39,303 nucleotides of DNA from Verrucomicrobiota bacterium. Lineage in GTDB: Bacteria > Verrucomicrobiota > Verrucomicrobiia > Opitutales > UBA953. Made by a program: the position numbers and the translations under genes. Under the pieces are notes generated by a model, which was given only the letters and a program-made list of their open reading frames with translations, was not told where the DNA came from and searched no databases. The DNA lies in contig JAPLTU010000071.1 of assembly GCA_026397965.1 (NCBI GenBank), forward strand, positions 1-39,303, read 5' to 3'. Positions 1-39,303 of the stretch are shown here, piece after piece (the stretch's first letter is position 1; every line of letters begins with the position of its first letter).

Positions 1-3000
1 TGGCCCAGTTGCTCGTGGTGGCACCAAGATTGTCCACCAAAGGCGCCCACGAGGTCGTGCTACGCGCGCCCGTCCAGTAGTAAGGACCGGCGGCGGCAGT
101 GCCGACCGTCAGCTTCAGCTGTCCACCCGTCGCAATGTCTAGCGCGTAGCTGTAACCGCCACTAAGAACGCCGAGGGTGAAGCCGGTGATTGTGGCGGAT
201 GAGGCGTTAGTAGTGTCGATTAACGTGAAGCTTCCGGGCGTCAGAGAGGTGAGCGCGCGGGCATTGATGAGTCCGCCCGTGGCGCCGACGGTCAGGATAC
301 CGGTGCCAGAGAATACAACGCTGTCCGCATTACTTCCGCTTAAATTGAAACCAAGCCCGCCGGCCGCCGAGGCGCCGCCGATGTTAAGATTGGCGCCGTT
401 AGCCAGATTGACGGTGCCTACCGCGCCATCGGCATAGAAGTTGAGGGCACCGGCGGTGCTGTTGGTACCGACATTGATTGTCAGGCTGTTGCTGATCGCC
501 TGAGGCGAAACGCTAAGTGTGCCACCGTCGACAGAGGTAGTTCCGACATAAGTGTTGGCACCCGTGAGCACGAGCGACCCGGCTCCAGTCTTGGTCAGGG
601 CCCCGCCCGTAAGCGGGTCGGCGATGACAGCACTGATGGTCAGGTCGGCCCCATTGGCCGACGAACTCGAGCCGACGACGAACGTCCGCGTCGCGGCGTT
701 CAGGTCGAGGGTCGAAGCTCCGCTACCGCTGATGGTCGCACCGGAAGGATTATTAGCGGCACTGAAAGTAAGATCGCCAGTGAGGGTCGCCGTACCAGAG
801 GAACCAAGAGCCAAGGTGGCTGCGCCGCCGGAGAGACCACCCAAGGTCAGGGCGGAGAAGCTTTGGCTGACCGAGCCCAACAATAAAGTCCCATTCTGAA
901 TCGTCGTGGTGCCCGTGTAAGAACTGGCGGCATCAAGCCTCCAGACGCCGGTACCGGTCTTAATGAGACTGATGACGGCGGATGGTCCGTCGGAAATTCC
1001 CGAAGAAATGACATTAGGAGAACCTGTGGTTCCGCCCGTTCCGGTAAGCGTCAGGCTCTTCGCACCTGCGCCTGTGGCCGTGACAGCGCTCGACAAGGTC
1101 AATACTCCGCTGCCAGAGGCATCGATCGTGGCTCCGCCCGTGGTGCCGGTCAGGTCGATGACGCGGTCGGAAGTTTCGTTCGAGGAACCGGTCCACTTGA
1201 GCGTGCCGGTGTTTGCGACATCGCCGATGGCGATGGTACCGTTCCCTGTCGTCGTAGGCGTTCCCAGGCCGCCCGCGACGCTGACGCTGCCGATGTTCGA
1301 CACGCTCAGGGTGCCGTTCTTGATGAAAGTCTGGCCTGTGTAAGTATTGGCCGTGTTGCTCAGCGTGACAACGCCCGTGCCGTCGACCACGAGAGAACCG
1401 GAGCCGGACCCGATGATACCCGAGACGGTGACATTACCCGCACCGCCGAAAGTCAGGGTGCTCGAGCCGTTATTCAAGGCACCCGAAAGCGTCAGCGTAT
1501 CAGCGTCGGAGTTGATGCGTACGGATCCGCCTAAAGAGATTGCTCCCGCATAGCTGTTATTGCCGCTGATGTTACGAAGCGCACCGCCACTGGCGTTACC
1601 TGCGCCGATGAGCGTCAAAGCTTTGGCGCCCACGCTGATACCGCCGCTGAGGCGCAACGTCGCGGTATCATTGACGGTGATGCTACCTGCGGTCGTACCC
1701 AGCGCGGCCGCGTTCTGCATCTCGATGTAACCAGCCTCACTGATGACAGTATTACCACTGAAAGTATTGGCGTTTTTAATCGTCAGGCCGCCCGTGCCGC
1801 CCTTGGTCAGGCCCGTCGAACCGTCAATCGCTCCAGAACCTTGCAACACGTAATTGACCAGCGAATTGCTGAAAGTCACCGCCGCCGGAGTAACAATAGC
1901 GTCCAGTTGCACCGTGGAATTGACGACACTTGGGGCGCCGGACGAGGTCGGGAAAGTATCCCGGAAAAGAACCTTATCACCCGTGACGAAGAAATTGGCC
2001 GGCGACCAGTTCGCGACGCTCGTATTCCAGATGCTGTTCGTGGCTCCTGACCAGAAGCGCGCGTTATCCACTACCAATTGGATCAGATGGTTAACGGAGT
2101 CGTTCTGCAGCGTGACGTAATAATTATTCACGCCAATCACGCTGGATGAGAGACTGAGATTCGAAATGCCCGAACCGGCCAGAGAGGCACCGGTGTAATT
2201 GATCAGGTCATACGTCCCGAGGGTCACGCCATTGGGTCCGGCTAATTCGATCAAGGAAATCTTGCCGCCATTGAAGGTCAGCGTGCCACCGGAAACCAAG
2301 ATGACATCGTTCTGCTGGGGAGCGGAGCCTCCGGTCGTACCGACCTGGAGCGATAACGTACCTCCGGTATTCATCGTCAGGCCGCCCGCCAAGGTGATCG
2401 TGGCTAAGTCGTTCGCGACGGTAGCCCCGGGAGCGATGACACCGAAAGCGTTGACCGTGACCAAGCCGCTGATGGTCTGATTGGAAACCAAGGTTCCCGT
2501 CGACGTTCCACCCAGAATGATGGGCGAGGAGGCATAACTGTTGGCAAGAATCAGCGTGCTGCTGGCTTTGACCGTCGTCGTACCCGTGAGGGTGTTATTT
2601 GCGCCACTCAGGGTAAGCGAGCCGCCGCCCTGCAACGTGAAATTAAGGTTATTCTGATTGGTACCGGCTCCGCCAAGCCCACCCGCGTAGGCGGAAGAGC
2701 CCGTCAGGTTGAGGATTAAAGTCGAGTTCCCTGAAGCATAGCCACCGACGACCGCGTTATTGGCACCCGAACCGCTGACGGCGAGGCCAGCGATTTGCTG
2801 GCTGATGGCGGCACTGGAATTGCCGAGCTGCAAGAGGCCACTGTCGGAACCATTACCCAAAGTGACCGTGGCCGAAGTTGACAGACGATTGTCTGCCCCA
2901 GCCAACGCCAAAGTGCCTGCCTGCACCGAGGTCGAACCACTGAAGGCATTCGCGCCCGAAAGCGTCTGGGTACCCGTACCCGTCTTGATCAGATTGATGA

Positions 3001-6000
3001 CGCCGACATAGGCCGTCGAGGTCACCCCGGGAGCGACCGTGTAACCATCGCGGATCACGCCGTTAAAGGAAGCCGAAGCGTCGCCGGCACCGAGGGTCAG
3101 ATTCTTCGCGGACTGGCGCCCCGCTGCGATGGCCCAAGCGCTACCATTATAAGCGAGCGTCGGATTGCTGGTCACGAAACCACCAGTAGTGGAGTTAAGA
3201 CCATTGAGCGTCAGATTGTAACCGCCCAAATCGAGGGTGCCAGGCGCAAAGAGCCGGTCCGAACCATTGGAGGTCGAGACAACGCCGATTGACCCCTTAT
3301 TGGTACCGATGATTGTGATCGCAAGTTTGCCAGCACCGCTGGGCAGGACATTGTCAGCACCCATCTGGAGGGTACCGGCACTGATCGTGGTCAGGCCCGA
3401 ATAGGTATTGGTGCCCGAAAGGATCTGCGTACCGGAACCGACCTTGGTCAAAGCCAAGGTGCCAGCGCCATCGGACAACGCCCCCGAGAAACTATTCAGG
3501 CCCGTGGAATTAACTCCGGCCGCCGAGGCAGCCAACGTATAGGCCGACAGACCCGCGCTGTTATTACCGCCCAAGGAGAGCGTTGAAGTCGTAGAACCTA
3601 AAGTATTCGTGACCGAACCGCCGCCGGCCAAGCCATCGATGGTTTCGCTGAGGCCGTTCAGGTCAAAGACGCCGCTCACCGTGCCGCTGTTCACCACCAC
3701 AGAGCTGGAATCTGAAATCTGATTTCCACCCGAACCCGAAAGCTTGACGGTCGGAGCAGCGCCCGAAGAGGCGCCATCGATGATAAGGCCGGCGGCGCCG
3801 ATGAGATCGATCGCGGAAATCGTCGAAGTGGAGACCTTATTCAACAACAAGGTGCCCGCGACGACCTCGATGCTTAGGTTAGCGTTATTGGCGTTGGTCG
3901 TCAGGTCTTTGAGCTCAAGCGTGCCCGCGCCGGTCTTTTTGAGGATACCTGCGTTCAAAACGCCGGTCTGCTGATTAACGGAGGCCACGCCGTTGAGCGT
4001 GGTCGTCAGCGTCAGCGTATTGGCGACGACTTCGATCGTACTGGGCGCGTTGATCGTAAAGCCGTGGTCCGTCGCGCCATTAGCCGCTAAATTTGCCCGG
4101 AAGGTACCGCCGTTAAGCAAGATATTACCTACGGCAGCGGTGGACATACCCAATGGACCAGCCACCGTACCCAGATTGACCGTGGGGACTTCCAGGGTTC
4201 CGCTGTTAATGAATATTGTGCCGTTAAAGGTATTTGCCCCGTTTAGAATTAGCTTACCCGTACTCATCCCGTTATAGACGACGTGCGTGACTGCGGTCGT
4301 GGCACCGTTGTAGGATATAACGGAATTAACCGTGATATTACTGGTCGAATTATTGATGAAAACTAGGTCCCCCAGCCCGGAACTCGTGGTAGTTCCGCCC
4401 GCCATGATTGTTCCGGCCGACCCCGAAACGCCAATCGTCAGCACCCCGGACCCGCTCGCGACAAGGATACCACCCGCAGCCGTGACGCCACCCGTGGCGG
4501 CGACCGTACCCAAGCGAAGGAAGCCAGCGGAACCGATGTTGAGCGTTCTGTCCAGGGTGTCATTATATTTAATCGTATTGATGTAAACCGGCAACAAAAG
4601 CGTACCCGCCGTAGCCAAGCCGACGTTATTCGTGGTCGCGCTACTGATGATATAGTTTTTAGTCGTGGTGATAGAAGCACCCGTCGTGATCGTGGGCGCC
4701 GACAAAGTACCTGTGAGCGCGTCGTAGGCCGTGAACCGGGTAATCGCCGAGCCGCTCGCCGCGGCCCAGTCGTCACCATTCCAAGTCGTGGCTCCGTTGA
4801 CTAACGACTGGAGGGCTGCCGTCGCAGATACGACCGTTCCGCCGCTCGCCACCGACAAATTCAAGGTACTTCCTGTGGTTCGGGTGATAGCTCCCAAGGT
4901 CAGCGCCATGGCGCCGGTCAATCGAATCGTATTCGCCTTGGCGTTGACGGTGACCGCACCGAAGGTCTGGGCCGAGGTACCGGTGATTTCCAAGGTGCCG
5001 CCGTTACCGAACGTTCCACTGGCGACGCCAAGGGTCAGACCCTGTCCGGCCGTCCACACCGAAGAGCCTTTGGTGGCCGCATCGAGACGCAAGGTGCCCG
5101 CCCTGACCTGCAAGCCCCCCGTCGAAACACCCCCCGTTGCGTTGCCACTTAAAACCAAAGTTCCCAGACCCGTTTTGTAGAAAATACCCGTGGTAAGGAC
5201 GGTAATAGATCCGGGTATCGTCAAGGTTGCACCGGAAGGGGTATTCACCATGAAAGCTCCGGCCGCCACGCTGCTCAGTGCAAGCGACCCACTCAGTGTA
5301 ATCGTACCTGCACCTTGGAGTTGAAGCGTAGAATAGTTCGTCGAGTTTATGTTCAGCACGGTGGCTGAGCCTAAAGAGCTGGGCGAATCGATGACCAAGA
5401 TCGTGTCGTTAGCGATGGTAAGCGTCCCCGCGAAACTCTTTGCCACCCCGCCGTTGGTCGAGGTGCTCAATAAGCTCATGTAACCGCCTGAACCTTGGGT
5501 ATAATTGAGGCCCGTGGCATTCTTCATGTCGCCCAAGAACAAGCCGCCGCGCGGGCGACCGGTGATCGTCGGGTTCGTTCGTCCGCCAAAATCAACCGTA
5601 CCAAGGTAAGAGAGCGTCCCCTGATTAGGATTACTCAGCATGCCACCCGTCCCCGGATCAGCCGCAAACTCAAAAGCACCCGTCGAGGCGCCGTCGAAGC
5701 TGATATTATTGCTCAGGAAGTGGTCGCCATTGATGGTGCCCAAGTGTGTGCCCTGGGTACCTTGAATGGAAATCGTGCCGGTACCGAAGGCCGCATTGCT
5801 GCCGACGCCGAGTCGTACCGCCGCGATGGCATTACCATTGATGACAGTACCGCCCGTATAATCATTACTGTCCGCCAAGGTAGTTTGGCCAAAAGTAAAA
5901 TTGGCCGCATTACTCGACGTAAGGATATTTTTCGAACCTAAGACCAAAGTCGAAGTGGTGATGCCAGTAGCCAGACTGACGGTCGCATGCCTGCCACCCA

Positions 6001-9000
6001 ATTGATAGGTGGAATTAGCGGGAATAATCGTACCCGTAAAGGTCGTGGCATTGGAAACGCCTGAGGGGGTGGTTCCCGGTGTATATTGGAACGCCGCCAA
6101 CCGCATGTTGGGGAAATTCGTGAAATCTAAAGTCGCCGAACTATCAGCGCCTAAGAGAAACGCTGTCGTGGAGGTCGACGGGTTGGCAATGCGGCTGCCT
6201 AAGGTGCTGATCGGATTCGTATCCCCCGTCAGGCCGATTGACGCATTTGTCACCAAATTGGAAGAAAGCGTCAGATTAGCGCCAGAACCCAGAATCGCAG
6301 CGGCGCTGCCGAAAACAAGACCCCCTTGGGTCAGCGTCACCGTCGCACCGGCCGAGGCCGCGGCGTTGCCGGCATTGGTGACCAACAGCGTACCGACGCC
6401 GCTCTTCGTCAAGCCACCACCAGTCAGCGTGCTTAAGACACCGCTTAGCTCCGCTTGATAAATTGCGGGAGCAACATCCACGCTGGCGACATCAAGCGTG
6501 CGCGAGGAGGTTCCCAACTGGATGGCATTCTGAAAATTAATCGCACCCTGCACGGAGACCGTGTTACCCGTACTCCCCGCGTGTCCGAATTGCAGGAGAT
6601 AACCCGTCGGCACGAAGCCGCCGGCGCCCCAAGTCAATTGACTAGCAGCCCCACCCAAGTTGACGTTCTGAGTCGCCGTCACTGCCGCATTGGAGCCTCC
6701 GGTATTATTACTGAAGCCACCATTGCCTTCCCAATGCACTTGGCCGTCACCGTAACCCAAGCTTCGGGTGAAATCGCCCGAGGTCGGACCCAGCGATAGT
6801 ATCGCTCGGTTTGTCCCCGTTGCGGCGAAGATGATATTTCCGGTCGTCGCCGACGAGGTGAACCCGCCTGCGATGGTATTGGCGACCTGGTTCACATCAA
6901 GGATACCGCGCGTAATCAAGGTCAGTCCCGTATAGGTTTGAGCGGCAGTGAAACGATGGATAGCGGTATCGCTGGCCGAGCTGATAGCAACGCTGGTCAA
7001 GCCTCCGGTTGGATTGCCCAGAATCGCCGAGAACGATGCGATGCGCGATCCGGTTCCACCGGCGAAAGTCATGGTGCGCGGACCGACGCCGAGCATTGGC
7101 ACGGTCGTGGTCTGGAAGAGGGTCCGCGTACTACCCAAACTTGCGGTCACGAAGAATGTGCCACCTGCCGGACCGAGAGAAAGAACGGAAGTGGCGGGGA
7201 GATTAGCGTCGATGAGCCAGTTGAAAGTGCCACCGTTCAAGGTGTAGCCCGTGGGCGAGCCGGCCGAGGTAGCCGTCGTTGTATTGGCACCGACTTGATA
7301 GGTACCGGCGTTGATCACGACCGTACCGGTAAAGGTATTAACTCCGCTAAGGGCGACCGTTCCCGTACCGTTGATGGTAATGTTCGTGGGGGTGCCACCA
7401 TTGTTGGCGATGATGCTGCTGATCGTCAGCGTCTTGTTCGTGTTGGTGTTAAAGTTATTGATGATCAGCTCGGTGCCAGCACCGGGAATCAGCGTGCCAC
7501 CAGCGAGGGTCTGATTGTTACTGCCGACCGTAGCGGTCACCAAGATGCCTCCGGTGGTGATGGTATTGCTTCCTGTTAAGGTAAGAGTGCTGGCTCCGGA
7601 GGTATTAAAGCGAAGGCTGTTGATGTTGACCGCACCGTCCAAAGTCACTGTGCCAGTGACATCGACGTTGGAAGTGGCTGCGTAGCTGGCAGAAGCAGCC
7701 ACGGCAGTAAGGTAGGTGGAAAGGCCCGTGATCGCCCCGGCCGTGGTGCCATTGCCGCCGCTGACCGCCCAGGTCGTAGCCGTGGTGGCACCCGAGACGG
7801 CCCAACCGCCGAGAATGGAAGTTCCGGTATTGGCGGTCGTGGTCGAAGTGAAACCGAGCGCGTTGGGAGAAGTGCCCAAGTAAACCGCCAAACCCGTCCC
7901 CGCCGGGCGCGTGATCGCCCCGAGGGTGATCTGGGCATACGGGGTCGTTCCGGTCGTGATTACATTGGCCGCACCTGCCAACGTGAGCGAGGTGAAGTTC
8001 TGGACGTTATACGAAGTCGAACCATCCAGGGTCAAAGTCGCGCTTCCAATGGTAAGCGCATTGACGGGTAAAATATTGGCCGTGAGACCATTGGGCACCC
8101 CAGAATCAGAAAACCAAAGCCGCAGGTTGCCTTCGTTGATCGTCGTGGAACCGGTGAATAATTGCTTATCGAAGAAACTCACGCGACCTTTACCGAATTT
8201 GACGATACTGATGGCCCCTCCTCCGGTGTTCTGGATGACGCCATTGAATATCGACGTGTCGCCGGTCGCGCTCGTGCCCGGACCACCGATGAACAGATTG
8301 ACGGCGGAAGCCGACGTGTTATCGACCTTACCGAAACCAGCCAAGCCGTTGAGCACCTGCGTCGTACCGTTCAGGTCGAGCTTCGCTCCGGTCGAAATGA
8401 TGGTCGCGCTGTATCCGATAGGATAAAACGGCAGGGCGTTATTCTGCCCCATCTTCAAGGTCGCGGTACCGGAAATATTGGTGCCGCCCGTGTAAGCGTT
8501 ATTGGTCGTATTAAGCAGCACCGTCCCCGTGCCGAAGATGCTCAGGGTGGCACCGGAGCGGGCGCCGTCCGTCGTGGCGGTCAGATAACTGGCGGCGGAG
8601 GGATTATTGATGACCTTGGCATTGATGGTCGCGACCCCGCCGAAATTAATGATATTCAACTCACCGGTGGTATAAGTAGCGGGACCGACACCAGAAAAAA
8701 GGGTGCCGGCAAGGGTGCCGCCGCCCGCGCCGCCGATATCCACGGTACTGGCGCCGCTGCCGATTAGGATGCCGCCTGAGGTCAGGACATTAGCTCCCGT
8801 GAGGGTCAAGGTCGCCGGCGTGCCGGTATTGAACCGCAAAGAATTCAGCTTAGTCCCCGCCCAAGTCGCCGAGGTCGTGACATTGATATTATTCCCCGAA
8901 GTCGTGAAAACATCGTTCGTATAAGTCGCCGCGACGGGATTGGTACCAGAGAGTGTCGCCCAATCGGTGCTGTTCAACGTCACGAAGGCCGCCAAAGGAT

Positions 9001-12000
9001 TGGTGGAGGCAATCAGACCGTTTGAGGTCGACAAGCCGCTGGTCAGGTTGATGACCGGTGAGCCGCTGATGATAATATTTAAAACCGAGCTGGCCTTACG
9101 CGTAATCGCGCCCGTGTTAACCGTCAAAGTTCCGGCGCCGGCCACGACCTCGAGCGTGCTCTGAGTATTAGCCTCCGTATACATCGTGCCCGTCGTCGAC
9201 CAACGCTGGGCGGAACCCAAAGTCGTGGTGGCAAAAGTCTGGGTGGTATTCGTCGCCGCCCCGGTGATCTTGAGCGTACCGCCACCCAGCGAAAGGTTGC
9301 TACCCGCAGCCACCACGCCGCTGGTAGGCACAGGAGACGAACTCGCATCCAGGTGCAAGACGCCCCCGATCACGGTGGTCGTGCCAGTATAGGTATTATT
9401 ATTGGTCAGCACCCAAGTGCCCGTCCCACTCTTGATGATCCCGAAAGCAGACGTGGTAGACGAGGCGGCGTCTTGGTTCGCAAAGATGCCGGCGATGGTA
9501 TTACTGCCCGTGTTGGTGCCGCCCAGATTGACATAGCGCAGATTGAGGACCGCCACCTGTTGCGGGATGATGCTGGTATTCGCAAAAATCAAAGGCCCCG
9601 TGCCGGATGATGACAAATACTGGGTATTCGACGTCGTCGCGTTGGTCAAACTCCCTTGATTATAGAGACTTAACTGCCGGTTAACCAGCGTCAGTCCGCT
9701 TCCGGTATAAGTGATGAGACTCGCGGTATTACTGAAAGCCAAATTCCCGATACCGCCACCGTAGCGCACACCGTCGGCCAGACTCGCGAAGGAAAGCGCC
9801 CCGGCGGTGACGGTTAATGGACCGGTGAAAGTATTACCAGTGCCGGTGAGCACCAAGGTGCCGGCGCCGGATTTGGTAAAGCCGATATTCGCGCCGTTAT
9901 CCCCGATATTACCCCCCAAGGTCAAAACGGCGCCCGCGGTTGAGATCGTCAGCACACCACCCCCCAAGGTCACCACACCCGAACCCAGATTGAGGTCGTT
10001 CGCCAACGAACCAGTCAACGTTAAGGCAGTGGTGCCCTGGATATTAATCGGGTTGTTACCCGCATTGGTGATGGCCGTGCCGGAACTATTTCCAATCGTT
10101 GAAGCGGCCGTCACGGTGAAGGCCCCCGCCGTGGCCCCAAGGGCATTCGCATGATTGATCTGCAGGACACCGGCCGAAAGGGTGACGCCGCCGATCAGGC
10201 CCGAATTCGAACCCCCTAAAACCAACGTACCGGCACCAAGCTTAGTAATCGAACCGGAACCAGTGATTGCCCCGCCAAACGTCAAAGTATTCGCCGTGAC
10301 GGTCGCGACACCATTCTCGGTCAAAGTCACCGCGCCGGCACCGAGATTCAAACTCTGCGTCCCAGTGAAAGTGAAATCCCCTTCCCAGCCGATGGGATTA
10401 TTATTCGTCAACGTCAATGCGCCGGTGGTGGTGTTATTGAATGTCGTGCCCGGCTTGATTGTGAAGACACTGGCCGCCGCACCCAAGGCCGTCGCGCTGT
10501 TGATATTAAGGGTGCCTTGATTCAGCTGTAAGCCGCCCGTAAAAGTATTAATTCCGTCTAAGACCAAAGTACCGACCCCGAATTTAGTCACGCCGGCGGA
10601 ACCGGTGATGGCACTCGTGATCTGTCCGAGTCCGAAAGTATTCGGAGTAAAAATCAGGCCCTCGGAAGCACCGAACGCGAGCGTTCCGCCCGTGACGATG
10701 GCGTAGCCGGTGGTGGTATTTAAAATAAGACCCCCCAGGCCGCTATTGTTGACCCCCGAAGTCACTCCGTTAATCGTCGTGGTGCCAGAATTCGTCACAA
10801 CCGTCGGCGGCGTGAAATTAAGCGTCGTTCCGGTCAAAGCCAGAACGCCGACACCCGTGGATAAAGTAACCGTACCGGCCACCGAATCGATCGCTGTGAC
10901 GTAGTAGGAGGTCGTCGCAGGAAACGCGCTGCCCGTCACCAAAGAACCGACCTGCAGTCCTACGGTCGAACTTAGAGCGGCCACGGTGGCGTTACTTAAA
11001 GTCGTATTACCAGTCGGGGAAGTTGCCGTGGCCGTCAATCCACCGACGCGCAAAGCATACGGATTACTACCCGTCGCCAGACTAAGACTGGCCGCAACAT
11101 CCGAAATCGTGGTAGCGGCAATGACAGCGTTATTCACTGCCGTCGTGTAAGTCGCGGCACCAAAACAATTGCTGGCTTGGTATTGCACGAACGTACCCAC
11201 CTGGCCGGGGAAGGTCGCGTTAAAGGCACCGGTACCAGTGGCCACAACCGAGGCGTCATAGATTCCCGCCGCGGTCGCGGCACTGTTCTTATTGGCGGCC
11301 GTCGAATTACCTTGGACGACGAAATTTTCGAAGGTGGCGGCGACACCTAAATTCGCCAAAGCGGTCGGAGCCAAAACCAAAGTTCCGCGGGAACTCGCAC
11401 CACGGACCAAGACGCTGTTAAGCGAAGCACCGGCATTACCGATGGTATAAAGCAACGTCGAAGTGGTATTTTTCGTTAACGTTAAAGTATTACCGCCCGC
11501 ATAAGTAAAGGTCGTGCCAACTGCGGCATTCGCACCTGTATAAGTCGCAGCCGAAGCCGTACCGGGAAGCAGCACCAACGAACCAGTCTTCAAAACTAAA
11601 GCGTCGACGCCCCAGGGCGTGCCCGAGTTAGCCGTATAAATCAACGAGCCCGCACCGGCTTTCGTGAGCGTGAATCCGCCCGTCGTGATTCCCGTGACAA
11701 ACTTCAACGAACCCCCCGTGTAAGCTCCGATGGTCGCGGCCGCAGCCAGATTGATGCCGCTACTGGCCGTGATCGCACCCCCCGCGGTAGCTGCGCTCGT
11801 CAACAGGGCACCCGTATTACTGAGACCGGTGCCGCTGAGTGAAATGCTCGTCAGGGTTTCCGCACCGGTCTGCTGCCAATCAAGGCCCCCGCCGGCATTG
11901 ATGGTAAGGGTCGGCGAAACGGTGGCCGAATTCGTTCCGCTTACCGGAATCGAATCCGTACCAGCCGCCGTTAAGCGGAAGGTACCACCGTTATTGACCG

Positions 12001-12985
12001 TAATATTGCCGGAGTGCCATTTGTTAACCGTCGTGGCGCTCGTGATCGAAAATATCCCACCGTTGACCGTTAAGGTCCCCGTTCCCGACGACGCTGTCGT
12101 GGTCATGAGCAAAGTACCGTTGCCGGTCTTGGTCAGATTTCCTGTCGCCACGATGCCGCCGGATAAGGTTAAGGTCGCACCGGTTCCGATATTGATCGTC
12201 GCACCTGCCGCACTAACCGTAAGCGGCACACTTAAAGTCGCGGCCAGATTCGGATCCAGGATTAAAGCACCCGTCCCGCCGACACCGGTGCCGGCAATCG
12301 TGACATATTCCGAACTCGTGCCGCCGATGCTAAGGCGCAAGGCGCCACCGGTATTGACATTCGTGCCATCAGCAGCGCCACCCGCCCAGCCTAAGGCAAG
12401 CAAGCTCATCGTGCGTACGACCCCGCTGCTGATATCGACGATGCCGTTATAATTACTTCCGCTGGCGGTCGCCCCTAACAGCAGGGTGCCGGCGCTGGCG
12501 CCACCATTGAAGGTGAAACCGTTCGACCCGCCTAAGAATGCCGCGATGGTCGCCTGGGAAACTCCTGTGCCCAGAGTGATGCTCGGGGAAGTAGTGCTTA
12601 AAATCAGCGCGTGACTATTATCGCCGGCGAGCACGAAGCCCGAGGTGTTGAATGTCAGACCGCGGACAAAGATACCGACCGAACCACCCACCGTCACCGT
12701 CCCAGCAGTTCCGGTGAAAATCACCGAATCGGCAGAGATCGATTGATTAGGCCAAACCACATCCGACGCCGAAACGCCATCCCACCATTTCGCTGTGCTA
12801 TCATCCCACACAGCTGAGCCGCCCAGACCGGCGCCAGTACCTGAATTATTACCCGCTGCGAGGCCGTCGGCATCCCAATAGTAATTTGCCGCCTTGGAAA
12901 TCTTCGGCACCGCCAAAGACAAAAGGACCGATGCGGCCATCAGCGCGGCGCGAGAAAATAAGGGGCGTGTCTTGGGAAATTTCAT
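1..12985 (-). CDS. Giant secreted autotransporter-associated beta-strand repeat protein (3' end outside window)
   Basis: The reverse frame starting at ATG 12985 stays open to base 2, giving 4,328 codons. I checked the in-frame triplets of every 60-base row for TTA, CTA and TCA and found none. The N-terminus is a signal peptide (basic start, hydrophobic core about residues 13-26, likely cleavage after SKA at residue 32) followed by NYYWDADG. The rest is low-complexity Gly/Thr/Ser/Ala/Asn-rich sequence made of recurring units such as GTLVLTG, NTFTG, TVVINAGT and LTLGG, typical of ABS repeats (PF12951/TIGR02601). Trp-rich openers near residues 34, 1735, 2735, 3640 and 4302 suggest several passenger modules in series. 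I saw no Cys in the parts I translated. No beta-barrel or PEP-CTERM anchor is visible, as the C-terminus lies beyond the edge. The likely role is a cell-surface or exported adhesin or structural fibre. The start is the first in-frame ATG before the signal peptide; no good ribosome binding site is seen. Confidence 0.9.
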   Translation of the reverse strand, partial: MKFPKTRPLFSRAALMAASVLLSLAVPKISKAANYYWDADGLAAGNNSGTGAGLGGSAVWDDSTAKWWDGVSASDVVWPNQSISADSVIFTGTAGTVTVGGSVGIFVRGLTFNTSGFVLAGDNSHALILSTTSPSITLGTGVSQATIAAFLGGSNGFTFNGGASAGTLLLGATASGSNYNGIVDISSGVVRTMSLLALGWAGGAADGTNVNTGGALRLSIGGTSSEYVTIAGTGVGGTGALILDPNLAATLSVPLTVSAAGATINIGTGATLTLSGGIVATGNLTKTGNGTLLMTTTASSGTGTLTVNGGIFSITSATTVNKWHSGNITVNNGGTFRLTAAGTDSIPVSGTNSATVSPTLTINAGGGLDWQQTGAETLTSISLSGTGLSNTGALLTSAATAGGAITASSGINLAAAATIGAYTGGSLKFVTGITTGGFTLTKAGAGSLIYTANSGTPWGVDALVLKTGSLVLLPGTASAATYTGANAAVGTTFTYAGGNTLTLTKNTTSTLLYTIGNAGASLNSVLVRGASSRGTLVLAPTALANLGVAATFENFVVQGNSTAANKNSAATAAGIYDASVVATGTGAFNATFPGQVGTFVQYQASNCFGAATYTTAVNNAVIAATTISDVAASLSLATGSNPYALRVGGLTATATSPTGNTTLSNATVAALSSTVGLQVGSLVTGSAFPATTSYYVTAIDSVAGTVTLSTGVGVLALTGTTLNFTPPTVVTNSGTTTINGVTSGVNNSGLGGLILNTTTGYAIVTGGTLAFGASEGLIFTPNTFGLGQITSAITGSAGVTKFGVGTLVLDGINTFTGGLQLNQGTLNINSATALGAAASVFTIKPGTTFNNTTTGALTLTNNNPIGWEGDFTFTGTQSLNLGAGAVTLTENGVATVTANTLTFGGAITGSGSITKLGAGTLVLGGSNSGLIGGVTLSAGVLQINHANALGATAGAFTVTAASTIGNSSGTAITNAGNNPINIQGTTALTLTGSLANDLNLGSGVVTLGGGVLTISTAGAVLTLGGNIGDNGANIGFTKSGAGTLVLTGTGNTFTGPLTVTAGALSFASLADGVRYGGGIGNLAFSNTASLITYTGSGLTLVNRQLSLYNQGSLTNATTSNTQYLSSSGTGPLIFANTSIIPQQVAVLNLRYVNLGGTNTGSNTIAGIFANQDAASSTTSAFGIIKSGTGTWVLTNNNTYTGTTTVIGGVLHLDASSSPVPTSGVVAAGSNLSLGGGTLKITGAATNTTQTFATTTLGSAQRWSTTGTMYTEANTQSTLEVVAGAGTLTVNTGAITRKASSVLNIIISGSPVINLTSGLSTSNGLIASTNPLAAFVTLNSTDWATLSGTNPVAATYTNDVFTTSGNNINVTTSATWAGTKLNSLRFNTGTPATLTLTGANVLTSGGILIGSGASTVDIGGAGGGTLAGTLFSGVGPATYTTGELNIINFGGVATINAKVINNPSAASYLTATTDGARSGATLSIFGTGTVLLNTTNNAYTGGTNISGTATLKMGQNNALPFYPIGYSATIISTGAKLDLNGTTQVLNGLAGFGKVDNTSASAVNLFIGGPGTSATGDTSIFNGVIQNTGGGAISIVKFGKGRVSFFDKQLFTGSTTINEGNLRLWFSDSGVPNGLTANILPVNALTIGSATLTLDGSTSYNVQNFTSLTLAGAANVITTGTTPYAQITLGAITRPAGTGLAVYLGTSPNALGFTSTTTANTGTSILGGWAVSGATTATTWAVSGGNGTTAGAITGLSTYLTAVAASASYAATSNVDVTGTVTLDGAVNINSLRFNTSGASTLTLTGSNTITTGGILVTATVGSNNQTLAGGTLIPGAGTELIINNFNTNTNKTLTISSIIANNGGTPTNITINGTGTVALSGVNTFTGTVVINAGTYQVGANTTTATSAGSPTGYTLNGGTFNWLIDANLPATSVLSLGPAGGTFFVTASLGSTRTLFQTTTVPMLGVGPRTMTFAGGTGSRIASFSAILGNPTGGLTSVAISSASDTAIHRFTAAQTYTGLTLITRGILDVNQVANTIAGGFTSSATTGNIIFAATGTNRAILSLGPTSGDFTRSLGYGDGQVHWEGNGGFSNNTGGSNAAVTATQNVNLGGAASQLTWGAGGFVPTGYLLQFGHAGSTGNTVSVQGAINFQNAIQLGTSSRTLDVASVDVAPAIYQAELSGVLSTLTGGGLTKSGVGTLLVTNAGNAAASAGATVTLTQGGLVFGSAAAILGSGANLTLSSNLVTNASIGLTGDTNPISTLGSRIANPSTSTTAFLLGADSSATLDFTNFPNMRLAAFQYTPGTTPSGVSNATTFTGTIIPANSTYQLGGRHATVSLATGITTSTLVLGSKNILTSSNAANFTFGQTTLADSNDYTGGTVINGNAIAAVRLGVGSNAAFGTGTISIQGTQGTHLGTINGDHFLSNNISFDGASTGAFEFAADPGTGGMLSNPNQGTLSYLGTVDFGGRTNPTITGRPRGGLFLGDMKNATGLNYTQGSGGYMSLLSTSTNGGVAKSFAGTLTIANDTILVIDSPSSLGSATVLNINSTNYSTLQLQGAGTITLSGSLALSSVAAGAFMVNTPSGATLTIPGSITVLTTGIFYKTGLGTLVLSGNATGGVSTGGLQVRAGTLRLDAATKGSSVWTAGQGLTLGVASGTFGNGGTLEITGTSAQTFGAVTVNAKANTIRLTGAMALTLGAITRTTGSTLNLSVASGGTVVSATAALQSLVNGATTWNGDDWAAASGSAITRFTAYDALTGTLSAPTITTGASITTTKNYIISSATTNNVGLATAGTLLLPVYINTIKYNDTLDRTLNIGSAGFLRLGTVAATGGVTAAGGILVASGSGVLTIGVSGSAGTIMAGGTTTSSGLGDLVFINNSTSNITVNSVISYNGATTAVTHVVYNGMSTGKLILNGANTFNGTIFINSGTLEVPTVNLGTVAGPLGMSTAAVGNILLNGGTFRANLAANGATDHGFTINAPSTIEVVANTLTLTTTLNGVASVNQQTGVLNAGILKKTGAGTLELKDLTTNANNANLSIEVVAGTLLLNKVSTSTISAIDLIGAAGLIIDGASSGAAPTVKLSGSGGNQISDSSSVVVNSGTVSGVFDLNGLSETIDGLAGGGSVTNTLGSTTSTLSLGGNNSAGLSAYTLAASAAGVNSTGLNSFSGALSDGAGTLALTKVGSGTQILSGTNTYSGLTTISAGTLQMGADNVLPSGAGKLAITIIGTNKGSIGVVSTSNGSDRLFAPGTLDLGGYNLTLNGLNSTTGGFVTSNPTLAYNGSAWAIAAGRQSAKNLTLGAGDASASFNGVIRDGYTVAPGVTSTAYVGVINLIKTGTGTQTLSGANAFSGSTSVQAGTLALAGADNRLSTSATVTLGNGSDSGLLQLGNSSAAISQQIAGLAVSGSGANNAVVGGYASGNSTLILNLTGSSAYAGGLGGAGTNQNNLNFTLQGGGSLTLSGANNTLTGTTTVKASSTLILANSYASSPIILGGTSTGTLVSNQTISGLVTVNAFGVIAPGATVANDLATITLAGGLTMNTGGTLSLQVGTTGGSAPQQNDVILVSGGTLTFNGGKISLIELAGPNGVTLGTYDLINYTGASLAGSGISNLSLSSSVIGVNNYYVTLQNDSVNHLIQLVVDNARFWSGATNSIWNTSVANWSPANFFVTGDKVLFRDTFPTSSGAPSVVNSTVQLDAIVTPAAVTFSNSLVNYVLQGSGAIDGSTGLTKGGTGGLTIKNANTFSGNTVISEAGYIEMQNAAALGTTAGSITVNDTATLRLSGGISVGAKALTLIGAGNASGGALRNISGNNSYAGAISLGGSVRINSDADTLTLSGALNNGSSTLTFGGAGNVTVSGIIGSGSGSLVVDGTGVVTLSNTANTYTGQTFIKNGTLSVSNIGSVSVAGGLGTPTTTGNGTIAIGDVANTGTLKWTGSSNETSDRVIDLTGTTGGATIDASGSGVLTLSSAVTATGAGAKSLTLTGTGGTTGSPNVISSGISDGPSAVISLIKTGTGVWRLDAASSYTGTTTIQNGTLLLGSVSQSFSALTLGGLSGGAATLALGSSGTATLTGDLTFSAANNPSGATISGSGASTLDLNAATRTFVVGSSSSANGADLTISAVIADPLTGGALTKTGAGSLVLTGANTYVGTTSVDGGTLSVSPQAISNSLTINVGTNSTAGALNFYADGAVGTVNLANGANLNIGGASAAGGLGFNLSGSNADSVVFSGTGILTVGATGGLINARALTSLTPGSFTLIDTTNASSATITGFTLGVLSGGYSYALDIATGGQLKLTVGTAAAGPYYWTGARSTTSWAPLVDNLGATTSNWA

Positions 12986-13417
12986 CGGGTATAAACAAGA
13001 AAGACATTTTCATGCCTTTCTGTTTTGGGGGTACTAAGACTCTGGGGCTTTTCCTCTATTTTGACAACCGATTAACGGCAAAATGACTGATTGTGAGTAA
13101 AAATTGGGACCCAGGCTGAATACATCCCCTCAGATCCATCCACCCATCAATTCGCGCTTATTGAATGATAACAATCAAATTGCTCATTTTATTGACTAAA
13201 CAAAATCATAAAAGTCGGCTTTGCCTCCTTTTGCCGAAACCGATTCGACCGTTTATAATATAAAAGGCAAGGAGTCTGATTAAAAATGAGCAACCCACCT
13301 GTGCATCCGGGCGGATGATGTTTTCCTTTTTAAAAACACCGGTGACCCAAGAACGCGAAATTGACGCGACACCTGAGATTAAAGTTTTCGCGGCTGAGGT
13401 AAGACGCCGACGAATCC
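12986..13417. other. 432-bp gap between the permease gene and the giant gene
   Basis: This AT-rich stretch separates two minus-strand genes and should hold the promoter and leader of the giant gene. On the minus strand it contains the AT-rich run TTTTATATTATAAA (13251-13264) and a TTGTCA hexamer (13060-13065), but no convincingly spaced -35/-10 pair. A small palindrome, CATCCG-GG-CGGATG, lies at about 13304-13317 and could end permease transcription. No gene is supported here. Confidence 0.4.
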
Positions 13418-14755
13418 CTATCCGATAAATTTTAAAAAGCGCTCGGCCAACATCGCCATACCGAGGCCAGAGATACCGATTAAAGTTTCGGTAATCGTCC
13501 ACGTACGCAACGTCTGCCCGACGGAGAGCCCCAGGCATTCTTTCACCATCCAGAAACCGCTGTCATTCAGGTGCGAAAGAAAGAGCGAACCGCAACCGAT
13601 GGAGATGACCATGAGCTCCGGACTGGTGCCCGGATGAGCAGCCAGAACCGGCGCAATGAAGCCCGAAGCCACCGTGATCGCGACCGTCGCGGAACCCGTC
13701 GCGACGCGAATAAAGGCGGAGACCAGCCAGCCGTAGACCAACAACGGCAGGCCCGCGGAAGCCGCGATGGCCGCTAATTGCTGATCGACGCCGGCCGTGC
13801 GCATCACGAGCGCGAAGCCACCCCCGGCGCCGACCAGGATGAGCGTCATCCCGATACCCGACACGCTTTGTTCGGAGAATTTTAGCAGCTCCGAAGCTGA
13901 ACGCCCGCAACGTTTGCCGAAGGCCCACATCGCGAAAAGTACCGATAAAAGCAGGGCGATGACGGGGTTGCCCACGAACATCCCCACCCTTCCCCAGAGC
14001 ATTTCCTTGGCTTGAAGTAATTCGACCAACGTCCCCGTCAAAAGTAATAATACCGGCAACAACACGGTGAAAAGCGTCAGGCCAAAAGTCGGGAGCGTCT
14101 GCCCGGCGTTGACGGAAGGCGTGAACTCCGGCGTCGCCACTTGCACGCGTTTCACGGCCAGCTTGGCGAAGAACGGACCGGCAATCGCGGCGACCGGAAT
14201 CCCCAGGACGAAAGCCCAGAGGATGACCTTACCCATATTGGCATGGAGCGCATCGATCGCGATGACCGGCCCCGGATGCGGCGGCATCAAGCCATGCATC
14301 ACGGATAAGAAAGATAAGAGCGGCAAGACGAGACGCAGAAACGGTTGCCCGGTTTCTTTGGCGAGCGTGATGACGATCGGCAAGATCAGCAATAGACCGA
14401 CAGCGAACCAAGTCGTCATCCCCACGCAAAGCGCGAGCAGAATGATGCAGAGGCCGATGCGCGAGGGGCCGAGCGTCCGGATGAACTGTTTCGCCAAGAC
14501 TCCCGCACCGCCTGATTCCGCGAGCAATTTTCCAAAAATCACGCCCAGCACGATGATCGAGCCCGTGCTGGCGAGCGTATTCCCGAAGCCCGTCTGGAAG
14601 GCCTTTAACACTTCGACCATCGTCAGCGTGCCCTGCCCGACGACCACCATTGCGCCCAAGCTGAGCGAACTGATGAGCAAGGCGATGAAGGGGTTAAACT
14701 TCAGCCAGGTCACCAACAGGACCAGGACGGCAATGGCAAGAAGAGCGAAGAGCAC
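13418..14755 (-). CDS. GntP-family gluconate/sugar-acid:H+ symporter
   Basis: The product has 445 residues, matching the usual 440-450 of GntP permeases. It is almost wholly hydrophobic, with about 12 predicted membrane segments. Family-like stretches include LKFNPFIALLISSL near the N-terminus, MPPHPGP about mid-protein, and an Asn-Asp-Ser-Gly-Phe-Trp region near the C-terminus (SHLNDSGFWMV), which is well conserved in GntP transporters. I place the start at GTG 14755, four bases after the SDR stop. The longer open frame up to 14899 only reads the SDR gene out of frame. GntP proteins import gluconate or related acids with protons across the inner membrane. The preceding SDR and zinc dehydrogenase genes support a sugar-acid substrate, as in the idonate/gluconate (idn/gnt) systems. 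The exact substrate cannot be told from sequence. Confidence 0.85.
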   Translation of the reverse strand: MLFALLAIAVLVLLVTWLKFNPFIALLISSLSLGAMVVVGQGTLTMVEVLKAFQTGFGNTLASTGSIIVLGVIFGKLLAESGGAGVLAKQFIRTLGPSRIGLCIILLALCVGMTTWFAVGLLLILPIVITLAKETGQPFLRLVLPLLSFLSVMHGLMPPHPGPVIAIDALHANMGKVILWAFVLGIPVAAIAGPFFAKLAVKRVQVATPEFTPSVNAGQTLPTFGLTLFTVLLPVLLLLTGTLVELLQAKEMLWGRVGMFVGNPVIALLLSVLFAMWAFGKRCGRSASELLKFSEQSVSGIGMTLILVGAGGGFALVMRTAGVDQQLAAIAASAGLPLLVYGWLVSAFIRVATGSATVAITVASGFIAPVLAAHPGTSPELMVISIGCGSLFLSHLNDSGFWMVKECLGLSVGQTLRTWTITETLIGISGLGMAMLAERFLKFIG

Positions 14756-14759
14756 GGAA

Positions 14760-15551
14760 TCAGGGTTTCGGCGGGGCGACCGTAGCACGAGTAGCACCCG
14801 TGCTGATGCCCCCGTCAACCAACAAGGTCTGCCCCGTAACGTAACGACTCTCTTCTGAAGCCAGGAAAACCACCGGGCCGGCGAGGTCATCCGGCGCACC
14901 CGGACGTTTCAAGGGAATGCGGTCGCAGAGGTATTCCACCCATTCACGATTTTCGTAGAGCAACGCATTCTGGGCGGTCTTAAACCAACCCGGTGCGAGA
15001 CAGTTGACGGTGACGCCATGGCGACCCCAATCATCCGCCAGACTCATCGTGAGCTGCTTCACGCCTCCGCGACTGGCGCCATAGGGCGCGAGACCCGCAT
15101 AGCCGGAGACGCAAGTCACTGAACCGATGTTGATGATCCGGCCGTAGCCGCGCGCGATCATCCCCGGAGCGACCGCCTGCGCCGTGAAGAAGGTGCCACG
15201 TAAATTAGTATCAAGGACCAGGTTCCAATCTTCCCACGTCACTTCGAGCGCGGGCTTCCGGGCGTTGCAGCCGGCGTTATTAACTAAAATATCAATACGC
15301 CCCAGCTGCTTTTCCACCGCAGCCACGGCGGCCTTGATGCTATCGTGGTCGCGGACGTCGAGGTCGACCCCGCAAGTCCGACGGCCCAGAGCCTCGATTT
15401 CTTTGCGGAACGCGCCCAACTTAGAAGCGTCGCGACTCGACATCGCGATATCGGCGCCTGCCTGGGCAAGCGCGCGCGCGAAATACTGCCCGAGGCCACG
15501 GCTCGTCCCGGTGATAAAGGCGACCTTTCCGGTGAGATCAAAGAATGACAT
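14760..15551 (-). CDS. SDR-family oxidoreductase, gluconate 5-dehydrogenase-like, catalytic Lys replaced by Arg
   Basis: This 263-residue classical short-chain dehydrogenase has the cofactor motif TGTSRGLG (residues 14-21), NNAG (91-94), Asn116, Ser144 and Tyr157. The Tyr is followed by G-A-S-R, so the catalytic Lys of YxxxK is Arg161 (codon CGC). The overall pattern (GKVAFITG start, SRYVTGQTLLVDGG end) resembles gluconate 5-dehydrogenase and 2-deoxy-D-gluconate dehydrogenase. It would interconvert a keto-sugar acid and its alcohol with NAD(P)H in the cytoplasm. The gene starts 9 bases after the zinc dehydrogenase stop and ends 4 bases before the permease GTG, so the three are probably one operon. 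Whether the Arg variant is fully active is unknown. Confidence 0.88.
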   Translation of the reverse strand: MSFFDLTGKVAFITGTSRGLGQYFARALAQAGADIAMSSRDASKLGAFRKEIEALGRRTCGVDLDVRDHDSIKAAVAAVEKQLGRIDILVNNAGCNARKPALEVTWEDWNLVLDTNLRGTFFTAQAVAPGMIARGYGRIINIGSVTCVSGYAGLAPYGASRGGVKQLTMSLADDWGRHGVTVNCLAPGWFKTAQNALLYENREWVEYLCDRIPLKRPGAPDDLAGPVVFLASEESRYVTGQTLLVDGGISTGATRATVAPPKP

Positions 15552-15560
15552 GGCGAGAGA

Positions 15561-16601
15561 TTAGACGGCGGGGGCGAGAATGACTTTCATCACGCCAGGC
15601 GCACCGGCATGCAGTTTTTCGAACCAAGCGGCACCCTCGGACAGAGGGACGACGGCCGAGATGATCTTATCGACCTTGATCTGACCCGAGGCGAGCAACT
15701 CGATGCAGCGCGGGATTTCGCCGGCCGAGGCGCAGGATCCTTGGAGACGCAGCTGTCGAGTCACGACGATCTGCAGAGGCAGTTCCGTCTTCGGCGTAAG
15801 ATTGCCAACGAGCGTCACCGTACCGCCTTTGCGCACGGCGTTGATCGCGGAGAGCACGGTGGCATTGAGACCGACGCATTCGAAGGCCGCATCCGCGCCC
15901 TGACCCTTGGTCAGCGATTTAACGAACTCGGTGAGATCTCCTCCGGTCTTGGGATTGAAGCTGTGGGTGGCGCCGAGTTCCTGGGCGACGGCCAAACGCG
16001 AGTCTTCCGTATCGACCGCGATGACCTGCGCGAAGCCCGCGATTTTGGCAGCCTGTAACGTCAGCAAACCAATCATCCCCGTGCCGACGACGATGGCGGT
16101 ATCCCCTGGAGCACACGGCGTAAGGCGAACGGCATGAACGCCCACCGAGACGGCTTCGATCATCGCCGCTTCGTTAAACCCGAGATTTGCTGGGAGCTTA
16201 TGCAGGATGCGCGCTGGCACCGTGACGAATTCGGCGAAGGCTCCATGGCGACGATAATCGCCGCAAGAAACGCCGAGTACCTGACGGTTATCGCAAAGAT
16301 TGACGTCGCCGCGCTGACAATGGACGCATTCGCCGCAGAACACCGTCGAATCGAAAGTCACGCGATCACCAAGCGCGAAGCCCTTCACTTGAACGCCGAC
16401 GCCCGTGATGACGCCCGCGGCTTCATGGCCCATCACCAGGGGGGGGATACGGCGTCCGGTGGAACCGTCGAACCCGTGGATATCAGAGCCGCAGATGCCA
16501 CAGGCACGGACTTGAATCAAAACATCCTCGGGCCCGCAAAGCGGATTGGGCACGTCCACATAGGACATCTTTTTGTATTCGGTCAGCAGGAGGGCTTTCA
16601 C
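15561..16601 (-). CDS. Zinc-dependent medium-chain alcohol/sorbitol-type dehydrogenase
   Basis: Starting at GTG 16601, the product has 346 residues and begins MKALLLTEYKK, a typical MDR start. Catalytic zinc ligands are Cys37 (ACGICGSD) and His59-Glu60 (MGHEAAG). The structural zinc lobe is Cys89, Cys92, Cys95 and Cys103. A GTGMIG Rossmann motif binds NAD(P). The family includes L-idonate 5-dehydrogenase, threonine dehydrogenase and galactitol-1-phosphate dehydrogenase. Next to an SDR and a GntP permease, an idonate-type sugar-acid oxidation is the best guess. The reading frame extends 44 codons further upstream to 16733, but that part translates REP repeat DNA, so I reject it. It is the first gene of the three-gene minus-strand operon. 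Confidence 0.87.
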   Translation of the reverse strand: MKALLLTEYKKMSYVDVPNPLCGPEDVLIQVRACGICGSDIHGFDGSTGRRIPPLVMGHEAAGVITGVGVQVKGFALGDRVTFDSTVFCGECVHCQRGDVNLCDNRQVLGVSCGDYRRHGAFAEFVTVPARILHKLPANLGFNEAAMIEAVSVGVHAVRLTPCAPGDTAIVVGTGMIGLLTLQAAKIAGFAQVIAVDTEDSRLAVAQELGATHSFNPKTGGDLTEFVKSLTKGQGADAAFECVGLNATVLSAINAVRKGGTVTLVGNLTPKTELPLQIVVTRQLRLQGSCASAGEIPRCIELLASGQIKVDKIISAVVPLSEGAAWFEKLHAGAPGVMKVILAPAV

Positions 16602-16641
16602 GGAGGAAAGGAAGGCGGGTTTTGGGGAGAGGGCAAGACTT

Positions 16642-16697
16642 GGTAGGGTTGAGCGCCCTCGCTCAACCGCGGCTGACCAAGGGTGGTCAGCCCTACC
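16642..16697. repeat. REPIN: two REP hairpins in inverted orientation
   Basis: The plus copy (16642-16668) has head GGTAGGG and stem GTTGAGCG/CGCTCAAC with loop CCCT. Two bases later a minus copy (16671-16697) has stem GCTGACCA/TGGTCAGC and ends in CCCTACC. The pair lies just upstream of the zinc dehydrogenase start. Confidence 0.8.
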
Positions 16698-16708
16698 TAG
16701 GTGCATCG

Positions 16709-17157
16709 GGTAGGGTTGACCACCCTTGGTCAACCGTCGGAACTCCCTGGGTATTCGACCGAATCGAAGTTTACCTCGAAACCCAGTTAAATGCCGCCGA
16801 TGGAAAACCTACCGCAAAGAAAGCATCTACCTCACTCACTTCCGCAGTGGGAAATTAAACCTATACAGTATGACAGTAATGCCGGACCATCTTCACCTGA
16901 TTGCTCGATGGAATCACGGACTAAGCCTTGGAAGAACAATCCAGTCATTCAAGGGCATCATTGCCAAACGACATGCCATTGAATGGCAGCAAGGCTTTTT
17001 CGACCACCGAATTCGGTCCTCCGGCGAACTTCGCGCCAAAACCGCCTATGTCCGGGCCAACCCGATAAGGGCCGGGCTTGTGAAAACAGAAGCTGATTGG
17101 CCCTTTGCTTACCTTTGTGGCGATGACAACGGCTGACCAAGGGTGGTCAGCCCTACC
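16709..17157 (+). mobile_element. RAYT unit: transposase gene bounded by inverted REPs
   Basis: The left boundary is a plus REP at 16709-16735 (head GGTAGGG, stem GTTGACCA/TGGTCAAC, loop CCCT). The right boundary is a minus REP at 17131-17157 of the same subtype (stem GCTGACCA/TGGTCAGC, ending CCCTACC). The 449-bp unit has the same outward geometry as the shorter non-coding REP pairs elsewhere in the window, with the transposase gene in place of the spacer. No target-site duplication was identified. Confidence 0.65.
16726..17136 (+). CDS. REP-associated tyrosine (Y1, IS200-like) transposase, short form
   Basis: The 136-residue product contains the HUH motif in VMPDHLHLI (His55 and His57), then SFKGIIAKRH, the family block WQQGFFDHRIRS, and YVRANPIRAGLV with a probable nucleophile Tyr108. 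These are hallmarks of TnpA_REP/RAYT single-strand transposases, which recognise GTAG-headed REP hairpins. The usual first beta strand before the HUH motif is not recognisable, so the N-terminus is shorter or remodelled relative to typical RAYTs of about 150-200 residues. The only upstream start is TTG 16726, inside the left REP; the next is ATG 16870 in YSMTVM, too late to keep the fold. The stop (17134-17136) is inside the right REP. It may be a domesticated or partly decayed enzyme. Confidence 0.7.
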   Translation: MVNRRNSLGIRPNRSLPRNPVKCRRWKTYRKESIYLTHFRSGKLNLYSMTVMPDHLHLIARWNHGLSLGRTIQSFKGIIAKRHAIEWQQGFFDHRIRSSGELRAKTAYVRANPIRAGLVKTEADWPFAYLCGDDNG

Positions 17158-17211
17158 TCGACCGCGGTTGGCTGAATCGGGCAAACCTTCAAGAATTAAA
17201 TCCCTGCCCTT

Positions 17212-17232
17212 CCGGCGGCCTTCAGCCGCCGG
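17212..17232 (-). terminator. Hairpin directly after the gluconolactonase stop
   Basis: A perfect 8-bp stem CCGGCGGC/GCCGCCGG with loop CTTCA touches the stop codon (17233-17235). There is no clear T-run in the minus direction, so it may be a terminator or an mRNA-end stabiliser. Confidence 0.45.
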
Positions 17233-18201
17233 TCAGAATCCCGCGCCTTTGACCTTTGTCTGAATGGTCAGCAGGTTTTTGTTCGAAGTGATGAAAAGCG
17301 TGTGGCCATCAGCTCCCCAGGCGAGGTTGGCCGTTGGCTGACCAGTCATAATCGTGCCGAGGTGCTTACCTTCCGGAGATAAGATCAGGACGCCCCCAGG
17401 ACCTGTCGCCCAAATATTTCCTTTTTCGTCGAGCTTCAATCCGTCGCAATTTCCCGGACGATTAGCACCCTTCAAGGACGAGGCCTTAAAAATGTCGCGC
17501 AAATGAGCACCATTGAGATCACAAGCCGCAATCCGAGTGTCATTCGGATCGGAAATAGCGATATAAAGGGTCTGCTGATCGAGGCTCAACGCGATGCCAT
17601 TAGGCCACTTAACCTCCTTGGAGACCAAGGAAACCGAGCCATCAGGCGATAGTTTAAAAATACCGTGGAAGTCTAGTTCAGCGGTTTCATCGCCCAAGCC
17701 ATAGGGCGGGTCGGTAAAATAAATCGCTCCGTCTTTGGCGACGCACAAGTCATTCGGGCTATTAAAACGACTCCCTTCGAAATTGGTGGCGAGTTTCTTA
17801 AATTTCTTGTCGGGCAAAAGTTGTGCCACGCAGCGATCACCGTGCTGGCAGAGCAACAAGTTGCCTTTAAGGTCGACCGCCAAGCCGTTCGAGCCCTGCC
17901 GGCCGGATGGTTCCGAGGTGCCGCTGGGCTTCAGAAAAACTTCTTCCCCCTGGGCTCCTGGACGCCAAGCGAAAGCGGTGTTATTAGGAACGTCCGAAAA
18001 GATGAGTTTATTTTGAAACCATACGGGCCCTTCCGACCAGGTAAAACCCGTGGCCAAGACTTCCACCTTGGCGTCAGCGGCGATCAGTTCATCCATCGCG
18101 GGCTTTACCGTCCGGTCGATGGCGAAGCGATGGGCAACCTTGGGCTGATCAGCCGCGGACAGAGAAAAAGATAAGCATGCAAGAAGCAGGGCGGCCTTCA
18201 T
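17233..18201 (-). CDS. Secreted SMP-30/gluconolactonase/LRE family beta-propeller
   Basis: The 322-residue product has a signal peptide (MKAALLLACLSFSLSAAD). It then carries the SMP-30 blocks TWSEGPVW (metal-binding Glu), SRFNSPNDL (Asn), TDPPYGL, WPNGIA and NCDGLKLDEKGNIWA (Asp) before a C-terminal NLAWGADGHTLFIT. These fit a six-bladed propeller with a Glu/Asn/Asp metal site that hydrolyses sugar lactones to acids. The signal peptide places it in the periplasm or outside. It is on the same strand as, and upstream of, the dehydrogenase/SDR/GntP operon, separated by the RAYT unit. A pathway of lactone opening outside, then uptake and redox steps inside, is therefore plausible. Its own promoter must lie in 18202-18406, shared with the divergent DUF6807 gene. 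Confidence 0.87.
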   Translation of the reverse strand: MKAALLLACLSFSLSAADQPKVAHRFAIDRTVKPAMDELIAADAKVEVLATGFTWSEGPVWFQNKLIFSDVPNNTAFAWRPGAQGEEVFLKPSGTSEPSGRQGSNGLAVDLKGNLLLCQHGDRCVAQLLPDKKFKKLATNFEGSRFNSPNDLCVAKDGAIYFTDPPYGLGDETAELDFHGIFKLSPDGSVSLVSKEVKWPNGIALSLDQQTLYIAISDPNDTRIAACDLNGAHLRDIFKASSLKGANRPGNCDGLKLDEKGNIWATGPGGVLILSPEGKHLGTIMTGQPTANLAWGADGHTLFITSNKNLLTIQTKVKGAGF

Positions 18202-18406
18202 AGTTGTGAAAAGAATTGAACCCTTCTTCTGGCTAGACGCAAGACTCCTGCTTGTGAGGACATGATTCGTCTAGGCTTAGCGCGGAGACGTGAGTCTGGG
18301 GCGTGGAAGCCAAGATTCCGGTAAGTAAATTCACTTTCTTGGGCGATTTCCCACCCCTTTCAGGTTGGCAACCTTTGGGGCAAAGGTATGTCCTATTAAT
18401 TATCTC

Positions 18407-19444
18407 ATGAAATCTACGCTCCCCCTCCTCGCCCTCCTCTTGGCCGCCCTCGGCGCGCCCGCCGAAGAAGTGAAACTCGTCGAACAGAAGGACAAACAGC
18501 AGATCGACGTGCTCGTCGACGGCCAGCCTTTCACTTCCTACGTCTACTGGTCCAACCAGAAGAAGCCTCTGCTCTCCCCTTTGCGCACTTCGCAGGGTAA
18601 CATCTTCACCCGCGGCTTCCCGCTCGAGAAAGTCGCCGGCGAACGCACCGACCACCCGCATCACATCTCTTCGTGGTTCAATTACGGCAACGTCAACGAC
18701 TGTGATTTTTGGAACTCGCCGCCCGAAGGCTTCGACCGCGACAGCAAGATTCCCTACGGCGCCGTCCGTCATAAAAACATCAAGGCGCTCGCCTCGGGCA
18801 CCGGTGCCGCCACCCTCGAAGTTTCCTCGGATTGGATCATGAACGACGGCTCTAAGGTGCTGCAACAGGATGAGACGCTCGTCTTTCGCGCTTCCAAGGA
18901 CCTGCGCATCATCGACCGTATCATCACTTTGACCGCGCAGGAAAAGGACGCCGTCTTTAAGGACTCCAAGGAAGGCGCCATCGCCATTCGTCTCACGCGA
19001 TCGCTGGAAGAACCTTCCTTGAAGCCCGAGATTTTCACCGACGCTTCGGGCAAACCGACGGCCGTGGCCAAAATGGATAATACCGGCGTGAACGGCATCT
19101 ACCTGAGCAGCGAAGGAAAAGTCGGGGAGAAGGAAGCTTGGAGCACGCGCGCGAAATGGATGACCCTTTCCGGCAACGTGAAAGGCGAAGACGTCTGCGT
19201 CGGGATCTTCGACCACCCGAAGAACAGCACCTACCCGACCTACTGGCATAACCGCGGTTACGGCCTCTTCGCGGCGAATCCATTCGGCGCCAAGGAATTT
19301 ACCAAAGGCAAGACCACGCTCAACTTCACGATCAAGGCGGGCAAATCAGAAACCTTCCGCTTCCGCATCCTGATCCATTCGGGCAAGCTCACCGCCGCAC
19401 AGACCGAGGCGCAGTACCAGCAATTCCTCCAGGATGTGAAGTGA
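18407..19444 (+). CDS. Secreted DUF6807 (PmoA-like) protein
   Basis: The 345-residue product starts at ATG 18407 with signal peptide MKSTLPLLALLLAALGAPAEE; the open frame upstream of this ATG lacks signal character. It has the family features SYVYWSNQKKPLLSPLR, a His-rich TDHPHHISSWF block near residue 85, the late block GIFDHPKNSTYPTYWHNRGYGLFAANPFG, and a C-terminal LNFTIKAGKSETFRFRILIHSG. These match DUF6807/PF14100, once called methane oxygenase PmoA, which is common in Verrucomicrobiota and Planctomycetota. Function is unknown; the conserved His residues suggest binding or catalysis on carbohydrates. It is followed by a rho-independent terminator. A long open frame on the opposite strand is only its shadow. 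Confidence 0.85.
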   Translation: MKSTLPLLALLLAALGAPAEEVKLVEQKDKQQIDVLVDGQPFTSYVYWSNQKKPLLSPLRTSQGNIFTRGFPLEKVAGERTDHPHHISSWFNYGNVNDCDFWNSPPEGFDRDSKIPYGAVRHKNIKALASGTGAATLEVSSDWIMNDGSKVLQQDETLVFRASKDLRIIDRIITLTAQEKDAVFKDSKEGAIAIRLTRSLEEPSLKPEIFTDASGKPTAVAKMDNTGVNGIYLSSEGKVGEKEAWSTRAKWMTLSGNVKGEDVCVGIFDHPKNSTYPTYWHNRGYGLFAANPFGAKEFTKGKTTLNFTIKAGKSETFRFRILIHSGKLTAAQTEAQYQQFLQDVK

Positions 19445-19512
19445 AGTCGGACGAGCTTAAGCTCGCTGACTTCACAGGGACAGGACTAGGGACAGGGACA
19501 GTCGAAATAATG

Positions 19513-19538
19513 AAGGGGCCGCTAGGCCCCTTTGTATT
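19513..19538 (+). terminator. Rho-independent terminator after the DUF6807 gene
   Basis: The stem AAGGGGCC/GGCCCCTT has loop GCTA and is followed by the T-rich tail TTGTATTT. It lies 69 bases after the stop. Confidence 0.8.
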
Positions 19539-19540
19539 TG

Positions 19541-19657
19541 GGTAGGGGCGCGACTGCGTCGCGTCCGTGGGCGGACGGACAGCGGTAGGGACGAAAGACT
19601 TGCCCGGTAAATCCAACTCGCTTCGGCGAACGGACGGGACGCAGTGGCGCCCCTACC
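19541..19657. repeat. REPIN, GCGCGAC subtype
   Basis: A plus REP at 19541-19566 (head GGTAGGG, stem GCGCGAC/GTCGCGT, loop TGC) is followed by GTGGGCGGACGGAC. A minus REP of related stem ends in CCCTACC at 19657. Bases 19541-19580 are identical to 31755-31794. Confidence 0.75.
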
Positions 19658-19723
19658 CGAGGCAGCAGAGGGCAACAGCAAAGGGAGACCGGAAACGGAC
19701 CTTACGTGTTAGGAATTCGTTTC

Positions 19724-19770
19724 GGGTGGCGGGTGGCGGCCCCGGGTGGCAGGTGGCGGGTTTCCATCCA
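19724..19770. repeat. Short tandem GGGTGGC-like repeat
   Basis: Four to five degenerate copies of GGGTGGC(G/A) occur in tandem, followed by a CAGCC-rich stretch to about 19860. No gene is seen between 19445 and 19907 apart from the terminator and REPs. Confidence 0.5.
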
Positions 19771-19907
19771 GCCATCCAGTCCTTAACTCAGTCCTCCACT
19801 CAGCCCTCTAATCTGTCAGCCGCCATCTGCAATCGATTCAGCCATCGACCCTATCTTAGCCCTGTCTCGACATCCCTCATTCCCTGGCTGAAATAATCTT
19901 CAACGCC

Positions 19908-20867
19908 ATGAAACTTCGCAAGCTCGGCCATTCAGACCTTCACCTCACCCCCATCGGCTTAGGCACCTGGGCGATGGGCGGCCCCGATTGGAAATTCGGC
20001 TGGGGTCCGCAGGATGACGCGCTTTCCATTCGCACAATCCACGAAGCCTTGGCGCTGGGCATCAACTGGATCGATACAGCAGCAGTGTATGGTCTCGGGC
20101 ATAGCGAGAAAGTTGTCGGCAAGGCCTTGAAGGAAATCAAAGGTCCACGCCCTTTCATCTCGACGAAATGCGAACGTTGCTGGGATGAAAACGGTCAGAT
20201 TATTCCACGCCTCAAGCGGGCCAGCGTTCGGCAAGAAATCGAAGATAGCCTAAGTCGGCTTGGCCTCGACACAATCGACATGTACCAGATTCATTGGCCG
20301 CAGCCCGATGAAGATATCGAAGAAGGCTGGGCGGCCATCGCCGAACTCATCAAAGAAGGCAAAGTTCGTCACGCCGGCGTCAGCAATTTTAGCGTCACCC
20401 AACTCAAGCGGATTCAGCCCATCCACCCGGTTACCTTCTTGCAGCCACCTTACAGCCTGCTGTCACGCGGGATTGAAAACGAAATCCTCCCTTACTGCGA
20501 AGCGAACGACATCGGCATCATCGCCTATAGCCCGATGCAAAAAGGGCTGCTCAGCGGCAAGGTAACCCGCGCATGGGCGAACGCTCTTCCGGAAAACGAT
20601 CATCGCCGGGCGGACCCACAATTCGTCGAACCTTTACTCACCAAGAATATCGAGTTCACTAAAGCGTTGGCGGAAATCGGCCAACGCTATGGCCGCAACA
20701 CCGCGGAGCTCGCCATCGCATGGGTGCTGCGCAAGGCTCGCCTGACCGCCGCTATCGTCGGTGCCCGCAAACCCGGACAGCTGAAGGAAACTGTCGGTGG
20801 TGGGAAATTTGAAATCAAGCCCGACGATCTCGCAAAGATCGAACTTTTGCTCACAATTAGAGGGTAA
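19908..20867 (+). CDS. Aldo/keto reductase
   Basis: The 319-residue product starts KLRKLGHSDLHLTPIGLGTWAMGG, the classical aldo/keto reductase N-terminus. The catalytic tetrad is visible: Asp56 and Tyr61 (IDTAAVYGLGHSE), Lys87 (FISTKCE) and His129 (YQIHWPQ). The NADPH-binding end IVGARKPGQL is present near residue 285. Length matches the family. It would reduce an aldehyde or ketone with NADPH in the cytoplasm; the substrate is not predictable. No signal peptide is present, unlike most of its neighbours. It sits alone with an 88-bp gap to the next gene. Confidence 0.9.
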   Translation: MKLRKLGHSDLHLTPIGLGTWAMGGPDWKFGWGPQDDALSIRTIHEALALGINWIDTAAVYGLGHSEKVVGKALKEIKGPRPFISTKCERCWDENGQIIPRLKRASVRQEIEDSLSRLGLDTIDMYQIHWPQPDEDIEEGWAAIAELIKEGKVRHAGVSNFSVTQLKRIQPIHPVTFLQPPYSLLSRGIENEILPYCEANDIGIIAYSPMQKGLLSGKVTRAWANALPENDHRRADPQFVEPLLTKNIEFTKALAEIGQRYGRNTAELAIAWVLRKARLTAAIVGARKPGQLKETVGGGKFEIKPDDLAKIELLLTIRG

Positions 20868-20955
20868 ATCGCCATCTTGGAACTTCCACCGGACGTGTGC
20901 CTTGGCCCTTAATCCCCAGTTAAGGTAATTTTTGTTATTATTTAAAACCCTCCCC

Positions 20956-22830
20956 ATGCGACTCCCCAAGTTCTTCCTGCTCATCGCTCTCACCGGCCTC
21001 GGCGCTCAACTCTCCGCTCACGTCACTCCGATCGAGGATAAATATCGAGCACCGACCGAGGCGCCGCTGCTGACGCCCAGCGCCAAGTTCGTGATGACAA
21101 GTACCTACTTGGCCGCCTCGCCTGGGAACGCGCCCTTAGCGGCGATCCCCTTCCAGTCCTTTGCTAAGAACGTCAGCGTCCGTTGGGATGAAAAATACCT
21201 TTACGTCGAAGCGAAAGGATTACCCGACCACCCGCTCATGGCCGGGATCAAATCCTGGCAGCAGCAAGTGCCCATTCCCCAGACCTACGCCGGGACATCT
21301 GCTTGGCGGATTCCGCTCAAGCCCGTGCCCGCCAAGGAGCCCATGTCCGCCAAGACCCACTTCATGCGCGGGGCCATCGCGCTCGCGGCTAACGGGGTAC
21401 CGATTTTTAACGCCCTCAACAACCGCGGCGACGACGCCAAGACCGCTGGCGAGCTCGACGACTTCGGCGGCCACTGCGGCAAAGCCGACGACTACCATTA
21501 CCACGACGCCCCCGTTTTCCTCGAGAAAGAGCTGGGCAAGGGCAAGCCCATCGCGGTCGCCCTCGACGGCTATGCAATCTATGGCTTCAACGAGCCTGAT
21601 GGTTCTTCTCCGGGCAAACTTGACGCGTTCGGCGGACACGAAACCAAAGCGATCGGCTACCACTACCACGCGCAAAAGAAGTATCCTTACATCAACGGCG
21701 GCTTTCACGGAGAAGTCGTTGAAGTAGACGGCCAAGTCGACCCTCAGCCCTCCGCGAGCCATGTCCGTCGAACCGGTTCCAGTTACACGCAAAGCCCGCT
21801 CCGCGGTGCGTTGATCAAAGATTTCACCGCCTCAGCCGATGCCAAGAAATACGCGCTTAACTATACGCTGAATGGTAAGTCCCTCAGCGTGAAATACACG
21901 CTCAACGCTGACAAGACTTGGACCTTTATCTACTCAAACCCCGATGGCTCCACCGCCACCGAGACCTATACTCCGGGCGAACGCGGGGCCGGCGGCGGCA
22001 AAGGCAAGGCGAGTGAGAAAGGTAAAAGTAAAGGCGGCGAAAAGGGCAAGCGCCCTCCCGCTGAAGGCGAAGACGCCAAGCCGAAGGGTGAAAATCTGGA
22101 TGCCGAACCAGATGAAGAGGCCGAGCAAGCCACACCTCCTCCAGGTGAAAGCAAGGGCAAGGGTGGCGAAAAGGGTAAGGGCGGCAAGGGTGGCAAGGGT
22201 GGCAAAGGCGACAAGCCTGGCATGGTGAAGCCCTCCATGGCCGATACCATCCAACTCAGCGTTTACGCCGACAATTGGTTCATCCTCTACATTAACGGCA
22301 AGCCTCGCGTCGTCGACCCGATTGATTACATGCCGCACAATGTCGTCACCGTCGATATCCTGCCGGAATATCCGATGACCATCGCCGTGATGGGACGGGA
22401 CAACGCCGACCCCAAGACCGGACTGGAATACGGCGACCACATCGGCGACGCCGGCCTGATCCTGAAGTTCTCCGACGGCACCGTCACCAATGCTAAATGG
22501 AAGGCGAAGAACTTCTTCAAGGGACCCCTCAACGGCGACGTCAAGAACCCCAAGGTCGAGCACACGCCCCTTCCCGCGAACTGGTTCGCCGTCGATTTCG
22601 ACGATAGCAAGTGGGCCAACGCGACCGAGTTCACCGAGGAACGCGTGAACCCGAAGGAGTCTTATACCAAAGCCAAGGAAAACTTCGTCGGGGCTAAATT
22701 TATTTGGTCCGAAGACCTCGACCTCGATAACACGGTTATTTTCCGGACCAAAGTCGAAGCCCCGGCCGGCTTCAAGCAACGCTGGACCACGAAGTCTGAG
22801 TTCGATCTGTCGAAGCCGTTGGGGCAGTAG
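20956..22830 (+). CDS. Secreted YHYH-domain protein with Lys/Gly-rich linker and C-terminal carbohydrate-binding-like domain
   Basis: Starting at ATG 20956, the 624-residue product has a signal peptide (MRLPKFFLLIALTGLGAQLSA). Two YHYH motifs, at residues about 180 and 235, flank a GYAIYGF block and mark a YHYH domain (PF14240), whose function is unknown. Residues about 343-425 form a low-complexity linker rich in Gly, Lys, Glu and Pro, including GKGGKGGKGGKG. The last 190 residues (DNWFILYINGK, DDSKWANATEF, AKFIWSED) look like a beta-sandwich, perhaps PA14- or galactose-binding-like. The His clusters suggest metal binding. The earlier TTG at 20932 would spoil the signal peptide, so I reject it. 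Opposite-strand frames across the linker are shadows. Confidence 0.82.
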   Translation: MRLPKFFLLIALTGLGAQLSAHVTPIEDKYRAPTEAPLLTPSAKFVMTSTYLAASPGNAPLAAIPFQSFAKNVSVRWDEKYLYVEAKGLPDHPLMAGIKSWQQQVPIPQTYAGTSAWRIPLKPVPAKEPMSAKTHFMRGAIALAANGVPIFNALNNRGDDAKTAGELDDFGGHCGKADDYHYHDAPVFLEKELGKGKPIAVALDGYAIYGFNEPDGSSPGKLDAFGGHETKAIGYHYHAQKKYPYINGGFHGEVVEVDGQVDPQPSASHVRRTGSSYTQSPLRGALIKDFTASADAKKYALNYTLNGKSLSVKYTLNADKTWTFIYSNPDGSTATETYTPGERGAGGGKGKASEKGKSKGGEKGKRPPAEGEDAKPKGENLDAEPDEEAEQATPPPGESKGKGGEKGKGGKGGKGGKGDKPGMVKPSMADTIQLSVYADNWFILYINGKPRVVDPIDYMPHNVVTVDILPEYPMTIAVMGRDNADPKTGLEYGDHIGDAGLILKFSDGTVTNAKWKAKNFFKGPLNGDVKNPKVEHTPLPANWFAVDFDDSKWANATEFTEERVNPKESYTKAKENFVGAKFIWSEDLDLDNTVIFRTKVEAPAGFKQRWTTKSEFDLSKPLGQ

Positions 22831-22908
22831 CCGTTCGAGGACCCAAGGCCAGCGGGCCAGAGAGAACTTGAACGTCAAAGGGAGACCGAAATCATCTCGA
22901 TTAACTGC

Positions 22909-22977
22909 GGTAGGGACGGCTCTCCGAGCCGTCCGCTCGTCATTGCGTGACGGCGGGCTCGGAGGGCCCGCGCTACC
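22909..22977. repeat. REPIN, GGCTC-TCC-GAGCC subtype
   Basis: A plus REP at 22909-22934 (stem GGACGGCTC/GAGCCGTCC, loop TCC) pairs with a minus REP at 22952-22977 (GCGGGCTC core, ending CTACC). It is followed by AAGGCAG, a tail shared with the minus REPs ending at 19657 (GAGGCAG) and 23962. Confidence 0.75.
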
Positions 22978-22992
22978 CAAGGCAGCCGCCGC

Positions 22993-23019
22993 GGTTGAGC
23001 GAGGGCGCTCAACCCTACC
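22993..23019 (-). repeat. Single REP, GTTGAGCG subtype
   Basis: The minus-orientation copy has stem GTTGAGCG/CGCTCAAC and ends CCCTACC. A decayed GCTGACCA-subtype copy follows at about 23052-23076. Nothing else is seen in 22831-23135. Confidence 0.75.
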
Positions 23020-23135
23020 TTAAGACATGAGTCAGCCTTCCCTCATCCCGGCATAGCTGACCACCCTTGGACAGCAGCCGCTGTTTTTGAAGTGCTTGCT
23101 TGGGCCTAACCCTCCCCCATCGTCAGCCCACCTCC

Positions 23136-23840
23136 ATGAAAATCCTGCTCACCGCCTTACTTGCCTTCGCCTCCCTAAACCTAACCGCCGCCGACGCGCC
23201 TCCTAAAGCCGCGCCTAAGGTCGCCGTAAAAGCCAAACCTAAAGCGCCCAACCCCGCGATGGCTGAGATAACAGATGTCGCCGGCCTACCGCGCGTCCTG
23301 CTCATCGGCGACTCCATCTCAATCGGCTACACCCTGGAAGTTCGCAAAGAAATGGAAGGCAAAGCGAATATCCACCGCATCCCGACCAACGGCGGCCCCA
23401 CCAAGAACGGTACGGCTAGCCTCACCAAATGGCTCGGCACCGGCAAGTGGGACATCATCCATTTCAATTTCGGCCTGCATGACCTGCGCCACATGGAAGA
23501 TGGTAAGCGCCAGGTGGAGCCGGAAGATTACGAAAAAAATCTCCGTACCCTCGTCGCCGAAATGAAAAAGACCGGTGCGAAACTGATCTTCGGCACGACT
23601 ACTCCCGTGCCCGAAGGCACCCTCACGCCGCCGCGCACTTTCGGTGATGTCGCCGTTTATAATAATATCGCCCTTAAGGTGATGAAGGAAAACGACGTGA
23701 CGATCGACGATCTCAACGCCGCCGTCGCGCCGGACATCGCCAAACTTCAAAACCCCCACGACGTCCATTACAACGCCGAAGGATATGCCGTACTGGGCAA
23801 GGCCGTCGTGAAGTCGCTTACCGCCGCAATCGCGAAGTAA
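23136..23840 (+). CDS. Secreted SGNH/GDSL hydrolase
   Basis: Starting at ATG 23136, the 234-residue product has a signal peptide (MKILLTALLAFASLNLTAAD) and then a Pro/Lys/Ala-rich spacer. The SGNH blocks are LIGDSISIGY with nucleophile Ser60, NGGPTKNG, FNFGLHDL with the block III Asn, and a C-terminal HDVHYNAEGY with Asp209 and His211. This is a small esterase/acyl-hydrolase fold of the kind used for carbohydrate deacetylation in Verrucomicrobiota. The substrate is unknown. The open frame from 23100 adds 12 residues that break the signal peptide, so I use 23136. Confidence 0.87.
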   Translation: MKILLTALLAFASLNLTAADAPPKAAPKVAVKAKPKAPNPAMAEITDVAGLPRVLLIGDSISIGYTLEVRKEMEGKANIHRIPTNGGPTKNGTASLTKWLGTGKWDIIHFNFGLHDLRHMEDGKRQVEPEDYEKNLRTLVAEMKKTGAKLIFGTTTPVPEGTLTPPRTFGDVAVYNNIALKVMKENDVTIDDLNAAVAPDIAKLQNPHDVHYNAEGYAVLGKAVVKSLTAAIAK

Positions 23841-23846
23841 GCGAGA

Positions 23847-23962
23847 GGTAGGGGCGCGACGGCGTCGCGTCCGTTCGCCACGGTGCGTGCGAATCACCGG
23901 GCAGAATACTCGGCCCACCATTGTCTGTCCGCCTTCGGACGCCACGCAGGGGTGCCCCTACC
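23847..23962. repeat. REPIN, GCGCGAC subtype
   Basis: A plus REP at 23847-23872 (stem GCGCGAC/GTCGCGT, loop GGC) is paired with a minus REP ending in CCCTACC at 23962. It begins 7 bases after the SGNH gene stop. Downstream, GGGAGACCGGAAAC repeats a motif also found at 19683. Confidence 0.75.
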
Positions 23963-24081
23963 TAAGGCAGAGTGATAGCCTTCGAGGGAGACCGGAAACC
24001 GGGAAGTTTGCTGCGGGCATAAGACACCCCAGCTCATCATCCGGTCTCCGGTTTCCTTTACTTGAAAACCTTTTGTCTCGA

Positions 24082-24108
24082 GGTAGGGCTGACCACCCTT
24101 GGTCAGCC
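24082..24108 (+). repeat. Single REP, GCTGACCA subtype
   Basis: The head GGTAGGG is followed by stem GCTGACCA/TGGTCAGC with loop CCCT. The 3' member is not recognisable. Confidence 0.8.
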
Positions 24109-24215
24109 GCGGCCGAGCAGAGAACTCAGCCCACCCCCAAGACCCCTAGGGCAGTATGAGGCGCTACCCCCAACCTGATGTAATCGAACTGCCCCTATCC
24201 CTATCCCCGTCCCTC

Positions 24216-24258
24216 TGGGCCTGCAAATGAGTGGCTTTGACGCTCATTTGCTGGCCCA
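24216..24258. other. Long imperfect hairpin upstream of the broken dehydrogenase gene
   Basis: Arms of 16 bases (24216-24231 and 24243-24258; TGGGCC-T-GCAAATGAG and its complement with one mismatch) enclose an 11-base loop. There is no GTAG head and no T-run, so it is neither a REP nor a typical terminator. It is about 110 bases before ATG 24370 and could be a leader structure. Confidence 0.6.
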
Positions 24259-24369
24259 GCCAGGAACATTCCCCTTGGCAGATTGTTGAAAGAAAGGCAG
24301 GTTTTCCCTTCCCCCTGCTTTGCCCATCCTCTTGGGCTAGGTCTAATATTTTACCAAAACCAGAAACCT

Positions 24370-24513
24370 ATGCGCAAGCTTCTCGCCCTCCTCCTGACAA
24401 TAACCGCCATCGCGTCGCTGTCGGCCCAAAGCCTCACCCTGCAGAAAGGCGATAACCTCGTCTTCATCGGCGGTGGGCTGGCGGATCGCCAGCAATCTCC
24501 GGCGACGAAGTAA
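24370..24513 (+). pseudogene. N-terminal fragment of the SGNH/dehydrogenase protein, cut by a frameshifting deletion
   Basis: This 47-residue frame encodes a signal peptide (MRKLLALLLTITAIASLSAQ) and the first SGNH strand, KGDNLVFIGGGLADRQQ, then runs into a stop after SPATK. In intact PVC homologues, the LADR motif is followed by about 30 residues leading into NLGFSGDEV. Here the second frame resumes at ISGDEVNTS, so the middle piece is missing and the frame is shifted. The net loss is 1 modulo 3, consistent with about 100 bases. The gene is therefore split; a sequencing or assembly error is the alternative. Confidence 0.75.
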
Positions 24514-24581
24514 ATACCAGCCTCGGACTGGCCGGCGACAAGTCCGCGGCCAAGCCCCACCGCTCCGACGAAGTTCCCACT

Positions 24582-27578
24582 TTGGATTATTTCCTGAACA
24601 TGGTGCCGGGAGATAAGACCGAGAAGGTCGGCAAATCAGATGTAACCTACCATGCTGGCGCCCATTTCCACGCCAGCGTGATCTTCGCTTACTGGGGCTT
24701 TAATGAATCCTTCGGTGGCGAAGCGGCCCTGCCTGAATTCAAATCCAACCTCGATAAGTTCCTCAAAGTCACCCTCGCCGCTGATTTCGGCAAAGGTAAG
24801 CCCCGCATCGTGCTTTTCTCTCCAATCGCCCATGAAGACATGAAGTCGGCCTACTTTGAGTCCACCCTCGCGGCCTCAAATAATAAGAACTTGGCGCTTT
24901 ATACGGCGGCCATGGCCGAAATCGCCAAAGCCAATGGCGTGCAATTCGTCAATCTGTTCGACGCATCCCAAAAACTTTACGCCAGCGCCGCCCAACGGCT
25001 CACCATCAACGGCATCCACCTAACGGCCGAAGGCGATAAAGCCCTCGCCTCGATCCAGTTCGCCGCTGTCTTCGGAAAGAACGTGCCGACCACCAACGCC
25101 GCCACCTTGGCCGCCGTGCTCGAAAAAAATACCCAGTGGCACCACCGCTACCGTACCGTCGACCAGTTCAATATCTACGGCGGCCGCTCCCGGATCAAAT
25201 ATGAGGGCGTCGATAATGCGACCGTCCTTGGCGCTGAACTCGCCAACCGCGATATCAAGACCGCCAATCGCGACCAGGCCGTCTGGGCCGCCGCCCAGGG
25301 CAAGTCACTCGAAGTTGCCGACGACAATCTGAATGGGCCCGTCGCCGTCCCGCCCAACCGCAAAGAGCCCATCCCATATCTCGCTGGCTCCGCCGCCACC
25401 GACCACCTGATGGTCCCCGAAGGTTGCAAAATCGAATTCATCGCCGACGAGACGACCATTCCTGAACTGATCAATCCGGTCCAGATGAACTTCGACACCA
25501 AAGGACGCCTTTGGATCGCCGCCTGGCCGAACTACCCCGAAACCTCTCCGACCACTAAGGATTTTGATAAACTGCTCGTCCTCGACCTCGACCCTAAGAC
25601 CGGCAAAGTCGCTCGCTCTCACGTCTTCCTCGATGGCCTGAATTGCCCGACGGGTTTCCAGTTCTACAAAGACGGCGTCATCCTGATTCAATCTCCTGAC
25701 ATCTGGTTCGTCCGCGATTCCTCCGGAAAAATGGAGAAGGCCGACACCCGCGAGCGTCTGCTCACCGGTATGGATGCGGCGGATTCGCACCACGAGACGA
25801 ATTCCATCTGCTATGAACCAGGAGGTGCGATGTATTTCTCCGACGGCGTCTTCCACCGTACCCAAGTCGAGACCTTCAACGGCCCGATCCGCAACACCAA
25901 CGGCGGCATCTATCGTTTCGAGCCTCAGACCAGTAAATTCTACCGTCACGTTCCTTACGGCTTCGCTAATCCGCACGGCCGCGTTTTTGATTATTGGGGC
26001 AACGACATCATCACGGACGCCACCGGTAACGTGAATTACTTCGGACCAGGCTTCTCGGGTCACCTCGATTCGGGAGCTCATCCGAAATACACCGAATTCT
26101 GGAAACGCCCCTCCCGCCCCTGCCCTGGCACCGCGATCCTCAGCAGCGGCCACTTCCCTGACGATTGGCAAGGCACCTTCCTGAACACGAACGTGATCAC
26201 CATCCAGGGCATCTTCCGCGCGAAAATCACGGAAGAGGGCGCCGGGATCAAAGGCGAGTCGCTGGAGCCTAATCTTATCAGCACCGACCTCACTAAGACT
26301 CCGAACTTCCGCCCTTCCGGCGTTGCCGTGGCCCCGGATGGCTCACTCTACGTCATGGACTGGTCCCAGATGCTCATCGGGCACCTGCAACACCACTTGC
26401 GCGACCCTAATCGCGACCACCAACATGGCCGTCTTTATCGGATCACCTTCCCAGGGCGTCCCTTACTCACCCCGAAGAAGATCGACGGCGAATCCATCGA
26501 GAACCTTCTCGCGCTACTGACCGAGCACGAGGACAACGTCCGCCAACGCGCCAAGATCGAACTGCATAAGCACGATAGCGCTCAGGTCATCGCCGCGACC
26601 CAAAAGTGGCTGAAACAGTTTGACCCCAAGAAACTCGAAGACGCCCACCACATCCTCGAAGGTCTCTGGGTCCATCAATGGCATAACGCGGTGAATCTTG
26701 ACCTGATCAAGACCGTCCTCGCCTCACCCGCACATCAAGCACGCGCCCAGGCCGTCCGCGTCATCTGCTACCAGAAAGACCGCATCCCCGACGCCATCAG
26801 CTTCGTCGAGGCCGCTATCAAAGACCCTCACCCGCGCGTTCAACTCGAAGCCGTGCGGACCCTGAGTTTCTTCGCAGGTAAAGACGCCACCCGGGCGATC
26901 GCCGCGGCGATGACACTCAAGGGCAACAAAGATGCCACGATTTCTTACTGCCTCCGCGAAACCATGAAGCAGTTAGCCTCCCTGCCCGAAGGCAAAGGCA
27001 TCGACCTCAAACAATTCGCCGACCCGAAGGAGACCTCCTACGGTCCAACCGACAAGAAACTCTCCAAAGCGGACAAGAAACTCTATGACCTGGGCAAAGA
27101 AGTCTATTTCCGCGAAGCCCATTGCATCACTTGCCACCAAGTCGACGGTAAAGGCGCGGAAATGCCGACCGAAAAAGGGAAGCCGACCCGTGGCGCCTAC
27201 CCTCCACTCGCCAGAGAAACCGGTTACCCAAGCAGCCCCTGGCTCCAGGGCGATTCCGACCGCGTAATCAAAATGGTCCTTAACGGCCTTTATGGTAAAA
27301 TGAACTACAATGGCAAAGATTATGGCGATATCACCAGCGGCCAGCCTGTGATGACCGGCTTGGGTCAGCTGCTCAAGGATGAAGAAGTCGCCGGAGTCAT
27401 CACGTATGTCCGCCAGTCCTTCGGAAACGACCAACCCCCCGTTCAGCCTGCGCAGGTTAAGAAGATCCGGGCCGCCATCGCCGCCAAGAATAACGCAATG
27501 TATAGCGTGGAAGAAATCTTGAAAGAGCATCCCCTGGCCGAACCCAAGAAGGACGTACCAGCGAAAAAGAAAAAGTAA
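24582..27578 (+). CDS. PVC-type SGNH (truncated) / membrane-bound dehydrogenase / HEAT / cytochrome c protein
   Basis: The open frame actually extends upstream to 24456 without a good start; TTG 24582 and ATG 24600 are the first candidates. The 998 residues show an SGNH remainder (FAYWGFNESF, VLFSPIAHED, INGIHLTAEG; 1-170), then a propeller-like PVC membrane-bound dehydrogenase domain of the TIGR02604 type (ATDHLMVPEGCKIEFIA onward, about 270-600, with CPTGF, PHGRVFDYWGND and SGVAVAPDGSLYVMDW). HEAT-like helices span about 630-790, and a cytochrome c domain has CITCH at 848-852. The C-terminus is Lys-rich. Such proteins are exported and thought to oxidise sugars or alcohols, passing electrons to the haem. 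Without the upstream signal peptide (24370-24513, out of frame) this copy would not be exported, so it may be inactive. Confidence 0.82.
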   Translation: MDYFLNMVPGDKTEKVGKSDVTYHAGAHFHASVIFAYWGFNESFGGEAALPEFKSNLDKFLKVTLAADFGKGKPRIVLFSPIAHEDMKSAYFESTLAASNNKNLALYTAAMAEIAKANGVQFVNLFDASQKLYASAAQRLTINGIHLTAEGDKALASIQFAAVFGKNVPTTNAATLAAVLEKNTQWHHRYRTVDQFNIYGGRSRIKYEGVDNATVLGAELANRDIKTANRDQAVWAAAQGKSLEVADDNLNGPVAVPPNRKEPIPYLAGSAATDHLMVPEGCKIEFIADETTIPELINPVQMNFDTKGRLWIAAWPNYPETSPTTKDFDKLLVLDLDPKTGKVARSHVFLDGLNCPTGFQFYKDGVILIQSPDIWFVRDSSGKMEKADTRERLLTGMDAADSHHETNSICYEPGGAMYFSDGVFHRTQVETFNGPIRNTNGGIYRFEPQTSKFYRHVPYGFANPHGRVFDYWGNDIITDATGNVNYFGPGFSGHLDSGAHPKYTEFWKRPSRPCPGTAILSSGHFPDDWQGTFLNTNVITIQGIFRAKITEEGAGIKGESLEPNLISTDLTKTPNFRPSGVAVAPDGSLYVMDWSQMLIGHLQHHLRDPNRDHQHGRLYRITFPGRPLLTPKKIDGESIENLLALLTEHEDNVRQRAKIELHKHDSAQVIAATQKWLKQFDPKKLEDAHHILEGLWVHQWHNAVNLDLIKTVLASPAHQARAQAVRVICYQKDRIPDAISFVEAAIKDPHPRVQLEAVRTLSFFAGKDATRAIAAAMTLKGNKDATISYCLRETMKQLASLPEGKGIDLKQFADPKETSYGPTDKKLSKADKKLYDLGKEVYFREAHCITCHQVDGKGAEMPTEKGKPTRGAYPPLARETGYPSSPWLQGDSDRVIKMVLNGLYGKMNYNGKDYGDITSGQPVMTGLGQLLKDEEVAGVITYVRQSFGNDQPPVQPAQVKKIRAAIAAKNNAMYSVEEILKEHPLAEPKKDVPAKKKK

Positions 27579-27600
27579 GCTTCCGGCAACCTTTTCTACC

Positions 27601-27635
27601 AAGGGCGTGCTTCGGGGCACGCCCTTTTTATTTTT
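27601..27635 (+). terminator. Strong rho-independent terminator
   Basis: A perfect 10-bp stem AAGGGCGTGC/GCACGCCCTT with a TTCGGG loop is followed by TTTATTTTT. It lies 22 bases after the dehydrogenase/cytochrome stop. Confidence 0.92.
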
Positions 27636-27651
27636 ATTCACAACCGACCTT

Positions 27652-28155
27652 ATGACAGGCCAACCGCTTGCCAGCGGAGGCCAGATAGGCAAAGTCAATG
27701 CCATGACACCCGCGCTATGGCAGGCCGTTATCGCCCGACTTAAAACAATTTATCCTTCGGCGCGCCTGACCGCCGTCGATGACTTCAACGCCCGGATCAA
27801 AGTAAAGGATTCCACGGCAAAGTTACGGGCCTTTTATCAACCTCGCGAAGGCGACGTTCCGGGCGAAGCCAAGGTCTGGCTTAGTCTCAACGGGCAGACG
27901 GAACTGGGGGCCATCTCCTCCTTTGTGATCGAGCAAGAACGCTACGCCAAGAGCTTCAAATTTCCTTTGCACTTCAATCAGAAGATTTCCAAACGCCTGC
28001 CCGACGGCTTAGGCGAAGCCACCCTGACCTTCAAAGCCGGCGTCGTCTCATGGCATAACGACGAGCTTATCCAACGCATCGCGTCATTCTACGCCGAGTC
28101 CATCGGCACTTTGCTCAACCTCCACGCCGAACTGACCTTAAAGGATAACTCCTAG
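27652..28155 (+). CDS. Hypothetical cytoplasmic protein
   Basis: I do not recognise a family. From ATG 27652 the product has 167 residues; ATG 27703 (MTPALWQAVIARL) is an equally good start, giving 150. The frame opens at GTG 27607, but that lies inside the terminator, so I reject it. There is no signal peptide or membrane segment. The sequence has mixed alpha/beta character (KDSTAKLRAFYQPREGD, EAKVWLSLNGQTELG, ATLTFKAGVVSWHNDELIQRIASFY). The end is 24 bases before the esterase gene, so the two may be co-transcribed. Codon use matches its neighbours, which supports a real gene. Confidence 0.6.
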   Translation: MTGQPLASGGQIGKVNAMTPALWQAVIARLKTIYPSARLTAVDDFNARIKVKDSTAKLRAFYQPREGDVPGEAKVWLSLNGQTELGAISSFVIEQERYAKSFKFPLHFNQKISKRLPDGLGEATLTFKAGVVSWHNDELIQRIASFYAESIGTLLNLHAELTLKDNS

Positions 28156-28179
28156 GCCATATCCATCTGCCTCTACCTC

Positions 28180-28902
28180 ATGCGACCGCTCTGCCTCTTT
28201 CTCCTCTCCTTCTTCACGCTCGGCGCCTCGGCCGCTGAACCTACAGGTGCCAAATTCCATCCGTTGACGGAAACCTTCGGGCCAGCGGGCTCTCCCGAAA
28301 GCCTCCACTACCTTCTTTACCTTCCAGAAACTTACGAAAAAGAAACTTCCAAGAAGTGGCCGCTGGTGATCTTCCTGCACGGCTCTGGCGAACGCGGTAC
28401 TGATATTAATAGCGTCCGCAAAAACGGCCTGCCCCACGAACTCGATCAACGGGGCACGACGCCTTATATCCTCATCGCGCCGCAATGTCCGGCGAACACG
28501 AAGTGGAATATCGCGACCCTTGACGGCATGCTCAGCGATGCCTTGAAGCGCTATCGCATCGATACCCAACGTGTCATCATCACCGGACTCAGCCTCGGTG
28601 GTTTCGGCAGCTGGGGTTGGGCTTGCGCGCACCCTGAACGATTTGCGGGCATGATTCCCGTCTGCGGCGGCATCGATCCAGCCCAAACCGTAACGCTCAA
28701 AGGCATGCCCATCTGGGGATTTCACGGCAACAAAGACGGCTCCGTGAAAATCGAAGGTCATCTCGCGGCCATCGAAGCGGCCAAAAAGAACGGCGCCGAC
28801 GTCAAGTTTACCGTTTACCCTGGAGTCGGTCATAACTCTTGGGAAAAAGCCTACGCGGAGCCTGAACTCGAAGGTTGGATTTTGGCCCGCGTCCGGAAGT
28901 AA
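28180..28902 (+). CDS. Secreted alpha/beta-hydrolase (esterase/prolyl-oligopeptidase-like)
   Basis: The 240-residue product has a signal peptide (MRPLCLFLLSFFTLGASAAE). It has the fold landmarks YLPETYEK, PLVIFLHGSGERG (oxyanion HG), ITGLSLGGFGSW with nucleophile Ser138, IWGFHGNKDGSV with Asp186, and GVGHNSW with His218. This is a complete Ser-Asp-His triad of the phospholipase/carboxylesterase type (dienelactone-hydrolase or LpqC-like) common in polysaccharide-degrading bacteria. The likely substrate is an ester on a plant or algal polymer, an inference from export and neighbours only. Length is normal for single-domain members. Confidence 0.87.
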   Translation: MRPLCLFLLSFFTLGASAAEPTGAKFHPLTETFGPAGSPESLHYLLYLPETYEKETSKKWPLVIFLHGSGERGTDINSVRKNGLPHELDQRGTTPYILIAPQCPANTKWNIATLDGMLSDALKRYRIDTQRVIITGLSLGGFGSWGWACAHPERFAGMIPVCGGIDPAQTVTLKGMPIWGFHGNKDGSVKIEGHLAAIEAAKKNGADVKFTVYPGVGHNSWEKAYAEPELEGWILARVRK

Positions 28903-28978
28903 GCGCAGCGAAGCCGCGAGGGGACACGCGGGCAAGGGCATCGTGGGCAAGGGCATGAAACCCCTTGTCCCCATGCCC

Positions 28979-28998
28979 CCGTGCCCACTTGCCCCCTC
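28979..28998 (+). repeat. CGTGCCCAC-type dispersed repeat, copy 1
   Basis: It is part of a Pu/Py-rich stretch at 28929-28998 in which GGGCAAGGGCAT occurs twice and is then partly mirrored by ATGCCCCC and TTGCCCCC. It lies 60 bases before alaS. Other copies are at 32790 (inverted), 33031 and 35143. Confidence 0.5.
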
Positions 28999-29058
28999 AA
29001 TTCCACCCTTCCCTTTTACCCGTAAGGAGGCTTAAAAATAGTCTCACCTTTAACGTTC

Positions 29059-31749
29059 ATGACCTCCGCCCAAGTCCGCCAATCGTTCCTCGATTTCTTC
29101 AAATCGAAACAACACACGATTGTTAACTCTTCGAGCCTGATGCCCGATTCGCCCAATCTGCTCTTTACGAACGCCGGGATGAACCAGTTCGTGCCTATTT
29201 TTCTTGGCCAAACGAAATGCCCTTACACCCCCGGCCGGGCCGCCGATACCCAGAAATGCATCCGGGCCGGCGGCAAGCATAACGATCTCGAAGATGTCGG
29301 CCGTGATACCTATCACCACACGTTCGTCGAAATGTTGGGTAATTGGTCTTACGGAGATTACTTCAAAGCCGAAGCCATCGATTTCGCCTGGGAACTGATC
29401 ACCGAAATCTGGAAGTTCCCCAAACACCGGCTCTACGCCACCGTCTACGCACCGGATAAAAGCAAAAGCGACCCGTCCGACTTCGACCAAGAAGCCTGGG
29501 ACAAGTGGGCCGAGAAATTCCGCGCCGCCGGGCTCGACCCCGCCGTGCACATCGTGAACGGAAATAAGAAAGATAATTTCTGGATGATGGGCGAGACCGG
29601 ACCCTGCGGACCTTGCACCGAACTGCACGTCGACCTCACGCCGGAAGGCGACACCAAGGGCACGCTCGTCAACGGCAGCGATGCGCGTTGCATGGAGATC
29701 TGGAATCTCGTCTTCATTCAATTCAACGCCAACCCCGACGGCACCTTCAGCCCGCTCCCCGCCCGCCACGTCGACACGGGCATGGGCTTCGAACGCGTCG
29801 CCGGCATCATGCAGTGCACGAAGAACTTCAAGGACTTCTCGGGCGTCATTTCCAATTACGAGAGCGACGTCTTCACGCCGCTGTTCCGCCGCCTGGAAGA
29901 GCTTTCGGGCAAGAAATACGGCTCTACGCTGCCTGCCATCGGGGCGACCCTCCTCAGCGAACAAGAAAAGTCCGACATCGCCTTCCGCGTCATCGCCGAC
30001 CACATCCGCACGCTTTCGTTCGCCATCGCCGACGGCATCCAGCCGGGCAACTCCGATCGCAACTACGTCCTGCGTCGTATCCTGCGCCGCGCCGTGCGTT
30101 ACGGTCGTACCTTAGGCCTCAGGGGTGGCTTCTTCCATAAACTTGTCGACGTGCTCGCGGAAACCATGGGCGACGTCTTCCCCGAGATCCGGAGCCGACG
30201 CACCGTTGTCGCCGATGTCATCCGCATCGAAGAGGAATCCTTTAATCGCACGCTCGACAAAGGTATCGCCCTTTTCGAAGAAGCGGCCGCCAAGCTCCCA
30301 GCCGGAGGCGCCATTTCCGGCGCTTTAGCCTTCCGTCTCTACGACGAACAAGGCTTCCCGCTCGACCTGACCCAGCTTATGGCCCGCGAACGCGGACTCA
30401 CGGTGGATGGCGCTGGCTTTGAAAAGCTCATGGAGGAGCAGCGCGCCCGCGCCCGCGCCGCGCAGAAAAAAGAAGTCATCACGCTTTCGGACATCGGCTC
30501 GGAACACCCGACCACCTTCACCGGCTACGAGTCGTTGCAGACCAAGGCCAAGGTCGCCCAGGTGGCCAAGATCAAGGAGCGCACGGCGGTCATCTTAGAT
30601 AAGTCTCCCTGTTACGCCGAGATGGGCGGACAGGTCGGGGATGCGGCCATCATCACCCAAGGCGGACGCCAATGGCGCGTCGTGGATACGCAAAAATCCG
30701 GCCAAACCTGGCTGCACTTCGTCGAAGGCGAAGAGACTCCGGAAACCGGTGCCGAAATTGAGATTACCGTCGATCAAGCCCGTCGCGACGCCATCCAACG
30801 CCACCACACGGTGACACACGTCCTGCACTGGGCGTTGCACGAAGTCGTCTCCAAGGAAGCTTCCCAAAAAGGCTCTGCGGTCGACCCGACGAAGCTTACC
30901 TTCGACTTCAATGGCCAGGCGCTCACGCCCGGGCAACTCATCGACATCGAACGCTTGGTCAACGAGCGCATCCTCGCCAACGACGCCGTGACGTGGAGCG
31001 AAGTCGCCTACGCCTCCGTCAAGGGCCGCCCGGACATTATGCAGTTCTTCGGGGATAAGTACGGCGAATCCGTGCGCGTCGTCCAAGTCGGAGGCATGGC
31101 CGCCGCTCTTGACGGCTGGTCGATGGAACTCTGCGCGGGTACGCACGTCCGGCATCTCGGAGAAATTGGCCTCTTCCGCATCGTCGGGGAGAACGCCATC
31201 GCCGCCGGCGTCCGCCGCATCGAAGCCGTCGCTGGTTTAGCCGCCTACGAACGGGCCCGCGCTGAAGCGGAATTACTCAAGGCCCTATCGACTTCAAGCA
31301 GCACGCCGATTCCGGACCTGATTAAACGCTTCGAAGCGTTGATCGAGCATGGCACCATCCTCGAAAAGAAATTGAAAAGTTATCGCGATAAGGAATCTTC
31401 GCAGCTCGCCGACACCCTCGCCGCCAAGGCGAGCGACCGCGCGGGCCTGAAGTACGTCATCGCCCAGGTCAGCGCCGAGACTCCGAACGATCTCCGCGAC
31501 CTCGGTGCGAAGGTGGCCGGCAAGGTCGGCCCTACCGCCGTCGTCGTCCTTGCTGCCGTCTTCGGCGACAAGGTCTCTCTCGTCGCCAACTGTGGCCCGG
31601 ACGCCGTCAAGGCGGGTAAGGCCGCCGGCAAGATTGTCACCGACGCATGTGGCAGGCTGGGCGGCAAGGGTGGCGGCAAGCCCGACGCAGCGATGGGCGG
31701 CGGCACCGACGTCTCCAAGGTCTCCGAGGCCTTGGCAAATGTTGTGTAA
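29059..31749 (+). CDS. alaS: Alanyl-tRNA synthetase
   Basis: The 896-residue product is collinear with bacterial AlaRS, which charges tRNA(Ala) in the cytoplasm. The N-terminal class II core shows FFKSKQHTIVNSSSL, FTNAGMNQF, TQKCIRAGGKHNDLEDVGRDTYHHTFVEMLGNWS (motif 2 region) and HVDTGMGFERV (motif 3). The editing domain has the zinc site His583/His587 (HTVTH) and Cys692/His696 (CAGTH). The C-Ala domain ends with GGKGGGKPDAAMGGGTD. The start ATG 29059 gives MTSAQVRQSFLDFF, a standard beginning. A Shine-Dalgarno-like AAGGAGG at 29024 is too far upstream (28 bases) to serve this start. The gene is monocistronic, with a REP directly downstream. Confidence 0.97.
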   Translation: MTSAQVRQSFLDFFKSKQHTIVNSSSLMPDSPNLLFTNAGMNQFVPIFLGQTKCPYTPGRAADTQKCIRAGGKHNDLEDVGRDTYHHTFVEMLGNWSYGDYFKAEAIDFAWELITEIWKFPKHRLYATVYAPDKSKSDPSDFDQEAWDKWAEKFRAAGLDPAVHIVNGNKKDNFWMMGETGPCGPCTELHVDLTPEGDTKGTLVNGSDARCMEIWNLVFIQFNANPDGTFSPLPARHVDTGMGFERVAGIMQCTKNFKDFSGVISNYESDVFTPLFRRLEELSGKKYGSTLPAIGATLLSEQEKSDIAFRVIADHIRTLSFAIADGIQPGNSDRNYVLRRILRRAVRYGRTLGLRGGFFHKLVDVLAETMGDVFPEIRSRRTVVADVIRIEEESFNRTLDKGIALFEEAAAKLPAGGAISGALAFRLYDEQGFPLDLTQLMARERGLTVDGAGFEKLMEEQRARARAAQKKEVITLSDIGSEHPTTFTGYESLQTKAKVAQVAKIKERTAVILDKSPCYAEMGGQVGDAAIITQGGRQWRVVDTQKSGQTWLHFVEGEETPETGAEIEITVDQARRDAIQRHHTVTHVLHWALHEVVSKEASQKGSAVDPTKLTFDFNGQALTPGQLIDIERLVNERILANDAVTWSEVAYASVKGRPDIMQFFGDKYGESVRVVQVGGMAAALDGWSMELCAGTHVRHLGEIGLFRIVGENAIAAGVRRIEAVAGLAAYERARAEAELLKALSTSSSTPIPDLIKRFEALIEHGTILEKKLKSYRDKESSQLADTLAAKASDRAGLKYVIAQVSAETPNDLRDLGAKVAGKVGPTAVVVLAAVFGDKVSLVANCGPDAVKAGKAAGKIVTDACGRLGGKGGGKPDAAMGGGTDVSKVSEALANVV

Positions 31750-31754
31750 TAACA

Positions 31755-31794
31755 GGTAGGGGCGCGACTGCGTCGCGTCCGTGGGCGGACGGAC
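31755..31794 (+). repeat. REP, GCGCGAC subtype, identical to the copy at 19541
   Basis: It has head GGTAGGG, stem GCGCGAC/GTCGCGT and loop TGC, followed by GTGGGCGGACGGAC. It lies 5 bases after the alaS stop. All 40 bases match 19541-19580. Confidence 0.8.
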
Positions 31795-31974
31795 GTCGAA
31801 TGGTCAAACAGCCTTGCCCCGACTCCACCCGGGACATCCGACCGCTGTCCCACCCCCTGCCGCCGGATGGCTTTCATCACGCCGAAGCCAGAAAAGGCCA
31901 CGAAATAAGGGTTTTATAGGCCGGCAGCCCCCGCTTGTCCTTGCCCTTTCGCCGGTGCCGGCTAGTCGTCATTC

Positions 31975-32787
31975 ATGGCCATCCGCCGTCTTACGCTCGT
32001 CGTCAATCGCACCAAGCCCGGTGTCGAGGCCATCGTTCAGGCCGTCCAAGAAGCAGCCCAGAAAGCCAAAGTCGCTCTTACTATCGCCGACGGCTGGCCG
32101 GTGAGTCGCCAAGCCCTGCATGGCGCTGATGCTTGCGGGGTCGTCGGTGGCGATGGGACGTTTCTGGGCGTCGCCGAAGCGGCGGCATTGGAAGGTGTTC
32201 CTCTTTTTGGCATCAATCGCGGCAAGCTCGGCTTCCTGGCTGCCTACCCCAGCGAAGATGTCGGTGCCTCTTTACACTCGATCCTCGCCGGCGATTTCCG
32301 CTTAGAAAAACGTGCCTTGCTCGAAATCCGTTTCGCCGACCAGTCGTTCGCCCTCGCGCTCAATGATCTCGTCATCAAAACCCGCGACGTCTTCCGTATG
32401 GGCCGATTCTCCGTCTTCGCCGATGGGTCTCGGGTGAACGAATACCGGGCCGACGGCCTGATCTTGGCCACGCCCACGGGTACCTCCGCTTATAACCTTG
32501 CGGCCGGCGGACCACTGGTGGATCCCGCCGCCTCCGTCATCGCCTTGACGCCGATCTGCGCCCATACGCTTTCAAATCGATCGGTAATTTTCGATGGTGA
32601 GACCGAACTGGAAATCCGCAGCGAAGATGGCGCCCAACTCGGCCTATCGGTCGATGGTCGCGAAACCCTTGAGGCTCAAGGAAGACTTCCCATCGTGATT
32701 CGGACCGCCAAAGTTCAACTCCATCTACTTCGCCCCAAGTCCTTGACGCATTTTGACGTCCTGCGGAGTAAGCTGAAGTGGTCGTAA
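31975..32787 (+). CDS. nadK: NAD kinase
   Basis: The 270-residue product has the NAD kinase signature GGDGT at residues 58-62, followed by LFGINRGKLGFLA. It then has ALNDLVI (Asn-Asp in place of the common Asn-Glu), EYRADGLILATPTGTSAYNLAAGGP (diphosphate loop and NAD site) and LTPICAHTLSNR. It phosphorylates NAD to NADP using ATP or polyphosphate in the cytoplasm. Length is slightly short but within the bacterial range. The start is the only ATG before the conserved N-terminal strand (RRLTLVVN). It stands between alaS and the ABC-F gene with REP-bearing gaps on both sides. Confidence 0.93.
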   Translation: MAIRRLTLVVNRTKPGVEAIVQAVQEAAQKAKVALTIADGWPVSRQALHGADACGVVGGDGTFLGVAEAAALEGVPLFGINRGKLGFLAAYPSEDVGASLHSILAGDFRLEKRALLEIRFADQSFALALNDLVIKTRDVFRMGRFSVFADGSRVNEYRADGLILATPTGTSAYNLAAGGPLVDPAASVIALTPICAHTLSNRSVIFDGETELEIRSEDGAQLGLSVDGRETLEAQGRLPIVIRTAKVQLHLLRPKSLTHFDVLRSKLKWS

Positions 32788-32789
32788 AC

Positions 32790-32816
32790 GAGGGGGCAAG
32801 TTGGCACGGGGGCACG
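32790..32816 (-). repeat. CGTGCCCAC-type dispersed repeat, copy 2 (inverted)
   Basis: Read on the minus strand it contains CCGTGCCAACTTGCCCCCTC, matching copies 1, 3 and 4. It starts 2 bases after the nadK stop. Confidence 0.5.
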
Positions 32817-32850
32817 GTGACACGGGGAAAGTAACCTACCTGCAGCCTTA

Positions 32851-32904
32851 GGTAGGGTTGAGCGCCCCCGCTCAACGGGTAGGGACGTGATTGCCATCAC
32901 GTCC
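32851..32904 (+). repeat. Two REPs in direct orientation
   Basis: The first (32851-32876) is the GTTGAGCG subtype with loop CCCC. The second (32878-32904) has the head GGTAGGG and a different stem, ACGTGAT/ATCACGT, with loop TGCC. They are adjacent and point the same way. Confidence 0.75.
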
Positions 32905-32969
32905 GTGGGCGGAAGGAGCTTGGAAGGGTCTGTGATTTTGCCCAGCTCATGGCACGCGCCGCTACGAAC

Positions 32970-33099
32970 GGCGGCCATAGCAATGGCCGCCCGACCCGAG
33001 ACAGCCTAAACCCTTCCCCTTTACTCGTTACTCGTGCCCACGTGCCCCCTCGAGGGCGAGGTCAAGCGGTCGCCCAAGCGACCCTTGACCTCGCCCTCG
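32970..33099 (+). promoter_or_regulatory. Structured leader of the ABC-F gene (two hairpins)
   Basis: The first hairpin (32970-32991) has a perfect 9-bp stem GGCGGCCAT/ATGGCCGCC and loop AGCA. The second (33051-33073 with 33078-33099) has 22 paired bases, one bulged C and loop CCAA; its arm begins CGAGGGCGAGGTCAAG. The second ends 23 bases before ATG 33123, so it could mask initiation or act as an attenuator. Neither carries the GTAG head of the REPs. Confidence 0.5.
33031..33054 (+). repeat. CGTGCCCAC-type dispersed repeat, copy 3
   Basis: The sequence CTCGTGCCCACGTGCCCCCT leads directly into the large hairpin before the ABC-F gene. Confidence 0.5.
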
Positions 33100-33122
33100 G
33101 AGACCTCTTTATCGCCCTTTCG

Positions 33123-34982
33123 ATGCTGACCATTGCCAACGTTTCTAAGTCCTACGGCGCCCGCACCCTGTTTGCGGACGTTTCGTTGAACATTGCGCGG
33201 ACGGACCGGCTCGGCCTCGTCGGCGCCAACGGCGCCGGCAAATCAACCCTTTTTAATATCATCCTCAGTAAGGACCAGCCCGACGCAGGCCTGATCGAAT
33301 GGGAGCGCGGCGCGAACTTCGGCTTTCTTCCGCAAGAAAGCGCGCCGGTCGGCGATGAGTCGATTCTGCAGATCGCGACGAGCGGCGGCAAACTCGAGCC
33401 CGAGAACGATGACGACTGGGATATCGACTACACCCTCGAGCCGCGTGCCAAGAAAATCCTCGCCGGCCTCGGGTTTCGCGAAGACGACCACGATAAATTA
33501 GCCAAGACTTTTTCGGGTGGCTGGGTCATGCGTGCACACCTGGCCCGCTTACTCGTCAGCGAGCCAACCCTGCTGTTGCTCGACGAACCGACCAACCACC
33601 TCGACCTCGAGGCCTTGCTCTGGTTCCAGGATTACTTGATGCGCTATCCCGGAGGCCTGGTTGTCATCTCGCACGACCGCGCTTTCCTCAACGCCCTCTG
33701 CACCGGCATGATCGAACTACGCGGCCAACGTCTGCATGAATATACCGGCAACTACGACGACTTTCTGGTCGAGCGCGAAGCCCGCAAATCCCAGCAACAA
33801 GCAGCCTTCAAAAGCCAGCAGCGAGAAATCGCGCACTTGCAGACTTTCGTCGATCGCTTCGGCGCCAAATCATCCATGGCCTCGCGCGCCAAATCGAAAG
33901 AAAAGCAAATCGCCCGCTTGGAAGAAGTCGCCATCGACGAACCCGAAGACGACCTGAAGAAGATCCAATTCCGCTTCCCGCAACCCCCGCGTTCCGGCCT
34001 GAAAGTGATGAAACTGGAGCATGTCGAACAATCCTACGGCGAGCATGTCGTCTACCAGGACCTCAATTTTGAATGCGAACGCGGCCAGCGAACAGTGCTC
34101 GTCGGCCCCAACGGCGCTGGCAAATCGACCCTCCTTAAAATCCTCGCCGGCGTCATCCCAATCAACGGCGGCGTCCGCGAAGTCGGTGGCAATGTCATCA
34201 CGGGCTACTTCGCCCAGAACCGCGTCGACAACCTCAACCCGAAGCTGACCGTCCTCGAAAACGTCATGGAACTGCGCACGACCGAGAACGGCCTCACCGA
34301 GCAGCAAGCCCGCGGCATGCTCGGCACCTTCCTCTTCCGCAAGGATGACGTCAACAAGCGCGTCTCGGTCCTTTCGGGTGGAGAGAAATCTCGCCTCGCC
34401 CTCGTGAAGTTGATGATCAATCCGCCAAACTTCCTGCTGATGGATGAGCCGACCACGCACCTCGACATCATGTCGATCGATGCGCTCATCGCCGCCCTCA
34501 AGACCTATGAAGGCACGCTTTACTTCGTCAGCCACGACGTGCACTTCATCCGCGAAATCGCCAAGACCGTGCTGCATGTGCATTCCGGTCGCCTGACCCA
34601 GTACGCCGGCGATTACGCTTACTACCTTGAAAAATCAAAGTCTGGGAATGAGCGCGCCGCGCTCACTGCCGGCTTTACCGATGCCCGACCGAAGCAGCTC
34701 GAGACCCCGAAAGCAGATAAACCCAAAGCCGTCATCAAACCTTCATCGTCCGACATCCGTAAGATGAAAGCCGAGGTCACCAAATTGGAACAGACGGTGA
34801 CAGAACTTGAAACTAAGCAGACGCAGATCACCGCTGAATTAGCCGACCCCGCGACCTACACGCAGGGGGTCAATGTGCAGCAGTTGAACGCCCGACTTCG
34901 CGACACCATTAACGCCCTACACGCCGCGACTGCCCAGTGGGAACAAGCCGCGCAGAAGCTCAGCGAGGCGGAAGGAGCCTGA
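33123..34982 (+). CDS. ABC-F family ATPase (Uup/EttA-like, ribosome-associated)
   Basis: Starting at ATG 33123 (MLTIANVSKSYG), the 619-residue product has two ABC ATPase domains and no membrane segments. Domain 1 has Walker A GANGAGKST (34-42), signature FSGGW and DEPTNHLD. Domain 2 has Walker A GPNGAGKST (328-336), signature LSGGE and DEPTTHLD. The inter-domain linker (about 215-290) is charged and helical with RAKSKEKQIARLEE. The C-terminus has a coiled coil (about 540-615, IRKMKAEVTKLEQTVTELETK) like the DNA-binding tail of Uup. ABC-F proteins act on translating ribosomes in the cytoplasm; which subtype this is cannot be fixed. The frame extends upstream to 32949, but that covers the hairpin leader and is not conserved in character. 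Confidence 0.9.
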   Translation: MLTIANVSKSYGARTLFADVSLNIARTDRLGLVGANGAGKSTLFNIILSKDQPDAGLIEWERGANFGFLPQESAPVGDESILQIATSGGKLEPENDDDWDIDYTLEPRAKKILAGLGFREDDHDKLAKTFSGGWVMRAHLARLLVSEPTLLLLDEPTNHLDLEALLWFQDYLMRYPGGLVVISHDRAFLNALCTGMIELRGQRLHEYTGNYDDFLVEREARKSQQQAAFKSQQREIAHLQTFVDRFGAKSSMASRAKSKEKQIARLEEVAIDEPEDDLKKIQFRFPQPPRSGLKVMKLEHVEQSYGEHVVYQDLNFECERGQRTVLVGPNGAGKSTLLKILAGVIPINGGVREVGGNVITGYFAQNRVDNLNPKLTVLENVMELRTTENGLTEQQARGMLGTFLFRKDDVNKRVSVLSGGEKSRLALVKLMINPPNFLLMDEPTTHLDIMSIDALIAALKTYEGTLYFVSHDVHFIREIAKTVLHVHSGRLTQYAGDYAYYLEKSKSGNERAALTAGFTDARPKQLETPKADKPKAVIKPSSSDIRKMKAEVTKLEQTVTELETKQTQITAELADPATYTQGVNVQQLNARLRDTINALHAATAQWEQAAQKLSEAEGA

Positions 34983-34990
34983 TAGGGCAA

Positions 34991-35017
34991 GGTAGGGTTG
35001 AGCGCCCTCGCTCAACC
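34991..35017 (+). repeat. Single REP, GTTGAGCG subtype
   Basis: The head GGTAGGG is followed by stem GTTGAGCG/CGCTCAAC with loop CCCT, 8 bases after the ABC-F stop. Confidence 0.8.
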
Positions 35018-35032
35018 GTGCTCTCGGCATCG

Positions 35033-35101
35033 GGTAGGGTGGGCTCTCCGAGCCCGCCCTCACGAGAAGCTCTTCGAACGACTCGGAGAGTCGTCCCTAC
35101 C
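35033..35101. repeat. REPIN, GGCTC-TCC-GAGCC subtype
   Basis: The plus REP (35033-35058) has stem GGGCTC/GAGCCC and loop TCC. The minus REP (35079-35101) has stem CGACTC/GAGTCG with the same loop and ends CCCTACC. The two stems differ but the fold and loop are kept. Confidence 0.75.
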
Positions 35102-35110
35102 TCGAGACAC

Positions 35111-35137
35111 GGCTGACCAAGGGTGGTCAGCCCTACC
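35111..35137 (-). repeat. Single REP, GCTGACCA subtype
   Basis: The minus-orientation copy has stem GCTGACCA/TGGTCAGC and ends CCCTACC. With the preceding REPs it fills almost the whole gap before the DUF3500 gene. Confidence 0.8.
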
Positions 35138-35142
35138 CCAAA

Positions 35143-35166
35143 CTCGTGCCCACATGCCCCCTCGGG
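35143..35166 (+). repeat. CGTGCCCAC-type dispersed repeat, copy 4
   Basis: The sequence CTCGTGCCCACATGCCCCCT is followed by a small GC hairpin (GGGGC-GCCA-GCCCC, 35164-35177). It ends about 80 bases before the DUF3500 start. Confidence 0.5.
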
Positions 35167-35244
35167 GCGCCAGCCCCGCCCGCCATTCCTTTCTGGCTCT
35201 CAGGGAACCCTTCCCTTAGACCCCTGTCATTAATTGATACCCCT

Positions 35245-36303
35245 ATGCGACCCCTCCCCCGTCTCCTCTGTGCGTTACTCACCCTAACGCTAAGCCTCCC
35301 CTCGGTATTTGCCCATGGTACTGGCGAAGAACTCTCCAAGGCCGCCAACGCCTTCCTCGGTTCGCTCGACGACGCTCAGCGCGCCAAAGCCACCTTCGCT
35401 TTTGAAAACGAAGAACGTACCCACTGGATCTTCGTTCCTGCCGTGCGCAAGGGTCTGCCGCTCAAGGAAATGAATCCCGGCCAACGCCATTTCGCCCAAG
35501 CCCTACTTTCCAGCACCCTCAGCCAACGCGGTCACATGAAGGCCGAATCGATCATGGCCAGCGAACACCTCCTCTCGATCATCGAAGAAGGTAAAGGCGC
35601 TAATAAGCGTGATGCCGAAAACTATTTCGTTTCCGTCTTCGGCAAGCCCGATGCTAAAGGTACCTGGGGCTGGCGCTGGGAAGGTCACCACCTTTCGCAG
35701 AACTTCACTTTAGTGGACGGCGAACTCGTCGGCGCGACCCCTTCCTTCATGGGCACCAACCCCGGCCAGATCAAGGCCGATACCCTTCACGTCGGAGATA
35801 ATAATCCTGGCCTCGTCGGCTTTGAGATCCTCGACCAAGAAGACAACCTCGGACGCGCCTTGGCTAAAAGCCTCACCGAAGAACAACGCAAAAGTGGCAT
35901 CCTCACCGGCGACGTCCCCAAAGACGTGCTCACGAGCAATAAGCCTAAAGCCGATGGTATCATTAAGCATAAAGGTATCGCCGTTTCAGCCCTGGCCTCG
36001 GACCAGAAGAAAATTCTTGGTGGCATCATCCGCGAATACGTCGGCCGGGCTCGGAGCGACTTCTCCCTCCAGGAAATGGCGGCCATCAGCCAAGTGGATG
36101 AAAATCAGATCTTCTTCGCTTGGTCTGGCGGCCTCGAAGTCGGTCAAGGACACTACTATAGCATCGTCGGCCCGGACTTCATCTTCGAATTAGACAACAC
36201 CCAGAATGGTGCCAACCACGTGCACGCCACCTGGCGCGACCTCAAAAAAGATTTCGGGTACGATCCGCTCGCCAAGCACCTCAAGGAAGCACACGGCAAA
36301 TAA
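35245..36303 (+). CDS. Secreted DUF3500 protein
   Basis: Starting at ATG 35245, the 352-residue product has a signal peptide (MRPLPRLLCALLTLTLSLPSVFA). Family features are FLGSLDDAQRAKATFAFENEERTHWIFVP near the mature N-terminus, GLPLKEMNPGQRHFAQALLSS, WGWRWEGHHLSQNF, TPSFMGTNPG, and FAWSGGLEVGQGHYYSIVGPDFIFELDNTQNGANHVHATWRD near the C-terminus. This arrangement matches DUF3500 (PF12006), exported proteins of unknown function widespread in Verrucomicrobiota and Planctomycetota. The conserved Trp and His residues suggest a ligand or metal site. The frame upstream to 35146 is rejected because the signal peptide begins at 35245. A terminator follows. Confidence 0.88.
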   Translation: MRPLPRLLCALLTLTLSLPSVFAHGTGEELSKAANAFLGSLDDAQRAKATFAFENEERTHWIFVPAVRKGLPLKEMNPGQRHFAQALLSSTLSQRGHMKAESIMASEHLLSIIEEGKGANKRDAENYFVSVFGKPDAKGTWGWRWEGHHLSQNFTLVDGELVGATPSFMGTNPGQIKADTLHVGDNNPGLVGFEILDQEDNLGRALAKSLTEEQRKSGILTGDVPKDVLTSNKPKADGIIKHKGIAVSALASDQKKILGGIIREYVGRARSDFSLQEMAAISQVDENQIFFAWSGGLEVGQGHYYSIVGPDFIFELDNTQNGANHVHATWRDLKKDFGYDPLAKHLKEAHGK

Positions 36304-36325
36304 GCGTCGCTCCAACTTTTAAACA

Positions 36326-36350
36326 AAACTCCGGACCACCGGGGTTTTTT
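36326..36350 (+). terminator. Rho-independent terminator after DUF3500
   Basis: The stem AAACTCCGG/CCGGGGTTT (one T-G wobble) has loop ACCA and continues into TTTTTT. It lies 22 bases after the stop. Confidence 0.85.
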
Positions 36351-36367
36351 ATTGGGCGACCTAACGA

Positions 36368-36425
36368 GGTAGGGGCAGCACCACGTGCTGCCCTAGCCCA
36401 ACGGACGCAACGTCGTCGCGTCCCT
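36368..36425. repeat. REP pair, GCAGCAC subtype plus decayed partner
   Basis: The plus REP (36368-36394) has head GGTAGGG, stem GCAGCAC/GTGCTGC and loop CAC. A degenerate minus partner (36403-36425, GGACGCAACG/CGTCGCGTCC type) ends in CCCT without the full CCCTACC. Confidence 0.6.
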
Positions 36426-36479
36426 CACCTCACCACCACCCCACGCCGAGACCTAGGACCCGAAAAGTCTCTCTGTCTT

Positions 36480-36569
36480 GGTTAGGGACGGCTCTCCGAG
36501 CCGTCCGTTCGTGGAGGGAGTCATGAACCTCGATTGGGTCAACGACGGGCTCGGAGAGCCCGCCCTACC
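36480..36569. repeat. REPIN, GGCTC-TCC-GAGCC subtype
   Basis: The plus member (36480-36506, head variant GGTTAGGG) has stem GGACGGCTC/GAGCCGTCC. The minus member (36544-36569) has stem GGGCTC/GAGCCC and ends CCCTACC. Its last base is part of the stop codon of the small membrane protein. Confidence 0.75.
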
Positions 36570-36907
36570 TATCTCATCGTCACGCCCTTAGCCGCCAGTT
36601 CCTTCAAAAACTCCTGAGGCTCAGCCGGACTAATGAGAAAATTCCTGAATAGACCGGTGCGCCGACGTAATAAAACTAATCGCTTGGAGCTCACGGTATT
36701 GGTATAATGCTCGTTCCAGAAGCACCAATCCTGCGCCGCCCATTCGATATCACCCAGTGCGACCTTGCGCACGGTCCAGCCATAGACGCGCACGCGGACA
36801 TGTCCCGCATCGACGGCGAACTTCATGCCCCAAAAGATCGCATGGATGAGCAATCCGGCGAACGCGAAGGACCCGACGAGCGGCAGCAGATACAGAAAGA
36901 CCTCCAT
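36569..36907 (-). CDS. Small predicted membrane protein, hypothetical
   Basis: This 112-residue protein begins MEVFLYLLPLVGSFAFAGLLIHAIFWGMKF, one or two hydrophobic segments at the inner membrane. A soluble tail follows, with a VRVRVYGWTVRKVALGDIEWA block reminiscent of PH-like bacterial domains; that resemblance is weak. The C-terminus has RTGLFRNFLISPAEPQEFLKEL. It is divergent from menD, with 92 bases between the starts, and convergent with the DUF3500 gene. The ATG at 36907 is the first possible start. The stop overlaps the end of a REP. No family was recognised with confidence. Confidence 0.72.
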   Translation of the reverse strand: MEVFLYLLPLVGSFAFAGLLIHAIFWGMKFAVDAGHVRVRVYGWTVRKVALGDIEWAAQDWCFWNEHYTNTVSSKRLVLLRRRTGLFRNFLISPAEPQEFLKELAAKGVTMR

Positions 36908-36999
36908 TTGATTGAAAAAGGTAGGCCTAATCGAACGGACTTAAACCTAAAACCAAGCCCACGCTTGTCTCCCGCGAACTTGACCGACTACATTGCGCC

Positions 37000-38715
37000 A
37001 TGGCTCGCCTGCCCAAATTTCTGAATACGAACGCTCTTTGGGGAGCCGTGGGCGCCAAGACTTTGCAGCGCTGCGGTCTGACTCATGTGATCATCTCTCC
37101 TGGCTCGCGCTCAACGCCGCTGGCCCACGCTTTCGCTACGACCGCTGGGCTGAACAGTATTGTGGCACTCGACGAGCGTTCGGCCGCCTTTCAAGCGCTC
37201 GGTCTCTCCAAGGCGACGGGCTGCCCTACCGCCCTGCTCTGCACCTCGGGCACAGCGGCGGCGAATTATCTGCCGGCCGTCATCGAAGCCCGCCTATCCG
37301 GAACGCCGCTCATCATCCTCACCGCCGACCGTCCGCCCGAACTCCGCGAATGCCACTCCGGACAAACCATCAATCAAAACGGTATTTACGGAAGTTATCC
37401 GGTCTGGGCTGCCGAAGTCGCCGTCCCTGCGAACGACCTCGGCCTGCTCCGTCACTGGCGCCAGACGCTGGTCAACGCTTGGCAATGCTCTCAAAGGCCT
37501 GTTGCTGGTCCGGTACACCTCAATCTCCCGTTCCGCGACCCTCTGGTGCCCACGGAGTCGGAAAAAGGCTTTAAGACCCCTGCCGGTTTCGACCTGGAAG
37601 CTTTTACCAAGCTCCCGCCCAACCCGATTGTCCAAGCGACCCTCACGCCCGCCACGGTAGCCAGCCTACTGCCCAAGACCGAACGCGGCGTCATCGTGGT
37701 CGGACCGCATGCTTTTGAAAATCGCGACGAAAGCGCTGCCGCCCTGCGCGAACTTTCCATGCTGACCAGCTGGCCGATTCTCGCTGATGGCGCGGGTACG
37801 CTGCGCGGCGACCTTGCGGGAGATGCTTCACTGGTCTCGGGCTATGACCTCATCCTGCGCGACGCCAAAACCGCCCGTGCGCTGCGCCCGCAGGCCGCGG
37901 TGTTCGTCGGCCCGCTCCCGACCAGCAAGGTCCTCCGCACTTGGCTCAAGGATGGCGATATCACCGCACTCCAGATTGGACGCGCCGGCGAGAACACTGA
38001 CCCTACCCATTCGCGCTGGTGCCGTCTCGATGGACAGCTCGTGCCTTCGGGTGATAAGATTTCGACGAAGGCCTCCGCTTACGCCAAGGCTTGGCAGACG
38101 GCTCAGAAAGCCGCGGCCAAGAAGCTTACGCGTATCGTGAACGTCGACTGGCCCTTCGAAGGCCGCGTCGTCTCACTGCTCGATGAAGCCCTTGGCCCGG
38201 ACGATCGCCTGTTCGTCGGCAGCAGCATGCCGATCCGCGACGTCGAGTGGTTCTCCCATCCGCCCGGCCCCGGCCCGGAAGTCCTCACTAATCGCGGCGC
38301 CAATGGTATCGACGGCACCGTCTCGACGGCGCTCGGCGCTTCGCTCGACGGTAAGCGCACCGTACTGCTCTGCGGCGACCTCACGTTCCTGCACGACAGT
38401 AATGCGCTGCTTTCCGCCTACGGCCACGCCGGAGATCTCACGATTTTAGTAATTAATAATGAAGGCGGCGGCATCTTCAATCACCTCGCCGTCGCCAAGA
38501 GCGCCCACTTCGAAAAACTCTGGGGCACGCCGCAGGCCGCCGACCTTGGCAAACTCTGCGCCGCGCACAAGGTGCGTCATGATCTCGCCGACGGCTGGAA
38601 CGACCTGCGTCGCCTCCTCGAAGTCCGCGGCAAGGGAGTGCGAGTCATCGAATTCCGCACGGACCGAGAAGCCGACGCCGCCTGGCGGCAGAAATCGTTC
38701 CGGAGTCAGAAATAA
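37000..38715 (+). CDS. menD: MenD, SEPHCHC synthase (menaquinone biosynthesis)
   Basis: The 571-residue product is collinear with MenD, a thiamine-diphosphate enzyme that joins 2-oxoglutarate to isochorismate in menaquinone synthesis. It has ISPGSRSTPLA (33-41), the ThDP-activating Glu59 in LDERSAAF, TSGTAAANYLPAVIEA, LTADRPPELRECHSGQTINQ, and the C-terminal ThDP/Mg motif GDLTFLHDSNALL followed by INNEGGGIFNHL. The start is ATG 37000, giving NTNALWGAVGAKTL as in the family. No other men gene is visible in the window, so the pathway genes are scattered or lie beyond the edge. The last 10 bases overlap the convergent GNAT gene. Confidence 0.94.
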   Translation: MARLPKFLNTNALWGAVGAKTLQRCGLTHVIISPGSRSTPLAHAFATTAGLNSIVALDERSAAFQALGLSKATGCPTALLCTSGTAAANYLPAVIEARLSGTPLIILTADRPPELRECHSGQTINQNGIYGSYPVWAAEVAVPANDLGLLRHWRQTLVNAWQCSQRPVAGPVHLNLPFRDPLVPTESEKGFKTPAGFDLEAFTKLPPNPIVQATLTPATVASLLPKTERGVIVVGPHAFENRDESAAALRELSMLTSWPILADGAGTLRGDLAGDASLVSGYDLILRDAKTARALRPQAAVFVGPLPTSKVLRTWLKDGDITALQIGRAGENTDPTHSRWCRLDGQLVPSGDKISTKASAYAKAWQTAQKAAAKKLTRIVNVDWPFEGRVVSLLDEALGPDDRLFVGSSMPIRDVEWFSHPPGPGPEVLTNRGANGIDGTVSTALGASLDGKRTVLLCGDLTFLHDSNALLSAYGHAGDLTILVINNEGGGIFNHLAVAKSAHFEKLWGTPQAADLGKLCAAHKVRHDLADGWNDLRRLLEVRGKGVRVIEFRTDREADAAWRQKSFRSQK

Positions 38716-39303
38716 ACTTTCAGGAACTCGGCTTCGACTATGGAAAGCGGTGTGTCGCCGGTGGCCATGGCCGGTGTCGGCAGGAAGTGCTGGTGCTCGG
38801 GCGGCAAGACGCGGAAGCCGAGGCGCTCATAGATCGCCGGTTTGATTTCTGAAAAGAGTAAGAAGCGAAGGTCCGGCTGGGCGAAGCGATGCAGTTCCAT
38901 GACAGCACGCAGCAGCAACGAGGCGTAGCCCTTGCCGCGCTGCTCCGGCGAAGTCGCCACGGAGGCGAACCCGATGAGGCTTTCGCGGAAGCGCAGGACG
39001 TTCAATGCGGCAACGGACTGACCGGCGACATCTTCGAGGAGGTAACGCGTTCCGCGCTGATGATGCGGATCGCTATCCTTGGCCGCGCAATACTGGTCGA
39101 AGGTCTTGTCGTGCTTCCACGCGTCGTAGCCGAAGGCGAGGACGGTACGCATGTCCTCCGGCTGCACGAGGCGCAGACGGCCGACGGGTGTGAAACGCTG
39201 GCGGCCGTCTGCGATCACGCCATCGAACATCGGTTGCGGACGGACCCATGTGCGCGCTTCAGGGTTATCATACAGGCAACGATAGACTACCTGCGGCGAA
39301 AGG
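38706..39303 (-). CDS. DUF1653-GNAT fusion protein, 5' end outside window
   Basis: The frame is open without a stop from 38706 to the right edge. The ATG at 39230 is internal: upstream codons read QVVYRCLYDN...WVRPQPMFDGV, which matches the end of a DUF1653 domain (consensus VVYxALYG...WVRPxxMF). The remaining 174 residues are a GNAT acetyltransferase with the acetyl-CoA loop SPEQRGKGYASLLL, AALNVLRF before it, and IYERLGFRVLPPEH after it. It probably transfers an acetyl group from acetyl-CoA to an unknown small molecule or protein. The 3' end overlaps the menD 3' end by 10 bases, tail to tail. The N-terminus and true start cannot be seen. Confidence 0.82.
   Translation of the reverse strand, partial: LSPQVVYRCLYDNPEARTWVRPQPMFDGVIADGRQRFTPVGRLRLVQPEDMRTVLAFGYDAWKHDKTFDQYCAAKDSDPHHQRGTRYLLEDVAGQSVAALNVLRFRESLIGFASVATSPEQRGKGYASLLLRAVMELHRFAQPDLRFLLFSEIKPAIYERLGFRVLPPEHQHFLPTPAMATGDTPLSIVEAEFLKVYF

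Follow-up and report, generated by a model that had tools for sequence, protein, structure and literature searches.

A RAYT Gene between Two Inverted REPs

Does a transposase gene that is exactly enclosed by two inverted REPs form a mobile unit with them, able to generate short REP pairs (REPINs) by itself, or does it stay in place among the repeats that resemble its borders? This question is raised by a unit of 449 bp in the window, i.e., the whole stretch of 39,303 bases analyzed here, which makes up bases 1-39303 of a contig that is 112,517 bases long. The contig belongs to a 2.18 Mb MAG, 96% complete (G000), of a freshwater bacterium from the Opitutae (Verrucomicrobiota). A preliminary description had seen in this unit a minimal self-contained REPIN source. 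Our analysis indicates that it is very probably a REPtron in decay, namely a gene for a RAYT (REP-associated tyrosine transposase, TnpA-REP), a "domesticated" transposase of a known kind, between inverted GTAG-class REPs, at a fixed and vertically inherited site, that was inactivated by a 122-bp deletion. The features of the locus are listed in Table 1.

Table 1. Features of the RAYT locus (window coordinates).
Feature	Position	Strand	Remarks
Zinc-type alcohol/sorbitol dehydrogenase-like gene	15561..16600	-	Name read off the sequence; fixed left-hand anchor of the locus
56-bp REPIN	16642..16697		TTGAGCG-type REP 16642-16669 (+) abutting CTGACCA-type REP 16670-16697 (-); heads outward; dispersed form of the repeat family
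5' REP of the RAYT gene	16709..16736	+	Stem TTGACCA...TGGTCAA; RAYT-specific, one copy per genome
Remnant of the true RAYT 5' end	16791..16851	+	MPPMENLPQRKHLPHSLPQW; ATG 16791 or 16800; frame differs from that of the remaining gene; identical to G028 up to the junction
Deletion junction	16849..16851	+	GGG microhomology, common to both edges; 122 bp missing
Remaining RAYT coding sequence	16852..17136	+	HLH 16888-16896; Tyr codon about 17047-17049; ends DDNG-stop
3' REP	17130..17157	-	CTGACCA stem; common dispersed subtype
TGA stop codon	17134..17136	+	Supplied by the 3' REP (cggcTGAcc); likewise in 5/5 intact orthologues
SMP-30/gluconolactonase-like gene	17233..18201	-	Neighbor; name read off the sequence

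The sequence between the REPs encodes a Y1/HUH RAYT: it is recognized by Pfam PF01797 (Y1_Tnp; E 1.2e-5, 25.9 bits for a cut-off of 23), its coding part matches PDB 4er8 (TnpA-REP) with an E-value of 1e-7, and both the HUH motif (HLH) and the catalytic tyrosine expected of a RAYT are present. With NCBIfam NF047646 (REP_Tyr_transpos), whose cut-off is 80 bits, the window ORF scores below the limit (71.1) and the intact orthologue of genome G028 above it (86.1). We keep the locus and its orthologues in this family, with the copy in the window as a broken member. An AF2 model of the intact protein also has 4er8 as its best PDB match; as this low-confidence model was built from three sequences (mean pLDDT 57.6), we used it as an outline only, to place strand beta-1 and helix alpha-A. 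The protein is also weakly matched by NCBIfam TIGR00976 (CocE/NonD hydrolase; E 4e-5 to 2e-4, below the cut-off of that model), likely by chance or through a flaw of the model.

The bracketing of the gene by inverted REPs, as first described, is borne out: the arms (16709-16737 and 17129-17157) are 29 nt each and 93% complementary, with GGTAGGG heads pointing outward, and each forms a 9-bp hairpin 3' of its head (z -4.1 and -4.8) that no shuffled sequence folds as well. Homologous RAYTs are likewise flanked, with REPs on both sides in 41 of 67 loci. The 5' REP is found once in each of six RAYT-bearing genomes, always at the RAYT, and in none of the other 49 genomes; its stem is two compensated base pairs away from the dispersed TTGAGCG...CGCTCAA stem. 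This private REP, which does not disperse, might have a self-regulatory role or be protected, an idea that we consider rather doubtful.

Intact Orthologues Reveal a 122-bp Deletion

The search for orthologues covered 95 related genomes. Five genomes of the same genus (G028, G024, G003, G007, and G040), all uncultured Opitutae MAGs and the nearest named relatives holding the RAYT gene, carry a close orthologue at the same locus, 79-96% identical to the C-terminal part of the window ORF. All five are open over 151-155 codons from an ATG that follows the 5' REP after about 55 nt; the intact protein of G028 reads MPPMENLPQRKHLPHSLPQWV...FFVT...PDHLHL...TAYVRANP...DDNG-stop. The match to G028 is split, residues 1-43 of the window ORF matching about 105 bases upstream of the rest, and the alignment gives the reason: behind position 16851, a segment of exactly 122 bp (codons 21-61) that all five orthologues have is missing from the window. 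Once these 122 bp are removed from G028, its sequence is that of the window with 1 mismatch over the whole gene (99.7% identity). Since 122 cannot be divided evenly by three, the N-terminus (ATG 16791/16800) and the HUH/Tyr part now lie in different frames, and the frame opened by the true N-terminus stops at 16982.

It is this deletion that makes TTG 16726 look like a start. The preliminary description had taken it for the only one; there are, in fact, in-frame ATGs at 16870 and 16879, and the true start lies in the other frame, cut off by the deletion. We rejected TTG 16726, whose frame is used by no orthologue, as well as a programmed frameshift, the 122-bp segment being simply absent here and present in other genomes. 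The earlier interpretation fails because of these intact orthologues, which are invisible from the sequence of the window alone.

One may ask whether the shortened gene still yields a functional or regulatory protein, either by reinitiation at ATG 16870 or 16879 or from TTG 16726. The HLH and tyrosine motifs and the C-terminus are intact in one open frame, and reinitiation at ATG 16870 could give an HUH/Tyr fragment of about 88 aa; against this, the deletion removes two elements of the HUH fold, beta-1 (codons 27-35) and alpha-A (codons 44-59), as placed on the AF2 model, and the N-terminus in the TTG frame is out-of-frame sequence, the first 37 or so residues of which match none of the orthologous proteins. 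We, thus, find such a product very improbable, and we infer that the window copy is non-functional because beta-1 and alpha-A are lost and the frame is broken. Among the intact copies, dN/dS is 0.07-0.30 at dS values of 0.1-2.5: these copies are under purifying selection.

The main weakness of the decay reading is its reliance on a single MAG assembly for the deletion. In a MAG, such a gap is conceivable in principle as an artefact of the assembly or of a minority allele, in which case the population would carry an intact RAYT; the species does have a single assembly, and the rest of the gene, at 99.7% identity with G028, presents no further decay. However, assembly collapse normally requires repeats near the k-mer length, and the tract shared by the two edges is only 3 nt long; moreover, the junction lies inside a 112-kb contig. 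We, therefore, regard an artefact as quite unlikely and retain a genuine deletion.

The RAYT allele of G024 (L037/L066) is a mosaic, with a 5' half 65-73% identical to G000 and G028, a 3' end at about 97%, and flanks mostly at 90-98%, a pattern indicative of recombination within the gene.

A Fixed Gene among Dispersed REPINs

The dehydrogenase gene stands beside the RAYT in all six RAYT-bearing genomes (6/6), and the whole REP-RAYT-REP unit is present as one copy in G000, where further copies had been looked for following the preliminary description. Across the six genomes, we found neither multiple copies nor shifted locations of the unit, as an IS would produce: there is one copy and one neighbor, which is the single-copy, vertically inherited locus of a REPtron. 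The intact gene is conserved and does not move. A recent transposition of the unit was rejected, its neighbor being identical everywhere. In other genomes of the genus, the RAYT gene is absent from this site. The site is occupied in G014 by a 56-bp REPIN instead (C37 near 77288-77343, L083), and REPs of other families lie near it in G036 and G033.

What is dispersed is a different pair. The common form consists of GGTAGGGTTGAGCGCCCTCGCTCAACCG abutting CGGCTGACCAAGGGTGGTCAGCCCTACC, i.e., TTGAGCG...CGCTCAA and CTGACCA REPs, and, when folded, forms two hairpins, with the paired heads closing the structure (z -7.1). The REPIN that lies next to the unit in the window has exact copies elsewhere in G000 and in relatives; within 3 mismatches, there are 13 copies in G000, 8 of them identical to the master, and 30 in G028. 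With 8/13 identical copies, the G000 population has yet to decay, which fits a recent loss of the RAYT. The dispersed pairs that we listed abut without RAYT sequence inside, except for a few that other REPs split.

These data bear directly on the first proposal, in which the 449-bp unit would be a minimal transposon that is still active and from which the non-coding REP pairs derive by internal deletion. The unit does have inverted REPs with outward heads as in IS, and its 3' REP (CTGACCA) is common to the dispersed pairs. Yet its gene is frameshifted, it is found as one copy at one locus across six genomes, its 5' REP is never dispersed (the TTGACCA REP is seen only at the RAYT), and the dispersed pairs use TTGAGCG...CGCTCAA as the partner REP, abutting, with no RAYT sequence in between. 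A self-contained source of this kind is hardly credible, and the REPtron in decay is retained.

The dispersed cognate REPs expected of a REPtron are, thus, found for the 3' REP only, the 5' variant being unique. REPs of the 3' subtype occupy 23 sites in G000, compared with 0 for a reversed-pattern control, and 8-40 sites in the six RAYT genomes vs. a median of 1 in the 49 others (Mann-Whitney p 1.4e-4, phylogeny uncorrected). A first REP pattern, GGTAGGGNNGNNCNNNCNNGNNNNCC, had been discarded, as it missed the subtype and caught other REP families. Many REPs of the 3' subtype are also present in three genomes in which no orthologue was found, G014 (28 sites), G009 (19), and G015 (17); these assemblies are 83-86% complete, and the contigs of G009 and G015 end at or inside the neighboring dehydrogenase gene. 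Those RAYTs of other subfamilies in the genus that are accompanied by REPs have different stems in them and the same GGTAGGG head. REP and RAYT belong together, and the possibility that the REPs are tied to another transposase finds no echo here, the subtype being enriched where this RAYT occurs.

The scan for all REP types was run on the surroundings of known REPs in G000, about 261 kb in all, and its counts for other families are, hence, lower bounds. Two further observations concern the repeats themselves. At 34991-35137 of the window, a TTGAGCG...CTGACCA REPIN is interrupted by one that belongs to another family (stems TGGGCTC and GACGACTC), with about 14 nt plus 8 nt of extra flank; this nested repeat looks like a past insertion of a REPIN into a REPIN. 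Around 104 distinct 5' flanks of REPs in G000, across REP families, have a weak leader, TGC(C/A)T(T/C)(G/A) or TGTCTCGA, before the GGTAGGG head, with information at positions -7 to -1; to judge from these flanks, the leader may mark the cleavage site.

The Stop Codon Supplied by the 3' REP

The placement of the stop codon inside the REP, already pointed out in the preliminary description, is correct and is kept in all five intact orthologues. Among the 67 RAYT loci, 46 have a GGTAGGG-type REP at most 300 bp downstream; in 30 of these 46, the stop falls within the REP or immediately adjoins it, and in 34 it overlaps the REP or lies within 1 nt of it. Clustering at 60% identity gives 20 clusters with a 3' REP, 10 of which show the stop-in-REP layout. 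Three registers occur: the TGA of the stem, the TAG of the head, or the TAG of the foot.

G000 has a second RAYT (C66:9628-9891, L010), open and about 40% identical to the first (38-42%). It is flanked on both sides by GGCAGCACC-type REPs, of which the 3' one has a single mismatch in its head, and its TAG stop lies within that 3' REP. A separate 325-aa protein with a Y1_Tnp domain and a long C-terminal extension is encoded at C64:1075-1356 (L012), with no flanking REPs in the stretch read.

This kind of arrangement is already known, since REPs overlapping the 3' end of RAYT genes ("REPtrons") have been described, as have REP termini giving TAG stops to neighboring ORFs (PMC3733652); ours may be the first count of how regularly it occurs in this lineage. 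One could propose that a stop supplied by the 3' REP is, in this Opitutae lineage, an architecture due to selection and not to accident, which several RAYT subfamilies reach in different ways, an idea that we put forward tentatively and consider rather doubtful. If true, the last codons would be tied to the hairpin that the encoded protein recognizes, for example so that the gene and its cognate REP would be kept together, or the end of translation would be coupled to hairpin recognition.

Proposed Mechanism and Comparison with Known Systems

We propose that the intact protein, like published RAYTs, would bind REP hairpins in single-stranded DNA, with the GTAG head and the stem-loop as points of contact, that its HUH/Tyr site would cut next to the hairpin, and that it would copy or move REPINs around the genome while its own gene stays put. 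In G000, the gene was inactivated by the loss of 122 bp between GGG repeats. Hairpin cutting and REPIN copying have been published for other RAYTs (PMC8266576, PMC3116915), and it is by analogy with these that we infer them for the intact form.

As found, the locus matters little: it adds one decayed Opitutae REPtron and corrects a tempting misreading. Nevertheless, it has two useful by-products. Two related genomes that share the 56-bp REPIN have almost the same RAYT locus, intact in one and recently broken in the other, and they form a natural test of whether REPIN populations require their RAYT in order to persist. In addition, many RAYT/REP pairs in which the stop-in-REP layout is regular are available in the genus.

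For Opitutus terrae, REPs are already on record (PMC3733652), and RAYT genes are described as always flanked by inverted REPs, with no IS-like mobility (Nunvar et al. 2010, PMC2817692). Our locus resembles published REPtrons (PMC2817692, PMC3733652, PMC8266576) in its HUH motif and single tyrosine, its relationship to NF047646 and 4er8, its two inverted REPs with outward GTAG heads, its cognate REPs dispersed as pairs, its single copy at a fixed site, and a 3' REP overlapping or abutting the end of the gene; it departs from them by the frameshift and deletion that make the window copy a pseudogene, by its GGTAGGG head, and by its 5' REP, a private variant absent among the dispersed repeats. 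RAYTs pseudogenized by frameshifts or deletions are known in Pseudomonas and Stenotrophomonas (PMC3686654), where, as here, RAYTs are syntenic, the abundance of cognate REPs (REP orthogroups) is tied to the presence of the RAYT, and the repeats persist despite the broken gene; our case comes from another phylum, and comparison with a near-identical intact orthologue places its deletion junction with single-base precision. With IS200/IS605 elements (IS608, ISDra2), the locus shares the HUH Y1 fold; unlike them, the unit has neither multiple copies nor changes of location, its ends are inverted REPs with outward heads, and its best family and structure matches are REP-associated transposases, not IS transposases. 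The window RAYT is a now-broken member of the known RAYT/REPtron class, an ordinary system in decay rather than a self-contained mobile unit.
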